From: Oscillospiraceae bacterium
GTDB taxonomy: Bacteria > Bacillota > Clostridia > Oscillospirales > Oscillospiraceae
Assembly: GCA_017445875.1 (NCBI GenBank)
Contig: JAFSRZ010000032.1
Location: forward strand, 1-60,306
Direction: 5' to 3'
DNA: 60,306 nt
Shown here: piece by piece, positions 1-60,306 of the stretch
Position numbering within the stretch: position 1 is the stretch's first letter
Layout of the letters: the number at the start of each line of letters is the position of its first letter
Made by a program: the position numbers and the translations under genes
The notes under the pieces: model-generated
What the model saw: the letters and a program-made list of their open reading frames with translations, nothing else
Databases searched by the model: none
What the model was told of the DNA's origin: nothing

Positions 1-521
1 GTGTACTTTCAGTCATGAAGGCCCGCCTGAAAGGAATCTCATTTTCGCAACTTTTCGCCCCGTTTTCACTCAATGCCCTTCCCCTGCAATCCAACTAAGA
101 ATTTACCCAAAGTTTGTCTTGACTAAAGGGTTCACTTTAGCGCGGCGGAACAGCGGCAACTGTGAGATACGCGAAAAAATCAGGAAAACGCACGCTTATT
201 CTCAATCCCAGTACACTTTCTGTTAATATTGAGAATTGTCCAGCCACGCAAGTCTAAACAATTACGCGGCTGGACATTGTATATTTTCTGGTCAATCTGC
301 CCTCGCAGATGACACTTACTTTGAATCTCCCAGCGTTTCCCCGTCTATTACGTGACGGACAAAATGTCCGCCACGTTGTAAATCCCGAAAACGCCTCCAG
401 CGGCGGCAAAGTATCCTATGCCCAGATACCCGCCACCGCTGGTTTGCGATACGCTCCATACGTCTCCCGCGCTACGGGCGCAGGATTTGTATTCTACATC
501 TAAGGATGGAAGCGCATGAGT
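1..521. other. Non-coding left edge, inside the presumed skin element
   Basis: I see no convincing gene here. There is a short inverted repeat, CTAAAG/CTTTAG, around 123-140, a perfect 9-base inverted repeat ATTCTCAAT/ATTGAGAAT around 198-234, and a GTCCAGCC/GGCTGGAC inverted repeat around 239-275. On the minus strand the reading frame of the VWA gene stays open past its TAA stop for about 56 more codons (down to 348). That stretch encodes a Gly/Ala-rich hydrophobic tail with no early start codon. It may be decayed former coding sequence. A plus-strand frame at 309-503 overlaps it and matches nothing I know. Confidence 0.5.
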
Positions 522-1427
522 TTACATCAAACCATCCTTAAGCAACTCATCAAAAAAAGAAGGAAGCACACTCTGCCCCATCTGGTTATTGTTCACTCCG
601 ATATCGTCAATAGCCGGGACGCTCTGTACGGTATTCCCCTCCGAAACCATCACGCGTTCCCGTTTCCGAACGTGGTCTTTGATTTCTTGAAAAATATCCG
701 CATAATCCTGAGGCATGACCATTCTGTAGCGTTTACTGAAACGGTCAGGAACCTGCCCCGGAGGAAACATATCCCGCAACCTTGCCATGTCGGCGCCTTC
801 TCCGATTCCCAGAGGGAATACGTACAGCGTATTATTCTGTACACGTTCCCGCACCACGGAAAACTCGTTTCGCGGGTCATCCGTTGGCATTCCATCCGTC
901 ATGAATACCAAGATAGGCGTGTAGCTGTCATTATCCGCATCCCGCAGTTCTTCCTGCATTTCATCCAACTGCGCAAGGGAAGTACGGATTCCGTCGCCCA
1001 TAGCGGTTTCCGCTTTTTCCGTTTTGCATTTGCAGGAATCCACATCCAGTTCCACGCAGTCCAGAAAATCGTACTTGACGCGGGCGAATTTGCTGTACGT
1101 GATGATGGAAACAGCCACTTTCCGGGACAATTCGCGGTCGTCCTTCAACTGTTGGAGCAGACTGGAAAGCGTGTTGTTCAGTTGGTCCATCTTCTTGTAA
1201 TGCGCGTATCCGGGGCGGATGTCTTTCAGATTAAAGTAGTTGACGCTGTGTCCGTCCGAAAAACCGGAACCCGTGTTCCGCGTCAGTCCGCCCTCTTCAA
1301 TCCACCATTCATCCATGGACTGGCTGACATCCACGCAGAAGCAAATCAAAGCACGAGGGTCGCCGTCAATGAGCAAGCGGCGTTGCTGGCGGAAATGTTC
1401 GCTGGAATAATAAGCGTCGTTAGCCAC
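522..1427 (-). CDS. VWA-domain protein of the TIR/kinase-like operon
   Basis: This is a 301-residue protein made almost entirely of one von Willebrand factor A domain. The metal-ion-dependent adhesion site looks intact: DVSQSM near residue 32, a Thr in TAMGDG near 137, and MTDGMPTDD near 170. It resembles the TerY-like VWA proteins that accompany kinases and phosphatases in bacterial stress and conflict operons. There is no signal peptide, so it should be cytosolic. The start is GTG (1427) behind AAGGAGGG, 21 bases after the stop of the kinase-like gene, which makes it the third gene of the operon. Its role is inferred to be a metal-dependent scaffold or sensor. The VWA family call is firm, the system role is not. 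Confidence 0.85.
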   Translation of the reverse strand: MANDAYYSSEHFRQQRRLLIDGDPRALICFCVDVSQSMDEWWIEEGGLTRNTGSGFSDGHSVNYFNLKDIRPGYAHYKKMDQLNNTLSSLLQQLKDDRELSRKVAVSIITYSKFARVKYDFLDCVELDVDSCKCKTEKAETAMGDGIRTSLAQLDEMQEELRDADNDSYTPILVFMTDGMPTDDPRNEFSVVRERVQNNTLYVFPLGIGEGADMARLRDMFPPGQVPDRFSKRYRMVMPQDYADIFQEIKDHVRKRERVMVSEGNTVQSVPAIDDIGVNNNQMGQSVLPSFFDELLKDGLM

Positions 1428-1448
1428 GTAAATCCCTCCTTCCCCGAA

Positions 1449-3731
1449 TCAACGCTTGTCCCGGCAGTTCGGACAGCGAATCGGCTTGCTCCAGCCTTTT
1501 TTGCGATAAAATTCCGCGTCCTTATTCGTAAAGGGGAACGTGCATCCGCACTGGCGGCAGTGCAGATATTCGCTGGGGGCGTTATTCCATTCCTGTTGCT
1601 GTTGCTTGGCTCTGGAAACCAATGTGTTAAAGCAGTTTCCGCACACCGTAATGCGCTGGTTCCGCTGACGGTCCTCAAATTCCCGCATTTTATAAATAGG
1701 AACTTCGGCACCGCAGTTACGGCATTTCGCCGTGTTTTTCTTGCAGTCACGGCACCATTTCTGTTCTTCGTAGTCGAAATCCGTCTTCCCAATCTCGTGG
1801 GTAATCTTCGTGCGGTTGGAATAATAGAACGTTCTGCCACAACTCCTGCACGTAAACGAGACATTTGACTGACCGCTGGCGCAGGAAAGGCAGACCCGAT
1901 ACCCCCGCTCCCAGACATTGACCCGCTCTTTATTAATCCAGACATTTTGCATGAAATAAAAGCGAGGATGTTCCTGACCGCAGATTTGGCATTTGAAAAA
2001 AGTACGCTTTCCGTCGCGCCGGAATGTACGCGGAAACATCGCTCTGGAATCTTCCCGACCAGGTTCGGACAGCTTTTTCTGGAAGATATTGACCAGATTG
2101 AGCCACTCCGTCGCCCTCAGTCGATTTCCCGGCGCGGAGTTTTGACCCTTCGAGTGGAACGAGTTATAGAACGAACCGCACATCCGATAGGGCAGATGGT
2201 CCCAAACCATTTGCCAGACGCCGCCGGGACGTTCGGCGTCGCCGGAACGCCGTTGCTCCTTATTCGCAGAGAACGGAAACGACATATCGATGATGCTTTC
2301 GCGTTCGTTACTGCTACGGTTCTTCGCGTAGGGGAATTTTCCGGGCATCATCAGCATGAACGTCAGCACGGCAATCTCATAGTTTTCCTGGTCGACAGTC
2401 GTCATGAGAGGTTGCTTCTCTTCCCTCAGCAATTCTGGCGGCGTGAATGTCTGATTGCGCGACATAGCGGGATAGCCTTCAATTTGCCAGCTATCCGTAT
2501 CCACAAAAAAGACGTGTTCCTCATCTTGAATATAAATTGAGGCGGGATTCAAATAGCCAAAAGAAAGGCCAAGACGGTACATTCCGCAGATAGTTTTCAA
2601 AATGGTGGAAGCCAATACGCAGAGATTGCGCTTATCCCAGTTAGGGAAATATTGGGAAAGCCCCGTCGCCCCGTTCAACACAGAACGGGTAAGTTGCACT
2701 CCCTTGGAGGCGGGAATGAGAATGCCGACAAAATTTCCGTTGCCGTCTCTCAGCGTATCTTTAGGCCAGCAGACGCCGGGCAAGTCAACGGCATTCTGGA
2801 GCATTCGATTAGCCTTGGCCTCAAAAAAATTCAGTTGAAGAGCCGTTTCCGTGTAAATCTTTGCGAAAGAGTTGGCGTCATTCGTGGCATACGTAACGGA
2901 GGAATGGTCTGTCATCAAGGCCTTTTCCAGACGGTAGGCGGTTCGGCCGCGTTCGGACAACACCTGTTCGCCCACAGACGGAACGCGGCGCGGCGGGTTC
3001 ACCGCACGCTGTATTGGTGCCATTTCCGTCTGACGGCGGAATGGCTTCGCGCTTTCCGTCGCTTCTCTCGCAGGACGCTTTACCGAGGAGGACAGAGGAC
3101 AAAGTTTTCCGTCTCCATCCATCCCATACCATCTGAGGAACAGTCCCTTTTCCTTTGCCGCCTGTTGCGCCGCGTATCCCGCGTCGCCATCGGTTGTCAG
3201 GTATACAATGTTCCACTTCAGGCCTTTCGCCGCCATATCTCCGAAACACGCGGACAAATCTTCCCCGGAACGTTCCTGACAGTCCGCTTGATTTGCCAGC
3301 GTTTGTTCCGCAGAGGAAAGTTTCGCCTTTTCGTAAGCCGGAATGAAATAATATCTGGTCGCAAAAGACCCCTGACGTTCCCCGCGCCATGCGGCGGAAA
3401 ATGCCGGAAACGCCGCGCTTTTGATAAACAAAGCGTCCACAAAAACGCGGATTTGTTGCTGTGCAATCAGCTTTGGAACCGTATCGCCGATTTTCGGCCA
3501 GAATACGGCGGGCTTGTTGTCCCGCTGACGCGGCGACGCGTTATGATTCCGCGAACCGCGTGAGACAGGCGTCCCGTTTTCCTTTGGCGTAGGAACTGCC
3601 GTTCCAGCCGGAGGAACCGATGGAACGGGCACGACGGGATGCGGCGTGGAAACTGGACGGTCGGTCGCTTTCGCCGCTGAGTTCCCTTCCGTGGCCGGAG
3701 GATTCTTTTTGAGAAAATCTAAAAGTCCCAT
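1449..3731 (-). CDS. NYN-like / degenerate protein kinase / zinc-ribbon fusion protein
   Basis: This 760-residue multidomain cytosolic protein has four visible parts. Residues 1-75 are a Pro-rich linker. Residues 85-210 resemble a NYN/PIN-type nuclease fold, with acidic positions in FVDALF, SGEDLSACFGDM and TTDGDAGYA; this call is tentative. Residues 270-560 are a protein-kinase-like domain with a retained Lys (FAKIY) and VDTDSWQI in place of DFG. The catalytic-loop equivalent reads GYLNPASIYI, so the usual catalytic Asp and Asn are replaced and it may be a pseudokinase. Residues 590-760 hold at least four Cys-x2-Cys zinc ribbons. The ATG follows GGGGG, 17 bases after the TIR gene. VWA plus kinase plus zinc ribbon recalls TerY-P-type modules. 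Confidence 0.75.
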   Translation of the reverse strand: MGLLDFLKKNPPATEGNSAAKATDRPVSTPHPVVPVPSVPPAGTAVPTPKENGTPVSRGSRNHNASPRQRDNKPAVFWPKIGDTVPKLIAQQQIRVFVDALFIKSAAFPAFSAAWRGERQGSFATRYYFIPAYEKAKLSSAEQTLANQADCQERSGEDLSACFGDMAAKGLKWNIVYLTTDGDAGYAAQQAAKEKGLFLRWYGMDGDGKLCPLSSSVKRPAREATESAKPFRRQTEMAPIQRAVNPPRRVPSVGEQVLSERGRTAYRLEKALMTDHSSVTYATNDANSFAKIYTETALQLNFFEAKANRMLQNAVDLPGVCWPKDTLRDGNGNFVGILIPASKGVQLTRSVLNGATGLSQYFPNWDKRNLCVLASTILKTICGMYRLGLSFGYLNPASIYIQDEEHVFFVDTDSWQIEGYPAMSRNQTFTPPELLREEKQPLMTTVDQENYEIAVLTFMLMMPGKFPYAKNRSSNERESIIDMSFPFSANKEQRRSGDAERPGGVWQMVWDHLPYRMCGSFYNSFHSKGQNSAPGNRLRATEWLNLVNIFQKKLSEPGREDSRAMFPRTFRRDGKRTFFKCQICGQEHPRFYFMQNVWINKERVNVWERGYRVCLSCASGQSNVSFTCRSCGRTFYYSNRTKITHEIGKTDFDYEEQKWCRDCKKNTAKCRNCGAEVPIYKMREFEDRQRNQRITVCGNCFNTLVSRAKQQQQEWNNAPSEYLHCRQCGCTFPFTNKDAEFYRKKGWSKPIRCPNCRDKR

Positions 3732-3748
3732 AAATACCCCCTGATTTA

Positions 3749-4540
3749 TTACATATTGAGTCGGTTTATGGCCCGTGTCAGGACTTCAAGCGTATCGGGT
3801 CGCAAACCGCTTTTTCGATTGAGACATGAAAGCTCCTGGCAAAGCGTGCGCGCTTTTTCCAGAGCCGTTCTGTCCGTGCGGTTACTGTATCCAAATTTCT
3901 CGCAATAGAAAGCCAGCAAGAGCTTTGCGATTTCCTCTATACGACAATTTTTCCAGTAAAATTCCGCCTCGTCCGCCCAGCCGCTTCTCCACAAATCATC
4001 CCGGCTTCGCTTTACCAGAAACCTGAATTGATTGCATAATACGCTGGGGTAGCTGTTTTGATAAAAGTTCTGAATCCAATCAATCACCTCATTTTCTGTG
4101 CTTAACGCGATTGTATCCGAAAAGATAGTGTGAAGCTGTTGCGCCAGCGTATGGCTGAAGTCATCGGTGATAAACACTTTTGCCGCGTCCTTGGTACTGC
4201 AACATTCGTACATACGCGAAGTGTGAAAAGCGGAGACTTCCCCATAAAGATAACTCCATGTGCCATCGTCTCGCACATCCAACAGTCCTCCATACTGGTC
4301 ACGAGGAATGTTTTTGTTGACTACCAGCAAAAACAACGGGGTGCGCCGCACAATTTCTGGAGTTTGCTTAAAAGAGCCATAGCGATTCACTTCCGGGTGG
4401 AAGTACGGACGATTCTTTTTGCCTCCGATTAATGGGATACCTTTAATTTTTTCGTAAAGCATTTGCGCCTGAGCTTCTGAACCCTTGTATTTATTGCCGT
4501 GATAAGCAATGAATACGTCGAACTTTTCGTCCCGTGTCAT
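3749..4540 (-). CDS. TIR-domain protein, first gene of a candidate conflict operon
   Basis: The N-terminal 150 or so residues look like a TIR domain: FDVFIAYHG at the start, a central hydrophobic strand PLFLLVVNKNI, and YLYGEVSAFH, whose Glu could be the NADase catalytic residue. The C-terminal 110 residues are predicted helical and unassigned. Bacterial TIR domains commonly cleave NAD or make cyclic ADP-ribose signals in antiphage defence; that activity is inferred here, not shown. I chose the ATG at 4540 behind GGGAG; an ATG at 4558 would add six residues. It leads a three-gene operon with the NYN/kinase-like and VWA genes and has its own consensus promoter. Base composition is poorer in GC than the core genes to the right. 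Confidence 0.75.
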   Translation of the reverse strand: MTRDEKFDVFIAYHGNKYKGSEAQAQMLYEKIKGIPLIGGKKNRPYFHPEVNRYGSFKQTPEIVRRTPLFLLVVNKNIPRDQYGGLLDVRDDGTWSYLYGEVSAFHTSRMYECCSTKDAAKVFITDDFSHTLAQQLHTIFSDTIALSTENEVIDWIQNFYQNSYPSVLCNQFRFLVKRSRDDLWRSGWADEAEFYWKNCRIEEIAKLLLAFYCEKFGYSNRTDRTALEKARTLCQELSCLNRKSGLRPDTLEVLTRAINRLNM

Positions 4541-4625
4541 AGGCAAACAAGCTCCCATGTGATTGCATAATCCGGTATGCTGTTCCGTTTTCCGGCAAGC
4601 GTCCAGCGAAAAATCCTACATAATT

Positions 4626-4654
4626 ATTATACCACTTCTGTCAATATGTGTCAA
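4626..4654 (-). promoter_or_regulatory. Consensus promoter of the TIR operon
   Basis: Read on the minus strand, TTGACA (4654-4649) is followed 17 bases later by TATAAT (4631-4626), a perfect housekeeping promoter. A second TTGACA lies at 4644-4639, within the spacer. The transcript would have a leader of about 80 bases before the TIR start. Confidence 0.8.
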
Positions 4655-4697
4655 GTATTCATGAAATTTTCGTTTTTTGGACATTTTATACACTTTC

Positions 4698-4745
4698 AAA
4701 ACGTTCCGCCGTCTCATTAAGACGAAGACGGCAGAACGTTTTTTT
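4698..4745 (+). terminator. Strong hairpin with T-run between the divergent genes
   Basis: The arms AAACGTTCCGCCGTCT and AGACGGCAGAACGTT pair with one bulge and are followed by a run of T. It has the form of a rho-independent terminator on the plus strand, although no plus-strand gene precedes it in the window. It may instead insulate the recombinase promoter or be a relic. Confidence 0.7.
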
Positions 4746-4767
4746 CTTGAAAATTTCACAGTCACTC

Positions 4768-4796
4768 TTTACAAGTAAAATTCTCTATGGTATAAT
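4768..4796 (+). promoter_or_regulatory. Promoter of the serine recombinase gene
   Basis: TTTACA (4768-4773), a 17-base spacer and TATAAT (4791-4796) lie about 35 bases before the recombinase ATG, with the AAAGGAGG ribosome site in between. Confidence 0.75.
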
Positions 4797-4830
4797 ACAC
4801 TAAAATCATTAACAAAGGAGGCTTGTTACG

Positions 4831-6636
4831 ATGAACACGCCAAACCGTACCTTTGCCATCTACTCCCGGAAGTCGAAATTCACGGGCAAGGGGGAGAGTA
4901 TCGGCAATCAAGTGGAGTTGTGCCGGGAGTACATCCGCGCCCACTACGGCTACGCCGACGCCGATACCGCCGCCGTATTCGAGGACGAGGGATTTTCCGG
5001 CGGCAACCTGAACCGCCCCGGATACCAGCGCATGATGAAGGCCGCCCATGAGGGCAAATTCCGCGCCATTGTCGTGTATCGCCTTGACCGTATCAGCCGC
5101 AACATCAGCGACTTTTCCGGTCTGATTGAGGAGTTGAGCCGTCTGGACGTGGACTTTGTGTCCATCCGGGAGCAGTTTGACACGGGTTCGCCTATGGGAC
5201 GCGCCATGATGTATATATCATCGGTGTTTTCGCAGTTGGAGCGCGAGACGATAGCGGAGCGTATCCGTGACAACATGCGGGAGTTAGCGAAAACGGGTCG
5301 TTGGCTGGGCGGGGCTACGCCTACCGGGTACGCGTCGGAGAGCGGCAGGAGCGTGAGCGTGGACGGCAAAACGCGCAAGATGTGCCAACTGAAACTGATA
5401 CCGGACGAGGCGGAGATTGTGCGCGACATTTACCGTCTGTTCACGGAGTACGATTCCCTGACCGCCGTCGAAACGGAACTGTTACGGCGTCAGAGCGTGA
5501 CCAAGACGGGAAAGAGCTTCACGCGCTTTTCGATTAAAAATATCTTACAGAATCCCGTGTACCTGATAGCGGACGGGGACGCCTACCGTTATTTCGCGGA
5601 CAGGCAGGCGGAGATATTTTCGGACTTGCGGGAGTTCGACGGCGTGCGGGGGATACTGGCCTACAACCGCACCGACCAAGAGAAGGGACGCGCCGCGATA
5701 CCGTTACCCGTCAACGAGTGGATTATCACGGTAGGGCAACATCACGGAATCATCCCGTCTAAGACGTGGATACAGGTACAGGAATCGTTAGAGCGGAACA
5801 AATCGAAGGGCTACCGCAAGCCCCGGAGCAATGAGGCGTTGCTGACGGGACTGTTATTTTGTCGTTGCGGGAGCCGGATGTATCCGAAACTGACCAAGCG
5901 TGTGACCGCCGACGGCAAACCCGTCTACACTTACGTCTGCAAAATGAAGGAACGCAGTCAGCGGAGCCGTTGCAATGTCCGCAACGCGAGCGGGAACGCG
6001 CTGGACGCGGGAATCGTGGAGGAAATCAAGAAGTTGTCGGGGGACGAGAGCCACTTTATAGAGCAGTTGGAAAAGAGCAAGAAGTTCTACACCGGAGACC
6101 GTGACGAGTACGGGGCGACGCTGGAGGACTTGCGGCGGGAGTACGCGGCGAACGACAAAAAAATCACGGGACTGACGGACAGTCTCGCGGACTTAGGGGA
6201 CGGCGCGGCGCGGAAACGGGTTGCGGCGCGGATTGAGGAGTTAAGCCGCGCCGGGGAGGCGTTGCGCGTGCGTATCGGGGAACTGGAAGGGCTGACGGAG
6301 CGAAAGACGTTGAGCGACATGGAATTTGAGCTTATGCGGCAGTTGCTGACGAACTTCCGGGACAGTATCGACGCCATGAGCGTGGAGGAGAAACGCGCCG
6401 CCGTGCGGACGCTTATCCGGAAAGTGATATGGGACGGCGAATTTGCGCACGTCGTACTGTTTGGGGCGTCGGAAGATGAGATAGAGTATCCCGATTTGAA
6501 GCCGCTGATTTCCGCCGCGACGGACGCGGACGAATACGAACAGGGGGACATGGAGCCGGACGCGGAGACGCGTTTGTGTGAGGATACCGAACGAAATTCT
6601 GATGTACTTTCGCGGACAGCGGAAGTTACAGAATGA
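4831..6636 (+). CDS. Large serine recombinase of a skin-like sigK-intervening element
   Basis: This 601-residue site-specific recombinase has the three-part layout of large serine recombinases. The N-terminal resolvase domain (1-160) begins FAIYSRKSK with the nucleophile Ser and contains YRLDRISRN and FSQLERETIAERI. A recombinase domain spans about 170-310. A zinc ribbon (LLFCRCGSRMY...YVCKMK, distal Cys in RCNV) is followed by a coiled coil near 410-530. The same family includes SpoIVCA, which excises the skin element from sigK. Its last codons overlap the start of the sigK 3' fragment, so the recombination junction appears to lie within this reading frame. It has its own promoter and a strong AAAGGAGG site. 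Confidence 0.93.
   Translation: MNTPNRTFAIYSRKSKFTGKGESIGNQVELCREYIRAHYGYADADTAAVFEDEGFSGGNLNRPGYQRMMKAAHEGKFRAIVVYRLDRISRNISDFSGLIEELSRLDVDFVSIREQFDTGSPMGRAMMYISSVFSQLERETIAERIRDNMRELAKTGRWLGGATPTGYASESGRSVSVDGKTRKMCQLKLIPDEAEIVRDIYRLFTEYDSLTAVETELLRRQSVTKTGKSFTRFSIKNILQNPVYLIADGDAYRYFADRQAEIFSDLREFDGVRGILAYNRTDQEKGRAAIPLPVNEWIITVGQHHGIIPSKTWIQVQESLERNKSKGYRKPRSNEALLTGLLFCRCGSRMYPKLTKRVTADGKPVYTYVCKMKERSQRSRCNVRNASGNALDAGIVEEIKKLSGDESHFIEQLEKSKKFYTGDRDEYGATLEDLRREYAANDKKITGLTDSLADLGDGAARKRVAARIEELSRAGEALRVRIGELEGLTERKTLSDMEFELMRQLLTNFRDSIDAMSVEEKRAAVRTLIRKVIWDGEFAHVVLFGASEDEIEYPDLKPLISAATDADEYEQGDMEPDAETRLCEDTERNSDVLSRTAEVTE
6581..6600 (+). other. Presumed recombination junction (right attachment site) of the skin-like element
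   Basis: Homology to SigK begins at the Asn-Glu-Ile-Leu codons at 6590. In intact proteins of this family the preceding residues read Ala-Arg-Cys-Ile-Glu, whereas here they read Val-Arg-Ile-Pro. The known Bacillus skin crossover lies at AATGA in the same Asn-Glu codons; the equivalent bases here are AACGA (6590-6594). The exact core cannot be fixed without the left end. Confidence 0.65.
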
Positions 6637-6973
6637 GGTATCGCTGTCGGAGACCATCGACGCCGACGGGCAGGAGGACAGTTTACAGTTACTGGACGTG
6701 GTGGGCATCGAGGACACCATGTTGGAGGACTTGCACGACCGTGAGAACGCGCTTCGGGTGCGGCGACTGGTACGGGAATGTCTGCCGGAGCGGGAAGCGG
6801 AGGTTATCCGGCTGCGGTACGGTTTAGACGGCACGGTACCCTTGACACAGCGGGAAGTGGCGGCGAAATTCGGGATTTCGCGTTCGTACGTGTCCAGAAT
6901 TGAGACCAAGGCGCTAAAGAGTCTCCGCGCCGGACTGGAAGCCGCGACGCCGCGCAAAAACGCGGATTCGTGA
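6590..6973 (+). CDS. sigK: sigK 3' half: sporulation sigma factor K, split by the element
   Basis: This is the C-terminal part (about 127 residues) of a SigE/SigK-type sporulation sigma factor, beginning in late region 2 and running through regions 3 and 4. Recognisable motifs are NEILMYFRGQ, EVSLSETID, RLRYGLDG, LTQREVAAKFG and ISRSYVSRIE; the last is the region 4.2 helix-turn-helix that reads the -35 element. Full-length relatives have about 100 more residues with the core-binding region 2, absent here. No proper start codon or ribosome site fits this frame, so it should be expressed only after excision of the element fuses it to a 5' half left of the window, as in the mother cell of Bacillus subtilis and Clostridioides difficile. 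Confidence 0.9.
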   Translation, partial: NEILMYFRGQRKLQNEVSLSETIDADGQEDSLQLLDVVGIEDTMLEDLHDRENALRVRRLVRECLPEREAEVIRLRYGLDGTVPLTQREVAAKFGISRSYVSRIETKALKSLRAGLEAATPRKNADS

Positions 6974-7087
6974 CATTTCAGCGCGTAACATGGACGATAT
7001 CCCGCAAAATGAGACCATTTCAAACTTTACGTCGTGAAATCACGCCCTGTCGACGGTTTCCTGACGCATATTTTTTTGATTTTAGGC

Positions 7088-7116
7088 TTTACAGAACTGA
7101 CAAAAAGTGATACAAT
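7088..7116 (+). promoter_or_regulatory. Promoter for the MinD-like gene
   Basis: TTTACA (7088-7093), a 17-base spacer and TACAAT (7111-7116) lie 50 bases before the MinD-like start, in the gap after the sigK fragment. Confidence 0.55.
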
Positions 7117-7165
7117 ATGTTTTGATTTTTATTCGGCACTTTTAGTAAACAAATGGGGGTTCAGG

Positions 7166-7912
7166 ATGCCACAGCAAGGTATCTGTATTGGATTTGTGTC
7201 GGGCAAGGGCGGCACGGGGAAAACGTCGCTTGTGGCGGGAATCGGCGCGGCGCTGGCGGAGACCGGGAAGCGTACGTTATGCGTGGACTGTGACACGGAG
7301 TTTCGGAACTTAGACCTTGTGATGGGGCTGACGGAACAATCCCTGATGGACTTCACGGACGTTGCCGCGGGGCGCTGTACGCTGGAGGAAGCGGTAACGG
7401 AACATCCGGCGCGGCGGGGACTGTTTCTGTTAAACGCGCCTATCCGGGGCGGCGAACGCGTCACGAAAATGGAGATGAACGCGCTTGCCGCGCACATTCG
7501 GAAACACTTCGACTTTTGTCTGATGGACGCCCCGCCGGGCATGGGGGACAGTTTCGGACTTGTCAGCGGCGCGGCGGACCGTATGTTGTTAGTCGCGGAG
7601 ATGAACCCGCTATCGGTGCGGGACGCCCAGCGGGTCGTGACGGAGCTGGACGCGTTCCCGCCGGGCGACGTGCGGCTGATAGTCAACCGCGTTTGTCTTT
7701 CGCCGTTCCGACGCCCGGAACTCACGATTGACGATATCATGGACGGTGCCGGATTACCGCTGGCGGGACTGGTGCCGGAAGATGACGCCGTGTTGAAAGC
7801 GCTTTGTCACGGGACACTCATCAAGCCGGACAGCGCGGCGGGGCGAGCCTGCCGCAATATCGCCCAGCGTATCGGCGGGGAATATGTTCCGTTACCCCGC
7901 ATGTACCGGTAA
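7166..7912 (+). CDS. MinD/ParA-family P-loop ATPase
   Basis: This 248-residue ATPase has the deviant Walker A motif GKGGTGKTS at residues 11-19, a switch region with DAPPGMGDS, and VNRV late in the fold. These features place it in the MinD/ParA group, which positions division proteins, plasmids or other cargo. The Lys-rich amphipathic C-terminal helix that tethers true MinD to membranes is not evident, since the protein ends GEYVPLPRMYR, and no minC or minE is adjacent. A specific role in division is therefore uncertain. The ATG at 7166 sits behind GGGGGTTCAGG; an upstream in-frame ATG lacks a ribosome site. Confidence 0.8.
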   Translation: MPQQGICIGFVSGKGGTGKTSLVAGIGAALAETGKRTLCVDCDTEFRNLDLVMGLTEQSLMDFTDVAAGRCTLEEAVTEHPARRGLFLLNAPIRGGERVTKMEMNALAAHIRKHFDFCLMDAPPGMGDSFGLVSGAADRMLLVAEMNPLSVRDAQRVVTELDAFPPGDVRLIVNRVCLSPFRRPELTIDDIMDGAGLPLAGLVPEDDAVLKALCHGTLIKPDSAAGRACRNIAQRIGGEYVPLPRMYR

Positions 7913-7966
7913 CTTTATCGAAACAGTGAAACATAACGCAACCAAGTTGAGGAGGGGACATTTTTC

Positions 7967-8380
7967 ATGAATATCGCGCTAATGGCACACGACAACAAAA
8001 AAGAATTAATGGTGCAATTCTGCACCGCCTACGCGGGGATTCTGTCCCAGCACAACCTCTACGCGACGAATACCACCGGACATCAGATTTCCGACGCCAC
8101 CGGGTTACATGTCCACTGCTTCCTGACCTACGCCCACGGAGGCAATCAGCAGATTGGGGCGCGGATTGCCTATAACGAGTTCGATATGGTACTGTTCTTC
8201 AACGACCCCACACAAACCAATATGGCGGGAGAAGTCAGTTACATTTCCCGCCTGTGCGACATGAGCAATATTCCATTTGCCAGCAACATCGCCACGGCGG
8301 AAATGCTGGTATTAGGTCTGGAGCGGGGAGATTTGGACTGGCGAAGCATTGTCAACCCGTCCACGCGTCCGATTGCCTGA
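7967..8380 (+). CDS. mgsA: Methylglyoxal synthase-like protein with altered active site
   Basis: This 137-residue protein fits the methylglyoxal synthase fold over its whole length: MAHDNKKELM at the phosphate-binding start, GGNQQIGARIA in the middle, and NIPFASNIATAEML. The enzyme converts dihydroxyacetone phosphate to methylglyoxal. In the Escherichia coli enzyme the catalytic base is Asp in GGDQQ, and a His and Asp sit in PHDPDV; here these stretches read GGNQQ and NMAGEV, so all three key positions differ. It may be inactive or a ligand-binding paralogue. The strong ribosome site GAGGAGGGG precedes the ATG. Family assignment is secure, activity is doubtful. Confidence 0.85.
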   Translation: MNIALMAHDNKKELMVQFCTAYAGILSQHNLYATNTTGHQISDATGLHVHCFLTYAHGGNQQIGARIAYNEFDMVLFFNDPTQTNMAGEVSYISRLCDMSNIPFASNIATAEMLVLGLERGDLDWRSIVNPSTRPIA

Positions 8381-8465
8381 CCGCGCACGTGACAAAATTC
8401 GTTTTTCCGCCGCCGCCGAGCGGGAGAGACGGAAAACGCGACATTTTCTGTAAAAAGGAGTTGCT

Positions 8466-9830
8466 ATGCCCACTGTAAAGCCCCGGACGCTGTCCGGTTT
8501 CATGGAACTGCTTCCCGCGCCGCAACAACAGATGGAGCGGATATTAGACAGTCTGCGCCGTACGTATGCCCTGTACGGCTTCACGCCGCTGGACACGCCG
8601 TTAATGGAAGCGGCGGAAGTGCTGTTAGCCAAGGGCGGCGGCGAGACCGAAAAACAAATCTACCGTTTCCAGAAGGGCGACGCCGATTTAGCGTTACGGT
8701 TTGATTTAACTGTCCCGCTGGCGAAGTATGTCGCGCTGCACAGTCATGAGTTGTCGTTTCCGTTCCGGCGCTACCAAATCGGGAAAGTGTACCGTGGCGA
8801 ACGCGCACAGCGCGGACGTTTCCGCGAATTTTATCAGGCCGACATCGACATTATCGGTGACGGCACGCTGTCGGTAGTCAACGAAGCGGAGATTCCCGCC
8901 ATTATCTACCGGACGTTCTCCGCGTTAGGTCTGCGACGCTTCCATATCCGCGTCAACAACCGCAAGATTCTGAACGGCTTCTATGCCCTGCTGGGTCTCA
9001 CGGAGAAATCCGGCGACATCATGCGTACGGTCGACAAATTAGACAAAATCGGCTCCGGCAAAGTCCGCGCCATTCTCGCCGACGACTTTTCCGTGAACGC
9101 GGAGGAGGTCGACAAAATTTTAGCGTTTCTGTCTCTGTCGGACGAAAACACGGACAGCGCCGCCGTACTCGACGCGCTGGAAGCGTACCGGGGACAAAAT
9201 CCGCTGTTCGACACCGGACTTGACGAGTTGCGGACAGTTGTCCGCTATCTGGACAGTTTCGGCGTCCCCGCCGCAAATTTCGCCGTTGACTTGACAATCG
9301 CCCGTGGCCTCGACTACTATACCGGTACTGTCTACGAAACCACGCTGGACGAGTATCCCGAAATTGGTTCGGTGTGTTCCGGCGGACGCTACGACAATTT
9401 AGCCGAATACTATACCGACCGCCGACTTCCGGGCGTGGGCATTTCCATAGGTCTGACGCGCCTGTTTTATATCCTACAGGAAAAGGGACTGCTCAATGAC
9501 GAACTCCCCACGGCTCCGGCTGATGTGCTGATACTGCCCATGACACAGGACTTGTCCCCGGCAATTGAGTTAGCAACGATGTTTCGTGAAAACGGTGTCC
9601 GGGTACAACTCTATTGTGAGGGCGGCAAATTCAAGAAGAAAGTCGGCTACGCCGACAAACTCCGCATTCCGTACGCGGTGTTCATGGGAGAGGACGAAAT
9701 CCGCGACGGCGTTGTGACATGCAAGGACATGTCGACGGGCGAACAGACGACGCTTTCCGCCGCCGCCACGCTGGAACGTATCAAGGCCGGACTTGTGCAA
9801 CGTGAATCCGGGCGGATAATTCTGGGATAA
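8466..9830 (+). CDS. hisS: Histidyl-tRNA synthetase
   Basis: This 454-residue class II aminoacyl-tRNA synthetase charges tRNA-His. The catalytic core shows motif 2 (YRGERAQRGRFREFYQADIDIIG) and the histidine-specific LTIARGLDYYTGTVYE, with motif 3 at GVGISIGLTRL. A C-terminal anticodon-binding domain starts near residue 345. It could be confused with HisZ, but the intact catalytic motifs and the following aspS gene, the usual Firmicutes arrangement, favour HisS. The ATG follows AAAAGGAG. The aspS start lies 28 bases after the stop. Confidence 0.93.
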   Translation: MPTVKPRTLSGFMELLPAPQQQMERILDSLRRTYALYGFTPLDTPLMEAAEVLLAKGGGETEKQIYRFQKGDADLALRFDLTVPLAKYVALHSHELSFPFRRYQIGKVYRGERAQRGRFREFYQADIDIIGDGTLSVVNEAEIPAIIYRTFSALGLRRFHIRVNNRKILNGFYALLGLTEKSGDIMRTVDKLDKIGSGKVRAILADDFSVNAEEVDKILAFLSLSDENTDSAAVLDALEAYRGQNPLFDTGLDELRTVVRYLDSFGVPAANFAVDLTIARGLDYYTGTVYETTLDEYPEIGSVCSGGRYDNLAEYYTDRRLPGVGISIGLTRLFYILQEKGLLNDELPTAPADVLILPMTQDLSPAIELATMFRENGVRVQLYCEGGKFKKKVGYADKLRIPYAVFMGEDEIRDGVVTCKDMSTGEQTTLSAAATLERIKAGLVQRESGRIILG

Positions 9831-9858
9831 GTTACCGAAAGGGAAAGGATACAGTCAC

Positions 9859-11631
9859 ATGACGCAATCAAGAACACACACCTGTGGAGAGTTACGCATT
9901 TCCGACGCCGGGAAGCGTGTCAAACTCTGCGGGTGGATGGAGAATGTACGGGTAGTGTCGGCAAGTCTGGCGTTTGTGGTGTTGCGCGACTTCTACGGCA
10001 CTACGCAGGCCGTCGCCGAGACTGAGGAACTCGTGAACACGTTCAAGGCCATTACGAAGGAATCGACGATTTCCATTGAGGGAACCGTGCGCGAGCGCGG
10101 CAACAAAAATCCGAAGCAGTCCACGGGCGACATTGAGGTAGTACCGGAACGCGTGGAGGTATTGGGGCGCTGTCGCTATAATGAACTGCCGTTCCAGATT
10201 AACCGCAGTCGTGAAGCCGACGAGGCACAGCGTTTGAAATACCGCTATCTCGACTTGCGCAACCCGGAAGTGAAAAACAATATCGTGTTACGCTGTCAGG
10301 TAACGGCGGCACTCCGTCAGGCGATGATGGAACACGGTTTCTTGGAAATCACGACGCCGATTTTAACGGCGTCGTCCCCGGAGGGGGCGCGTGACTATTT
10401 AGTCCCGGCGCGGAATCACCCCGGCAAATTTTACGCGCTCCCGCAAGCCCCGCAACAGTTCAAGCAACTGCTCATGACTTCGGGTTTCGACCGTTATTTC
10501 CAGATGGCACCCTGTTTCCGCGACGAGGACGCCCGCGCCGACCGTTCCCCCGGCGAATTTTATCAGCTTGACATGGAAATGGCCTTTGCCACACAAGACG
10601 ACGTGTTTGCCGTCATTGAGGACGTACTGCCGCCCGTGTTCGCAAAGTACGGCTTATATAATCGGGTGTCGGTCGCGCCGTTTGTGCGTATTCCGTACCG
10701 GGAGGCCATGGAGACTTACGGCACCGACAAGCCCGATTTACGCATTGACCTGAGAGTAACGGACGTGACGGAGTTACTGTCTGACTGTGGCTTTGCGCCG
10801 TTCGCGGAAAGCCCCGTCAAGGCGGTTGTGGTGTCGGACTTCCACGAGGCGCGGAAATGGATTGACCGCACGTTGTCCGCTGTGGAGGTCGTATCCGGCG
10901 GGAAAGCGTACTGGTTCCGTGTCGACGAAAAGGGGCAGATTGTCGGGGGAATCTCGAAATTTGTCGCGCCGGTTCAGGAAAAAGTCGTGTCCGCGCTGGA
11001 CTTGAAGCCGAATACGTTTATAGCGCTGTCGTCGGGCAAGACCGCGCTCAAGACCGCCGGCGTACTCGTGAAAACACTCGGCGCGGCGGTTCCCGGACAC
11101 ATGGACAAAGAACAGTATGCTTTCTGCTGGATTGTCGACTTTCCCATGTACGAAATCGGGGAGGAATCCGGGGAACTGGAATTTTGTCACAATCCGTTCT
11201 CCATGCCGTCGGGCGGCTTGGATGTACTGGAACGCGCCCACCGCGGCGAACTCGACCCGCTGACGATTACCGCCGACCAGTACGACCTTGTATGCAACGG
11301 CGTGGAGTTATCGTCGGGGGCGGTACGGAACCACGACCCGGAAATTATGGTACGCGCTTTTGAATTAGTCCGGCTTGGGGAGGCTGATGTCAAAGCAAAA
11401 TTCCCGGCGATGTACAACGCGTTCTGCTATGGTGCGCCGCCGCACGCCGGAATTGCGCCGGGTCTGGACAGAATGGTGATGTTACTGTCCGGGGAAGAAT
11501 CTATCCGGGAAATTATCCCGTTCCCGATGAACAAGAACGCGGCGGACGTGATGATGGACGCGCCCGGCGTGGTCACGGACAAGCAGTTACAGGAACTGCA
11601 CATTGCTATTGTGGAGGACAGCGACACATGA
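9859..11631 (+). CDS. aspS: Aspartyl-tRNA synthetase
   Basis: This is a 590-residue bacterial-type AspRS. It has an N-terminal OB-fold anticodon-binding domain (1-105), a class II catalytic core with FLEITTPIL, ALPQAPQQFKQLLM and FRDEDARADRSPGEFYQLD, the bacterial GAD insertion around 290-420, and motif 3 at GIAPGLDRMVMLL. The length is usual for the family. It sits in a plus-strand run with hisS upstream, and its TGA overlaps the larC ATG (ATGA), so the three are probably co-transcribed. Confidence 0.95.
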   Translation: MTQSRTHTCGELRISDAGKRVKLCGWMENVRVVSASLAFVVLRDFYGTTQAVAETEELVNTFKAITKESTISIEGTVRERGNKNPKQSTGDIEVVPERVEVLGRCRYNELPFQINRSREADEAQRLKYRYLDLRNPEVKNNIVLRCQVTAALRQAMMEHGFLEITTPILTASSPEGARDYLVPARNHPGKFYALPQAPQQFKQLLMTSGFDRYFQMAPCFRDEDARADRSPGEFYQLDMEMAFATQDDVFAVIEDVLPPVFAKYGLYNRVSVAPFVRIPYREAMETYGTDKPDLRIDLRVTDVTELLSDCGFAPFAESPVKAVVVSDFHEARKWIDRTLSAVEVVSGGKAYWFRVDEKGQIVGGISKFVAPVQEKVVSALDLKPNTFIALSSGKTALKTAGVLVKTLGAAVPGHMDKEQYAFCWIVDFPMYEIGEESGELEFCHNPFSMPSGGLDVLERAHRGELDPLTITADQYDLVCNGVELSSGAVRNHDPEIMVRAFELVRLGEADVKAKFPAMYNAFCYGAPPHAGIAPGLDRMVMLLSGEESIREIIPFPMNKNAADVMMDAPGVVTDKQLQELHIAIVEDSDT

Positions 11632-12989
11632 AGCGGGCGTTATATTTCGACTGCGGCACGGGAATCAGCGGCGACATGACGGTAGCGGCGCTGTTAGACC
11701 TCGGCGCGGACAGGGACGCGTTGCAACGCATGTTGGACAGTCTGCCGTTAGAGGGTGTGCGGACAGAAATCCGGCGCGTGAACAAGGCGGGGTTGGATGT
11801 CTGCGACTTCTCCGTGACACTCCCGGAAGAGAACCACGACCACGACATGGAATATCTCTACGGACACGAACACGGTCACGGTCACGAACATCATCACGAC
11901 CACGAACACGGTCACGGTCACGAACATCATCACGACCACGAACACGGTCACAGTCACGACCACGACCACGAACACAGTCACGGACATGACCACGAACACG
12001 GACACGAACATCATCACCACGAACACCGGGGACTGTCCGAAATTCTGGACATTCTCGGCAAGGCCGACATGACCCCGGCGGCGCGTACCATGGCGGAAAC
12101 GATTTTCCGCATTTTAGCCGAAGCGGAGGCCAAAGCCCACGGCGTACCGCTGGAAAACGTGCATTTCCACGAAGTCGGCGCGGCGGACTCCATTGTAGAT
12201 ATCGCGGCGGCGGCGGTGTGTTTCGACAGTCTCGGCGTCGGGGAATGTATCATTCCGGCGCTCTGCGAGGGTACGGGGAGCGTACGCTGTCAGCACGGCG
12301 TTCTGTCCGTACCGGTTCCGGCGGTGCTGAACATCGTACAGGCGCACGGACTGCCCTTGACGATTACGGCGCAACACGGGGAACTTGTCACGCCGACAGG
12401 GGCGGCTATCGCGGCGGCGTTCCGCACGTCGGGACAGTTGCCGGAACGCTTCCGGGTACTCAAAACGGGTACCGGAGCCGGGAAACGTGCCTACGAACGC
12501 CCCAGCCTGTTACGGGTCATGCTGATTGAGGCCGACGACGGCGCGGACGTTGCAACGGACAGTTTGACGTTGCTGGAAACCAATGTCGACGACTGTACCG
12601 GGGAAGCGTTAGGCTTTGTCATGGAACAGTTAATGACAGCCGGGGCGCGGGACGTATTCTATACGCCGGTCTACATGAAAAAGAATCGTCCGGCGTATCT
12701 GTTGAGCGTACTTTGTACGGAAGCGAACCGGGCGACACTGGAACGTCTGATTTTCACGCACACAACCACAATCGGCATACGTCGAATGTCGGTAGCGCGT
12801 ACGACGCTTTCCCGGCGTTCCGGGAAAGTGGAAACCAGTTTCGGGGCAATCGACGTGAAGTTTTACGACGCGCCGGACGGCGTACGGGTTACGCCGGAAT
12901 ATGAAAGCGTGGCGGCGATTTGTCGCGCTACGGGGCAGTCGTGGCAGAGTGTCGCGGAACAACTGCGGACGGAACTGCACAGTATCTAA
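11628..12989 (+). CDS. larC: LarC, nickel insertion protein for the NPN pincer cofactor, single uninterrupted frame
   Basis: This 453-residue protein begins YFDCGTGISGDM, diagnostic of LarC, which inserts nickel into the pincer cofactor of lactate racemase and related enzymes. In Lactobacillus plantarum LarC is made by ribosomal frameshifting from two frames; here both halves lie in one continuous frame. Residues 68-134 are an exceptionally long His/Asp/Glu/Gly-rich tract, a likely metal store, encoded by short tandem repeats. Later motifs include HFHEVGAADSIVDI and TNVDDCTGE. larA, larB and larE are not in the window. It overlaps aspS by four bases. Confidence 0.9.
   Translation: MKRALYFDCGTGISGDMTVAALLDLGADRDALQRMLDSLPLEGVRTEIRRVNKAGLDVCDFSVTLPEENHDHDMEYLYGHEHGHGHEHHHDHEHGHGHEHHHDHEHGHSHDHDHEHSHGHDHEHGHEHHHHEHRGLSEILDILGKADMTPAARTMAETIFRILAEAEAKAHGVPLENVHFHEVGAADSIVDIAAAAVCFDSLGVGECIIPALCEGTGSVRCQHGVLSVPVPAVLNIVQAHGLPLTITAQHGELVTPTGAAIAAAFRTSGQLPERFRVLKTGTGAGKRAYERPSLLRVMLIEADDGADVATDSLTLLETNVDDCTGEALGFVMEQLMTAGARDVFYTPVYMKKNRPAYLLSVLCTEANRATLERLIFTHTTTIGIRRMSVARTTLSRRSGKVETSFGAIDVKFYDAPDGVRVTPEYESVAAICRATGQSWQSVAEQLRTELHSI
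11862..12027 (+). repeat. Tandem repeat region encoding the LarC His-rich tract
   Basis: Short units built from CACGAACACGGTCACGG are repeated, including a 36-base block that occurs twice back to back around 11875-11946. The antisense frame is open and encodes a Val/Phe-rich string, which is simply a consequence of the repeat. Copy number is likely to vary between strains. Confidence 0.85.
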
Positions 12990-12997
12990 CACGCGCA

Positions 12998-13031
12998 AAG
13001 CCTCCCCCGCGTCGCGGGAGAGGCTTTTACT
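12998..13031 (+). terminator. Terminator after larC
   Basis: AAGCCTC-CCCCGC pairs with GCGGGA-GAGGCTT and is followed by TTTT. It lies between the convergent larC and EAL genes and may serve both. Confidence 0.85.
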
Positions 13032-13036
13032 GTCAT

Positions 13037-15796
13037 TCAAACGGCGTGAGGCGTCAGCACGGCGAGGTACGCCACAGAGCCGTTGACCCTGTTCCGCGAC
13101 ACCCGCCGGAGCCGCACTGTGATATTGTGTGTCCATGTATCCGCGCCCTGTACCGTGACCCATTCGCCGGTAATTTCGCCGCGTCCGGCGGCCTGAATCA
13201 GTGTGGGGGGCGGCGGGTCTATGAGGGTCTGCCGGTCGGTACCCATGCGGGAAACCGGGAGAATGTCCATTTCCTGAAGGAGCCGGAAAAAGGCGTCACT
13301 GCCCCGGATACACACGAACCGTCCGCCGAGATATTCCAGAATCCCGGACGGGAAGCCCTCTTCGGCGTTCAGGTCAATGCCGCTGACCGTCTCATAGTAC
13401 GATGTTTCGGCGGTGTCCTCGTAGTGGATACCCTCGCCGGAAAGCGTCCAGTCCAGCGTGTTTTCCAGACTGCGCGGCTTGCTGAACAGATACCCTTGCA
13501 GTTTCTGACAGCCGAGTTTCCGCAACAGCCGGAAATGTTCCTCGGTCTCGATACCCTCTACCAGTGTACTGATACCCATACGCCGCGCCATTTCGATGAT
13601 GTTGGACACGATAATCATATTCTTGCCGGACGCGGAGAAATTCCGCATGAACTCCATATCAATCTTGATGAGGTCGAAATTGAGGTCTTGCAACATGTTG
13701 AGGGTAGAGTATTCGCTTCCGAAATCGTCCATCCAGACCTCGAAGCCGTTTTCCCGGAAGCGGTCGACTTCCCGCTTTAGAAGTTCCTCGTTTTCCATGA
13801 AGGCGCTTTCGGTAATCTCGATACGAATCATGTCGCGGGAGTAGCCGGACTTGTCCATCATGTCCGTGATAGTCTGTACCATGTCGCACTGCTCGAAGTC
13901 GTAGCGGGAGAGGTTGACGGAGACGGGAACAGGTTTCAGGCCGCGAGCCTCTTTCTTGCGGAAATCGTCCAATATTTGTTGTACGACGTGCAGGGAGACT
14001 TTGTAGATAAGGTGGGCGTCCTCCAGCGTCGGGACAAACTGCATGGGCGACAGGAAGCCGTACACAGGGTCGTCCCAGCGCGACAACGCCTCCTCGTTGC
14101 AGATTTCGCCCGTGAACGTGCGGACAATCGGCTGATAGAAAACTTTCAACCAGCCCTTTTCGATAGCCTCGTTCACGTGGCTGACGATGTACTGACGGAA
14201 ACTGTTATCGGCGTCCATTTTCTCGTCGTAGAAGCAACAGGACACGCCCGGCTGATTGTAAATGGTGTCATGGGCGGCCTTGGCCTTGTCGAGCATGGAG
14301 ACCATGCTTTCCCCCTGCCGGAAGTCCACGAAGCCCGCCTTGCTGACAATCGGGAAATCGGGCTTGTACTCGGCTAACCCGTCGTTGACAATCCGAAGGC
14401 CGGGTTCCACCTCGTCGCGGTAGCAGAGAATCCCGAACTGGGAGCCGGTAATATGGCAGACGGTTCTATGTCGGAAGGCCTGACGCAAGAGTTTGGCGGT
14501 GTGGTTGATAAGGGCGTCCCCGTTGGCGTAACCGAACTCGTCGTTAAAGTCGCGGAAATGGATAATGTGGAAGAAGCCGACGACAGGGTGTAGCGCGGCC
14601 TCACTGCCGCCCTCCGGGAAACTCCACGGGTGGGAGGTGAACACCGACAGCGACGGGAGTTCGGTTAAAACATCCGCTTCCCCTCTGCGGGCGTGGGCGG
14701 AAATCTTACTCTCCGCGATAGCCGCCCGAAGGTTGAGCACGTCGAACGGGCCGCCGACAGTTTTCCCCTGTCCCTGACGGACGGCGTTGTGAAGGTAAAG
14801 ATTGGCAAGGTGAATCATCTCCTGAAACTCTTTTGCGCCGGACGGCGTCCCGGTGACGTAGCCGAAAGAACAGGTCAGGGACAGCGTGTGATTATTGAAA
14901 GAGCGGTGGCGGAGTTCTCCCCGGCAGAGCGCGATACGTGACAGAATATCCTCCTCGGAAGCGCCGGACGCAATGCCCAGAATTTCATTTCCGCCGTAGC
15001 GGAACGTATGTTCCGCGCTGAAAGCCGCCTGCATTTTCTGCGTAAACAGGGTCAGCATTTTGTCGCCGGTCTTTTGCCCGTAGAAGTCGTTATAGAGCGA
15101 CAACTGGTCAAGTGTGCCGAACACAATCACGGCGGGCTTGTCCCAGTAGGATTCGGCGCGGTTCGACAGCGCGTGGCGGTTCGGCAGACCGGTCATGGCG
15201 TCGTGTTCGAGATGATAGCGGGTGTTCTCGAAGTTCCGCAGGGATTCCAGCCGCACGCGCAGGACAACCAGTGTGACGGCCATGGAGGCGAATTGAAATT
15301 CTATGACGTGGAAGAAGTCCCCGCGCCAGACGCCGAAATCCTTCACCGCGAACGACAGCGACAGGAACAGTACAGACCAGCCCATGGAGATAGACAACAG
15401 CCGGAGGGGGCGGTCAAAGATGAACACGGGCATTGCCATCAGGAACAGCAGAAACGTAAGCGCTTGGTGTGCGGGGTCCCAGAGGGTACCCAGCAGAATC
15501 GACACGACCAGAGGCGGCGCTTCCAGCAGATAGATAAGTTTCGTGCTTCTGTGACAGTCCTTGGGCATGACGAACCGCTCAAAGAGGTACAGCGACAGGA
15601 AGTAGGCCAGTAACCACATGTTGCGCATGCTGAACAGTTCGCGGCGGCTGAAAAAGGTTTGGGCAAAGATGTTGGCGATACTCAGGGGGAGTCCGGCGGC
15701 GGCGAGCATGTGGATTGCCAGACGGTTTTCGCGGTTGATTTCGTCCCGCCAGAGGGAAAATTCATTGTCTGTTAAAAAGTTCCAAAATTCGCGCAT
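13037..15796 (-). CDS. Membrane-bound EAL phosphodiesterase with two degenerate GGDEF-like domains
   Basis: This 919-residue signalling protein starts with six or seven hydrophobic segments (residues 25-200), a membrane sensor module. A GGDEF-like domain follows at about 215-370 with HDAMTGLPNR but YGGNEIL at the active loop. A second, more worn GGDEF-like stretch lies near 400-540 with HITGSQFGI. An EAL domain spans about 560-800 with EALSRW, NLSRYDF, EITES, DDFGSEYS, KIDMEF and QGYLFSKP, so the metal ligands look intact. The likely activity is hydrolysis of cyclic di-GMP. The final 110 residues are unassigned. The start at 15796 follows GAGAGGAG; an upstream in-frame start has no such site. 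Confidence 0.88.
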   Translation of the reverse strand: MREFWNFLTDNEFSLWRDEINRENRLAIHMLAAAGLPLSIANIFAQTFFSRRELFSMRNMWLLAYFLSLYLFERFVMPKDCHRSTKLIYLLEAPPLVVSILLGTLWDPAHQALTFLLFLMAMPVFIFDRPLRLLSISMGWSVLFLSLSFAVKDFGVWRGDFFHVIEFQFASMAVTLVVLRVRLESLRNFENTRYHLEHDAMTGLPNRHALSNRAESYWDKPAVIVFGTLDQLSLYNDFYGQKTGDKMLTLFTQKMQAAFSAEHTFRYGGNEILGIASGASEEDILSRIALCRGELRHRSFNNHTLSLTCSFGYVTGTPSGAKEFQEMIHLANLYLHNAVRQGQGKTVGGPFDVLNLRAAIAESKISAHARRGEADVLTELPSLSVFTSHPWSFPEGGSEAALHPVVGFFHIIHFRDFNDEFGYANGDALINHTAKLLRQAFRHRTVCHITGSQFGILCYRDEVEPGLRIVNDGLAEYKPDFPIVSKAGFVDFRQGESMVSMLDKAKAAHDTIYNQPGVSCCFYDEKMDADNSFRQYIVSHVNEAIEKGWLKVFYQPIVRTFTGEICNEEALSRWDDPVYGFLSPMQFVPTLEDAHLIYKVSLHVVQQILDDFRKKEARGLKPVPVSVNLSRYDFEQCDMVQTITDMMDKSGYSRDMIRIEITESAFMENEELLKREVDRFRENGFEVWMDDFGSEYSTLNMLQDLNFDLIKIDMEFMRNFSASGKNMIIVSNIIEMARRMGISTLVEGIETEEHFRLLRKLGCQKLQGYLFSKPRSLENTLDWTLSGEGIHYEDTAETSYYETVSGIDLNAEEGFPSGILEYLGGRFVCIRGSDAFFRLLQEMDILPVSRMGTDRQTLIDPPPPTLIQAAGRGEITGEWVTVQGADTWTHNITVRLRRVSRNRVNGSVAYLAVLTPHAV

Positions 15797-15935
15797 ATCG
15801 ACGTACTCCTCTCTTAATTGTCGGAGTGTTCCGGCAGTTGACGCCGTAATTTTACCATATTTTTTTCCACTCCGCAAGGGTTCCTTGCGGGATGTTGTTC
15901 GTTTTTTGTGACACGTCCCCGCTGTCCCTTGCGGG

Positions 15936-15965
15936 AAACAAAACGCCCCCTCCGCAGAGGGGACA
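15936..15965 (-). terminator. Terminator after the small membrane-protein gene
   Basis: On the minus strand the hairpin GTCCCCTCTGCGGAGGGG is followed by GCGTTTTGTTT. It lies downstream of the gene ending at 16044. A second CCGCAAGG/CCTTGCGG hairpin near 15875-15893 lies closer to the EAL gene start. Confidence 0.6.
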
Positions 15966-16043
15966 TTTCCGCCGTTGTCAAGACAGTCCGGTGTGTCGGC
16001 GGAAAAACGGCGCACAGAATCGCGTTCCGTACGCCGTCATGGT

Positions 16044-16460
16044 TCATGGCTGCCAGCCCAGATGAAACAGAAGCGGGTAGAGCAGATTTCTGGCAAGTCC
16101 CAGCAGGAACGCGCCGACAGTCCGCGCCGGAACCCCGAACAGGTCGGAGAGCGACTGTCCGGGCGCGGTCAACGGGCGCAAGGCCTCCCAGAGCCACGAC
16201 AACAGGAACAGTCCCGCCATGACCGCGAAGAGAATCAGGATTTGCTTTTGTGAGAGTGTCCCGGCGGCGTCGCGCCAGCGTCCCGCGAACAGCCGCCCGA
16301 ACAGACATGCCGCCGCCAGTGGAATGACCGTCCACATCAGGCGGAATCCCGCCGGAATCGCGCCGACAGGCCAGCGGAACAGTGACACCGTACCCAGTGC
16401 CGCGAACAGTAACAGCGCCCCCACGTACGACAGCCCGAACGCCAGAAAATACTTTGTCAT
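16044..16460 (-). CDS. Small integral membrane protein, unknown function
   Basis: This is a 138-residue hydrophobic protein with about four membrane segments: YFLAFGLSYVGALLLFAAL, a second near residues 38-55, a third at ILILFAVMAGLFLLSWLW, and a last near the C-terminus. I do not recognise a family. I chose the ATG at 16460 behind GCGGGGAACGG, which puts it 13 bases after the lysC stop; a TTG at 16481 would overlap lysC. Position suggests co-transcription with hom and lysC, but no biochemical link is apparent. Confidence 0.6.
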   Translation of the reverse strand: MTKYFLAFGLSYVGALLLFAALGTVSLFRWPVGAIPAGFRLMWTVIPLAAACLFGRLFAGRWRDAAGTLSQKQILILFAVMAGLFLLSWLWEALRPLTAPGQSLSDLFGVPARTVGAFLLGLARNLLYPLLFHLGWQP

Positions 16461-16473
16461 AGCCGTTCCCCGC

Positions 16474-17679
16474 TCAGTCAAAGAACTTGGCGTGAATCGC
16501 CTTCACCGCCCGGTTGACATCCTCCTCGTTGAGTAACACGGAAATTCTGATTTCGGACGTGTTAATCATCTGAATGTTGATACCGGCCTCATACAAGGCC
16601 TCGAACATCCGCGACGCAATGCCGCAGTTGCTCATGAACCCCGCGCCCACAATCGACACTTTCCCGATATGGTCGTCAGACTCGATGTGGTCAAAGTGCA
16701 AGGTCTCCTTGTTGTCGTTCAACAGGTCAAGCGTCTCGTCAAGGTCTTTCCGGTGAATGGTGAACGTAATGTCCTTGCTGTCCTCGCGCCCGATGGACTG
16801 CAAAATCACGTCGACATTGATATTGTGTCTGCTGAGCAGGTCGAAAATCTGAAAGGCGATGCCGGGTGTATGTTGCAGTCCCACAAGCGCCACGCGGGCG
16901 ATACTGGTATCTTTGGCGACACCGGCGATGTTGGTTTTTTCCACTTTCGTGACCTCCTTGACTTTGGTACCCGGTTTCCGTTCCAGACTGGACAGCACTT
17001 CCAGATTGACCCGGAACTTTTTCGCCAGTTCCACACTCCGGTTATGCAGGACTTGCGCGCCCTGTGAGGCAAGTTCGAGCATTTCATCATAGGTGATTTC
17101 TTCGAGTTTCCGGGCGTTGGGGACAAGGCGCGGGTCGGTTGTGTACACGCCGTCCACGTCCGTGAAAATCTGGCACAAGTCGGCGCGGAACGCCGCCGCC
17201 AGTGCCACGGCACTGGTATCGGAACCGCCCCGGCCTAACGTGGTAATGTCGCCGCGGTTGTCGACGCCCTGAAAGCCCGTGACAATCACAATGCGGTGGG
17301 AATCCAGCTCCATGCGGATACGGTCGGGGTCAATCTGCTGGATACGGGCGTCAGAGTGTTGCGGGGTCGAGTGAATGCCCACCTGCCAAGCCGTCAGCGA
17401 CACGCACGGAAGCCCCATACATTCCAGCGCCATGGCGCACAGGGCAACCGAAATCTGTTCGCCGGTGGCAAGCAGCATATCCATTTCCCGTTTCGACGGG
17501 TGACGGTTGATTTCCCCGGCCTTGGCGATTAAGTCGTCGGTAGTGTCGCCCTGCGCGGAGAGGACAACTATCACGTCATTTCCCTTGAGGTACGTTTCCG
17601 CGATAATCCGGGCGACATTCCGAACCCGTTCGGCGTCCCGTACGGAACTTCCGCCGAATTTCTGAACAATTAAACTCAT
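16474..17679 (-). CDS. lysC: Aspartokinase
   Basis: This 401-residue aspartate kinase phosphorylates aspartate in the first step of lysine, threonine and methionine synthesis. The N-terminus IVQKFGGSSV and the GRGGSDTSAVALAAA motif are typical. Two C-terminal ACT domains (from about residue 265) should bind the feedback-inhibiting amino acid. I place the start at the ATG at 17679, which begins the conserved MSLIVQKFGG; a longer frame to 17724 adds only low-complexity residues. It follows hom on the same strand with about 100 bases between, where the hom 3' end is duplicated. Confidence 0.95.
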   Translation of the reverse strand: MSLIVQKFGGSSVRDAERVRNVARIIAETYLKGNDVIVVLSAQGDTTDDLIAKAGEINRHPSKREMDMLLATGEQISVALCAMALECMGLPCVSLTAWQVGIHSTPQHSDARIQQIDPDRIRMELDSHRIVIVTGFQGVDNRGDITTLGRGGSDTSAVALAAAFRADLCQIFTDVDGVYTTDPRLVPNARKLEEITYDEMLELASQGAQVLHNRSVELAKKFRVNLEVLSSLERKPGTKVKEVTKVEKTNIAGVAKDTSIARVALVGLQHTPGIAFQIFDLLSRHNINVDVILQSIGREDSKDITFTIHRKDLDETLDLLNDNKETLHFDHIESDDHIGKVSIVGAGFMSNCGIASRMFEALYEAGINIQMINTSEIRISVLLNEEDVNRAVKAIHAKFFD

Positions 17680-17730
17680 ATGGTGTACCTTCTTCGTTTT
17701 CAGTCTCGCCCGTGCGGGCGTCATTTTATC

Positions 17731-17805
17731 TTACGCGTCACGACAGGGCGCGGATACAGGCTAACACCTTACGTGTCACGACAGGGCGCGGATACAGGCT
17801 AACAC
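17731..17805. repeat. 38-bp tandem duplication of the hom 3' end
   Basis: Two nearly identical copies (17731-17767 and 17769-17805, one mismatch, period 38) contain the last codons and stop of hom. The inner copy is the functional gene end, and the second copy lies downstream of the stop. It looks like a recent slippage or unequal-exchange event. Confidence 0.95.
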
Positions 17806-18960
17806 GTTCAAGTCCTTGGCGCGTTCGGCGGCCTCCGCCCCGCTGATACACTCCGTCAGGAACGATGTCTCTTGGTCCTCGCGCAAGGCCTCGACTTCCC
17901 CGAACGCCCGCAAGGCGTCATTGAGACTGCCGTCAATGCGGAAATAGTGGCGTGTCGCCAGTTCGGCGGGGTCACGGAATCCGGTGGTGTCGGGCGACCA
18001 TTGCACCGTCCACTGTTGCGAAGTCAGACACTCCATCACGTCGGCGACACACGCCGACGCCGTGGGGAGTTCGCCCGCGCCGCGCCCGTAGAACATCACT
18101 TCCCCGGTTGCGTTGCCGCGTACAATGATTGCGTTGAAAACGTCCTCGACATTCGCCACGGGCAAAGTCTCCGGTATCAGGTGCGGCGCGACATAGGCCG
18201 TGTGACCGTTCGGCAGACGGACGGCGCGCCCCAGAAGTTTGATACGGTAGCCGCCGCGCCGCGCTATCCGCACATCGCGCAGTGTGATTCCGCGGATACC
18301 CGCCATTGGCACGGCGGACGGGTTCACCTGATGTCCGAAAGCCAAATCCGCTAAGATACAGATTTTGCGTCCGGCGTCGAGACCGTCCACGTCGGCGGTC
18401 GGGTCGGCCTCTGCGTAACCGTGGCGTTGCGCCTCGGCTAAGGCACTGTCAAAGGAAGCGCCATTCCGTACCATGCGCGTCAGAATATAGTTGCTTGTGC
18501 CGTTGAGAATGCCGTAAATTTCTTCAATGTGGTTCGCGGACATGCACTCGGTCAGCGGGTGCAGAATCGGAATGCCGCCGCCGACACTCGCTTCAAACAG
18601 ATAGTGTACGCGGCGTTCACGGGCAAGCTCCAAGAGTTCACAGCCCTTTTCGGCGACAAGCTGTTTATTCGCCGTGACGACGTGTTTTCCGGCTGACAAG
18701 GCGCGTTTCGTGTACTCGTAGGCCGCGCCGACACCGCCGATAGTCTCGACGACCACCTGAATTTCGGGGTCCTGTTCGATGTCCCGGAAATCGTCGGTCA
18801 TGCGGGAACGGTAGGGGCAGTCCCGGAAATGCCGGACAAGTATCTTTTTGACGTTCAGGACTTCGCCCAATTTTTTCCGGATTTCCCCGGCGTTGTTCTC
18901 AATGACCTTGGCGACGCCGCTTCCGACTGTGCCATAGCCCATAATCGCTGTGTGTATCAT
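17776..18960 (-). CDS. hom: Homoserine dehydrogenase
   Basis: This 394-residue enzyme reduces aspartate semialdehyde to homoserine for threonine and methionine. It has an N-terminal NAD(P)-binding fold (IMGYGTVGSGVAKVI), the GILNGTSNYILTRM segment, and the catalytic GLDAGRKICILADLAFG. The C-terminal 60 residues could be a reduced ACT domain; the protein is shorter than the usual 430 residues, so feedback control may differ. It pairs with lysC downstream on the same strand. A plausible promoter lies at 19012-19040. The stop region is duplicated 38 bases further on. Confidence 0.93.
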   Translation of the reverse strand: MIHTAIMGYGTVGSGVAKVIENNAGEIRKKLGEVLNVKKILVRHFRDCPYRSRMTDDFRDIEQDPEIQVVVETIGGVGAAYEYTKRALSAGKHVVTANKQLVAEKGCELLELARERRVHYLFEASVGGGIPILHPLTECMSANHIEEIYGILNGTSNYILTRMVRNGASFDSALAEAQRHGYAEADPTADVDGLDAGRKICILADLAFGHQVNPSAVPMAGIRGITLRDVRIARRGGYRIKLLGRAVRLPNGHTAYVAPHLIPETLPVANVEDVFNAIIVRGNATGEVMFYGRGAGELPTASACVADVMECLTSQQWTVQWSPDTTGFRDPAELATRHYFRIDGSLNDALRAFGEVEALREDQETSFLTECISGAEAAERAKDLNVLACIRALS

Positions 18961-19011
18961 GCTGTTGAACGCTTCCTTTCCCGTCGATGACGCTTTCCTA
19001 GCGCGTTCCTC

Positions 19012-19040
19012 ATCCTACCACATTTTCCGCGCCGATACAA
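19012..19040 (-). promoter_or_regulatory. Possible promoter of hom-lysC
   Basis: On the minus strand TTGTAT (19040-19035) and TAGGAT (19017-19012) are 17 bases apart, about 50 bases before the hom start. It matches consensus less well than the other promoters listed. Confidence 0.45.
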
Positions 19041-19104
19041 CAGGGCGGACACATTTTTTTTGTAGGAAACGGGGAACAGTGTCACATTCTGTCCTCGTCG
19101 ACAC

Positions 19105-19488
19105 TCACGGACGCATAGCCGCCCGTTCGCGGGAAAGTTCCATGTATAACTTTGTGGCGCTCCAAGCGCGGTTGTGACGCGTCAGAACCGCTTTCAGACA
19201 CGTTTCGCCCGCTCCGGCGTTCGACAACGCCGGGAGTAACGCGTCCAAGTCCTCATCCAGCCCGCACAATACCGCCATGCGTCCGGGAATCGCGCCGCCG
19301 ACGGCTTGCGCGGACGCTTCCTCCTCCAGTCCCGCCAGTACCGACAATGTTTTCCCGTAATCGGTTTTGGCGACGGGAATCAGTTCGGCGTGGAACGGTT
19401 CCAGCGCGGCTTGTACCGCTAAAATGCTCCGCAAGTCCTCGAAGCCGAACAGCAACACCTTTTTGTCGACACTTTCCGCGTTTTCCAT
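19105..19488 (-). CDS. DUF3783-family protein
   Basis: This 127-residue protein carries a C-terminal DUF3783 domain, with the typical VLCGLDEDLDALLPAL and LKAVLTRHNRAWSATKLYMEL. The function of the family is unknown. There is no signal peptide or membrane segment. It begins ten bases after the NUDIX gene and closes the long minus-strand run that starts with the polysaccharide genes. Confidence 0.75.
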   Translation of the reverse strand: MENAESVDKKVLLFGFEDLRSILAVQAALEPFHAELIPVAKTDYGKTLSVLAGLEEEASAQAVGGAIPGRMAVLCGLDEDLDALLPALSNAGAGETCLKAVLTRHNRAWSATKLYMELSRERAAMRP

Positions 19489-19498
19489 ACAGATTTCC

Positions 19499-19990
19499 TC
19501 AATTCTTTCCGATTTCTGTCACGTCCAACGGCTTACCGTTCAGGGCGGCATAGGCCAGCCGTTCGCCCTCGTAGCACAGTTTCAGGGAGAAAAACGGGGC
19601 GTCCTCCTCCAAGAGCCGCAGAAACAGCGTGTCACCCGCCCACATCGGCAGGGATAACAGGTCTTGTTTCCGAATCCACGCTAACTCGCCCTCGTCGCAG
19701 GGTTGCGGCGTCCCCGTCCAGCCCGACGCCGTGAACAGGTGCATTAACTCGGCGGGCCAGCGGTCGGACACAAAAGTCACAATGCCCCGGTAACGGTACT
19801 CTGTGAGTGTGAGGCCGGTTTCCTCGAAAGTCTCCCGTAACAGGCATTCTTCGGGGCTTTCGCCGTCCTCGAACTTGCCGCCGACGCCTACCCATTTGTC
19901 ATGGTTGACATCGTTTTCCTTCTTGACGCGGTGCAACATCAAATAAGCGTCCCCGCGTTCCAGATAACAAAGCGTCGTATTTAACATCAT
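19499..19990 (-). CDS. NUDIX hydrolase (MutT/8-oxo-dGTP diphosphatase-like)
   Basis: This 163-residue protein contains a full NUDIX box at about residues 37-59 (G-x5-E-x7-REUxEE-x2-U, seen as GKFEDGE...RETFEETGL), which binds Mg2+ and hydrolyses nucleoside diphosphate-linked substrates. The pattern CYLERGDAYLMLHRVKKENDVN is typical of MutT-type 8-oxo-dGTP cleaning enzymes, but the substrate is inferred. The ATG at 19990 overlaps the tmk stop (CTATGATG), so translation is coupled to tmk; a longer frame would only reread the repeats at the end of tmk. Confidence 0.88.
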   Translation of the reverse strand: MMLNTTLCYLERGDAYLMLHRVKKENDVNHDKWVGVGGKFEDGESPEECLLRETFEETGLTLTEYRYRGIVTFVSDRWPAELMHLFTASGWTGTPQPCDEGELAWIRKQDLLSLPMWAGDTLFLRLLEEDAPFFSLKLCYEGERLAYAALNGKPLDVTEIGKN

Positions 19991-20694
19991 AGCGCGGCCT
20001 CCGTGATTTCGGCGTGAATGTCCTCCACACGGCGCGGGATTTGGGCGTGAATATCCGCCACGCGGCGCAGGATTTCGGCGTGAATGTCCTCCACGGGACG
20101 CAGTTCCCCGGCGCGTGTACACTCGACAACGTGCCAGTGAAAACGCGCCGCGCAGTAGTCGGCGGCCTCGCGTGACCGCGCCTGATAGTCTCTGTCGCGC
20201 TCGTGGATATCGGACGCGCCGCCGCGTCCGCGCAACAGTCGGAGACTGACGGCGGGGTCGACGCGCAGATAGAACACGATATCCGGCGCGGGCAGTCCAA
20301 GTAAATGGTACTCGTACGCAAAGAGCCAGTCAAGGAACATGTCCCAGTGTTCGCGGGGCAGTTTGGAACACTGGTGGACGGCGTTGGACGTGGTATAGCG
20401 GTCGGCGACAACGGTGCCGCCGTCGCGGAGGAACGCGCCCCAGTCGCGCTTGTAACTCGCGTAGCGGTCGACGGCGTAGAAGCTGGACGCGGCGTAGGCG
20501 TTCACGTCGCCGGGACTTGTCCCGAACGCGCCCGAAAGGTACATCCGCACCAGTGCCGACGAATCGCTGTCATAGTCCGGGAACGATATCCGCCGGACAG
20601 GCGTCCCCCGTTCCGACAAGGCTTGTGTCAGTAAAGCCGATTGTGTCGCCTTGCCGCTACCGTCGAGGCCTTCCAGCACGAACAATTTCCCCAT
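19987..20694 (-). CDS. tmk: Thymidylate kinase-like protein with a repeat-bearing C-terminal tail
   Basis: The first 200 residues are a thymidylate kinase: P-loop FVLEGLDGSGKAT, FPDYDSDSSALVRMYL, and VADRYTTSNAVH. The enzyme makes dTDP from dTMP. The last 35 residues consist of three imperfect 11-residue units built around RRVEDIHAEI, an extension not expected in Tmk. The ATG at 20694 overlaps the stop of the O-antigen ligase (TAATG), and the stop overlaps the NUDIX start. This places dTMP kinase within the polysaccharide transcript, perhaps linked to dTDP-sugar supply, which is only an inference. Confidence 0.88.
   Translation of the reverse strand: MGKLFVLEGLDGSGKATQSALLTQALSERGTPVRRISFPDYDSDSSALVRMYLSGAFGTSPGDVNAYAASSFYAVDRYASYKRDWGAFLRDGGTVVADRYTTSNAVHQCSKLPREHWDMFLDWLFAYEYHLLGLPAPDIVFYLRVDPAVSLRLLRGRGGASDIHERDRDYQARSREAADYCAARFHWHVVECTRAGELRPVEDIHAEILRRVADIHAQIPRRVEDIHAEITEAAL
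20003..20101. repeat. 33-bp imperfect tandem repeats at the tmk 3' end
   Basis: Three units sharing GGCGTGAATGTCCTCCAC or close variants are spaced 33 bases apart and keep the frame, encoding the 11-residue DIHAEI-type repeats of the kinase tail. Confidence 0.8.
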
Positions 20695-22211
20695 TAGGCG
20701 GCCTCCGTGCGGCAGACCTTGACGCCCGCCAGCGTCATGGCGAACAGGAACCAGTACACAACCTGAATGCGCGGGTAATGCCACGGATAATCCGCCATGC
20801 CACAGAGTGTGATTCCGCAGAGACCCGACGCCGCCGCGCAGGTAATGACTTTGGCGGAACCGTCGGCGGCGTCGTGAACCGCACGGAAGCCGCGTTTAAT
20901 CGTGGCGAAAATCGACGCCAGAAACGCCGCGACGCCTAACAGCCCGGTTTCAATGGCGACTTGCAGATATAAATTGTGTGCGTGTACGAACGGCGCGGAA
21001 CCGTGGTAGAGCCGGAAATCTTTGATATACTGCCGCACCACGTCGGAACCCAGTCCGGCACCGCGCAGGGGGTCACGCTGAATCAGATTCAAGGCGGCCT
21101 CGTAGAGCGGGAAACGACTGGAAGTCGTGGTATCGTTGAAGTTGGTGATAGTCAGAATCCGCGTCCAGACGGCGGAGGGCAGAAACGGAATTGCCACGAC
21201 ACAAAGCGCAATCAGGGCGGGAATGAGTGTCGGGCGGAGGAACAGGACGATAAGCCCCACCGACAGCGCGAAGCCCACCCATCCGGCGCGGGAATAGGTC
21301 ATGAGGAGTGCCGCCACGCCCACGGTAAACACTCCGGCGGCGACAACTTTGCCGTGTTTCCTGTCCGAACATATCACGAGCGCGAGTACCAGCGGCAGAA
21401 GCATTACTAAAAATTCGCCGAACGTGTTGGGGTTGTCGAAATAAGACTGTACGCGTCCGGGCATATCGGGATTGAGTTTCGCGTCGACATAGGCGATATT
21501 GACCTTGACGCCCTGAATGCGCTGTACGACGCCGTACACGGACGAGACCGCCACGCAGAATGTCGCCCCGGCGCAGAGGCGTTTCAAGTCGGAGACATTG
21601 CGTGTCGCGCTGACAGTCACGAGCAGGCACACGACCGCCGCCAGATGATAGCCCAGAAACCGCCACGACAAGTCGGGTCTGTAGGACAGCGGCGCGGCAA
21701 GCACCATCAGGAAGAAGAACACGACCGGATAAAAGCCGATATCCGGGATATCTAAGCGGAAAGACTGTTGCCGCATAGCCCCGGCGTGGAACAGCACAAG
21801 CAGGAACGCGAACACAAGTAAACTCCACGCGTTGTCCCAGTAGGCGAAGGGAATCACCCACAGAAACATGATGAACCAGCTTTCGGCGATTGCGGTACCC
21901 TCGCCGAGTTCAAAGGCCAGTCGGGCAAAGAAACTATCCTCGAAAGTGGCTTGCCACGCCTCATACCAGTGATGAAGCAGGTTTCCGGGGAACGTGACAA
22001 CCGCCGTCAGAAACTGACAAAAGCGGCTTGTCTGCCAGTTTGCGGACAAGTTCCCCTCGCGGGACAGCGCCGACACAATCCGGCTTTCGGACGCCTGTCC
22101 GGCGCACCAGTTGCCGAAGGCGTACAGAATCCGCCGCGCCGTACTCTGTCCGTACGCCTCTTGCAACATCAGCCAGAGACGGTATAACAGACTTTCTTTC
22201 CAAAGTGTCAT
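20694..22211 (-). CDS. O-antigen ligase/polymerase-family membrane protein
   Basis: This 505-residue polytopic membrane protein has about 11 to 12 hydrophobic segments. The Wzy/WaaL-type core includes the large external loop with SSRFPLYEAALNLIQRDPLRGAGLGS and HAHNLYLQVAIETGLLG, which is characteristic of the O-antigen ligase family (PF04932). In Gram-positives such proteins polymerise or attach surface polysaccharide. The first 110 residues are soluble and unassigned. It starts 15 bases after the GT2 stop and overlaps tmk by one base. Confidence 0.88.
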   Translation of the reverse strand: MTLWKESLLYRLWLMLQEAYGQSTARRILYAFGNWCAGQASESRIVSALSREGNLSANWQTSRFCQFLTAVVTFPGNLLHHWYEAWQATFEDSFFARLAFELGEGTAIAESWFIMFLWVIPFAYWDNAWSLLVFAFLLVLFHAGAMRQQSFRLDIPDIGFYPVVFFFLMVLAAPLSYRPDLSWRFLGYHLAAVVCLLVTVSATRNVSDLKRLCAGATFCVAVSSVYGVVQRIQGVKVNIAYVDAKLNPDMPGRVQSYFDNPNTFGEFLVMLLPLVLALVICSDRKHGKVVAAGVFTVGVAALLMTYSRAGWVGFALSVGLIVLFLRPTLIPALIALCVVAIPFLPSAVWTRILTITNFNDTTTSSRFPLYEAALNLIQRDPLRGAGLGSDVVRQYIKDFRLYHGSAPFVHAHNLYLQVAIETGLLGVAAFLASIFATIKRGFRAVHDAADGSAKVITCAAASGLCGITLCGMADYPWHYPRIQVVYWFLFAMTLAGVKVCRTEAA

Positions 22212-22226
22212 GAAATGTTGTTCTCC

Positions 22227-23252
22227 TTACATCCGATTTTTGAGCCGGTACAACAGCGTCAGCAGTCCGAACAGATTATGACGCACCAGAAACGCGACCA
22301 TAGCTTTATTGCGTCCCATGCCCACGGGCTTGTATTGCCGGATTGCCTCCCGCATGTCGGGACGCCGGCAGAGTAATTCCACGGTGTCCTGACGCTCCCA
22401 GAAAGATTTCTCGACACCCGGCGCGTACTCGTTGCCAATGGCTATCAACAGATTTGCCCAGCGGGTATTATTGCGCCAGTGCGGACACTCTTTGTGAAAC
22501 TCGTATGTCCTGTCCAGTTCCTCCTTGGCCTCCATGTAGCGGTCAAGGACTTGCATAATATTTTTCATATAGTGCCGTGTCGCCGACGCGGGATTCTGCC
22601 AGTAGCGGTACAGGGGCGTCTCCGTGACGGCAAGTCGGCGGTTGGGCTTTTCGGCGCTGAAGTATTCCAGAAGGAACAATTCATCTTCCAGATAGGGGCC
22701 GTCGAAATGCGCTCCGCTCCGCTGAATCTGTTCATTCTGGAACAGAAACCGCCAGATGAAACCATTCATCAGCGGGGCGCGTAAGCGTTCCCCGAACAGC
22801 GGCACAACGAACCGTTCCCGGATTTCGTCGTAGCCGTACACGCCAGACGGCAACAGGGTTTCGATAGTCTCCGCGCCGTGCGGCGTGACGTTCCAATGGG
22901 CGCACCCGGCACTGTCCGCGCCGCTCTCGGCGCACAGATTCCAGAGTGTTTCCAATGTTTCCGGGACATAGCGGTCGTCGGCGTCGAGAAAGGCGATATA
23001 GCGTCCCCGCGCCTCTTTCAGACCCCGGTTCCGTGCGGCGCTGACGCCCATATTGCGGGGCTGTGCGATAACCCGGATACGTGTATCTTGGGCGGCGTAC
23101 TGTTCGCACAGGGCGCGGGAATTGTCCGTGGAACCGTCGTCAATCAAGAGCAGTTCCCAGTCGGACATTGTCTGTTTGCGCACACTCTCCACGCACTCCG
23201 GCAACAGGGTTTCCCCCTGATACACCGGCACTATGACAGAAATCACGGGCAT
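22227..23252 (-). CDS. Family 2 glycosyltransferase
   Basis: The N-terminal 110 residues form a GT-A glycosyltransferase fold: ISVIVPVYQGETLLPECVESVRKQT, LIDDGSTDNS, AARNRGL and the metal-binding AFLDADD. The remainder is helical and probably selects the acceptor. These enzymes add a sugar from a nucleotide donor to a growing polysaccharide at the inner membrane face. The length (341 residues) is typical. It is preceded by GAGGGAT and lies between the dehydratase and the ligase genes. Confidence 0.92.
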   Translation of the reverse strand: MPVISVIVPVYQGETLLPECVESVRKQTMSDWELLLIDDGSTDNSRALCEQYAAQDTRIRVIAQPRNMGVSAARNRGLKEARGRYIAFLDADDRYVPETLETLWNLCAESGADSAGCAHWNVTPHGAETIETLLPSGVYGYDEIRERFVVPLFGERLRAPLMNGFIWRFLFQNEQIQRSGAHFDGPYLEDELFLLEYFSAEKPNRRLAVTETPLYRYWQNPASATRHYMKNIMQVLDRYMEAKEELDRTYEFHKECPHWRNNTRWANLLIAIGNEYAPGVEKSFWERQDTVELLCRRPDMREAIRQYKPVGMGRNKAMVAFLVRHNLFGLLTLLYRLKNRM

Positions 23253-23315
23253 GAAACATCCCTCTTTCGTGTTAGTTTCGCCTTACGGCGGGGCGACAGG
23301 GACGCGTTAGGTCAC

Positions 23316-23349
23316 AAAATCCGGCGACCCATGTCGCGGGTCGCCGGAC
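23316..23349 (-). terminator. Terminator after the nucleotide-sugar dehydratase
   Basis: On the minus strand TCCGGCGACCC pairs with GGGTCGCCGGA and is followed by TTTTGTG. It lies in the gap before the glycosyltransferase gene and may lower expression of the downstream part of the operon. Confidence 0.75.
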
Positions 23350-23353
23350 GAAC

Positions 23354-25405
23354 TCATGACGGCCTGTCCGCTTCCTGCGCGGGGTGGTACGTCGATACCA
23401 TTTCCATGAGCAGACGACGGATTTCCACGCCGTCCACGTTCTCATACGCCGCGTCCATGAGCGTCCGCAACTGCTCAAAAAAGCTGTCCATCTCGAATTG
23501 AATCGGGCGGCTGATAAAAATAAGGTTGTTCTGCGTGGTGCGTAACCCCTCTTCCGCCATCAACATTTCCTCATAGAGTTTTTCGCCGGGGCGGAGGCCG
23601 GTATACTCAATCTTGATATCGACATCCGGGCGGTAGCCGGACAGCCGAATCAGATTCCGCGCCAGCGTGTCAATTTTGACGGGACTGCCCAAGTCCAGCA
23701 CAAAGATTTCCCCGCCGTTGGCGTACGTACCCGCCAGCAGTACCAGACTGACCGCCTCCGGAATCGTCATGAAATAGCGGATAATGTCGGGGTGCGTGAC
23801 CTTGACGGGGCCGCCCTTCTCGATTTGCTCCTTGAAAATCGGGACTACCGAGCCGTTACTGCCTAAGACATTCCCGAAGCGTACCGCGACATATTCCGTC
23901 TGCGCGTGGCGTAAGGCCTCTGACATGTCGGGGAGACCGTGTTCGGCGGTTTCGGCGTGGGTAAAGAGGCGGGGCAAGTCCGCGGCGCGTCCGGCCTTTA
24001 TTTTGGCGTCGAAACTCTGGATAATCATCTCACAGAGGCGCTTACTGGCTCCCATGACGTTAGTCGGGTTCACGGCCTTGTCGGTGGAAATCAGCACGAA
24101 GCGCTTGCACCCGTACAACATCGCCGCGTAGGCGGTCTTATACGTGCCGATTGTGTTATTCTTGACGGCCTCACAGGGACTGTCCTCCATGAGCGGGACA
24201 TGTTTGTGTGCGGCGGCGTGGTAGACGACTTCCGGGCGGTACTCCGCGAACAGTGCGCAAAGTTTCCGGCTGTCCCGCACGGAACCAATCAACACTTCCA
24301 AGTCAAGGTCTGGATACTTTTCCAGAAGTTCCAACTGCAAGGCGTAGGCGTTATTCTCGTAGATGTCGAAGATAATCAGTTTTCCGGGCTGATGTCCGGC
24401 AATCTGGCGGCAAAGTTCGCTCCCGATGGAACCGCCGCCGCCCGTGACCAGAATTGTTTTCCCTTTCAGGAAGTGGAACACGTCGTCGAGGTCAACCCGA
24501 ATCGGCGGACGCCCTAACAAGTCCTCCGTGGAGATATCCCGCATGGCGCTGACGGTCACATCTCCCTGCACAATTTGATAAATCCCCGGCAGTTGCTTGA
24601 CCTTGCACCCGGTTTCCATGCAAATGTCGAGCAGTTCCTTCCTCTGCGACACGGTAGCGCTCGGAATCGTGATGAATATTTTCCGAATGCCGTACTTGAC
24701 CACATTCGCCGAAATGGTGTCACGGCCTCCGGCTATCGGCACGCCCTCAATGAAACGCCCCCACTTGTCGGGGTCGTCGTCGATGATACACACCACCCGG
24801 TTGACGGGTTCCACGTCGTCCCAATCGTTCTCGGCGGCTCCATTCTGGTTGATGTCCCGAAGTATCATCTGTCCGGCCTTGCCCGCGCCCACTAACATTA
24901 TCGGCTCATAGCGCGCTATGTTTGTTTTCAGGTGCCGCCGCTCCATCATCAGGAAGCGGTAACTGAACCGGATACTCAGCGTGAAAACCAAGTGCAGCAG
25001 CGCCCCCCAGACATAGTAAGACAGCGGCATTTTGACGCTGAAAATTAGCACCGTCCAGCAGAGTTGAATGAGAATCATAATCCCGGCGGCAAGCAATATT
25101 CTCATCAGCTCCACGTAACTGGCGAAGCGCCAAACGCTGTTGTAGAGCTTGAAAGCCCAGAATACCGTGATACAGCACAGCGCGTACGGGCCGATTGAGT
25201 ATACCCAAGTATCCAGATACAGCGCCGGAATCCCGGATAAGTTCATGTCGAAGCGCAGAAGCAAGGCTAAAAAATAGGAGAGACAGACCGCGAGAGCGTC
25301 ATAACACATCAGCAGGGCGGCGACTCCCTGCCAGCGCTTAAAGTGTTTTGCAAGGCTCCATGACCAACGTTTTGGCTCTCTCCCGGTCTTTGGATATTTC
25401 ATCAT
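23354..25405 (-). CDS. Membrane-anchored nucleotide-sugar 4,6-dehydratase (CapD/WbpM/PglF type)
   Basis: This 683-residue protein has four N-terminal membrane segments (residues 25-150), then a first Rossmann-like region with VGAGKAGQMILRDI, then the catalytic short-chain dehydrogenase domain with TGGGGSIGSELCRQI. The active-site segment STDKAVNPTNVMGASKR carries Met where Tyr is usual, as in WbpM and PglF. These enzymes convert UDP-GlcNAc to a 4-keto-6-deoxy sugar for surface glycans. The length matches the family. It is the first gene of the minus-strand polysaccharide operon. Confidence 0.93.
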   Translation of the reverse strand: MMKYPKTGREPKRWSWSLAKHFKRWQGVAALLMCYDALAVCLSYFLALLLRFDMNLSGIPALYLDTWVYSIGPYALCCITVFWAFKLYNSVWRFASYVELMRILLAAGIMILIQLCWTVLIFSVKMPLSYYVWGALLHLVFTLSIRFSYRFLMMERRHLKTNIARYEPIMLVGAGKAGQMILRDINQNGAAENDWDDVEPVNRVVCIIDDDPDKWGRFIEGVPIAGGRDTISANVVKYGIRKIFITIPSATVSQRKELLDICMETGCKVKQLPGIYQIVQGDVTVSAMRDISTEDLLGRPPIRVDLDDVFHFLKGKTILVTGGGGSIGSELCRQIAGHQPGKLIIFDIYENNAYALQLELLEKYPDLDLEVLIGSVRDSRKLCALFAEYRPEVVYHAAAHKHVPLMEDSPCEAVKNNTIGTYKTAYAAMLYGCKRFVLISTDKAVNPTNVMGASKRLCEMIIQSFDAKIKAGRAADLPRLFTHAETAEHGLPDMSEALRHAQTEYVAVRFGNVLGSNGSVVPIFKEQIEKGGPVKVTHPDIIRYFMTIPEAVSLVLLAGTYANGGEIFVLDLGSPVKIDTLARNLIRLSGYRPDVDIKIEYTGLRPGEKLYEEMLMAEEGLRTTQNNLIFISRPIQFEMDSFFEQLRTLMDAAYENVDGVEIRRLLMEMVSTYHPAQEADRPS

Positions 25406-25488
25406 ATGTTCATCCCTTTGTAGTCGTCAGAATGGGCGGGAAAATTTCCGTCACGGGAAAATTGTTTCTTTGTCAGAAAGATGAATTG

Positions 25489-25517
25489 ATTATATCACCG
25501 ATTGCCCGCGAATGCAA
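25489..25517 (-). promoter_or_regulatory. Promoter of the polysaccharide operon
   Basis: On the minus strand TTGCAT (25517-25512), 17 bases and TATAAT (25494-25489) precede the dehydratase start by about 85 bases. Confidence 0.65.
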
Positions 25518-25542
25518 GCACGGAATTTTACAGTTATGTTTC

Positions 25543-25584
25543 AAAAAAACAACCGGGGGAGGAAAAAGTATCCTCTCCCGGCTG
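25543..25584 (-). terminator. Terminator after the DUF805 gene
   Basis: On the minus strand CCGGGAGAGGA pairs with TCCTCCCCCGG with one mismatch, followed by TTGTTTTTTT. Confidence 0.8.
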
Positions 25585-25586
25585 GC

Positions 25587-25967
25587 TCACTGCCAGTATA
25601 CAACGTCGGTCTCTTTGGGGTTCGCGCCGTACTCGTTCGCGCCCGGCTGACTATCCAGACACAAAAAGACAATCAGCACAATGGCCGTCAGCGGAAAGAG
25701 GCCTAACAGGAACCATAAGCCCGTCCGGCCTGTGTCGTGCAGACGCCGGAATATCAGCGCAAGCGACGGCACCAAGACCGCCAGCGTGAACAGCGTATTG
25801 AGCACGTACACCAGACGCGGCCCCCCGATGGGCGTCGCCACAAACGAAATCGCCAGCGACACCAGAAATATGAACAGTACATAGTACCAGTATTCACTGC
25901 GGCTTGCTCTCCCGTTGAAATCGGCGTACTTGTTGAACGCCGTCCGTACGGATTCCTGAAAGCTCAT
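25587..25967 (-). CDS. DUF805 membrane protein
   Basis: This 126-residue protein has the DUF805 signature: a short N-terminal helix, FNGRASRSEYWYYVLF, then four membrane segments with RRLHDTGRTGLW between the third and fourth. The family function is unknown. The start at 25967 follows GGGAG; an upstream GTG at 25982 would place the ribosome site inside the gene. It ends in a strong terminator and stands alone. Confidence 0.88.
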   Translation of the reverse strand: MSFQESVRTAFNKYADFNGRASRSEYWYYVLFIFLVSLAISFVATPIGGPRLVYVLNTLFTLAVLVPSLALIFRRLHDTGRTGLWFLLGLFPLTAIVLIVFLCLDSQPGANEYGANPKETDVVYWQ

Positions 25968-26005
25968 ATGTTCATCTCCCACAATAAGGCCTCAAATGCC
26001 GATTC

Positions 26006-26281
26006 TTACGTATGAAAAGGCTCATAATGTCCCCGGCACTGATGAATTGTGATTTTCTCGTCCGATACGTGGTAAACTAAGCGATTGACCCCATCAATGC
26101 GGCGGCTCCATAATCCGGTCAGATTTTCCCGTAACGCTTCCGGTTTTCCAATGCCGTCAAAGGGATTGCGCCGGATATCTTGTAGAAGGATATTAATCCG
26201 TTTCAGGGTTTTGCGGTCTTGCCCCTGCCAAAACAGATATTCCTCAAAACCGCGTTCCGTAAACGAAATCTCAACGCCCAT
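26006..26281 (-). CDS. YoeB-family mRNA interferase toxin
   Basis: This 91-residue toxin matches YoeB over its full length: KTLKRINILLQDIRRNPFDGIGKPEAL, GLWSRRIDGVNRLVYHV and a terminal CRGHYE. The Glu in GKPE and the His near the C-terminus that are needed for ribosome-dependent mRNA cleavage are present. It overlaps the antitoxin gene by 11 bases, the normal order and coupling for such a pair. DinJ-type antitoxins often pair with YafQ; here the partner is YoeB-like instead. Confidence 0.88.
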   Translation of the reverse strand: MGVEISFTERGFEEYLFWQGQDRKTLKRINILLQDIRRNPFDGIGKPEALRENLTGLWSRRIDGVNRLVYHVSDEKITIHQCRGHYEPFHT

Positions 26282-26549
26282 CCGCCATTCTCTCCAGTTC
26301 CTCCATAGTCTTTACGACAATTTTGCCCTCTTTGGCCTGTTGGATGCTTTCCTGAATGGCTTTCAAGTTGCTTTCGCTGTAAAAGGGGTCGGCGTAAATG
26401 GCAAAGGGAATTTTGCCCTGTAACAAAGTCTGACGCACAAAGAGATTGACCGCACTCGTCATATTTAGCCCCATATCCTGAAAAACCATTTCCGCACGCT
26501 CTTTCAAGTCCGGGTCCATCTGGATATTCACGCTGACCGTCTCTGACAT
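26271..26549 (-). CDS. RelB/DinJ-family antitoxin
   Basis: This 92-residue antitoxin has an N-terminal ribbon-helix-helix: TVSVNIQMDPDLKERAEMVFQDMGLNMTSAVNLFVRQTL, typical of RelB/DinJ proteins that bind their own promoter. The C-terminal half should wrap the toxin. It starts behind GAGGTGATTTGA and overlaps the YoeB-like gene. Upstream lie a perfect hairpin and the CRISPR-like repeats. Confidence 0.9.
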   Translation of the reverse strand: MSETVSVNIQMDPDLKERAEMVFQDMGLNMTSAVNLFVRQTLLQGKIPFAIYADPFYSESNLKAIQESIQQAKEGKIVVKTMEELERMADGR

Positions 26550-26575
26550 TCAAATCACCTCGTGTTTGTTGGGGT

Positions 26576-26603
26576 AACAGGCCGGAGTTTCCCCCGGCCT
26601 GTT
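26576..26603. terminator. Perfect hairpin between rubrerythrin and the toxin-antitoxin genes
   Basis: AACAGGCCGG and CCGGCCTGTT pair perfectly around an eight-base loop. There is no T-run on either side, so it may act as an mRNA stabiliser or a weak terminator for the rubrerythrin transcript. Confidence 0.5.
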
Positions 26604-26611
26604 GGTTACGG

Positions 26612-26642
26612 GTTTCCACCCACCCGCCCATACGGGCGGGAC
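26612..26642. repeat. CRISPR-repeat-like palindrome, copy A
   Basis: A 31-base element starting GTTTCCACCCACCCGCCC with a palindromic core (CCCGCCC/GGGCGGG) and ending GGGAC. Its complement ends in the TTGAAAT-like tail seen in copy B. Size and layout recall type I-C CRISPR repeats, but it does not form an array. Confidence 0.75.
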
Positions 26643-26678
26643 ATGCGCTTAACCGAAGTAGCGTTTCAGCAGACCCGC
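26643..26678 (-). pseudogene. Fossil 3' end of a second rubrerythrin gene
   Basis: On the minus strand this segment encodes AGLLKRYFG and a stop, identical in protein sequence to the end of the intact rubrerythrin gene next to it. Every codon difference is synonymous (TTA to CTG, TTG to CTG, TAT to TAC, GGC to GGT, TGA to TAA). It therefore looks like the remnant of a paralogous gene that once evolved as coding sequence, left behind by a deletion between the flanking palindromes. Confidence 0.75.
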
Positions 26679-26710
26679 ATTTCAACCCACCCGCCCATAC
26701 AGGGCGGGAC
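26679..26710. repeat. CRISPR-repeat-like palindrome, copy B
   Basis: A 32-base element starting ATTTCAACCCACCCGCCC and ending AGGGCGGGAC. It follows the rubrerythrin stop closely. Copies A and B plus their adjoining gene ends form two 68-base units. Confidence 0.8.
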
Positions 26711-26716
26711 ATAACA

Positions 26717-27259
26717 TCAGCCGAAATAGCGTTTCAATAAACCCGCGAAGGCCTTGCCGTGACGAGCCTCGTCACGCGCCATTTCGTGTACGGTGTCATG
26801 GATGGCGTCGAGATTCAGCGCCTTGGCACGCTTGGCAAGGTCAGTCTTGCCGGCAGTCGCGCCGTTTTCGGCGTCCACGCGCATTTCCAGATTTTTCTTG
26901 GTGCTGTCCGTCACGACCTCGCCGAGCAGTTCGGCGAATTTCGCGGCGTGTTCGGCCTCCTCCAGCGCGGCGCGGCGCCAGTATTCGCCGATTTCGGGAT
27001 AGCCTTCCCGGTACGCGACACGGCTCATGGCAAGATACATGCCCACTTCCGAACACTCGCCCGTAAAGTTGGCGCGCAAATCCTGAATAATATCATCGGG
27101 TGCGCCCTGCGCCACGCCGACAACGTGTTCAGCGGCCCAGACCATTTCCCCGGCCTGCTCCGTGAACTTCGACGCGGGAGCCTTGCACTGCGGACACTTC
27201 TCCGGCGGGTTCTCGCCTTCGTACACGTAGCCGCATACGGAACATACCCATTTCTTCAT
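26717..27259 (-). CDS. Reverse rubrerythrin (rubredoxin domain first)
   Basis: This 180-residue protein has an N-terminal rubredoxin-type iron site ([20 protein letters not shown]) followed by a four-helix diiron domain with [20 protein letters not shown] and DEARHGKAF. The domain order is the reverse of classical rubrerythrin. Clostridial relatives act as NADH-linked peroxidase and oxygen reductase components that protect anaerobes. It has its own consensus-like promoter and a GC-rich hairpin in the leader. The remnant of a second copy lies just downstream. Confidence 0.93.
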
Positions 27260-27358
27260 AATTAGTTCCTCCTAAACTGTAAAAATCCCCTCATGTATCT
27301 ATTATGATACAGTCCCCGCGCATTCTGTGCGGAAGCGCGGGACACCGTAACATGCTAT

Positions 27359-27387
27359 AAGATATCAGAAAAGGCGCGAATTGTCAA
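27359..27387 (-). promoter_or_regulatory. Promoter of the rubrerythrin gene
   Basis: On the minus strand TTGACA (27387-27382), 17 bases and TATCTT (27364-27359). The leader then contains the stem GTCCCGCGC/GCGCGGGGAC (about 27314-27344), which may regulate or stabilise the message. Confidence 0.65.
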
Positions 27388-27398
27388 GGGACAGTCTT

Positions 27399-29381
27399 TT
27401 ACTGCTGTTCGGCAAGCGCTTTGGCCTCGGCAATGGCCTTTTCCTGCGCGGCGGGGGGGCAGTCCTCGTATCTTACAAAATGGAATGTGAAACTGCCGCG
27501 GCTTTGCGTCATGGAACGCAAGTCGATGGCGTAGGAACCCATTTCCGCCATGGGGACTTCGGCGGAAATCACCTGACTGCCGTCGCCAGTCGGGTCCATG
27601 CCCATGACGCGTCCGCGACGCTTGTTCAGGTCGCCGATAACGTCGCCCATATAGTTGTCGGGTACGGTCACTTTGAGTTCGCCCACGGGTTCGAGCAGTA
27701 CGGGATTTGCTTCCGGCATACCGGCCTTGTAGGCCAGTTGGGCGGCGGTCTTGAAGGCGATTTCGGACGAGTCGACGGGGTGATAGGAGCCGTCGTACAG
27801 CACCGCTTTGAGGTTCACGACCGGGTAGCCCGCTAACGGGCCGTGTACGCAAGCCTCGCGCAGACCCTTTTCGACAGCCGGGAAAAAGTTCTTGGGCACG
27901 GAGCCGCCGAACACTTCTTCCGCGAATACCATATCTTCCTCTTCGGGATTGGGTTCAAAGCGAATCCACACATCACCGAATTGACCACTGCCGCCGGTCT
28001 GTTTCTTATGGCGTCCCTGCTTCTGCACGGTCTTGCGGATTTTCTCGCGGTACGGCACACGTGTCGGCTTGAGTTCCGCTTCGACGTTGAAGCGGCTTTT
28101 CAGCTTGCTGACAAGTACATCAATCTGCATGTCGCCCGAACCGGACAATACCATCTGGTGTGTTTCGACATTGCTTCCCACGGTAAAGGTCGGGTCTTCC
28201 TCGTTGAGACGCGCAAGGCCTTGGGAAATTTTGTCCTCCTGACCTCTGGTTTTCGGCACGATTGCCACGGAATAGCACGGCTCCGCGAACGGAATCGGCG
28301 CAAGCGTGACAGGCGCTTTCGCGTCGGAAAGGGTGTCGCCGGTCTTGACTTTGTCCATCTTGCCAATTGCGCCGATGTCGCCGCAGACAAGTTCCTTGAT
28401 TTCGCTGGACTTCTTGCCGCGCATGGAGTACAGGCGGCCTAACTTCTCGGTGGAACCCGTACGGGAGTTGTAGAGCGGCATATCGGGCGTAATCGTGCCG
28501 GACAGCACTTTTACAAAGGAGTATTTGCCGTACTGGTCGGAGAGCGTCTTAAAGACAAACGCCACGGGCGCGCCGTCGGGCGTGACGGTGAACGCGTCGC
28601 CGGATTCGGTTTTCGGCGCGGGGCCTTCCATGGGATTGGGTGCCAAATGCGCGATAGTGTCCAACAAAGTTGTAGTGCCGGTGCCGTTGACAGCCGAGCC
28701 GAACAGAGCCGGATATAAGGCATGTTCGCGTACAGCCTGCCGTAAGCCCTGTTTCATCTCGTCGGGCGACAGGTCGCCGGTGTCGAAAAACTTCTCCATG
28801 AGTTCTTCACTGGTACCGGCGGCGGCCTCTTTCAGTTCGTCCTCCGACGACGCCACCAAATCCGCGATAGACGCCGGGACATTCTTCCCGTCGGGCGCGG
28901 CGTACGGAATAATACTGTTGCCGAAACGGGCGCGGAGTGCTTCCAGCGTGGCGGCGGGGTCGCTGTTGTCCTCGTCAATGCGGGAGATATACACAAAGCG
29001 CGGAATCTGCCGTTCCTCACAGTATTTCCACGCCTTCTCGACGCCCACGGACACGCCGTCTTTCGCGGCACACACAATAATGGCGGCGTCGGCGGCGCTC
29101 AACGCTTCCATGACCTCTCCCGCGAAGTCGAACGCGCCGGGGGCGTCCAGTACGTTAATCCGGCAACCCTGATAATCAATCGGGGCCACCGCCGTGGACA
29201 GCGAAATCTGCCGCTTGACTTCCTCCGGGTCGGAGTCGCAGACGGTATTGCCGTCGGCGGCGCGTCCCATGCGGTCGATGGTCTTGGTCATGTAGAGCAT
29301 ACTTTCGGCGAGTGCGGTTTTGCCGCTCCCGCTATGCCCCAGCAGACAGACATTTCGGATGTCCTTGACAGAATAGCTCAT
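27399..29381 (-). CDS. Elongation factor G-like GTPase (EF-G2 type)
   Basis: This 660-residue translational GTPase begins with a P-loop GHSGSGKTALAE (canonical EF-G has GHIDAGKTT), with G2 to G4 seen as STAVAPIDYQ, DAPGAFDFAGE and SRIDEDN. Domains II to V follow, with the domain IV segment GGSGQFGDVWIRFEP. The altered P-loop and short length mark the EF-G-like subfamily, whose cellular role is not settled; it is not the main translocase. The palindromic repeat pair lies in its upstream region. Confidence 0.9.
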   Translation of the reverse strand: MSYSVKDIRNVCLLGHSGSGKTALAESMLYMTKTIDRMGRAADGNTVCDSDPEEVKRQISLSTAVAPIDYQGCRINVLDAPGAFDFAGEVMEALSAADAAIIVCAAKDGVSVGVEKAWKYCEERQIPRFVYISRIDEDNSDPAATLEALRARFGNSIIPYAAPDGKNVPASIADLVASSEDELKEAAAGTSEELMEKFFDTGDLSPDEMKQGLRQAVREHALYPALFGSAVNGTGTTTLLDTIAHLAPNPMEGPAPKTESGDAFTVTPDGAPVAFVFKTLSDQYGKYSFVKVLSGTITPDMPLYNSRTGSTEKLGRLYSMRGKKSSEIKELVCGDIGAIGKMDKVKTGDTLSDAKAPVTLAPIPFAEPCYSVAIVPKTRGQEDKISQGLARLNEEDPTFTVGSNVETHQMVLSGSGDMQIDVLVSKLKSRFNVEAELKPTRVPYREKIRKTVQKQGRHKKQTGGSGQFGDVWIRFEPNPEEEDMVFAEEVFGGSVPKNFFPAVEKGLREACVHGPLAGYPVVNLKAVLYDGSYHPVDSSEIAFKTAAQLAYKAGMPEANPVLLEPVGELKVTVPDNYMGDVIGDLNKRRGRVMGMDPTGDGSQVISAEVPMAEMGSYAIDLRSMTQSRGSFTFHFVRYEDCPPAAQEKAIAEAKALAEQQ

Positions 29382-29418
29382 TTTTCCTACTCTCCTTATG
29401 CTTGTGTTGGCTATACGG

Positions 29419-29451
29419 ATTTCAACCCACCCGCCCCATACAGGGCGGGAC
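29419..29451. repeat. CRISPR-repeat-like palindrome, copy C
   Basis: A 33-base element starting ATTTCAACCCACCCGCCCC and ending GGGCGGGAC, upstream of the EF-G-like gene. Confidence 0.8.
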
Positions 29452-29465
29452 TTCCCGATTTATTT

Positions 29466-29494
29466 ATTTCAACCCACCCCCTACAGGGCGGGAC
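29466..29494. repeat. CRISPR-repeat-like palindrome, copy D (shortened)
   Basis: A 29-base version starting ATTTCAACCCACCCCC and ending CAGGGCGGGAC, only 14 bases after copy C. The pairing repeats the arrangement near rubrerythrin but with a shorter gap and no gene-end duplicate. Confidence 0.75.
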
Positions 29495-29537
29495 AGTAAC
29501 AAAGATAACAGAAACGCGGGAAAATGTCAAGGAAAAA

Positions 29538-30050
29538 TCAATCCTCGTCCACAATGGGCAGATATCGCACCTCGACGCCGCGTTTCAGGGCGTACTCAAT
29601 GGTATACCGTGTACCGCCGGGGGTACCGTCGTAGGCCGCCAGCAACAGCGACGCGTGGTCGACAAGATATCGGTCACGTTGTAGCATACATGTCGGCGTG
29701 TACGACGGCGACACGGCTACCGCGTCGTCACAGCCCCGCAAGAGTTCCGCGTACTGGATACGCTTTCCGGTACGCCAACGGTCGGCGTGTCCGGTGTAGG
29801 GCAAGGCCGCTTCGAGTGTCACGCCGTCGCGGATACGCTTCAGGCTCTGGACTTCCTCGCAGAAGTAAAGGTCACAGCCTTGCGCCATGCCGCACAGAAA
29901 GTGCCGGAAGCCCTCATCGTACGCCGTCCGCAGGGCGTCGGCGATTCTCCGGCGCAGTGCCGCACAGCGTACGTCCTGTTCATTGTCGCCCCACGGCAGT
30001 TTCCCCGGACGATGTCCGGTGAAAGCACATGTTTCCTGTCTCGCCGCCAT
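29538..30050 (-). CDS. SLOG-family protein (DUF1273-like)
   Basis: This 170-residue Rossmannoid protein starts ETCAFTGHRPGKLPWGDNE, a signature of the DUF1273/YpsA branch of the SLOG superfamily. HFLCGMAQGCDLYFCEEV forms the likely nucleotide-binding loop. SLOG proteins are thought to bind or process nucleotide-derived ligands and recur in bacterial conflict systems. The ATG at 30050 comes four bases after the stop of the small LRR gene, whose last bases supply the ribosome site (AAGGAGTGA). It ends a four-gene coupled cluster. Confidence 0.85.
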   Translation of the reverse strand: MAARQETCAFTGHRPGKLPWGDNEQDVRCAALRRRIADALRTAYDEGFRHFLCGMAQGCDLYFCEEVQSLKRIRDGVTLEAALPYTGHADRWRTGKRIQYAELLRGCDDAVAVSPSYTPTCMLQRDRYLVDHASLLLAAYDGTPGGTRYTIEYALKRGVEVRYLPIVDED

Positions 30051-30054
30051 GCCG

Positions 30055-30945
30055 TCACTCCTTCCCGGCGTCGCGCCGGACAACAGTCGTACGCCTCCCG
30101 AACGCGCCCATACCGATTTCGGCACGCGCCGGGACACTGGCGCGGCGCAGGTTCTCACAGCTCATGAAAGCCCAGTCCCCGACACGCCCCACGCCGTCGG
30201 GTAGCCGGACATGTGACAGGCGCTCGCAGAACTGAAACGCGAAGTCTCCGATTTCCGCCACGCTTCCCGGAAGCCGTAACTCTGACAAATTTTTGCAGAA
30301 CTGGAACGCGAAATCCCCGATTTGCGTCACACTGTCGGGAATCGTGACGCTTTCCAGACTTTCACAGAACGCGAACGCGGAATTACCAATTGCCGTCACG
30401 CCGCCGGGGATACAAACTTCTTTCAGGCTCTTACAGAAGGCAAACGTAAAATCTCCGATTTCGGTCACGCCGCCGGGAATCGTGACACTTGACAGCGCGT
30501 GGCAGTCGCGGAACGCCCAGCCGCCGATTCCCGTCACACTCGCCGGAATCCGTACATGTTCCAGCGCCGCACAGCCCTGAAACGCCGCCCCGCCAATAAA
30601 CGTCAGCCCGTCCGGGAGTTCGACACGTTCCAGCGCGGCGCAGTCCTGAAACGCACAGCCCCCGATTTGCGACACACTCCCCGGAATCCGTACGCTTTTG
30701 AGATATTTGTGACCGTAGAACGCCAACAGCCCCACGCCCGTCACGCCGTCCCGGATAACAAGGGACGTGACATTTTCCGCGCCCCACGGTACGCCGGACA
30801 TACTGTCGACCGTGCCGACGCCCGAAAGCGTCAGCGTTCCGGCGCTGTCGAGCGTCCACGACAAGCCCTCCGCCGTCCCCGACGCCGTGACGGGCTTTTG
30901 TTTGCGCATACGCTGGAAAAGTTTCAATTGCGGCACGTCGTCCAT
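30055..30945 (-). CDS. Small BspA-like leucine-rich-repeat protein, cytosolic
   Basis: A 296-residue protein with a short N-terminal leader, one LSWTLDSAGTLTLSGVGTV beta module (residues 28-60), then about eight 23-residue LRR_5 units with the pattern IGDFAFxFCxxLxxVxIPxxV. There is no signal peptide or cell-wall anchor, unlike secreted BspA proteins, so it is probably an intracellular binding scaffold. It shares module design with the larger LRR gene upstream and is probably a duplicate. The start at 30945 lies four bases after that gene's stop, with AAGGAG overlapping the TGA. Confidence 0.85.
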   Translation of the reverse strand: MDDVPQLKLFQRMRKQKPVTASGTAEGLSWTLDSAGTLTLSGVGTVDSMSGVPWGAENVTSLVIRDGVTGVGLLAFYGHKYLKSVRIPGSVSQIGGCAFQDCAALERVELPDGLTFIGGAAFQGCAALEHVRIPASVTGIGGWAFRDCHALSSVTIPGGVTEIGDFTFAFCKSLKEVCIPGGVTAIGNSAFAFCESLESVTIPDSVTQIGDFAFQFCKNLSELRLPGSVAEIGDFAFQFCERLSHVRLPDGVGRVGDWAFMSCENLRRASVPARAEIGMGAFGRRTTVVRRDAGKE

Positions 30946-30949
30946 CAGT

Positions 30950-33601
30950 TCACTCCTTGTCTGAACCTCCAAAAAGCCTTTTCAGCCATCCCTTTTTTGT
31001 TGCTCTTTTTCGGACACGCTGAGTTTCTTGCTCTTTTGCGGTTGTTTCAATAGGCGGCTCCACTTCTTGCGTAGGTGCTGAATCCCATATTGTCCACGCA
31101 TTGTCTGAGCTTGTTTCAATAGACGGCTCCACTTTTCGCGTAGGTGCTGGTCGCCTTGTAACCTCCACAAGTTTACTAAAGGCATTCTCTGCAATTTTAG
31201 CTGTTGTCGGAATATTGACACTCTTCAGATGATAGCAACCAGAGAAAGCCTTGTTTCCAACGGAAGTCACACTATCAGGAATTTCTATGCTTGTTAGATG
31301 GGAGCAACCAGAGAAAACCTCGTTCCCAATGGAAGTTACACTATCAGGAATTTTTATGCTTGTTAGATGAGAGCAATTAGAGAATGCCCCATTTCCAATA
31401 GAAGTTACACTGGCAGGGATGTGTATATTTGTCAAACTATTGCAACCAGAAAAAGCGTCTGCTCCAATAGACGTTACACTATCAGAAATGATTACACTTT
31501 CGATATTATAGCAATGTTTGAACGCATCTTTACCCACAGAAGTTACACCATGTTTAATAACGACAGACCGAATAACTCCCGAACGATATACCCACGGAGA
31601 GTTCATAGGTTCATCGTGAGGTGTGCTATACCTATAATTTCCCATTGTCCCTTGACCGGAGATGGTCATAACACCCTTTGAATCTAATTCCCATGTGCAA
31701 TCTCCCGTGTGACCTAATTCCATGATTGCATACTTAGAAGGCAGTTTTCGTTTAGGCTGTGGTGTGGGCGCAGGTCGTGGCTTGGGCATTGTTTTTTTGG
31801 GAGGCGCTACGGATTGCGGTGGGGATTTGGACGGCTGATGGCGTGTGACAGCAGTATGTTGGTCAAAAGTGTACATGTCTGCGACAGTCTTGGTGGGAAT
31901 GCTGATATGTGTCAATTTGTCGCAATTATGGAATGCCCATTTACCAATTCGCCTCATGCTGTCAGGAATTTGGACGCTTGTTAGACTATGGAAACCGCAA
32001 AACGCCCATTTGCCAATTTTTGTCACGCCATTTTGGATAATTAAAGAATAAACCTCGTCTGAACTACATGGAATGCTACTTATTGTCCCGTAACCAGAGA
32101 TTGTTAAAACGCCATTGCTGTCCAGCGTCCATGTACAGTCTCCCGTGTGGCCTGAATCAATGATTGCAGGTTTGGGCGGTTGTTTTGGGTTTTGGTTGTT
32201 TAGATTGTAGCGCGGTTTTTGTTGTTGTATAGGTGTCGATTTCGGCGCAGGCTTAGGATTTGGCGGGGGTATGGGCTTAGGTTGCGGCGTAGATTTTGGC
32301 GGTTTTTTCCGCATTACAGTTGTACTCCAGTCGAATGCGTCTGGGTGAAAATGCGTATTTTCCGAAATACTCACATTACGCAGTTTGCGACACCACTTAA
32401 AAGCATATTGTCCGATTGAGATTACACTATCTGGAATACTTACGCTTTTCAAATTTGGACAACCCTTGAAAGCGCTATCTCCAATAGATGTAATACCATC
32501 ATTGATTATGACAGACAGAATGTCCCCTGAATACTGTTGCCAAGGAGCATTATTATACCGATACGCCTTTATTGCCCCTCTACCAGAAATGATTAATTTT
32601 CCGTTATCCAGTCTCCATGTCACATTTCTGTCATTCCCTGATTGTTTGATTGTAGGCGTGGGCGGCGGCGTTGGGGTGGGCGGCAAAATAGGTTGATTAG
32701 ATGTTTTCTCCCGTATTACGGTTGTACTCTGGTCGAATGCGTCCGGGTCAATCTTTGCCTGTTGGGGGACGACTACTTCTTTCAGGCTATCGCAACCGTG
32801 GAAAGCATGAAATCCGATAGAAGTTACGCTGTCGGGAATTGTCACGCTTGTCAGGCTGTTGCAAAACAGGAAAGCGCAATCTCTGATAGAAGTCACACTA
32901 TCTGGAATTGTTACATCTGTTAGAGTTGAGCAGTCACTGAAAGCAGAATCCCCGATAGAAGTTACACCGTGTTTAATAACTACATCTTCAACGCTTTTAT
33001 TGTAATGCCAGTATGGGGGGCGGTTATTCAAAAATATATGGCTAAAACGTCCCGTTGCCCCCTGTCCATAGATTGTAAGAACACGATTGCAGTCCCATGT
33101 CCATATACAATCTCCTGTAATGCCTGAATCAATGATAATTCCATTAGGCTTAGGCGGCGTCAGTGTAACAGGTCGTTTCGATGGGTCTTTTGCCTTGGGC
33201 GGTTTAGACGGCTCTACTTTCGGCGGTGTTGGCGGTTCTGCTTCCGCTTGTTTGGATGGTGCTGGCGGTTCCACTTCCAGTCCGTAAACCGCTTGCAGTG
33301 CCGTCATGAGATATTCCACTCTTTCATGTGTAAGAGTTAAATAATCATCCCCAAGCCAGCCACGGCTTTTCACTATAGCGCGTACGCGCTCATAGTCGTT
33401 GCCGCTTTCGGACACCTTGCGCAGTTCCCGCAAAAGTCCCGCGTCTGACATTTGCCGCAAGACGTTTTCATCCCGTTTCAGTCCCGGCGCAAGGTCTTTC
33501 AGAATGGCAGACATGCGGGGCGGTTCCTCAAATATCCCCGCGCCGAATTTCTGACGCATATATAAGAGGACGCTTTGCAGGTCTTTGGGGTCGTAGTCCA
33601 T
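30950..33601 (-). CDS. Large modular LRR protein with four beta/LRR modules
   Basis: This 883-residue cytosolic protein begins with a helical domain of about 108 residues that I do not recognise. Four modules follow, separated by Pro/Lys-rich linkers. Each has a GDCTWxLDSxGVLTISGxG beta unit and two to six LRR_5 repeats of the IPDSVTSIGxxAFxxC type. The tail ends in a basic amphipathic KKGWLKRLFGG. No signal peptide is seen. The repeat part of the gene is clearly richer in A and T than its neighbours, suggesting recent acquisition or repeat expansion. ATG at 33601, four bases after the CYTH stop. Confidence 0.85.
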   Translation of the reverse strand: MDYDPKDLQSVLLYMRQKFGAGIFEEPPRMSAILKDLAPGLKRDENVLRQMSDAGLLRELRKVSESGNDYERVRAIVKSRGWLGDDYLTLTHERVEYLMTALQAVYGLEVEPPAPSKQAEAEPPTPPKVEPSKPPKAKDPSKRPVTLTPPKPNGIIIDSGITGDCIWTWDCNRVLTIYGQGATGRFSHIFLNNRPPYWHYNKSVEDVVIKHGVTSIGDSAFSDCSTLTDVTIPDSVTSIRDCAFLFCNSLTSVTIPDSVTSIGFHAFHGCDSLKEVVVPQQAKIDPDAFDQSTTVIREKTSNQPILPPTPTPPPTPTIKQSGNDRNVTWRLDNGKLIISGRGAIKAYRYNNAPWQQYSGDILSVIINDGITSIGDSAFKGCPNLKSVSIPDSVISIGQYAFKWCRKLRNVSISENTHFHPDAFDWSTTVMRKKPPKSTPQPKPIPPPNPKPAPKSTPIQQQKPRYNLNNQNPKQPPKPAIIDSGHTGDCTWTLDSNGVLTISGYGTISSIPCSSDEVYSLIIQNGVTKIGKWAFCGFHSLTSVQIPDSMRRIGKWAFHNCDKLTHISIPTKTVADMYTFDQHTAVTRHQPSKSPPQSVAPPKKTMPKPRPAPTPQPKRKLPSKYAIMELGHTGDCTWELDSKGVMTISGQGTMGNYRYSTPHDEPMNSPWVYRSGVIRSVVIKHGVTSVGKDAFKHCYNIESVIISDSVTSIGADAFSGCNSLTNIHIPASVTSIGNGAFSNCSHLTSIKIPDSVTSIGNEVFSGCSHLTSIEIPDSVTSVGNKAFSGCYHLKSVNIPTTAKIAENAFSKLVEVTRRPAPTRKVEPSIETSSDNAWTIWDSAPTQEVEPPIETTAKEQETQRVRKRATKKGWLKRLFGGSDKE

Positions 33602-33605
33602 TGAA

Positions 33606-34070
33606 TCACCTCTGTTCCAAGTCCGGCAGGCCGTCGCGGCTAAGCGCGGCATTAGTATAGGCGGGGTCGTACGTGACTTCCTGTCCGAACCAGTCCGGCG
33701 CGGCGAACGCTTGCGCGGCGGCCTCCGTGGGGAACTCCACCTCCGCAAGCATTAACGGCGCGAGCGCTTCCCGGAAAATGTCCAGTTCTACCGTGTACGC
33801 CCCCAGCGGGACACGGTAGCGGTCTTTGACCACGGACGCGCCATCGGCTTTCGACAAAAGGCGGGTGTAGGCGTCCGGGGTCAAGTCGAGTTCCAATTCG
33901 TCTCTTGACAGCAGTCCGCGCCCCTTGCAGGTCAAGATGTAGCGTTCCCCGGCGCGGCGAACCCGGATAACCGGGTCCGTCGAAATATACGCCTGTTCCA
34001 TGCGGACACATGGATACTGTTCCAGCGCGTCGGGGAGACGCGATATCAAAAATTTGCGTTCGATTTCCAT
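33606..34070 (-). CDS. CYTH-domain protein (triphosphate tunnel metalloenzyme family)
   Basis: This 154-residue protein opens with MEIERKFLI, the ExExK motif of CYTH proteins, followed by alternating charged strands (VIRVRRAGERYILTCKG, DELELDL, VVKDRYRVPL, VELDIF, LAEVEF) that line the tunnel. Relatives hydrolyse triphosphates such as tripolyphosphate or thiamine triphosphate, or make cAMP. The substrate here is unknown. It is translationally linked to the LRR gene by a four-base gap, so a nucleotide or polyphosphate signal may be part of the cluster's job (inference). Confidence 0.88.
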   Translation of the reverse strand: MEIERKFLISRLPDALEQYPCVRMEQAYISTDPVIRVRRAGERYILTCKGRGLLSRDELELDLTPDAYTRLLSKADGASVVKDRYRVPLGAYTVELDIFREALAPLMLAEVEFPTEAAAQAFAAPDWFGQEVTYDPAYTNAALSRDGLPDLEQR

Positions 34071-34079
34071 AGTTTGTTT

Positions 34080-34112
34080 GTTTCACCCCAGCCGCCCCGC
34101 GTGGGGCGGGAC
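34080..34112. repeat. CRISPR-repeat-like palindrome, copy E (diverged)
   Basis: A 33-base element starting GTTTCACCCCAGCCGCCCC and ending GGGGCGGGAC, with compensating changes in its stem relative to copies A to D. It lies between the PrsW and CYTH genes. Confidence 0.65.
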
Positions 34113-34126
34113 TTTGTTTCAAAACG

Positions 34127-34873
34127 TTATCGCAGTCCGCGGACAATGGGGCGGTCGGTTTCGGATTCGCGCTGGATAGTCCGCCACGCCGCCACGAACA
34201 TCAGCAGGACGAATATCACGAACAGTCCGGTAGCGAAGGCCGTGCCGGACATGGCACAGGCGTCATAGACGCCGTGCAGAACGACGGCTATCAGGTAGCC
34301 CGCCCACAGACTGAACAGGGCGCTGACATGGTGTCCGCGATTTTCACGGAGGCGCGCCCGTCCGTAGTACATGCCCATAAAGACCGAGAAAGACAGGTGT
34401 CCGGGAATGGCGAGTAATGCGCGGGGGAGTGCCACGGACAGCCCGTAGCCGAAAATATAGTAGACGTTCTCGAAGGCCGCGAACCCCAGCGACACAAACG
34501 CCGAATACACAACGCCGTCGAAGCGGTAATTAAAGGCGGGATGATTCCAAGTACGGTGTTTGAGGAAGAAGAACTTGACGCCTTCCTCCACGACGGCGAC
34601 GACCAAAAACGCCAACAGGATAGTATACAAGGGGTCGCCCTGATAGAGAAACTGTTTCAGTATCCACTCTCCGAGGCCTTCCAGAAAGCTGGCAATCAGC
34701 GCCGCCACGACGCCGGAGAGTATCAGCAGGAACAGCAGGCCGGGGGGTTCGGGTTCCACCACGTCGTGACAGTAGATGTAGTGGAGCAGGAACGCGGCGG
34801 GGAGAATGGCGGCAACAATGTAAATCAGCGCCACCGGCAGAACCGGCGATAGCGGGGGCAGTGTGAAAAACAA
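34127..34873 (-). CDS. PrsW-family intramembrane metalloprotease
   Basis: This 248-residue protein has about seven membrane segments and the PrsW motifs: VVEEGVKFFF (EExxK), FAAFENVYYI, PGHLSFSVFMG and LHGVYDACA. In Bacillus, PrsW cleaves an anti-sigma factor in response to envelope stress; the substrate here is unknown. The start codon is TTG at 34873 behind AAAGGAG, 19 bases after barstar. A copy of the palindromic repeat separates it from the CYTH gene. Confidence 0.88.
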   Translation of the reverse strand: MFFTLPPLSPVLPVALIYIVAAILPAAFLLHYIYCHDVVEPEPPGLLFLLILSGVVAALIASFLEGLGEWILKQFLYQGDPLYTILLAFLVVAVVEEGVKFFFLKHRTWNHPAFNYRFDGVVYSAFVSLGFAAFENVYYIFGYGLSVALPRALLAIPGHLSFSVFMGMYYGRARLRENRGHHVSALFSLWAGYLIAVVLHGVYDACAMSGTAFATGLFVIFVLLMFVAAWRTIQRESETDRPIVRGLR

Positions 34874-34892
34874 AAGTGTCTCCTTTCGGCGC

Positions 34893-35183
34893 TCAGACTT
34901 TATCCGAGCGCGATTCGAGCGTGACGCGGAAGTGTGGATTTTCGGCGGCGGCGTCGCGCAGGACGGAAATCAGTGTCCGGGCGTAACCGCCCAAGGCTTC
35001 CTCCAGCCGTCCGGGGTGCAGAAGGCGGAGTTCGGTATCCATTTTGGATTCCGTGAGGCAGTCGTAGAGCGCGTCGAGATTGCGTCCGTACCATGTGGGC
35101 AGGTTCAGGGCACGGATTAAGGCGTCGTGCAGTTCGTCGCGGTTGTGGATGTTGCCGCCCTCCATGACAGTAATCATCATCAT
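34893..35183 (-). CDS. Barstar-family ribonuclease inhibitor
   Basis: A 96-residue protein with the barstar pattern IHNRDELHDALIRALNLPTWYGRNLDALYDCL. Barstar blocks barnase-type ribonucleases in the cytoplasm by covering the active site with its second helix. It is encoded 24 bases after a barnase-like lipoprotein gene, so it is the matching immunity protein. The first ATG (35183) follows AGGAGG with seven bases between; two more in-frame ATGs follow at once. Confidence 0.9.
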   Translation of the reverse strand: MMMITVMEGGNIHNRDELHDALIRALNLPTWYGRNLDALYDCLTESKMDTELRLLHPGRLEEALGGYARTLISVLRDAAAENPHFRVTLESRSDKV

Positions 35184-35207
35184 GTTATGTCCTCCTGTTT
35201 CTGACGT

Positions 35208-35900
35208 TCACGGCGTCCCGTAAAGAAGCGTGAACGTGTTGTAATGGTCGCCGGTGTAGTAAATCAGGCCGTCGCCGGAAAATACAAGGCGTTCCGCGCC
35301 GCGGCTTTTCGCGCCTAACGTGTTGATGTCGCACTCGTGATATGACCTGTCAGCGGGGAGAAGTTTTTCGTAATTGCCGAACCGGTCGCCGCCGATACAC
35401 TTGCCGGGGGCGTACGGTTCCAGAGAACCGCCGCCCCAGCCAAGCGCTTTGGCCTCTTTTTTTGTGATAAAGTTGCCGGGGAGGTGTCCGAATACGTGCA
35501 GGTAGAGCGCCACGTCGTGTTTAGTGGTATACGCGCCGTCCTCCGTGATTTCGGCGGCGTCGTCCGGGGCGGGTTGTTCGTCCTCGTAGAACGGAACCGG
35601 GGGTATTTGTTCCGTCTCGCCGCCGTCGGTATACGTGTCGGGGGCGAACGTCTCCGGCTCGCCGCTGTCAGCGGGGAACACTTCCGGCTCCCAAGGGTCG
35701 GCGGACGTGTCGCCGGGGAATGTTTCCGGCTCCCAAGGGTCGTCGGACTCCGCCACGGTATTTTCGGACGCGGCGGCGGCGCGTACCATGTCGAGCAGGT
35801 TCGGCGACTCGGTCTGTTGCGTGTCGGGCGTACTCCCGCAGGCCGTCAGCGCGAACAGCGACACCAAAAGCAATAACCATATGCAAAGCCGTTTTTTCAT
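35208..35900 (-). CDS. Secreted barnase-like ribonuclease lipoprotein
   Basis: A 230-residue protein with a lipoprotein signal (LFALTAC, lipidated Cys near residue 21), a Pro/Glu/Asp-rich stalk carrying DPWEPETFP-type repeats, and a C-terminal barnase domain: HLPGNFITKKEAKALGWGGG, APGKCIGGDRFGNYE, HECDIN, AERLVFS and YTGDHYNTFTLLYG. The Glu, Arg and His that correspond to barnase Glu73, Arg87 and His102 are all present, so the RNase should be active at the cell surface. Barstar follows directly. The ATG at 35900 sits behind GGAGGTG. Confidence 0.9.
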   Translation of the reverse strand: MKKRLCIWLLLLVSLFALTACGSTPDTQQTESPNLLDMVRAAAASENTVAESDDPWEPETFPGDTSADPWEPEVFPADSGEPETFAPDTYTDGGETEQIPPVPFYEDEQPAPDDAAEITEDGAYTTKHDVALYLHVFGHLPGNFITKKEAKALGWGGGSLEPYAPGKCIGGDRFGNYEKLLPADRSYHECDINTLGAKSRGAERLVFSGDGLIYYTGDHYNTFTLLYGTP

Positions 35901-35972
35901 AGGCACACCTCCAATAACGCATGTCGCGCCTATCATAGCACACTTTCCGGGAAAAGAAAAGTCCCGATTGCG

Positions 35973-38177
35973 TCACACCGTCAGAAACTTTTCCCGCGAC
36001 TGTTCGGGCGATTCCGCGAACGCCCGGAGAAAGTCGAGCATTTCGGGCGCTTCCTGATTCACCAGTGACATGTACTGTTCCCGGATGTCGTCCAGAAACG
36101 CGGCGGTTTCGGGGTGCGCGTCACGGTACGCGGCTTCCCGCGTTTTCCGCAGAAGCAGGAACTCCCACAACAACGATTGATTCCCGCTCCGTAACAACTG
36201 CCGTTCGAGTAACATTCTGTGTTCCGCCATGCCCAGCGACAGCGCCAGAAACGCCGCTTTCCGCTCCTGACGCTCTTCCGGCGTCGCCGACAGATACATA
36301 TTTAAGAGGCCGTCCCACTCCTTTTCGTCCTCACTGTTCCAGTATTCGCCGACTAATTCCAGTTCCGCCGGGTTGAGTTTGTCGAACTCGATTTCCGTCC
36401 CGTTCAGGACGTTTTCCGCGACCTGTTTTGTAAGCTGATTCAAACGCGGCTCGGCGTCCTTGCCGTACGCCCACAGAAACGCCTCTACGGCGGCATTGCC
36501 GCGCCGTTTCGACACCCGTCCGCCGCTCCATTCCAGCGGATACGGCGGCGTCATGCCTCCGGCGTTCAGGGCTTGTGTCAGACGTTGCCGCACTACGCCC
36601 TCGTCAATCAACGCCTCCGCGCCGTACGCTACAAGTTCCTCATTGACGGCGGCGGCGTGTCCGGCGAGGAAAAACGCGATGTCCCGCTTGCGGAGATTCC
36701 GGTAGAAGTGCAACAGTCTTTCCGCCGCGAACGAGTCCACGGACAGTACCCCCGTCACGACGACAAGCGTTGTGTCGGGGCGTATCGCCGACAGCAACTC
36801 ATTTTCAAAGCCGTCAATCGTGGCGAAGAACAGCGGGCCGTTGAACTGATACAGCACAGTATTTTGTATCGGGCGGGCGTGAGGGGTCTTTTTGAGGTCA
36901 AAGAAACCCTCGTGACCCTCCATGCAGCCCAGAAAATAACTCGGCTGCGCGGACGCCTCCATGGTAAACGACGCGAACGACAGCACCACGCCCACAAGGA
37001 CGCCTTCCGCAAGTCCCAGCATTTCCGCCGCGAACGCCGCCGCGAAAATCATAAAATTGGCGCGGTCGAGTTTCCAGAAACGTGCGGCAAGGTCGAACTC
37101 TAAAATTGTACCCAGAGACCCGATGACAATGCCCGTCAGCACCGGAACAGGCAGATACGACAGAAGCGGCGTACCGCACAGCAGAAAGAGCGTCATAGTG
37201 ACGGACGCCGAAACGCTCATCCACTGGCTCCCGACGCCTAATTTGTTGGCGCGGTTGCTCCGCGACAGGCTCCCGATAACCGGACTGCTTCCGAACAGCG
37301 CCGCCGCAAGATTGCCTGCGCCGTACGCTAACATTTCGCGTTGTTTGTCGACGCGTTCCCCGTGGTGCCGGGCGAACTCGCCCGTAGATACCAGCGTTTC
37401 CGCCGCGATAACCAGCGCCACGGCAAGCGAATCAACAATAATTTCCTCGGTGTGGTGGGACAGGCACGACCATTCCGGCACAATCAGCGGGGGCAGTCCG
37501 GCGGGGATACTCCCCACAAGCGCGACGCCGTAGCGGTCAAAGTGAAAGACCGCGTTTGCCGCGATACCCAGTATCATCATGACCACGGACATACTGACTT
37601 TCGTCTGACGCCGCCCCGCTAAAATGACCAGTATTGTCACGGCACCCAGCGCGAACGACAGCGCGTGAAAATTCGCGGTTTCGCGGAACAGGTGCGCCAG
37701 CAGAACGGGGGCGCGTCCGCGTGTGACGGTGCCGCCGAACAGCCGCGGGAACTGCGTCAAAATGACAACGGTTGCAATGCCCGTCACGCACCCGCCCAAT
37801 ACGGATTCCGACACAAATTTTGAGAATCTCCCGCCGCCCAGTAACCAGAACAGCGTCAGCCACAGTCCGACAAGGCACGTAATGACAGCCATGACGGCGG
37901 GGGCGTCTGGACTTCCGGGGGTGACGCCCAATTCGGGCAGAAGTGTCGCCACGAGCGCGGCGGGGGCGGCGTCGACCCCGAACACGATACGCGGCGAACT
38001 CGTCAGCAGACTGTACGCCAGCAAGGGCAACAGGGAACCATAGAGGCCGTACTGCGGGGGCAGTCCGGCGACCTGCGCGTAGCCCATGGAAAGCGGTATC
38101 GAGAGCAACGCAATAATGACGCCGATTCCGAGGTCACGCACGAGGGCGCGGCGGTCTCGCGTGTGAAACTGTTCCAT
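35973..38177 (-). CDS. SulP-family anion transporter with STAS domain and long C-terminal extension
   Basis: This 734-residue protein has a SulP membrane core (about residues 15-410) with LSIPLSMGYAQVAGLPPQYGLYGSLLP and FGSSPVIGSLSRS, then a STAS domain (about 440-540) with LYQFNGPLFFATIDGFEN. SulP proteins move sulfate, bicarbonate or dicarboxylates; the substrate is not predictable here. A further 190 residues, rich in Glu and helical, follow the STAS domain and are unusual. It starts behind GAGAGGAGG. Confidence 0.88.
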   Translation of the reverse strand: MEQFHTRDRRALVRDLGIGVIIALLSIPLSMGYAQVAGLPPQYGLYGSLLPLLAYSLLTSSPRIVFGVDAAPAALVATLLPELGVTPGSPDAPAVMAVITCLVGLWLTLFWLLGGGRFSKFVSESVLGGCVTGIATVVILTQFPRLFGGTVTRGRAPVLLAHLFRETANFHALSFALGAVTILVILAGRRQTKVSMSVVMMILGIAANAVFHFDRYGVALVGSIPAGLPPLIVPEWSCLSHHTEEIIVDSLAVALVIAAETLVSTGEFARHHGERVDKQREMLAYGAGNLAAALFGSSPVIGSLSRSNRANKLGVGSQWMSVSASVTMTLFLLCGTPLLSYLPVPVLTGIVIGSLGTILEFDLAARFWKLDRANFMIFAAAFAAEMLGLAEGVLVGVVLSFASFTMEASAQPSYFLGCMEGHEGFFDLKKTPHARPIQNTVLYQFNGPLFFATIDGFENELLSAIRPDTTLVVVTGVLSVDSFAAERLLHFYRNLRKRDIAFFLAGHAAAVNEELVAYGAEALIDEGVVRQRLTQALNAGGMTPPYPLEWSGGRVSKRRGNAAVEAFLWAYGKDAEPRLNQLTKQVAENVLNGTEIEFDKLNPAELELVGEYWNSEDEKEWDGLLNMYLSATPEERQERKAAFLALSLGMAEHRMLLERQLLRSGNQSLLWEFLLLRKTREAAYRDAHPETAAFLDDIREQYMSLVNQEAPEMLDFLRAFAESPEQSREKFLTV

Positions 38178-38203
38178 GTAAAAAGCCTCCTCTCAAATGT
38201 ACA

Positions 38204-38227
38204 CCCTCTCCCGTTGCCGGGAGAGGG
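38204..38227. terminator. Hairpin between the BspA-like and SulP genes
   Basis: CCCTCTCCCG and CGGGAGAGGG pair perfectly around a four-base loop. No T-run follows on the minus strand, so it is a weak terminator or a processing hairpin. Confidence 0.5.
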
Positions 38228-38233
38228 CAACTG

Positions 38234-39715
38234 TCAGCCGATTTTAGCCGCGAAGGGGTCACACAGGGGGCGGTACTGGTTATCGAACAGCGCGACACGG
38301 GCGGCTTGCGCGTTCGGAAACAGTCCGACTTCCACTTTTTCGGCGCTGGCTTGCACGTCCCGGAAATTCACGGACATAAATTGTCCGTTGGCGTCGAAGT
38401 ACGAGACAGCCACGGTCACGGCGTCCCGGTTGGTCAGCGTAACGGACAGCATTCCGGCGGCTTTATCCGGCGTGACAGCGGTTATCGCGTACGCGCCGGG
38501 AGTGGGCGCGGGAGCGGGGTCTTTGGCGGTAAAGTAGCCGGGAGCGTCCGCCGTGTCAATCCGGGCGTATGTGGCGTCAATGTGCGTCTCATCGTACTTT
38601 GTCCCGTTGCCGCCGACAAGCGCCGTGGAATTGATAAACATTTCTGTGCTTTCCGTCACGGCGGCGGTCGTGAATTTGTCGGAAACATAGATGGTTTCGA
38701 GTTTGGGGTTGCTGGCAAACATATATCTCATGTCCGTAACGTTGGAAGTATCAAAGTTTGACACATCCAGCGTTGTCAGGCGTTGGCAGGCGTTGAACAT
38801 CGCACGCATATTTTTGGCGTTGGAGGTATCAAAGCCGGACACATCCAGCGACTTCAGCCCCGCGCAGGAACAGAACATATAGCATAAATCTTCTGATTTG
38901 GAGACATCGAAATGAGACACATCCAAGACGGTCACTCTGCTACAGCCGTTAAACATCCATGAAAGATTCGTAACATTGGAGGTATCCCAGCCGGACACAT
39001 CAATTACCGCCAGAGTGGAACATCTTTGAAACATTGCATTCATGTTCGTGACTTTGGAAGTGTCCCAGCGGGACACGTCCAGTGTCGCCAGTCTGTCACA
39101 GGCACTGAACGCGAAAAACATATTGGTGACATTGGAGGTGTCCCAGCCGGACACATCCAGCGCCGTCAGCCACGAACAGCCGGAAAAAATACCCGACATG
39201 TTTGTGACATTAGAAGTGTCCCAGCCGGACACGTCCAGCGTTGTCAATTCGCCACAATGACTGAACATTTCATTCATATCTGTGACATTGGATGTGTTGA
39301 AGGCGGACACGTCTACCTCTGCCAGCACGCCGCAACCGGAAAACATACGCGCCATACTTGTAACATTAGAGGTGTCCAGATTTTGGATATTGTCCACGCG
39401 TTCCAAGTTCGAGAAGTTATGAAACCAAAACGCCGTAGAGTTTACACGGACAGTATCCGCGAAGGATACAACATGGATAGATTCCCGTTCATTGTACCAC
39501 GGGGCGGGGGAGTTCAGATGATAAATGTCTGTTGGACTGATTGGGTACATTCCTTTGAGGGCGCGTCCGGATTCGGGGGTGTTGCTGTTCTGGAAAACAA
39601 GTGTGCCGTCGTCGTACAGAAACGCGTAGACCGTGCCGCCGTCCGCCCCGAAGGCGGACAGCGACAGGGCAAGCGCCATCAGCACAGCCAACGCCAGTGC
39701 CGATATCTTGCGCAT
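38234..39715 (-). CDS. Secreted BspA-like repeat protein (DUF285 repeats)
   Basis: A 493-residue exported protein with a clear signal peptide (LALAVLMALALSLSAFGADG). Residues 110-350 contain about nine 26-residue DUF285 units of the type LTTLDVSGWDTSNVTNMSGMF, which form an LRR-like solenoid. The final 100 residues form a beta-rich domain. No LPxTG or membrane anchor is evident, so the protein may be released or held by other means. Such proteins mediate binding to host or plant surfaces. Unlike the two cytosolic LRR proteins nearby, this one carries an export signal. Confidence 0.88.
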   Translation of the reverse strand: MRKISALALAVLMALALSLSAFGADGGTVYAFLYDDGTLVFQNSNTPESGRALKGMYPISPTDIYHLNSPAPWYNERESIHVVSFADTVRVNSTAFWFHNFSNLERVDNIQNLDTSNVTSMARMFSGCGVLAEVDVSAFNTSNVTDMNEMFSHCGELTTLDVSGWDTSNVTNMSGIFSGCSWLTALDVSGWDTSNVTNMFFAFSACDRLATLDVSRWDTSKVTNMNAMFQRCSTLAVIDVSGWDTSNVTNLSWMFNGCSRVTVLDVSHFDVSKSEDLCYMFCSCAGLKSLDVSGFDTSNAKNMRAMFNACQRLTTLDVSNFDTSNVTDMRYMFASNPKLETIYVSDKFTTAAVTESTEMFINSTALVGGNGTKYDETHIDATYARIDTADAPGYFTAKDPAPAPTPGAYAITAVTPDKAAGMLSVTLTNRDAVTVAVSYFDANGQFMSVNFRDVQASAEKVEVGLFPNAQAARVALFDNQYRPLCDPFAAKIG

Positions 39716-39733
39716 ACAGATTCCCTCCCGTGC

Positions 39734-40999
39734 TTAAATGTCCATTTTGCGCTTGCCGCCGAGGAAATAGGGCAGTTCCTTTCCCTCTTTTTTCCAGTGC
39801 GTGTACTCCGAAATGGCGGCAAAGAGTACGTCGCCGGACGAGTTGAGCATAGTTTCCACGCTGTCCTGAATGACGCCGATAATGAAGCCCACGCCCACGA
39901 CCTGCATGGCGACATCGTTGGAAATCTCGAACAGCGAACAGGCCATAGGAATCAGCAGTAAGGAGCCGCCCGCGACGCCCGACGCTCCGCACGCCGCCAT
40001 AGTCGCCAGCAGACTGAGTATCAGCGCGGAGGGGAAGTCGACGGCGATTCCGACCGTATTCGCGGCGGCAAGGGTCATGACGGAGATAGTGACGGCGGCG
40101 CCGTCCATGTTGATAGTCGCGCCGAGCGGGATGGACACGGAATACGTTTCGCGGTCAAGTCCGAGGCGTTCGCACAGCGCCATATTGACGGGGATGTTTG
40201 CGGCGGAACTGCGCGTGAAAAACGCCGTGATACCGCTTTCGCGGAGGCACCGGAACACGAGCGGATAGGGATTCCGGCGCAGGCATACAAACGCTATGAG
40301 CGGGTCGACAACGAGTGCCACGAACGCCATACAGCCCACAAGCAACACCAACAGTTTGCCGTAGGTCGTGAAAATGCCGAGGCCGTTTGTGGAGACCGTG
40401 TTAAAGACAAGTCCCATAATGCCGAACGGGGCAAGGTTGATAATCCAGCGCACGACTTGCGACACGGCGTCGGAGAGGTTCGACAGCACCGCCTTTGTCG
40501 CTTCGGTCGCCACGCTTTTGAGTGCCAGTCCGACGACGACCGCCCAGAGCAGGATTCCGATATAGTTCGCGTTCACGAGCGACGCCACGGGGTTTGCTAC
40601 AATGTTCATGAGCAGATTGTGTACGACTTCGCCGATACCGGACGGCGCGGAGGTCACGTCGGGGATATCGGCTAAGGCGAGTGTCTGCGGGAACAGGTAA
40701 CTGCCCACGACGCCAGTCAGCGCGGCTAAGAACGTACTGACGACGTACAGTACCAGCACGAGACCGAAACGGCGGTTCATGCCCTTGGAACTCTGCACTA
40801 ACGCGCTCATAATCAGCACAAAGACCAGAATGGGGGCAATGGCCTTCAACGCGCCGACGAACAAATCACCGAACATCGACAGCCACGACGCCCCCGGCAC
40901 AGCCAAGCCGAGTACCGCGCCGATAATCAGTCCGGCGGCGATACGGAGTATCAGACTGTATTCGTTGTAGCGCTTCACCAGTTGTTTGATAGTTTTCAT
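39734..40999 (-). CDS. sstT: Serine/threonine:Na+ symporter SstT
   Basis: This 421-residue dicarboxylate/amino-acid:cation symporter family protein has eight or more membrane segments. The re-entrant loop and substrate site appear as AFFTRSSAANIPVNM and SIPLGATINMDGAAVT, and the late motif ACGASGVAGGSLLLIPMA identifies the SstT branch, which imports serine and threonine with sodium. I place the start at 40999 behind AAAGGAGAC; a longer open frame upstream runs through the 35-base repeats and is not credible. Confidence 0.93.
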   Translation of the reverse strand: MKTIKQLVKRYNEYSLILRIAAGLIIGAVLGLAVPGASWLSMFGDLFVGALKAIAPILVFVLIMSALVQSSKGMNRRFGLVLVLYVVSTFLAALTGVVGSYLFPQTLALADIPDVTSAPSGIGEVVHNLLMNIVANPVASLVNANYIGILLWAVVVGLALKSVATEATKAVLSNLSDAVSQVVRWIINLAPFGIMGLVFNTVSTNGLGIFTTYGKLLVLLVGCMAFVALVVDPLIAFVCLRRNPYPLVFRCLRESGITAFFTRSSAANIPVNMALCERLGLDRETYSVSIPLGATINMDGAAVTISVMTLAAANTVGIAVDFPSALILSLLATMAACGASGVAGGSLLLIPMACSLFEISNDVAMQVVGVGFIIGVIQDSVETMLNSSGDVLFAAISEYTHWKKEGKELPYFLGGKRKMDI

Positions 41000-41032
41000 G
41001 AAGTGTCTCCTTTGTTTCTTTGCAGGGCTTGC

Positions 41033-41102
41033 GCGGAGAGCGCCGCGCAAGCCTGTTGTGTGACTGTGCGGAGAGCGCCGCGCAAGCCTGTTGTGTGACT
41101 GT
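41033..41102. repeat. 35-bp perfect tandem repeat with hairpin
   Basis: The unit starting GCGGAGAGCGCCGCGCAAGC occurs twice without mismatch (41033-41067, 41068-41102). The first copy together with the bases before it forms the stem GCTTGCGCGG/CCGCGCAAGC. It lies in the gap between the GtrA-like and SstT genes. Confidence 0.95.
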
Positions 41103-41115
41103 GCGGGAGATGATA

Positions 41116-41703
41116 TTATTTCGCGGTTTGAGGCACCTTTTCGCCCCAGCCGGGGGAAAAGATAGTCTTGTCCACGGCGAAAATAATCACCATAGCGACG
41201 CCGCCCGTGACAACCGTTGTGACAATGCTTTGCACGGTATTTCGGAGTGCGGGATTGGGAATCAGGGCGAGGGCAACGGGATTCCAAACGCACGTGAACA
41301 GGTTCATAACCAGAAACACAACGACAGTCGCCGCCAGATGTGCGAGAATCTGCGGCGGGAGCGGGCCGTGACTGCGGAAGGTCACATTCCGCTGCAAGGG
41401 GAAGTTGATACACTCCCCGAAGAAAATCGCGGTCAGGTTGGCGAGTGTAAAGGCGAGTCCGCCGGCGGCGAGGTCATTGCCCACGATGGCAAGGCTGAAA
41501 TCCACGCCGAACAGGGAGACGGAAATACCCGGCCACAGCCATTCAGTATCGCCGACCATGCCCCGGTACATGCCCGGCAGGAAAATCAGCAACAGCGCCT
41601 TGATACCCGTGACAACGTAACTGAAAATGAGAAACAGTCCGCCCTCCCGAATCCACTGGGCGGCGGCGGGGTGTTTCTCAACGAAATCATTCCACCACTT
41701 CAT
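41116..41703 (-). CDS. GtrA-like membrane protein
   Basis: A 195-residue protein with four hydrophobic segments. The stretch ANLTAIFFGECINFPLQRNVTFRS resembles the GtrA signature, a family linked to flipping or handling lipid-linked sugars. It follows the GH3 glycosidase gene on the same strand, across a hairpin, with its own AAAGGAGG site. The substrate is unknown and the family call is moderate. Confidence 0.65.
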   Translation of the reverse strand: MKWWNDFVEKHPAAAQWIREGGLFLIFSYVVTGIKALLLIFLPGMYRGMVGDTEWLWPGISVSLFGVDFSLAIVGNDLAAGGLAFTLANLTAIFFGECINFPLQRNVTFRSHGPLPPQILAHLAATVVVFLVMNLFTCVWNPVALALIPNPALRNTVQSIVTTVVTGGVAMVIIFAVDKTIFSPGWGEKVPQTAK

Positions 41704-41733
41704 AATGAAAGAGTGCCTCCTTTATGTCACATT

Positions 41734-41763
41734 GTCCCACCCGGCGGAAGCGTCGCCGGGCGG
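41734..41763. terminator. Hairpin between GH3 and GtrA-like genes
   Basis: On the minus strand TCCCGCCCGGCG can pair with CGCCGGGTGGGA around a short loop. Without a T-run it may attenuate or protect rather than terminate. Confidence 0.45.
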
Positions 41764-41777
41764 GAACAAAGTAGCGC

Positions 41778-44204
41778 TTACTCCATGGACTTGGCCTTCT
41801 TGGACACTTTCCGCTGTTTGAAGTAGCCGGAAATAATCTTTGCCAGTCCTTGGAAGAACGCGATTGCGTGTCCGTTGACAATGGTCAGAATACCCTCGCA
41901 CATCTCCTGAGAGACCATGCCGCCAGTCATTTTCCCGATTCCGCGGAAGGGCATATTATAGACGAAGATAATATTCAAGTCGGGTTTGCCCTTTTTCATG
42001 CTCCGGTTGAGAAGTGCGGTCATAATCTTGTAGGCGATACGCGCCTTGATACTCCGGGCGTAGTACAACTGACAAATGGCGTCATTCATGCCGATGGTGC
42101 CGCTCCAGTGACCGTCGGGAATGGGGCGGCCTAAGAGGGTTTCAAACTCGCGGTCGGACACATCCTCGATTTCGCCGGAGAAGTACGCCGGAATCTGACT
42201 GTGTTCGCACGGTTCGGGGGCGTGGGTGCCGTCTACTGTGATTTCGCCTCTTAGCTTGATATCGGCGACGGACGAGCCAATCAGTACGCCGTACTCCCCG
42301 CCGTCAATTTCAAACTGGTTTGTCTTGACGTTGAAGTAGCGGAACGTCTTATCGTCAAAGGGAATGGTCACGGACTTGCTCTCCCCGGCTTTGAGAAAGA
42401 CTTTCTGGAAGCCTTTCAATTCCTTGGCGGGGCGGTAGACGGACGGCGTTTTAGCGCTGATATAAAGTTGTGCGACTTCCGCGCCGTCACGGTCTCCGGT
42501 ATTTTTGAGGGTGAATGTCGCGCCGTCGGGGGATACGGACAAGTCCGAATACTCGAACGTGGTATAGCTCAACCCGAAGCCGAACGGGAACAGGACAGGC
42601 TTTTTGACAGTTTCAAAGTAGCGGTAGCCGACATAAAGCCCCTCGCGGTATTCGACAGTTCTTTCCTGTGCGGGGAAGTAGGGCGCGGAGGGAACATCGT
42701 GGTATTTCAAAGCGTAGGTTTCGGAGAGTTTGCCGGACGGGTTAATTTCGCCCATGAGGGCGCGGAGAATTGCCGCCGCTCCGGCCTGTCCGTGCAGACA
42801 GCCGTGAATCATGGCCTTACAGCGCGACAGCCACGGCATTTCGACCGCCGAACCCGCCGCCATAATGGCAATAATGTTGCCGTTGACATTGGCAAGGGCG
42901 TTAATTAAATCTGTCTGACTGCGGGGGAGTTTCATATTGGGGCGGTCGAGGCCTTCTGACTCGCTGATTTCGTCCAGCCCGATATAGAGCAGTACGACAT
43001 CGGCCTGTTTCGCCAGTTCGACGGCCTCATTTAACATGTCACGGTCTCCGGCACCCGTGCGGGGGTAGCCTTGGGCGTAGCCGACAATATCCAGTCCCGT
43101 ACCGGCGATAATGTCCATGGCGTTGTCGAGCCGGGTACAGTTGACAACGGACGACCCCGCGCCCTGATAGCGGGCGTTCTTGGCGAACTCGCCGATAACC
43201 GCCGTTTTGACACCGGGTTTCAGGGGCAGAATGTTTTCATCATTTTTTAAGAGTACCAGTGATTCCTCGGCGGCTTTCTGCGCCATACGGTGATGAGCTT
43301 CTTTATCGAAGGGCTTGCCCTTGAGTTTGTCGACGGCCTCACGGGTGGACAGTATCACGTCAAGCAGTTCGTCGAGACGCCGGTCAATGACTTCCTCGGA
43401 GATTTCCCCGGCCTTGACGGCGGCTATCAATTCCTCGTCACTGTCTCCGCCGGTGGTAGGCATTTCGAGATGTCCGCCCGCCCGGACGCCCTCGACATGG
43501 TTATTAGAGCCGCCCCAGTCGGAAATTACTATGCCGTCGAAGCCCCAGTTATCGCGGAGAATTTCCTGTAACAAATGGGGGTTCTCGTTGGCGTAGGTAC
43601 CGTTAATCATGTTGTAGGACGACATAATCGCTTTCGGACGCGCTTCCCGGACGGCGATTTCAAACGCGGTCAGGTAAATTTCGCGGAGTGTACGTTCGTC
43701 TACAATGGAATCGGACGCCATGCGGCGGAGTTCGGTATTGTTGGCGGCAAAGTGTTTCGGGCAGGCGGAAACGCCGTTGGCCTGAATGCCGCGAATGTAC
43801 CCGGCGGCCATTTTGCCGGCAAGATACGGGTCCTCGGAGAAATATTCAAAGTTCCGTCCGCAAAGCGGATTCCGCTTGATATTCATGCCCGGCCCCAACA
43901 GGACACAGACATCTTGTGACGCGGCCTCCTCGCCCAGACAACGCCCGATTTCCTCTCCCAGTTCGGGGTTCCATGAATTGGCGATTGTGGCGGCGGTCGG
44001 GAAACAGGTTGCGGGCAGAGAACCGTTTAGCCCTAACTGGTCTCCGGCACCCTCCTGTTTTCGGATACCGTGGGGGCCGTCAGCCATGGTCATGCCGCCG
44101 ATGTTGAGACGTTTCAGACTTCTGCTCTCCCAGAAGTCTTTCCCGGAGAAGAAGTAACACTTCTCTTCAAGGGTCATCTGCGAAATGAAATCCTGATGTT
44201 TCAA
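41778..44204 (-). CDS. Glycoside hydrolase family 3 beta-glycosidase, cytosolic
   Basis: An 808-residue GH3 enzyme in classical domain order: TIM barrel first with MTMADGPHGIRKQ, CPKHFAANN, and the nucleophile Asp in GFDGIVISDWGGSNNH. An alpha/beta sandwich follows, then a fibronectin-III-like domain with FGFGLSYTTFEYSDL. It should split beta-linked glucosides or xylosides. There is no signal peptide. About 120 extra C-terminal residues are unassigned. I chose the TTG at 44204 behind AAAGGAG; the longer frame has only a GTG upstream of that site. Confidence 0.9.
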   Translation of the reverse strand: MKHQDFISQMTLEEKCYFFSGKDFWESRSLKRLNIGGMTMADGPHGIRKQEGAGDQLGLNGSLPATCFPTAATIANSWNPELGEEIGRCLGEEAASQDVCVLLGPGMNIKRNPLCGRNFEYFSEDPYLAGKMAAGYIRGIQANGVSACPKHFAANNTELRRMASDSIVDERTLREIYLTAFEIAVREARPKAIMSSYNMINGTYANENPHLLQEILRDNWGFDGIVISDWGGSNNHVEGVRAGGHLEMPTTGGDSDEELIAAVKAGEISEEVIDRRLDELLDVILSTREAVDKLKGKPFDKEAHHRMAQKAAEESLVLLKNDENILPLKPGVKTAVIGEFAKNARYQGAGSSVVNCTRLDNAMDIIAGTGLDIVGYAQGYPRTGAGDRDMLNEAVELAKQADVVLLYIGLDEISESEGLDRPNMKLPRSQTDLINALANVNGNIIAIMAAGSAVEMPWLSRCKAMIHGCLHGQAGAAAILRALMGEINPSGKLSETYALKYHDVPSAPYFPAQERTVEYREGLYVGYRYFETVKKPVLFPFGFGLSYTTFEYSDLSVSPDGATFTLKNTGDRDGAEVAQLYISAKTPSVYRPAKELKGFQKVFLKAGESKSVTIPFDDKTFRYFNVKTNQFEIDGGEYGVLIGSSVADIKLRGEITVDGTHAPEPCEHSQIPAYFSGEIEDVSDREFETLLGRPIPDGHWSGTIGMNDAICQLYYARSIKARIAYKIMTALLNRSMKKGKPDLNIIFVYNMPFRGIGKMTGGMVSQEMCEGILTIVNGHAIAFFQGLAKIISGYFKQRKVSKKAKSME

Positions 44205-44314
44205 AGTCTCCGCTCCTTTCTGATACACTTTCCGAATTTACTGCAAACGGAGACGACTGTAAAGCCGCCTCCGTTGTACCGCTCAGGACGTTCTACGGGG
44301 AACGCCCGCGCCGA

Positions 44315-47239
44315 TTACTTGCCGGAAGTCTCCGGCTGTTCGACCTTTTTCTTATAGTTCCGGTAGAGCAGGAACCACACGACCGCCGCGCACGCCACAA
44401 GCGCCGCGTCAATCATGTACATGGTGACTTTCCACGGGGACATACCGGTATTCAGATTGCCCTCGGCGTACTGGCGGCTGTTGGCGACAACGTAGAGAAT
44501 ATTTTTCGCGGCGTTGCGCATAGCCTGTTTTGCGCCGTTGGTGTCGCGGAAACGGACATCGTTGGTCTCGGTGGCGTAGTTGACAAGCATGAGGTCGGAG
44601 CCGTTGCGGATACCTTGGTCAGCGCTCATGTAGCCGTAGACGCCGAAATAGTCAGTCTCGACGAAGCCCTTGAAGCCCCATTCGCCGCGCAGAACGTCCG
44701 TCTGTAACTCCTTACAGCCGCCCGCCCAGCGGTTTCCGACGTAGTTGAACGACGACATAACCGCGAGACAGTCAGAGTCCTTGACGCACTTCTCGAACGG
44801 GCGGAGGTAGATTTCCCGGATAGCCTGTTCGTTACTCCACGTGCAGAGCATGTCACAGCGGTTGCCCTCTTGGTCGTTCATGGCAAAGTGTTTCATGTAG
44901 GCGTAGACGCCATTCTTTTGAGAACCGGCGACGGCGGCGGCGGCGATATAGCCGGACAAAATCGGGTCCTCGGAATAATACTCGAAGTTACGACCGGCGA
45001 ACGCCGTACGGTGAATATTCATGGCGGGGGCGTACCAGCCGGACACGTCCATTTCATTCGCCATTTTGCCGATACTGTCTCCGAACTCTTCCGCGAGTTC
45101 CTTATTGAATGTGGCGGCAATCACGACGCCCACGGGGAAGCCCACGGAGCCGACGCCCGTAAAGTTATTGTTAATAGAGGACGGGCCGTCACAGTCATTG
45201 GTGCGGACTTTGCCGACGGACGCGACAGCGGCGGTCTGGTAGCCGCCCAGAGAAATCACGGCGTTCATGTCGTCAAGGGTCATCTCGTCCATGAGCAAGT
45301 CCCATTTGGGGTCGTCCTTGTCGAGACCGCGCACGTCGGTAAGGGTGAGGCCGTTTTTCGCGCCGGTCGTGACAGGTTCGGCGTCGGGATTTTCGTCCAT
45401 GGCGGTCGCTTCCGCCGTCAGATAGTTACTGATGTTGTAGAAGGTGTCCTTCTTGTCGGCGGACAACTCAAAGTCCATGGGGGCGGCGGTGGCGGCGTCG
45501 TAGTTGGCGAAGCCTCCGGCGCGGGACAGGTACGTGACATTCCCCGCCGCGAAGTCGAACAGATTGGAAGCCGTGGTCTTGTCACTTGCGCGCTTGTTGC
45601 CGTTGTTGTAGACAATCATTTCCGGCACATTCCAAGTCTGCGCGGACAGCGGGGTATGGGAATCGCTGTTGATGGAAATGGTATAGTTTCCGGCCTCCAA
45701 AACATAGCTTCTGGAGCGCTGATAGTCGTAGGACATTAAATCGTCCTTGTTAATGACCATGTGGACAGTCTGTGTCTCGCCGGGCTGGAGGAGGTTTGTT
45801 TTCTCGAACTGCACCAGATTGGCGGAAGCCTTTTCAATGCCGCCGTCGTTGTAGGGCGGGTCACAATAGGCCTGCACGACTTCCTTTCCCGCGACATTGC
45901 CCGTGTTCGTGACAATGACATCAAATTCAACGGTTGTCTCGGTCTCGGTTAGACTGCCCATGGTCTGACTGAATGTCGTGTAGGAGAGGCCGTACCCGAA
46001 GGGATACTGCACATACTCGTCATAGTCAATCATGCCCACGGCGGCGGCGGTCTCGTAGAAGCGGTAGCCGACATAAATGCCCTCGACGTAGTTGACGAAA
46101 GAGGGAATCACGTCCGCGCCGCCGAAACGCGTCGTAGACTTGAACTCGTCCATATTGGTATAGTTGAAGTCGCCGAAGTTATTCCACCACGGCGTTTTCA
46201 TGAAGTCGCGGACATAGGTGTCAACGAGACGCCCGGACGGGTTCGTGACGCCCGCGACAATCTCGCCCAGCGCCGTGAAACCAACATGTCCCTGAGACGG
46301 AGCCCAAAGTACGCTCTTAATCTGTTCGTAGTTCTCGACGAAAGTCAGATTGAAGCTGTTGGAGCAGTTGACCACTACAATGACGTTGTCGAAGTTGGCG
46401 CAGACAAGGTCAAGCAATTCGCGTTCCCGGTTGGTCAGGTCAAGATAGGTGTCGCCCTCGTTCCAGTCGTTGCCGGCGTTGAGGTCGTCGTTATAAGTGG
46501 CGGCGGTGTAGGTGGTGCCGTCCTGATAGGTGCCGTTGACAATGCCGGTCATGTCGTAGGGGATATCGGCACCCTCGCCGCCGGAACGGGCGATAAAGAA
46601 CATGGCGGTATCGGAGAATTTACGGGCGTTGGCAATCATGTCATCGGTGTAGAGGCTGACGGCGGGTTCGGGGAGTGTCCAGTCCTGCGCCCACATGCCC
46701 ACGTCGGGGCGGCCGTCTTTGTACTTGACATAGAAGTTTGTCAACTCGGTATTGGTCTCGATACCGGCGTCTTTGAGGGACTGCAACGGCGTGACTTTCG
46801 TGTAGGCGTCATTGAGGCCGCCGGAACCCGCGCCGCCGTAACAGGCCGCCGTCGACGCCCAGCCAAAGACATTGAGCTTGTCGCCCGACGCCATGGGAAG
46901 GAAGCCGCCCCGGTTCTCGACGAGTACGATACCCTCACGGGCAATCTGTATGGCGAGTTCCTTGGCCTCGGCGGCGGTGGTCTCCTCGATAGTCCCCTTG
47001 CCGGTCACAAGGTCCAGCATGGTACTCATGGGGCCGGAGCAGATGAGGTTGACGCAGAGTGTCACAGCCAGAAGCATAGCCAGTAAGGCCGAACCTCTGA
47101 CGAGTCCCTTTTTCCTGCCCATGCGCCCGGCGGCAATCGCCACCACGACGCCCACGACCAGAATTGCCACAATGGCAATCAGGTACGACTTGATGGAGTT
47201 GATGACGTTAATCACGTCCTCCATGTTGATACTGAGCAT
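44315..47239 (-). CDS. Membrane-anchored, domain-permuted GH3 glycosidase
   Basis: A 974-residue GH3 protein with two N-terminal membrane segments (residues 15-85) and one near the C-terminus (MYMIDAALVACAAVVWFLLY). The usual C-terminal sandwich (IAREGIVLVENRGGFLPM) and the fibronectin-III-like domain (GYGLSYTTFSQTMG) come first, and the TIM barrel (NDCDGPSSINNN, AYMKHFAMND, GFKGFVETDYFGVYGY with the nucleophile Asp) comes last, a circular permutation known in some rumen and gut GH3 enzymes. The ATG at 47239 lies behind GAAGGAGAG. A cre-like operator overlaps its promoter. Confidence 0.9.
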   Translation of the reverse strand: MLSINMEDVINVINSIKSYLIAIVAILVVGVVVAIAAGRMGRKKGLVRGSALLAMLLAVTLCVNLICSGPMSTMLDLVTGKGTIEETTAAEAKELAIQIAREGIVLVENRGGFLPMASGDKLNVFGWASTAACYGGAGSGGLNDAYTKVTPLQSLKDAGIETNTELTNFYVKYKDGRPDVGMWAQDWTLPEPAVSLYTDDMIANARKFSDTAMFFIARSGGEGADIPYDMTGIVNGTYQDGTTYTAATYNDDLNAGNDWNEGDTYLDLTNRERELLDLVCANFDNVIVVVNCSNSFNLTFVENYEQIKSVLWAPSQGHVGFTALGEIVAGVTNPSGRLVDTYVRDFMKTPWWNNFGDFNYTNMDEFKSTTRFGGADVIPSFVNYVEGIYVGYRFYETAAAVGMIDYDEYVQYPFGYGLSYTTFSQTMGSLTETETTVEFDVIVTNTGNVAGKEVVQAYCDPPYNDGGIEKASANLVQFEKTNLLQPGETQTVHMVINKDDLMSYDYQRSRSYVLEAGNYTISINSDSHTPLSAQTWNVPEMIVYNNGNKRASDKTTASNLFDFAAGNVTYLSRAGGFANYDAATAAPMDFELSADKKDTFYNISNYLTAEATAMDENPDAEPVTTGAKNGLTLTDVRGLDKDDPKWDLLMDEMTLDDMNAVISLGGYQTAAVASVGKVRTNDCDGPSSINNNFTGVGSVGFPVGVVIAATFNKELAEEFGDSIGKMANEMDVSGWYAPAMNIHRTAFAGRNFEYYSEDPILSGYIAAAAVAGSQKNGVYAYMKHFAMNDQEGNRCDMLCTWSNEQAIREIYLRPFEKCVKDSDCLAVMSSFNYVGNRWAGGCKELQTDVLRGEWGFKGFVETDYFGVYGYMSADQGIRNGSDLMLVNYATETNDVRFRDTNGAKQAMRNAAKNILYVVANSRQYAEGNLNTGMSPWKVTMYMIDAALVACAAVVWFLLYRNYKKKVEQPETSGK

Positions 47240-47293
47240 GTAAAAATCTCTCCTTCCTTCTTCCGGGGTTAATTTGAGACTTGCGCGGCTAAA

Positions 47294-47331
47294 ATTATAA
47301 TGCTTTGACAAGAAATGTGCAAGCGCTTCCC
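47294..47331 (-). promoter_or_regulatory. GH3 promoter with overlapping cre-like operator
   Basis: On the minus strand TTGCAC (47322-47317), 17 bases and TATAAT (47299-47294). The segment 47318-47331, TGCAAGCGCTTCCC on the plus strand, fits the catabolite-response consensus TGNAANCGNTTNCA except at the last base and covers the -35. CcpA or another LacI-family repressor would block transcription there. Confidence 0.7.
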
Positions 47332-47401
47332 GGTATTTTCATGGAAATGAACAAAAATGAGGCTTGTTTCCGTACAAAAGAGACAAGTTCCCGGTTCCGG
47401 C

Positions 47402-47429
47402 TTGACAGATTCGCCGGTATATGTAAAAT
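47402..47429 (+). promoter_or_regulatory. Possible promoter of the orphan antitoxin-like gene
   Basis: TTGACA (47402-47407), a 16-base spacer and TAAAAT (47424-47429) lie about 75 bases before the ATG at 47505. Confidence 0.5.
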
Positions 47430-47504
47430 TTCCATTGGCAAGCGTCCCGCGCCGACATCCCCGGCGGGGGTATAGGGCGTTAAACTATGTCAAAGGAGAA
47501 CTTT

Positions 47505-47681
47505 ATGTCAACGCAACCGGATTCCACATCGAACGCGGAACAATTCATTTTCAACGAGGAGACGCGGAAGGCCATTGAGGACGCCCGAAACGGAATCGGG
47601 CTGACGGAAGGGTATCATTCGGCGGCGGAACTGTTCGCGGCGCTGGACGCGGAGAAGGACAAACAAACAGGGAACAAGTAG
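47505..47681 (+). CDS. Orphan RelB-type antitoxin-like small protein
   Basis: A 58-residue acidic protein. FNEETRKAIEDARNGIGLTEGYHSAAELFAALDAE matches the C-terminal toxin-binding pattern of clostridial RelB-type antitoxins (NEETxxAMxEAR...YxSAxELFxxLDxE). No ribbon-helix-helix and no toxin gene is adjacent; the next plus-strand gene is rsuA. It may be a solitary neutraliser or the relic of a lost pair. AAAGGAG precedes the ATG at 47505; an in-frame ATG at 47487 overlaps that site. Confidence 0.65.
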   Translation: MSTQPDSTSNAEQFIFNEETRKAIEDARNGIGLTEGYHSAAELFAALDAEKDKQTGNK

Positions 47682-47721
47682 GATAAAACGCCCCGCGCCG
47701 ACATGGGCGCGGGTGTACGGT

Positions 47722-48189
47722 TCAAGTATCACGCGGAGCCTGTACGAGTGCCTCCTGAAAGCCGTTCGCGCCCGGACAGAAGATATCGCCCGCCACGGGG
47801 ATACCGTTGCAAAGGTACAAATTCGCCTGTACGCCCCTGTCACGGTTGGGATGATTCGTGACGGTGTAGGTATAGCGGGAGACGGTTTCGCCGCAATGCG
47901 GGTTGAGGTCGAAGCCCTGCGGGAGTTGCAAGGCGTTGTAACTCAGGTACGGCTCTTGGAGCGTGTCGGGAAGCAGAAACTCGTAGGTTTCGACGGGTTC
48001 CTCCACGACTTCCCAGCCGAGTTCGCGGAGATACGCCACGCGTTGGGCGTTGGTTTCGAGGACGGGCGACGCGTCGTCCTGCGGGAGCGGCGGCACGCGC
48101 ATTATCAGGAACGCGACTGCCGCCATAGCCGCCACTAACAGGAGTATCAGCACTTTTAATCCCGGAAATTTCGCTGTCCATATGAACAT
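47722..48189 (-). CDS. DUF4830-family membrane-anchored protein
   Basis: A 155-residue protein with one N-terminal membrane segment (VLILLLVAAMAAVAFLIM) and an extracellular part matching DUF4830: RVAYLRELGWEVVEEPVE, YNALQLPQGFDLNPHCGETVSRYTYTV and ANLYLCNGIPVAGDI. The family is common in clostridia and has no known function. It begins behind AGGGGGAGTG and is divergent from rsuA. Confidence 0.8.
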   Translation of the reverse strand: MFIWTAKFPGLKVLILLLVAAMAAVAFLIMRVPPLPQDDASPVLETNAQRVAYLRELGWEVVEEPVETYEFLLPDTLQEPYLSYNALQLPQGFDLNPHCGETVSRYTYTVTNHPNRDRGVQANLYLCNGIPVAGDIFCPGANGFQEALVQAPRDT

Positions 48190-48254
48190 GTAACATCACT
48201 CCCCCTGTGCGTTATATTCCGCACGCGGAGGGATTATGACATCACGGAGGCCGC

Positions 48255-48971
48255 ATGGAAACACAGAGACTTGACAAAATTCTCGCGTCGACGGGGAAAC
48301 ACTCGCGCAAGGAAGCGCGGGTTCTGATTCGTGCGGGGCGCGTACTGGTGGACGGCGTACCGGTTCGGGACGCCGCCGCGAAATTCGACGCCGAAGCGGC
48401 ACACATCACGGTCGACGGCGCGGACATCGGATACCGGCGCGTGACATGGGTCATGTTAAACAAACCGGCGGGGTATCTGTCGGCGACGGAGGACAGGCAC
48501 ACGCCGACGGTCTTGGACTTGCTCCCGCCGGAGTTGCGACACCTGTTCCCGGTGGGACGGCTTGACAAGGATACAGTCGGGTTACTGCTACTCACGGATG
48601 ACGGCGCGACGGCACACGCGTTACTGTCGCCGCGGCACCATGTCGGGAAGGTGTACGAGGCGCGGGTGTCGGGACGCCTGACGGCGGAGGACGTGGAAGC
48701 GTTCCGGGCGGGCGTGACACTCGCGGACGGGTTGCGGTGTCTGCCTGCGGAACTGGAAATTTTGTCGGCGGGCGAGGCGGAAAGTGTCTGCCGGGTGACG
48801 GTGCGGGAGGGCAAATTTCATCAGGTACGGCGGATGTTGGCGGAGCGCGGGAAGCCGGTACTGTTTCTGGAACGGGTGAAAATGGGCAATTTGCCATTAG
48901 ACAGGGCACTAAGCCGGGGGAGTTTCCGCTTTCTGACAGCGGACGAAATCAAAAATTTGGGCGTTTTTTGA
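48255..48971 (+). CDS. RsuA/RluB-family pseudouridine synthase
   Basis: A 238-residue RNA-modifying enzyme with an N-terminal S4 RNA-binding domain (RLDKILASTGKHSRKEARVLIRAGRVLVDG) and a catalytic domain with GRLDKDTVGLLLLTDDG, which holds the catalytic Asp, plus GKFHQVRRML. It isomerises uridine in rRNA. Length suits RsuA (16S) better than RluB, but the target is inferred. The ribosome site is ACGGAGG. Confidence 0.92.
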   Translation: METQRLDKILASTGKHSRKEARVLIRAGRVLVDGVPVRDAAAKFDAEAAHITVDGADIGYRRVTWVMLNKPAGYLSATEDRHTPTVLDLLPPELRHLFPVGRLDKDTVGLLLLTDDGATAHALLSPRHHVGKVYEARVSGRLTAEDVEAFRAGVTLADGLRCLPAELEILSAGEAESVCRVTVREGKFHQVRRMLAERGKPVLFLERVKMGNLPLDRALSRGSFRFLTADEIKNLGVF

Positions 48972-49041
48972 CGGGCAACGGGAAAAACCCAAATGTTCCA
49001 CAAAAACGCGGACTTTTTTTGTGAAAAAGAGAAAAAAGATA

Positions 49042-49070
49042 TTGCAATTTCCCGGACATGCCGGTATAAT
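49042..49070 (+). promoter_or_regulatory. Promoter of the CdaR-like regulator
   Basis: TTGCAA (49042-49047), 17 bases and TATAAT (49065-49070). The leader to the ATG at 49166 is about 90 bases. Confidence 0.7.
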
Positions 49071-49165
49071 AGACCTGTTGACAATTTGCACAAAGCGCGG
49101 AAGCCGCATACAGGAAACGGGACAAGGGTTTCCGCGGAGGCGGATTTGTGGTTAGGAGGGTGTCC

Positions 49166-50257
49166 ATGTCCGGAAGGATGTTTCAAAACGTGGTACTCCA
49201 GTTGAAGGAGAACACAAATCGCACCATTGGAGTTATCGACGGGGAAGGCATGGTAGTGGCGTGCAGCGAACTCCCCATGATAGGTCAGCACTGGGCGGAG
49301 TACGTCCCGCAGATTAACGCCGCGTCCGGGACGCTGCTGACCACGGACGGAAAAGTATTCAAGGCCATGGGCGGCTGGGGGAATCAGTTCGACTACGCCG
49401 CCTTTACATTCGGGGACAACGAAGTCAGCCGCGCCGTGTGCGCGATGGCGACAGTCACGCTCAACGCCGCCAAAGCGTACTACGAGGAGAAGCACGACCG
49501 GGGCGCGTTCGTCAAGGACGTGATTTCCGACAATATCATGCTGGGTGATATCTACGTCCGGGCGCGGGAACTGCGCGTGAATACGGATGTTTCGCGGGGC
49601 GTGTTCGTTGTCCGCTCGCTTCGGAAAGTGGAATCCGTGCCGATTGACATTATCCAGAGCATGTACCCGGACAGGCAGAATGATTTCGTGTTAAGTGTCG
49701 GCGAGGGCGACGCCGTGCTGATTCACCAAATGCACGACAACGCCACGATTAAGGACTTGAACAAAATCGCCTTCGGGCTGGAGGAATCGTTGCAAGTCGC
49801 CGGGGAAAACGCGGTTGTCGTGGGCGTCGGGACAATCGCAACACACTTGCGCGACTTGGCGCGGTCGTACAAGGAGGCACAGATTGCAATCGAGGTCGGC
49901 AAGGTGTTCGACACCGAAAAGTACGTCATCAACTACGAAAATCTGGGCATTGGACGCCTGATTTACCAGTTGCCGACGACACTGTGTGAGATGTTCCTGC
50001 AAGAGGTTTTCAAGAAAAATCCCATTGACGCGCTTGAAAAGGAAACACTCTTCACGATACACCGTTTCTTTGAAAACAACCTGAACGTGTCGGAGACGGC
50101 GCGGAAGCTGTTCGTACATCGTAACACGCTGGTCTACCGGCTCGAAAAAATCAAGAAGCTGACAGGGCTTGACCTGCGCGAGTTCGACGACGCCATTACC
50201 TTCAAAGTGGCGCTGATGGTCAAGAAGTACCTGACTTCGCGGGGCATTGATTCCTGA
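49166..50257 (+). CDS. CdaR/PucR-family transcription regulator
   Basis: A 363-residue regulator. The C-terminal HTH_30 domain (LFTIHRFFENNLNVSETARKLFVHRNTLVYRLEKIKKLTG) is the hallmark of CdaR/PucR proteins that activate sugar-diacid or purine pathways. The N-terminal 120 residues form a sensory domain and the middle a GGDEF-like CdaR domain. The controlled genes are not evident nearby. The start at 49166 follows TTAGGAGGG; an upstream in-frame GTG at 49148 would put that site inside the gene. Confidence 0.85.
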   Translation: MSGRMFQNVVLQLKENTNRTIGVIDGEGMVVACSELPMIGQHWAEYVPQINAASGTLLTTDGKVFKAMGGWGNQFDYAAFTFGDNEVSRAVCAMATVTLNAAKAYYEEKHDRGAFVKDVISDNIMLGDIYVRARELRVNTDVSRGVFVVRSLRKVESVPIDIIQSMYPDRQNDFVLSVGEGDAVLIHQMHDNATIKDLNKIAFGLEESLQVAGENAVVVGVGTIATHLRDLARSYKEAQIAIEVGKVFDTEKYVINYENLGIGRLIYQLPTTLCEMFLQEVFKKNPIDALEKETLFTIHRFFENNLNVSETARKLFVHRNTLVYRLEKIKKLTGLDLREFDDAITFKVALMVKKYLTSRGIDS

Positions 50258-50264
50258 AACAGAC

Positions 50265-50297
50265 ACCGGAGAGGCGTTAGAACCTCCCCGGTATTTT
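50265..50297 (+). terminator. Terminator after the CdaR-like regulator
   Basis: ACCGGAGAGG and CCTCCCCGGT pair imperfectly around eight bases and are followed by ATTTTTAT. It lies between convergent genes. Confidence 0.7.
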
Positions 50298-51151
50298 TAT
50301 GTTCGGAACAGTGTCCGAAAGACGCCGTTTTCCATGTCCGTGATATTGTACAGCGTGTCCAAGACCTGAAATGTTTCTTCGAGATTGCGCCGGGCGGAGT
50401 TCCACCCGCCGCCGTCGGTAATCCAGACGAACCGGAAGCCGGGTACTGTTTTTGCTTCCCCGGCAAGCATTTTGTAACTTCTGGCGGTCTCGTTGAGTTT
50501 GGAACCGCCGCTGGCATAGAAATTCGTCTCAATTCCGAACACACAGGACGGCGTTTTGACGACGAAATCAAAGCGTTTCGTGGACGTACCCGCCGCCGAT
50601 ATCGGCGAAAGATTCAAGCCCCAGCGGCTTTCGATTTCCGTCAGATACATTTCCTTGTAATATTCGACGCCGGACTTTTTCAAGTGGCTTTCGACGAAAT
50701 TTTCCATCTGGTGTCCGCCGCGGTTTTTGCGCCCGTTGGAGCCTAACCCGGTTTCCACGCCCGTCACATAGTCGTACAAGTTGCTGACAATGTGATGTTG
50801 CAACAGGTCGAAAAGCCCGGTCTCCCGCATGAAGTACACGTATTCGGCGACGCCGTGCGCGTTCCGGTCGAACCGGTATCGGACAGCGCCGTTTTCATCC
50901 TGACAGTAGATTTCCGATTCCCGCACGGCAAGCAGAATCGGGATGGCCCGTACGCAGTCGGGATATCTGTTCAGAAGCGCGGCAAAGTCCGCCTCTATGG
51001 TTTTGGAACCCACCAGAGAGTTGAGCAGATAGATTTCGGGTTTGAGCCGCGCCGCGTTCTCGTAGACTTTCGGGAAGTCGGTGTAGTAGCCGTAGCCGTT
51101 AATTGAGCGCCGGAATGTCGAGAACCATTCCGAAAATGTGCGTTGTGCCAT
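50297..51151 (-). CDS. DpnII-type restriction endonuclease (GATC)
   Basis: A 284-residue protein matching DpnII-family type II endonucleases: PEIYLLNSLVGSKTIEADF, IPILLAVRESEIY, FMRETGLFDLL, the strongly conserved GVETGLGSNGRKNRGGHQME, and the nuclease core RFDFVV...FGIETNFYASGGSKLNE. DpnII cuts unmethylated GATC. It starts 14 bases after the methylase gene, the usual order, so protection is made first. The complete absence of GATC from the window supports this specificity. Confidence 0.92.
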   Translation of the reverse strand: MAQRTFSEWFSTFRRSINGYGYYTDFPKVYENAARLKPEIYLLNSLVGSKTIEADFAALLNRYPDCVRAIPILLAVRESEIYCQDENGAVRYRFDRNAHGVAEYVYFMRETGLFDLLQHHIVSNLYDYVTGVETGLGSNGRKNRGGHQMENFVESHLKKSGVEYYKEMYLTEIESRWGLNLSPISAAGTSTKRFDFVVKTPSCVFGIETNFYASGGSKLNETARSYKMLAGEAKTVPGFRFVWITDGGGWNSARRNLEETFQVLDTLYNITDMENGVFRTLFRT

Positions 51152-51165
51152 GGTGACACCTCCCG

Positions 51166-52005
51166 TCAGTAGTTGAGAATCAGGACTTCCTTCCCGGTAC
51201 GCCGGTTGCCGTTACAGTTCATCATGCGCCGCACGTCCAGCGACTGTATACGATATCCCGCGTACTGTGTACGCACCCACGGGACATCATTGTTAGAGAG
51301 CATGACGTTCGCGCCGAGGGCGTCCAGACGCCGGAACAGCGCCGCCAAACGTTCGTGGTCGGACATCGGGAAGCCGTCCGCCGTGTAGTCGGTAAAATAC
51401 GCGGTGTCGCTTTCGGGTACGTAGGGGCTGTCGAAGTACACGAAGTCCCCCGCCGACACCTCCGCGCAGGCCTGTTCAAAGTCCAGACACGTCATCGTCA
51501 CGTCGGCCTCGCGCAGATACGCCGATATGGCGCGTAAATTCGCCTCGTCCATGGATTTCAGATTCGTTTTCCGGTTGTGGTTGTAGGGGACATTGAAGCG
51601 TCCCTTCCGGTTGACCCGGTACAGACCATTGTAACAACGCTTGTTCATCCAAATCAACAGCGCCGCACACTCGGCGTCAAAGTCACGGGCGGCTAACTTC
51701 TCGTTGTAGCGGTCGCGGACGGCGTAGTAGACATCTTTGCCGACGGGGGCGGCGTCGAGTTTGCGCACGTTCTCTATGACGCGCTCCACGGACATTTTGA
51801 GCTGTGCGTACAGATTCATTAACGGCTCGTTGCAGTCGTTGACCGACGCCCGCGCCGGTGTCAGCCCGAACAGTACCGCCCCGCCGCCTAAAAACGGTTC
51901 AAAGTAACGGTTACAGGCGGCGGGCATATTTTGCGCGATATGTTCCAGCAGTTGTGTTTTCCCGCCCGCCCATTTCAGGACGGGACATAATTTCCGTTCC
52001 GGCAT
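51166..52005 (-). CDS. dam: Dam-type DNA adenine methylase (DpnII partner)
   Basis: A 279-residue class alpha N6-adenine methylase with motif X/I KWAGGKTQLLEHI and FEPFLGGGAVLF, CYNGLYRVNRKGRFNVP, and the catalytic motif IV reading YFDSPYVPES instead of the standard DPPY. It should methylate the adenine in GATC and protect the host from the DpnII-like enzyme. The Ser in place of Pro is conservative enough that activity is expected, since the host must survive its own nuclease. Divergent from the HigBA pair. Confidence 0.93.
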   Translation of the reverse strand: MPERKLCPVLKWAGGKTQLLEHIAQNMPAACNRYFEPFLGGGAVLFGLTPARASVNDCNEPLMNLYAQLKMSVERVIENVRKLDAAPVGKDVYYAVRDRYNEKLAARDFDAECAALLIWMNKRCYNGLYRVNRKGRFNVPYNHNRKTNLKSMDEANLRAISAYLREADVTMTCLDFEQACAEVSAGDFVYFDSPYVPESDTAYFTDYTADGFPMSDHERLAALFRRLDALGANVMLSNNDVPWVRTQYAGYRIQSLDVRRMMNCNGNRRTGKEVLILNY

Positions 52006-52098
52006 GCGCGGACACCCCCATCTTTTGTGAACTGTCGGACGGTCTCCGATTCTACCACAAGTCGCGCCGTTTCACAAGGAAAATTTGCGCGCCGTCCA

Positions 52099-52127
52099 TT
52101 GACATTTGAATCAAAAAATGATATCAT
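52099..52127 (+). promoter_or_regulatory. Promoter of the HigBA pair
   Basis: TTGACA (52099-52104), a 17-base spacer and TATCAT (52122-52127). Because transcription would begin near 52134, upstream ATG codons such as 52126 cannot be the toxin start, which supports the TTG at 52168. Confidence 0.75.
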
Positions 52128-52167
52128 GCACCATGTCAGTACACAAAGGTGGGGCGGTGGCGTTCCG

Positions 52168-52506
52168 TTGAAAATCACATACGCGAACAGAAAAGTAAAG
52201 AAATACTTTACTGACTACGCAAAAATGCAACAAAAACTCCCGTATCAGTGGGTCACAGCTATCAAAAAGTATATGGGATACTTGGAAGCGATGGAATGTT
52301 TCGGCGACTTTCTGAAAGCTGGCTATGGAAAGCCCGAACGGCTTTCAGGCTATCCAAAGTTGAGATACTCTCTGCATGTGACACCAAACGTCCGACTGAT
52401 TCTCGAACCGAACGCGAAACAGGACACTGTCATGATTTGTACGGAAATTGAAGTGGAGGGAGTGACGGATTATCATGGCGACAAAGAAAACTGGTATATC
52501 CGCTGA
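52168..52506 (+). CDS. HigB-family (RelE superfamily) toxin
   Basis: A 112-residue toxin: KITYANRKVKKYFTDYAKMQQKL at the start, then a compact region with YGKPERLSGYPKLRYSLHVTPNVRLIL and a C-terminal VDYHGDK-like stretch (VTDYHGDKENWY), as in HigB/YgjM-type mRNA interferases. Like other HigB toxins it precedes its antitoxin, with a 32-base overlap. I chose the TTG at 52168 behind GGTGGGGCGGTGG because the promoter position rules out earlier ATGs. Confidence 0.8.
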   Translation: MKITYANRKVKKYFTDYAKMQQKLPYQWVTAIKKYMGYLEAMECFGDFLKAGYGKPERLSGYPKLRYSLHVTPNVRLILEPNAKQDTVMICTEIEVEGVTDYHGDKENWYIR

Positions 52507-52837
52507 TTTGCTGATTCATCCGGGCGAGGCCGTTGTCGACATTTTGGAACTGCGCCATATGACGTGGGACGAACTTGTACTTGCCACGGGACTGCCTTCC
52601 AGTTATGTCAACGGCGTGATTGCCGGACAGCAGGATATTTCGGCGGAGTTCGCGGAGGCGCTGGAACGCGTTTTCGATGTGCCGAAATCCTTCTGGATGA
52701 ATTTGCAGGCGAACTACAACGAGGAAGTGGCGGAATTTCGGAGAGCGTCCGCCGCCAAGGACACGGCTTTTTCACTGGCGGCGGTCGTGAAACATCTTTT
52801 CGGGCGTGTCGCCAAACCCGCGAAACATCAAGTCTAA
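52475..52837 (+). CDS. HigA-family antitoxin
   Basis: A 120-residue protein with the HigA-type helix-turn-helix: HPGEAVVDILELRHMTWDELVLATGLPSSYVNGVIAGQQDISAEFAEALERVFDVPKSFWMNLQANY. It should neutralise the upstream toxin and repress their shared promoter. It overlaps the toxin gene and ends just before a strong terminator. Confidence 0.9.
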   Translation: MATKKTGISADLLIHPGEAVVDILELRHMTWDELVLATGLPSSYVNGVIAGQQDISAEFAEALERVFDVPKSFWMNLQANYNEEVAEFRRASAAKDTAFSLAAVVKHLFGRVAKPAKHQV

Positions 52838-52845
52838 TCGAACAG

Positions 52846-52878
52846 ACCGGAGCGGCGCAACGCCGTTCCGGTTATTTG
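52846..52878 (+). terminator. Terminator after higBA
   Basis: ACCGGAGCGGCG pairs with CGCCGTTCCGGT (one mismatch) and is followed by TATTTG. It also lies at the end of the convergent trmO gene. Confidence 0.75.
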
Positions 52879-52880
52879 TG

Positions 52881-53555
52881 TCAGGGCTTTGCGATGTCGA
52901 CGACTTCCAGACGTGTCCCGGAGACCCGGAAGCGTACTTCCAGACCGGCGAAGCCGAAGCCGTAGAGGCGTTGGGGGTCGTGCTGATAGCGCGGGCGTGG
53001 GTCTTGGGCGAGTACGGCGGCGAGGGCGGCGCGGTCTTGTTCGGGGACGCATTGGAGCAGGGACGGGGGAATGTCGACGGACAGCGCCGGGCGGGGCGGT
53101 TCCGCCGCGAAGCCGCCGGACGCGTCGGGGTGGGCGTCGGTGTAGGGGAGATAGGGCTTGATATCCAGAATGGGGGTACCGTCGACCAAATCCGCGCCCC
53201 GGACATAGAGTATATCGCCGTCTATGCGTTCGAGTTCGACGGACGAGAGGCCGACAGGGTTCGGGCGGAACGGGGAACGCGTGGCGAACACGCCGACACG
53301 CTGATTACCGCCGAGTCGGGGCGGACGCACAGTGGGAGACCACGTGTCACGGGCGGCGCGGTCAAAGACCCAAATCAGCCACAAATGGGAGAAGCCGTCG
53401 AGGCCGCGCAGGGCGTCGGGGTTGCGGAACGGCGGTTCAAACACGATACGCGCCCGCAAGTCGGGGACTAAGCCGCTTTGACGCGGAACGCCGAATTTTG
53501 TCGGGAACGCGCTTTCAATGTGAGCAATCACGCGCAGTTGGTAGGATGAATCCAT
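52881..53555 (-). CDS. trmO: TrmO, tRNA t6A37 N6-methyltransferase
   Basis: A 224-residue protein of the TsaA/TrmO family: RVIAHIESAFPTKFGVPRQSGL, LDGFSHLWLIWVFD, GVFATRSPFRPNPVGLSSVELERI and GTPILDIKPYLPY. It methylates threonylcarbamoyladenosine at position 37 of tRNAs using S-adenosylmethionine. The start at 53555 follows AAAGGAG. It sits among toxin-antitoxin and restriction genes without an obvious link to them. Confidence 0.92.
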   Translation of the reverse strand: MDSSYQLRVIAHIESAFPTKFGVPRQSGLVPDLRARIVFEPPFRNPDALRGLDGFSHLWLIWVFDRAARDTWSPTVRPPRLGGNQRVGVFATRSPFRPNPVGLSSVELERIDGDILYVRGADLVDGTPILDIKPYLPYTDAHPDASGGFAAEPPRPALSVDIPPSLLQCVPEQDRAALAAVLAQDPRPRYQHDPQRLYGFGFAGLEVRFRVSGTRLEVVDIAKP

Positions 53556-53623
53556 GTCACGCACTCCTTTCTGTCGCGTCAGGGAAGCGAAAAGCGGACA
53601 CCGTACGGTGTCCGCTTCTGCCA

Positions 53624-53929
53624 TTAGACTTTGCTATAGCGGCGCTGGACTTCGCGGTAGACTTTATCATCCTCCCGCTTGCCAACGGCGAGGACAAGCA
53701 CAGTCTCCCGTTGCGCAATCGGGAGATAGACGACGCGAATGCCTAACGCGCTGAGCTTGATTCGGCGCAGTCCTGTGAGATTGCGTCCGTGCTTATGTCC
53801 GAGGGGTTTTCCGTACTCCGTGGGCTGTCGGCGGAGCTTCGCCAAGGCCATTTGCACGGCTTTCCGCTGACTGCCGTCGAGAGCCTTCATATCGTCCTGA
53901 ACCTCCGGGAGATATTCTATTTGACACAT
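53624..53929 (-). CDS. RelE/ParE-family toxin
   Basis: A 101-residue protein with a RelE-like core: CQIEYLPEVQDDMKALDGSQRKAVQMALAKL, LRRIKLSALGIRVVYLPI and TVLVLAVGKREDDKVYREV. It probably cleaves mRNA on the ribosome or, if ParE-like, inhibits gyrase. The Phd-like antitoxin lies upstream with a 112-base AT-rich gap, longer than usual. It starts behind AAGGAG. Confidence 0.85.
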   Translation of the reverse strand: MCQIEYLPEVQDDMKALDGSQRKAVQMALAKLRRQPTEYGKPLGHKHGRNLTGLRRIKLSALGIRVVYLPIAQRETVLVLAVGKREDDKVYREVQRRYSKV

Positions 53930-54041
53930 GGTATGTACTCCTTCCCATTCATTCGCAAGCGCGGCGGTGTTGGTTAAATTGCATATTGATTATAACAATT
54001 TTTCCGCCGTAGTTTTGCAAATTTTTGGGCAGGACGCCATA

Positions 54042-54365
54042 TCATTCCAAGTCGATATCCTCCCAGCCGGTGAGGTCGTTTTCGTCGATACCGAGGCGGG
54101 CGTTCATGTCGTGCCAAGAGACGGTTTCAGACGGGTTGTAACGGGTCAGGCGTTCGAGCGACACGGCGAGCATACGGGCGTCGTGGAGTTCGTCGGACAT
54201 GCGGATGTACTCATCAGGGGAGAGCAGGACACATTCGGCGCTATTGTTCTTAATAACCACCTTTGCGCCGTTCTTCTTGACTTCCTCAAAGATTCTACCC
54301 GCGAGGCCGCGATTGAATGAGGAAATCGGCACCGTATCCCGAATTGCGCTTGCGACATTGACCAT
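54042..54365 (-). CDS. Phd/YefM-family antitoxin
   Basis: A 107-residue protein with the Phd/YefM DNA-binding fold: TVPISSFNRGLAGRIFEEVKKNGAKVVIKNNSAECVLLSPDEYIRM. The C-terminal 50 residues should bind the RelE-like toxin encoded downstream. I chose the ATG at 54365 behind AAAGGGGG. Confidence 0.85.
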   Translation of the reverse strand: MVNVASAIRDTVPISSFNRGLAGRIFEEVKKNGAKVVIKNNSAECVLLSPDEYIRMSDELHDARMLAVSLERLTRYNPSETVSWHDMNARLGIDENDLTGWEDIDLE

Positions 54366-54478
54366 GGTCAAGCCCCCTTTCCTTACGTCGCTTGACAGTA
54401 TAGCGGATTTCCATGGATTTGTCAACAGGTTTGCTGATAATTTTATCAGTGGATTTACTGATGTTTTGACAATTTTTT

Positions 54479-54504
54479 ACGCCCGCCTTTGTGGGCGGGC
54501 GTAC
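54479..54504. other. Perfect GC-rich hairpin beside the repeat lipoprotein gene
   Basis: ACGCCCGCC and GGCGGGCGT pair around a short loop. The T-run lies on the wrong side for the minus-strand lipoprotein gene, and no plus-strand gene precedes it, so it is not a canonical terminator. Confidence 0.5.
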
Positions 54505-54506
54505 TG

Positions 54507-55115
54507 TTACCGGTTCGCGCCGTTGTTCATTGATTCTCTGGCGTTCTCGACGCCGTTTCGGGCGCGTTGCACGCCGTCCTCCAGCGCGTCGGACGCCCGC
54601 TCGGTGACGGAACGTTTCCCGGTGTCGCCGTAATCGGTCACGCCGTCGCGTTTGGCGGCGGTATCGTTCCAGATATCCGTAGCGGTGCGGTTGTCGCCGG
54701 TGCCGGACGCGGTGCCGTTGCGGTTATCGGACGTGGTGCCGCTTTGACCGCCGGACATGGTGCCGTTGCGGTTACTGTCCGTGGCGGTGCCGTTCCAGTT
54801 GTCGGACGCGGTGCCGCTCTGACTGCCGGACACGGTGCCGTTGCGGTTACTGTCCGTGGCGGTGCCGCCCCAAGTGTCGGACGCGGTGCCGCTTTGACCG
54901 CCGGACACGGTGCCGTTGCGGTTACTGTCCGTGGCGGTGCCGCCCCAAGTGTCGGACGCCGTGCCGTCGCGGTTGTTGGACGCGGTGCCGTTGTTGCGGC
55001 TGTCCGTGACGGCGCGGTTGCCGTCCGGGGCGATTCCGGCGCGGTTGCTCATCGTGGAGTTGCCGCAGGCCGCCAGACTCAGCGTCAGAAGCGCCGCCAC
55101 GCAGATTCTTTTCAC
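54507..55115 (-). CDS. Low-complexity repeat lipoprotein
   Basis: A 202-residue exported protein with a lipoprotein signal (LLTLSLAACGNS, lipidated Cys at residue 17). Residues 45-140 are Thr/Ser/Asn/Gly-rich 25-residue repeats starting GGTATDSNRNGTVSG; about three complete units are visible. The C-terminal 45 residues are a charged helix (ERASDALEDGVQRARNGVENARESM). I do not recognise a family. The repeats suggest an extended, possibly phase- or length-variable surface stalk. Confidence 0.75.
   Translation of the reverse strand: MKRICVAALLTLSLAACGNSTMSNRAGIAPDGNRAVTDSRNNGTASNNRDGTASDTWGGTATDSNRNGTVSGGQSGTASDTWGGTATDSNRNGTVSGSQSGTASDNWNGTATDSNRNGTMSGGQSGTTSDNRNGTASGTGDNRTATDIWNDTAAKRDGVTDYGDTGKRSVTERASDALEDGVQRARNGVENARESMNNGANR
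54700..54960. repeat. 75-bp tandem repeats in the lipoprotein gene
   Basis: Near-identical blocks (for example around GTGCCGTTGCGGTTACTGTC) recur with a 75-base period and preserve the frame. Units differ at only a few bases, indicating recent homogenisation or expansion. Confidence 0.85.
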
Positions 55116-55333
55116 AGAAAATCCCTTCCTTTTCAGCTCGCCGCGATACCCGCGCTTATTTTCCCCCGCCGGCTGCGCGCAATGCGCGGAAAATTACGGA
55201 AAGAATTTATAATTTGTGCGTGATACCGCCCGTTTCGCCCGGATTTGCCCCCGTTCAGTAACATAAAATGAAAATTCGGGGGAATTTCCGTTCCAAGCCT
55301 GACGATTTTTTTCAAGATTTTCTGAAATTCTTC

Positions 55334-55362
55334 TTGACGAACCATAAAAAATAGGGTATGCT
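55334..55362 (+). promoter_or_regulatory. Promoter of the HPr gene
   Basis: TTGACG (55334-55339), 17 bases and TATGCT (55357-55362), followed by a leader of about 55 bases to the ATG at 55424. Confidence 0.75.
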
Positions 55363-55423
55363 AAGGCTACTTTATTACTCGCGTTCACTACTGTGTTACC
55401 TTGTGTGGGAAGGAGCGTCAAGT

Positions 55424-55687
55424 ATGCATACACAGGTCATTACCATCAACAACGAGGTGGGTCTGCACGCACGTCCGGCGACTTTCTTCATCCAGAGAGC
55501 CAACGAGTTCAAGAGCGGCATCTGGGTGGAGAAGGAGGACCGCCGCGTCAACGCCAAGAGCCTGCTGGGCGTCCTGTCGCTGGGCATCGTAAAGGGTACG
55601 ACCATTACCCTGATTGCCGACGGCAGTGACGAGGAGGAGGCGTTGAAGTCCCTTGTCGACCTCATCAATGACAACTTCGGCGAATAA
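55424..55687 (+). CDS. ptsH: HPr phosphocarrier protein
   Basis: An 87-residue HPr-family protein. GLHARPATFF carries the His that accepts phosphate from enzyme I, and KSLLGVLSLGI carries the Ser corresponding to the HPr kinase target (Ser46), so both catalytic and regulatory sites look intact. It would serve sugar uptake and carbon catabolite control with CcpA. The ATG at 55424 follows GGAAGGAG. A strong terminator follows and no ptsI is adjacent. Confidence 0.92.
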   Translation: MHTQVITINNEVGLHARPATFFIQRANEFKSGIWVEKEDRRVNAKSLLGVLSLGIVKGTTITLIADGSDEEEALKSLVDLINDNFGE

Positions 55688-55699
55688 GCCGGAACGGCG

Positions 55700-55743
55700 G
55701 AACGCGGACAGAGGCTCGGCTTCGGGCTTCTGTCCGCGTTTTC
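55700..55743 (+). terminator. Terminator after the HPr gene
   Basis: AACGCGGACAGA pairs with TCTGTCCGCGTT, with a further GC-rich inner stem, followed by TTTTCG. Confidence 0.85.
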
Positions 55744-55768
55744 GTCACGAAAGGGGAATCATCATATC

Positions 55769-55927
55769 ATGAGCGAACGCGAACAGGCAAAACAAATCTC
55801 CGCTTCTCTTGACGACAACCTTTACTGTGAAAAGCTGGTGGAGGAGTATCTGAACGACACGTCCCCCGACAAACACGAAACAATCACGCTGGAAGAACTT
55901 GCAAAGCGGGCAGGAATCGAACTGTGA
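55769..55927 (+). CDS. Small antitoxin-like protein, 52 residues
   Basis: A 52-residue acidic protein starting MSEREQAKQISASLDDNLY and ending LEELAKRAGIEL, preceded by AAAGGGG at suitable spacing. The composition and short helical design resemble C-terminal parts of small antitoxins, but I do not recognise a family. A 21-codon frame starting with GTG at 55924 follows immediately and could be a decayed partner. Confidence 0.45.
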   Translation: MSEREQAKQISASLDDNLYCEKLVEEYLNDTSPDKHETITLEELAKRAGIEL

Positions 55928-56168
55928 ACTATACGATTTTGATGGAAACAGGGAGGCATTTTGACTTTTCCGGTACGACAGGCGTTTGACTTGGCCTTTG
56001 ACTTGTCGGGCGCTAAGATTTTGATTTTCCTGAAAATTCCGCTTGTGATAATCAAAATCCGGCCTGTACGGGAATAAAACAGGCTTTTTTTCATGAAATC
56101 CGAAATTCCCATGCACTTTTGGGCGGTTTTACGCCCTCCCGCCCCGGAAAAAATACCCGTTCCCATAC

Positions 56169-56197
56169 TTGACAAACCCCTTGCGATACAGTAGAAT
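56169..56197 (+). promoter_or_regulatory. Promoter of the DHH phosphoesterase gene
   Basis: TTGACA (56169-56174), 17 bases and TAGAAT (56192-56197), about 45 bases before the ATG at 56244. The rest of the 55928-56160 gap is AT-rich and holds nothing else I can name. Confidence 0.75.
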
Positions 56198-56243
56198 GCC
56201 GTTACAGTAACATTTCCGGTTCCGTAAAACAGGAGGTATCTAT

Positions 56244-57182
56244 ATGGCACGGAAACGCCTCGTCACGCGCAGTGACTTCGACGGCCTTGTATGCGCGATG
56301 ATTCTCAAGTTTCTCAGACAGGTCGACGAAATCAAATTTGTACACCCCAAGGACGTACAGGACGGGAAAGTCGAGCTGTCCGAAAACGATATTACCACGA
56401 ACCTTCCCTTTGACCCCCGCGTCGGGATTGCCTTCGACCATCACGAGTCCGAAATCATCCGGCTGCGTCAGAAGGGCATTCACGTTGACCCGAAACAGCT
56501 CATCATCGACCCGAACGCCCGGAGCGCGGCGCGTGTGGTGTACGACTACTACGGCGGCAAGAAGGTTTTCCCGCACGTCTGGGATGATGTCATGCTGGCC
56601 GTCGACAAGGGCGACAGCGCCGACTTCACCGTCGACGAAATCCTGAACCCCAAGGAATGGGTGCTGATGAATTTCATCATGGACGCCCGTACCGGTCTGG
56701 GACGCTTCCATGACTTCCGCATTTCCAACTACGACCTCATGATGAAACTGATTGACTACTGTCTGGAACACAGTATCAACCAGATTCTGGAACTGCCCGA
56801 CGTGAAGGAGCGCACGGATTTCTATTTCCGGGAAACCGACCTGTTCAAAGAACAGTTACAGCGTCTGGCAAAGATTGACGGCAAAGTCGTCATCATCGAC
56901 CTGCGCAACGAGGAAGTAATTCACCCCGGCAACCGGTTCATGGTGTACGCGCTGTACCCGGACGCGGAAATCTCCGTACACGTGGCGTGGGGCTTCCAGA
57001 AGCAGAACACCGCCGTTATGATTGGCAAGTCCATTGTGAACCGCGCTTCGCAGTTCGACATTGGCAAGCTGTGCTTGCAGTACGGCGGCGGCGGACACCG
57101 CAACGCCGGAACGTGTCAGCTTGACAACGACACCGTGGACAGTCAGCTCCCCGACATCATCAAAGCCCTCAATGAAGGTTGA
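56244..57182 (+). CDS. DHH-family phosphoesterase (exopolyphosphatase-like)
   Basis: A 312-residue protein with DHH-family metal motifs: TRSDFDGLVCAM, GIAFDHHES and, in the C-terminal DHHA1 domain, GGGGHRNAGTCQL. Relatives are exopolyphosphatases, nano-RNases or cyclic-dinucleotide hydrolases; the substrate cannot be fixed from sequence alone. It is monocistronic with its own promoter, AGGAGG site and terminator. Confidence 0.88.
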   Translation: MARKRLVTRSDFDGLVCAMILKFLRQVDEIKFVHPKDVQDGKVELSENDITTNLPFDPRVGIAFDHHESEIIRLRQKGIHVDPKQLIIDPNARSAARVVYDYYGGKKVFPHVWDDVMLAVDKGDSADFTVDEILNPKEWVLMNFIMDARTGLGRFHDFRISNYDLMMKLIDYCLEHSINQILELPDVKERTDFYFRETDLFKEQLQRLAKIDGKVVIIDLRNEEVIHPGNRFMVYALYPDAEISVHVAWGFQKQNTAVMIGKSIVNRASQFDIGKLCLQYGGGGHRNAGTCQLDNDTVDSQLPDIIKALNEG

Positions 57183-57190
57183 TACACTCG

Positions 57191-57219
57191 CGCCCTCCCG
57201 ATTCTCCGGGAGGGCGTTT
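57191..57219 (+). terminator. Terminator after the DHH gene
   Basis: CGCCCTCCCG pairs with CGGGAGGGCG around a short loop and is followed by TTTC. Confidence 0.8.
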
Positions 57220-57302
57220 CACTTGCGGGAACACTGTCCGAAATCGCCTCACCCGGCGCGGGACTGCCGACAGGAAAACGCGACAATTTCACCGGAAATG
57301 TC

Positions 57303-57356
57303 GGGCTTTGTGCCTCCCCCGCACGGCGGGGGAGGTGTCGCGTAGCGACGGAGGGG
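57303..57356. repeat. Double-palindrome repeat (CCTCCCCCGC type)
   Basis: GCCTCCCCCG/CGGGGGAGG is followed directly by GTCGCGTAGCGAC, then GGAGGGGGC. Related palindromes occur after larC and at the right end of the window. It looks like a dispersed genomic repeat, here placed downstream of cysK. Confidence 0.7.
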
Positions 57357-57371
57357 GCAAATCGAATCGTG

Positions 57372-58334
57372 TCAGCTAATCACAGCCGCGCCGGACTGCT
57401 TCCAGTCGGAGAAAAGCGGCGTGGACAGGTACCGGTCTCCGGTGTCGGGGAACAGGACAACAATGTTTTTACCGGCGTTTTCGGGACGCTTGGCGACTTG
57501 GAGTGCCGCCCACAGTGCCGCGCCCGACGAGATACCCACTAATACGCCCTCCTCGCGTCCGACACGTTTACCGGTTTCAAAAGCGGCGTCGTTCGAGACA
57601 GCTATGACTTCGTCGTACACGGACGTATCGAGGACTTCCGGGACAAAGCCCGCGCCGATACCCTGTATCTTGTGGGAACCGCCGACGCCCTTGGACAGTA
57701 CGGGGGAACTCTCCGGCTCCACGGCAATGACTTTTACGGCGGGGTTTTTCTCTTTGAGATACGCCCCCACGCCCGTGAGTGTGCCGCCGGTGCCGACGCC
57801 CGCTATAAAGATATCTACCTTGCCGTCAGTATCGTTCCAGATTTCGGGGGCGGTCGTGGCACGGTGCGCGGCGGGGTTGGCGGGGTTGACGAACTGTCCG
57901 GGGATGAACGCGCCCGGAATTTCGGCGGCTAACTGTTCGGCGCGGGCAATAGCGCCCTTCATGCCCTTGGAACCTTCAGTCAAGACAAGTTCCGCGCCGT
58001 AGGCCTTCATCAGTTGGCGGCGCTCCAGACTCATAGTCTCCGGCATGACAATCATGATACGGTATCCCCGCGCCGCCGCCACGGACGCCAGTCCAATGCC
58101 CGTATTGCCGGAAGTCGGCTCGATAATGACGGAATCGGGCTTCAAAAGGCCTTTGGCCTCGGCGTCGTCAATCATGGCCTTGGCGATACGGTCTTTGACG
58201 CTCCCGGCGGGGTTGAAATATTCGAGTTTCGCCAGAAGTCTGGCTTTGAGCGCGTCCTTGGCCTCGATATGGGACAGTTCGAGTAAGGGCGTGCCGCCGA
58301 TTAACTGGTCAGCGGATGTGTAAATGTTACTCAT
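57372..58334 (-). CDS. cysK: Cysteine synthase A (O-acetylserine sulfhydrylase)
   Basis: A 320-residue PLP enzyme: [15 protein letters not shown] with the Schiff-base Lys, [27 protein letters not shown] for phosphate binding, and [12 protein letters not shown]. It makes cysteine from O-acetylserine and sulfide. The start at 58334 follows GGGAGGGA; a longer frame would run through the promoter. An inverted repeat just downstream of the -10 suggests repressor control. Confidence 0.95.
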
Positions 58335-58360
58335 GGGGGAATCCCTCCCGCGAAAGATTA

Positions 58361-58379
58361 ACCTATCTTTTAGACAGGT
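58361..58379 (-). promoter_or_regulatory. Operator-like inverted repeat in the cysK leader
   Basis: ACCTATCTTTTAGACAGGT is a 19-base near-perfect inverted repeat starting eight bases after the -10 box, over the transcription start. Its size and base pattern resemble sites of Rrf2-family cysteine repressors such as CymR, which is inference. Confidence 0.6.
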
Positions 58380-58386
58380 AGGTAGT

Positions 58387-58415
58387 ATTATAGTCCGGTA
58401 CGCGGCTTCTGTCAA
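58387..58415 (-). promoter_or_regulatory. Consensus promoter of cysK
   Basis: On the minus strand TTGACA (58415-58410), exactly 17 bases and TATAAT (58392-58387). The rest of the gap to the next gene, 58416-58550, shows no further feature. Confidence 0.85.
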
Positions 58416-58550
58416 GACAAAAATTTCCCCCCACCCGGCGCTGACGGTAGGGGGAGCAACCGATTTTCCACAAAGTTTCAAAATTTGTGGAAAGTACGCG
58501 GAGGCGGGCGGAAACGAAAGCGCCTGACAGATACCTTTTTTCGGCACTTG

Positions 58551-58838
58551 TCAAAGGTTTTCGCCTGTCCGCCACGGTTCGGGGCGCGAGGCCAGCGCCG
58601 ACGCCGACAGCGGCGACAGTCGCACAATTTGCGGGTGGTAGGGGTGCGTACACACGATGAACGAGCGCGGGAGTTGTCCGGACGCGTCAATCACAAGGCC
58701 GTCGGCGTCGGCGCGGCGGAGAAAGTCGCGGGAACGTTTGTCGGCGGTGCAGTGGTCGATGTCGAAAATGCCCACGACGCTTTCGGCGCGGAGAAGCTCA
58801 TTTTGTCCGATGTAGAGATACAAAGTGTCGGGATACAT
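58551..58838 (-). CDS. remB: RemB-like extracellular matrix regulator (DUF370)
   Basis: A 95-residue protein: MYPDTLYLYIGQNELLRAESVVGIFDIDHCTADKRSRDFLRRADADG, typical of the DUF370/RemB family, followed by LPRSFIVCTHPYHPQIVRLSPLSASAL. RemA/RemB affect biofilm matrix genes in Bacillus; RemA-type proteins form DNA-binding rings. The start at 58838 lies four bases after the upstream gene's TGA. Confidence 0.85.
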   Translation of the reverse strand: MYPDTLYLYIGQNELLRAESVVGIFDIDHCTADKRSRDFLRRADADGLVIDASGQLPRSFIVCTHPYHPQIVRLSPLSASALASRPEPWRTGENL

Positions 58839-58842
58839 GGTA

Positions 58843-59571
58843 TCACTTCCAATGTTCGGTGACGTTTTCGAGCTGATTCCGGGGGCCGGGGTGGAAACTC
58901 CAACTGAACACCTGATTCCGAATCGTGTACTTGTTGAGCGTGACATCTCCCCGGATACCGTTCCCGCCCAGCGTGGCTTCCGTGACGTAGCACGGATAGC
59001 CCTTGATAAAGCGTCCGATTACGTTCCAGTACGCCCAGCGGAGAATGCTTCCGTTAAAGACGCCGTAGCGGATAGTGGTAGCTTTGTAAAGATAGTTTGT
59101 GTCGAACTCCATGGTAATATCGGCGGCGATGCCGTTGGTGTAGCGGAGCAGTACGCGGCGCTCGTCGGAGTTGAATTGAATGTACTCAAGGGTGGTGTCG
59201 GACTTGGTAGGGGCGTAGGCGTTCCAGAACTCCTGTGCTTTGGAACCGTCCAGACGGAAGTCGCCGAATTTCATGTTGCTGACAAGGGTCATCATGGTAT
59301 TGTAGAGTTCGAGGTCGGTGTCAAGGTCGAACTCAATTTCTTTTGTGGTGCCGGACTGGATGAGACTGTCCATTTCCTGCCGGATATCGGTGGGATTTGC
59401 GTGGGTGTTGGAGAGTTTCGGGACGGAGCAAAATTCCGCTAACAGGAAGATGGCAAGCAACAGGAATTTGATAATTTTCCAGCCCAGTCCGACAACATTG
59501 CCCTTGATTTGTTCAAATTTCCCGGCCTCCGCGTCGTCGGTGGTGGTGGTGTTGGTTCTCCAAGTAGCCAT
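58843..59571 (-). CDS. Membrane-anchored protein of unknown function
   Basis: A 242-residue protein with one membrane segment (IIKFLLLAIFLLAEFCSV, residues 33-50) after a short N-terminal tail, and an outside part rich in Asn, Thr and aromatic residues. I do not recognise a family. It begins behind GAGGTAAT and is spaced four bases from remB, so the two are translated together. It lies 57 bases after the PH-domain gene. Confidence 0.6.
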   Translation of the reverse strand: MATWRTNTTTTDDAEAGKFEQIKGNVVGLGWKIIKFLLLAIFLLAEFCSVPKLSNTHANPTDIRQEMDSLIQSGTTKEIEFDLDTDLELYNTMMTLVSNMKFGDFRLDGSKAQEFWNAYAPTKSDTTLEYIQFNSDERRVLLRYTNGIAADITMEFDTNYLYKATTIRYGVFNGSILRWAYWNVIGRFIKGYPCYVTEATLGGNGIRGDVTLNKYTIRNQVFSWSFHPGPRNQLENVTEHWK

Positions 59572-59628
59572 AAGTATTACCTCATAATTTCTGTGTAAAT
59601 GTGGGGGTGGTTGACAGCGGTTTGGGGC

Positions 59629-60036
59629 TTACAGGAAGCCGTCGCCGAGGGTGTCGAGTTCGCCCATGTCGAAGTGTCCGCCCATGGACTCAAGGACGCT
59701 GACGCGGCGCTTTTGTTTGGAATTTTCCATATGCTGGTGAATCAGTTCCTTGACGCGTTTGGGGTGGGCGATGTTTTCGAGGTCGACACGCGGGGCGGTC
59801 TGGTCGCCGGAAATCACGCTGACAGTACCGACGCCGAAGAGGCGTTGTCCGAGGGTGATGGACAAATGCAAGTCCTGAATCTTGTAGAGCATGATTTCCT
59901 CTTCCTGAAAGCGTACAATGCCGGTTTCGATGAAAAGGCGGTCGTCGCTGAGGCGGTAGCGCGTGAAGCTGACAGGCAGTCCAAAATAGCGCTTTCTGTC
60001 CTGCCAGACATAGTGAATGTCGAGGGATGATGACAA
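59629..60036 (-). CDS. Bacterial PH-domain protein (bPH2-like)
   Basis: A 135-residue protein with the bacterial PH pattern RYFGLPVSFTRYRLSDDRLFIETGIVRFQEEEIMLYKIQDLHLSITLGQRLFGVGTVSVIS, as in YdbT-type proteins. The C-terminal 35 residues are charged and unassigned. There is no membrane segment, unlike many relatives. I chose the TTG at 60036 behind AAGGAA; a GTG at 60045 would touch the ribosome site. Confidence 0.8.
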   Translation of the reverse strand: MSSSLDIHYVWQDRKRYFGLPVSFTRYRLSDDRLFIETGIVRFQEEEIMLYKIQDLHLSITLGQRLFGVGTVSVISGDQTAPRVDLENIAHPKRVKELIHQHMENSKQKRRVSVLESMGGHFDMGELDTLGDGFL

Positions 60037-60179
60037 GGGAATCACTTCCTTTCGGTGTGGAATGGCCTGTACGGCGTTTTAAGGGGTCTCTGACGCGTTT
60101 TTGTGCGCGGGTGGTATCGGAACACTCCCGGAAGAAACGACGCGTACAGGGCTTCTAAATGCCGTTCTGATGAAATGTC

Positions 60180-60297
60180 CGCTTGCCCTCCCCCGCTGGG
60201 GGAGGGTGGCGCGGCCGTGCCGGGTGGGGACGGTGTGTCCCCCCTCTGTCGCCTTGCGGCGACATCTCCCCCCAAGGGGGGGCGACAAGAGGGACAT
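60180..60297. repeat. Cluster of GC-rich palindromes at the right edge
   Basis: Successive inverted repeats: CCCTCCCCC/GGGGGAGGG, then GTCGCC/GGCGAC, then CCCCCC/GGGGGG. They resemble the palindromes downstream of cysK (57303-57356). No gene is seen between 60050 and the window end. Confidence 0.65.
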
Positions 60298-60306
60298 TTT
60301 CCGGGA

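What the first reader, a model, noticed from the sequence alone, without database searches (positions are those of the whole stretch)
522..4654. Candidate new conflict system: TIR + NYN/pseudokinase/zinc-ribbon + VWA operon carried by a sporulation element
Three cytosolic proteins with conflict-type domains are encoded in one compact operon with a perfect promoter, inside a mobile element. TIR suggests NAD cleavage or signalling, NYN suggests RNA cleavage, and VWA plus kinase plus zinc ribbon recalls TerY-P stress modules. I know of no described defence system with this exact set. Because the element should be lost from the mother cell, the module would act only in vegetative cells and the forespore lineage.
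Basis: partly seen in the sequence, partly recalled or inferred. Interest (0 to 1): 0.9.

Follow-up and report, generated by a model that had tools for sequence, protein, structure and literature searches.

The report
Kinase-dead defence operon with swappable effector
A three-gene bacterial operon, probably a cell-suicide defence against viruses, looks like a known kinase-phosphatase defence module that lost its phosphatase and its kinase activity and gained an exchangeable killer enzyme instead.

Summary
In detail: three minus-strand genes (17- and 21-bp gaps) behind a perfect extended sigma-70 promoter, in an element that splits sigK. The module is real and not confined to sigK elements: the order effector > pseudokinase-zinc-ribbon > VWA recurs in seven other distinct loci. 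It descends from TerY-P-like triads (PIN-kinase-ZnR, VWA, PP2C). Its eight kinases form one clade (100/99), all lost the catalytic Asp and Asn, and no PP2C was found beside them (in the window only 521 bp beyond the VWA gene are assembled); 22 of 23 active-kinase loci have one. The upstream gene is exchanged: TIR-type in four loci (the window's family is missed by Pfam but supported by profile comparison), calcineurin-like phosphoesterase in four. In the six crown loci both enzyme types share a C-terminal domain (hhalign E 6.7e-14), presumably for docking. The 'NYN' is a degenerate PIN-like domain, absent in four loci. Best reading: the pseudokinase/VWA pair senses infection and releases a TIR NADase or phosphoesterase for abortive defence. 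A new variant of a known kind, not seen in the papers searched.

The parts
4626..4654 (-). operon promoter, TTGACA-17-TATAAT with extended -10 TG
   Evidence: 12 of 12 consensus matches; 2 such strict sites in the window, 0.03 expected
3749..4558 (-). effector gene, TIR-type protein of 269 aa
   Evidence: hhalign against a 27-sequence TIR_2-type alignment scores 30.4 versus at most 19.96 in 100 column shuffles; no profile-library hit; one full-length relative found, L009, 40% identical
4064..4531 (-). TIR-type domain (residues ~10-165) with candidate catalytic Glu107
   Evidence: FDVFIAYHG aligned on TIR strand A; YLYGEVSAF falls on the catalytic Glu segment when low-confidence columns are forced; Glu107 kept in L009
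3752..4057 (-). C-terminal domain (residues 168-269) shared with the phosphoesterase proteins of L003, L005, L006, L007
   Evidence: hhalign probability 98.1%, E 6.7e-14 for the pair; three control pairings 0.1-2.7%
1449..3731 (-). pseudokinase-zinc-ribbon gene, 760 aa, with N-terminal PIN-like domain
3087..3500 (-).
   Evidence: PIN_4 in six of nine active relatives scanned (one just under Pfam's cutoff), no hit in the window; alignment read by eye; absent in L005, L006, L007, L009
2097..2969 (-). pseudokinase domain (residues ~255-545): K291 and D411 kept, catalytic Asp is Y393, Asn is S398, glycine loop lost
1452..2009 (-). zinc-ribbon/treble-clef region (residues ~575-760) with conserved Cys pairs
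   Evidence: (zf_Tbcl 2.1e-7 at residues 722-760)
522..1427 (-). VWA gene, 301 aa, complete MIDAS D33-x-S35-x-S37, T141, D178
   Evidence: PADLOC TerY model 7e-4
4698..4742 (.). 17-bp inverted repeat (11-nt loop) between the two divergent promoters, followed on the + strand by a run of T; possible terminator
   Evidence: not listed by the terminator scan, whose loop limit is 8
4831..6636 (+). large serine recombinase of the sigK element
   Evidence: Resolvase 2.2e-35, Recombinase 8.9e-17; relatives beside sigK C-halves in three congeners
6578..6973 (+). C-terminal half of sigK, outer border of the element
   Evidence: SigK model 2e-30, positions 111-230; SigE next at 1.1e-24; 64-72% identical to near full-length sigK-type genes of congeners, 39% to the own genome's other sigma hit

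Best explanation
The operon is a kinase-dead descendant of a TerY-P-like phosphosignalling triad that has become an effector-bearing defence module. Shown by sequence: pseudokinase-zinc-ribbon and VWA genes lie together in 8 of 8 loci, no PP2C gene is found beside them, the kinase catalytic Asp and Asn are lost, the PIN-like domain is eroded or absent, and the upstream slot holds a TIR-type or a calcineurin-like phosphoesterase gene; in the crown group the two enzymes share a C-terminal domain. Inferred: that domain docks the effector on the pseudokinase/VWA complex; zinc ribbons and the metal-binding VWA sense an infection product; sensing releases or clusters the effector; the TIR then cleaves NAD+ (the phosphoesterase would cut a nucleotide or nucleic acid), and the infected cell dies or stalls before phage release.
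For: Co-conservation and order in the window and seven other distinct loci. Pseudokinases one group at 100/99 in a tree of 32 rows (midpoint root); the VWA tree agrees more weakly, 83/82. Catalytic Asp and Asn lost in 8 of 8, kept in 23 of 23 active-kinase loci; PP2C in 0 of 8 versus 22 of 23. Effector exchange: TIR-type in 4, phosphoesterase in 4. Shared C-terminal domain. TIR support for the window protein; Pfam TIR_2 in L008 and L010. Defence leaning: the L005 phosphoesterase matches PADLOC models named Effector/Endonuclease (5e-17) and PDC-S60 (2e-8), and an FRG-domain gene matching PADLOC PDC-S15 (6e-48) follows the L008 module. Patchy distribution. TerY-P acts against T7-like phages according to a commentary on Gao et al. 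(PMC7699616, passage).
Against: No experiment exists. The window's TIR type is not detected by the profile libraries tried, and only one full-length relative was found. Docking, sensing and abortive infection are inference. The pseudokinase set is one group, so loss of kinase, loss of PP2C and gain of effector may be a single event and not a repeated correlation. In the window only 521 bp beyond the VWA gene, where triads carry PP2C, are assembled. No close copy was found in the IMG/VR, phage or plasmid collections, so mobility rests on context. L008 and L010 TIR proteins lack the shared C-terminal domain. PADLOC finds no defence model for genes 1 and 2.
Confidence: 0.6

Rival explanations
1. 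A stress- or metal-responsive module of the TerY type without an immune role: the VWA and zinc ribbons sense metal, and the TIR-type or phosphoesterase protein makes or destroys a nucleotide signal.
For: TerY-P triads are linked to tellurite resistance and proposed as metal-sensing switches (passage of PMC11090510). VWA MIDAS and the Cys pairs are intact. Some TerY-P-like triads look chromosomal and settled: ten genomes of one genus carry one, beside genes that look like housekeeping genes by eye.
Against: Effector exchange on a shared tail, decay of kinase and PIN domains and patchy occurrence fit conflict better. I made no search for ter genes, so their absence is not claimed.
Confidence: 0.2
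2. A toxin-antitoxin-like or element-maintenance unit: the TIR or phosphoesterase is a toxin held by the pseudokinase/VWA pair, and keeps the sigK or other mobile element in the lineage.
For: Located in a sigK element here; upstream of replication- or transfer-type genes in L003 (DUF3991/Toprim_2, LPD1).
Against: L009 lies among genes that look like ordinary chromosomal genes by eye. Zinc ribbons and VWA exceed what a simple antitoxin needs. Toxicity was not tested.
Confidence: 0.12
3. The pseudokinase is an active enzyme of another kind (for example AMPylation or glutamylation by a kinase fold), so the module is a modification system with a TIR side gene.
For: The ATP-binding Lys (K291) and DFG-position Asp (D411) are kept in the window although catalytic Asp and Asn are lost. 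Pseudokinases with such chemistry appear in the reference list of PMC13174449 (passage).
Against: The glycine loop is lost and the DFG-position Asp is Asn in L010, so nucleotide use may not be kept across the group.
Confidence: 0.08

Closest known systems
TerY-P triad (TerY-like VWA, PP2C, Ser/Thr kinase with zinc ribbon)
   Same: VWA plus kinase-fold protein with C-terminal zinc ribbon in one operon; trees place the module's kinases and VWA proteins among those of VWA/PP2C/kinase triads
   Different: no PP2C found, kinase motifs lost, extra upstream TIR-type or phosphoesterase gene
TerY-P-like stand-alone antiphage systems of Gao et al. 2020, and the TerY-P modules of CoCoNuT systems (PMC11090510)
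   Same: VWA/kinase core tied to defence
   Different: described with a kinase and a phosphatase; no TIR or calcineurin effector on a shared tail in the passages seen
vWA-MoxR ternary and GAP1 GTPase-centric conflict systems (Kaur et al. 2020, PMC7159879)
   Same: TIR and calcineurin phosphoesterase as variable effectors, effector-associated domains, many inactive kinase domains; a kinase-ZnR + PP2C + vWA set with GAP1-N2 (passages)
   Different: none of the three operon genes is a MoxR AAA+ protein or GTPase; the GAP1-N2 kinase is described as catalytically active
TIR abortive-infection systems, including Swarozyc (DUF4062, preprint PMC13174449)
   Same: TIR or TIR-like NADase as killer enzyme, from a family not classed as TIR by name (passages)
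   Different: different partner genes; no trigger known here

Membership tests
TerY-P triad | TerY-like VWA protein | tested here: met
   Pfam VWA 1.7e-9; PADLOC TerY 7e-4; MIDAS residues complete
TerY-P triad | PP2C phosphatase in the operon | tested here: not met
   PP2C profile finds none in the 60 kb window nor in L003-L010 at E<=0.01; caveat: only 521 bp beyond the window's VWA gene are assembled
TerY-P triad | catalytically competent Ser/Thr kinase | tested here: not met
   catalytic Asp is Tyr and Asn is Ser; glycine loop lost; sequence only
TerY-P triad | C-terminal zinc ribbon on the kinase protein | tested here: met
   zf_Tbcl 2.1e-7; conserved Cys pairs
TIR domain protein | match to a TIR profile above cutoff | tested here: not met
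   no Pfam, NCBIfam or PADLOC hit for gene 1 at E<=1
TIR domain protein | profile-profile similarity with catalytic Glu in register | tested here: met
   hhalign score 30.4, probability 55%, E 1.2e-4 for the pair, 100 column shuffles at most 19.96; Glu107 in register only when low-confidence columns are forced; weaker targets gave 0.2% and 10%
TIR domain protein | TIR fold | not testable with these tools
   structure prediction not available
NYN nuclease | NYN profile match | tested here: not met
   no Pfam hit of that kind in the window protein at E<=1
PIN nuclease | PIN profile match and acidic active site | tested here: inconclusive
   none in the window; PIN_4 in six of nine active relatives scanned; window keeps some acidic positions by eye only
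vWA-MoxR ternary system | MoxR AAA+ ATPase in the operon | tested here: not met
   the three operon genes have no AAA+ match in Pfam
sigK intervening (skin) element | recombinase beside one half of a split sigK | tested here: met
sigK intervening (skin) element | other half of sigK at the far end | tested here: inconclusive
   the contig ends inside the element; no N-half found in the 77% complete assembly
antiphage defence system | protection against phage | not testable with these tools
   needs an experiment

The most novel reading that the evidence does not exclude
A phosphosignalling triad was turned into a phosphorylation-free immune receptor: kinase, phosphatase and built-in PIN nuclease all lost activity or vanished, the pseudokinase-ZnR/VWA pair stayed as sensor and scaffold, and a separately encoded killer enzyme (TIR or calcineurin-like phosphoesterase) became exchangeable through a common docking tail, in one case inside a sporulation element.
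Probability: 0.45. Interest if true: 0.78.

Novelty: new variant of a known kind. Interest (0 to 1): 0.63.

Why it matters
How the kinase, phosphatase and VWA protein of TerY-P modules act together is, to my knowledge, open. A natural lineage that dropped phosphorylation but kept the VWA/kinase-fold/zinc-ribbon core points to that core as the sensor, and its exchangeable effector gives a direct read-out (NAD+ loss). It would also add a TIR family that common profiles miss, and a new effector docking domain.

Tried and rejected
Rejected: NYN assignment (no profile hit; relatives carry PIN_4). Rejected: membership in TerY-P (no PP2C found, dead kinase). Rejected: a window-only oddity (seven other distinct loci). 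Misleading count: one search reports 170 of 200 family genomes with a match, but the listed places other than the window's own, G014's (L012) and the own C22 kinase lie in the common zinc tail of the query; the end of that list was cut. Tested and negative: relatives in viral contigs and phages; TIR-type relatives in plasmids and in 291 class genomes other than the window's own; C-terminal tails of the L008 and L010 TIR proteins against the shared domain (0.1-0.4%). The middle protein matches 35 plasmid records; 20 were listed, all at 21-27% identity, and I opened only the best three, all PP2C-bearing triads. First TIR comparisons were weak: with two TIR sequences (0.2%) and with a profile that had shrunk to 50 columns (10%); the full-length 27-sequence alignment gave 55%. 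Those TIR sequences were gathered by an iterated search that started from L008 and L010, and 25 rows from the 30 loci were kept. A Pfam scan of 20 genes in or beside active-kinase modules of 14 loci found no TIR or phosphoesterase, nor did narrow TIR and phosphoesterase profiles over all fetched stretches; not every flanking gene was scanned with Pfam. PADLOC did not recognise the kinase or VWA of the triad control L038 as TerY-P, so PADLOC is a weak membership test for this lineage. Rows dropped before counts: L004 (near copy of L003), L065 (same contig as L010), L012 (same place as L060).
Full report
Observation. The three genes exist as described. On the minus strand lie 3749-4558 (269 aa), 1449-3731 (760 aa) and 522-1427 (301 aa), separated by 17 and 21 bp. 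A consensus promoter with an extended -10 lies at 4654-4626; its strict pattern occurs twice in the window against 0.03 expected. The window is bases 1-60306 of contig C12 of a 49-contig, 77% complete assembly. To the right of the operon lie a large serine recombinase (4831-6636) and a C-terminal sigK half (SigK model 2e-30 at positions 111-230, SigE next at 1.1e-24).

sigK element. In the own genome the sigK model finds no N-half. The window's half is 64-72% identical to near full-length genes of six congeners, but 39% to the own genome's other strong sigma hit on C19, which falls in a score group near 245 bits that recurs in congeners; I take that one to be sigE without a direct test. Seven of 21 genus genomes searched (own included) have a near full-length match at 277.7-286.5 bits. 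Relatives of the window's recombinase (45%, 48% and, over a 136-residue fragment, 79% identity) lie beside sigK C-halves in three congeners, and one (G1328) has both halves on one contig, about 35 kb apart. As no N-half precedes the operon on the contig, the operon should lie inside the element; its far border is not assembled.

Relatives. A scan of the genome-contig collection (84,980 species by its description) with the middle protein gave nine loci. In six of them (L003-L007, L009) a VWA gene 62-74% identical follows the middle gene by 18-21 bp. L008 and L010 are more distant but keep the same three-gene order. L011 is a different, PP2C-bearing cluster.

The first gene is exchanged. L009 carries a full-length relative of the window's first protein (40%). 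L008 and L010 carry clear TIR proteins (Pfam TIR_2 1.4e-14 and 1.6e-10). L005 and L006 carry calcineurin-like phosphoesterases (Pfam Metallophos 9.4e-12 and 7.5e-13), and the fragments in L003 and L007, cut by contig ends, match the same family. Metal-binding motifs of that family (recalled: D-x-H, GD, GNHD, H, GHxH-like) can be read by eye in L005 and L006. Thus 4 of 8 distinct loci have a TIR-type gene (window, L008, L009, L010) and 4 of 8 a phosphoesterase. L004 is a near copy of L003 whose first 177 bases hold the same phosphoesterase tail and is not counted.

Shared tail. The C-terminal profile of the window and L009 TIR-type proteins aligns over 76 columns with that of the four phosphoesterases with probability 98.1% and E 6.7e-14 for the pair; three control pairings give 0.1-2.7% (alignments). 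The L008 and L010 TIR proteins do not show this tail (0.1-0.4%); L010 has weak Sel1/TPR matches instead.

Is gene 1 a TIR protein? Pfam, NCBIfam and PADLOC give no hit at E<=1 and no solved-structure sequence matches at E<=1. I built an alignment of 27 TIR_2-type sequences, 25 from the 30 loci plus L008 and L010. hhalign of the window/L009 N-terminal profile against it scores 30.4 (probability 55%, E 1.2e-4 for the pair); 100 column-shuffled versions reach at most 19.96 and the phosphoesterase control 10.8. The confident part (residues 10-84) starts at FDVFIAYHG on TIR strand A; when low-confidence columns are forced, YLYGEVSAF falls on the catalytic Glu segment. Poorer target profiles had given 0.2% and 10%. 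I therefore call it TIR-type, supported and not proven.

Kinase. A profile of 16 sequences, the window's included, matches solved kinases at 1.6e-6, which fixes the register of the catalytic loop and the DFG segment. In the window the catalytic Asp is Tyr393 and the Asn is Ser398; the glycine loop reads MTDHSSVTY; Lys291 and the DFG-position Asp411 remain. All 8 module loci lack the catalytic Asp and Asn (L010 also has Asn at the DFG position). All 23 loci with an active-type kinase that I fetched as long stretches keep the Asp, Asn and DFG-position Asp; most, not all, also keep a GGEG- or GAEG-like loop. A PP2C gene is present in 22 of these 23 (L070, cut by a contig end, shows neither PP2C nor VWA) and in 0 of 8 module loci. 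The caveat for the window is that only 521 bp beyond its VWA gene, the usual place of PP2C in triads, are assembled; five module loci (L003, L006, L007, L008, L010) have about 7 kb there, L005 4.6 kb and L009 2.9 kb. The 23 comprise L011, three plasmid loci and 19 of the 20 stretches, the twentieth being L010 again; five further hits of one genus (g306) were read only in shorter loci: 5 of 5 active motifs, PP2C in 4 of 5. A tree of 32 kinase regions puts the 8 pseudokinases on one side of a branch at 100/99, with ten rows of PP2C-bearing loci as nearest group (midpoint root); L010 then L008 branch first, both with TIR_2 effectors, and the crown of six holds the tail-bearing TIR-type and phosphoesterase loci. 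A tree of 34 VWA proteins agrees more weakly (83/82; one group in 85% of 200 bootstrap trees). So loss of kinase activity, loss of PP2C and gain of an effector may be one event; within the crown the effector changed at least once.

PIN-like part. Six of nine active relatives scanned carry PIN_4 at the N-terminus (L037, L038, L039, L066, L073, L076; L038 just under Pfam's cutoff), L060, L061 and L011 show none, and the window's own segment has no hit. The alignment shows PIN acidic motifs in active loci and eroded versions in L010, L008, L003 and the window (read by eye). L005, L006, L007 and L009 lack the segment.

Defence leaning. The L005 phosphoesterase matches PADLOC models named Effector/Endonuclease (5e-17) and PDC-S60 (2e-8); the next gene after the L008 module is an FRG-domain protein (Pfam 4.5e-22) matching PDC-S15 (6e-48). 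Occurrence is patchy: the kinase-Zn profile at 1e-20 hits 5 of 394 order, 16 of 391 class and 6 of 398 phylum genomes, the own genome included in each; apart from the window and L010 the opened ones were active-kinase loci. The pseudokinase profile at 1e-40 hits 1 of 70 genomes of L010's family, that of L010 itself. Two plasmid triads sit near transposase, recombinase, conjugation or relaxase genes.

Literature. TerY-P is VWA + PP2C + kinase-ZnR, linked to tellurite resistance and defence (PMC11090510, passages); it acts against T7-like phages (PMC7699616, passage; Gao et al. itself not read). Kaur et al. (PMC7159879, passages) describe TIR and calcineurin phosphoesterase among variable effectors of other vWA and GTPase systems, many kinase domains with disrupted catalytic residues, and an active kinase-ZnR + PP2C + vWA set. 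I also saw passages of PMC13174449 and PMC3710099. A look-up for the 2012 Ter paper of Anantharaman et al., by an id recalled from memory, found nothing held. Eight searches were made (one search was on sigK elements); from their listings and the passages named I saw no description of a pseudokinase-ZnR/VWA module with a TIR or calcineurin gene. Most subscription papers are not in that library.

Mechanism and status. Shown by sequence: gene set, order, residue losses, effector exchange, shared tail. Inferred: the tail docks effectors on the pseudokinase/VWA pair; zinc ribbons and VWA sense infection; release or clustering switches on NAD+ cleavage by the TIR (or nucleotide/nucleic-acid hydrolysis by the phosphoesterase), giving abortive infection. 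I rate this 0.6, and file the system as a new variant derived from TerY-P, not a member.

Noticed in passing
window 4625-4797: A 17-bp inverted repeat (4698-4742) lies between the operon promoter and a second near-consensus promoter (TTTACA-17-TATAAT, 4768-4796, +) that faces the recombinase; the two -10 regions are themselves a 10-bp inverted repeat 153 bp apart. A sigma-A-like promoter before a sporulation recombinase is unexpected.
   Followed up: partly
G000:C22, locus L077 (3229-7980) and C22:29354-29704: The own genome holds a second, PP2C-bearing cluster with an active-type kinase and a VWA protein, and a TIR_2 gene on the same contig.
   Followed up: partly
L094, L095 (G1328:C28) and L097 (G1331:C29): Other sigK-splitting regions in the genus seem to carry different cargo: pilus-like genes and a 2568-aa NRPS-like ORF between the sigK halves of G1328, and an ATP-binding protein gene beside the recombinase in G1331 (by eye).
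   Followed up: partly
L008:11074-11928: An FRG-domain gene (Pfam 4.5e-22; PADLOC PDC-S15 6e-48) lies just after the TIR module.
   Followed up: partly
L007:456-2223: The pseudokinase gene lies in two overlapping frames, so it is broken or has a sequencing error.
   Followed up: no
L042-L051 (genus g306): A kinase-VWA set with active motifs recurs in ten genomes of one genus, with PP2C in reach in nine of ten; in three of the five stretches fetched it lies beside a lysA-like gene by eye. It looks like a settled chromosomal, perhaps non-defence, triad.
   Followed up: partly
L011:473-12767: Two tandem triad-like modules with two PP2C, three VWA and three kinase-type genes, plus PIN-like proteins by eye, in one 12-kb run.
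   Followed up: no
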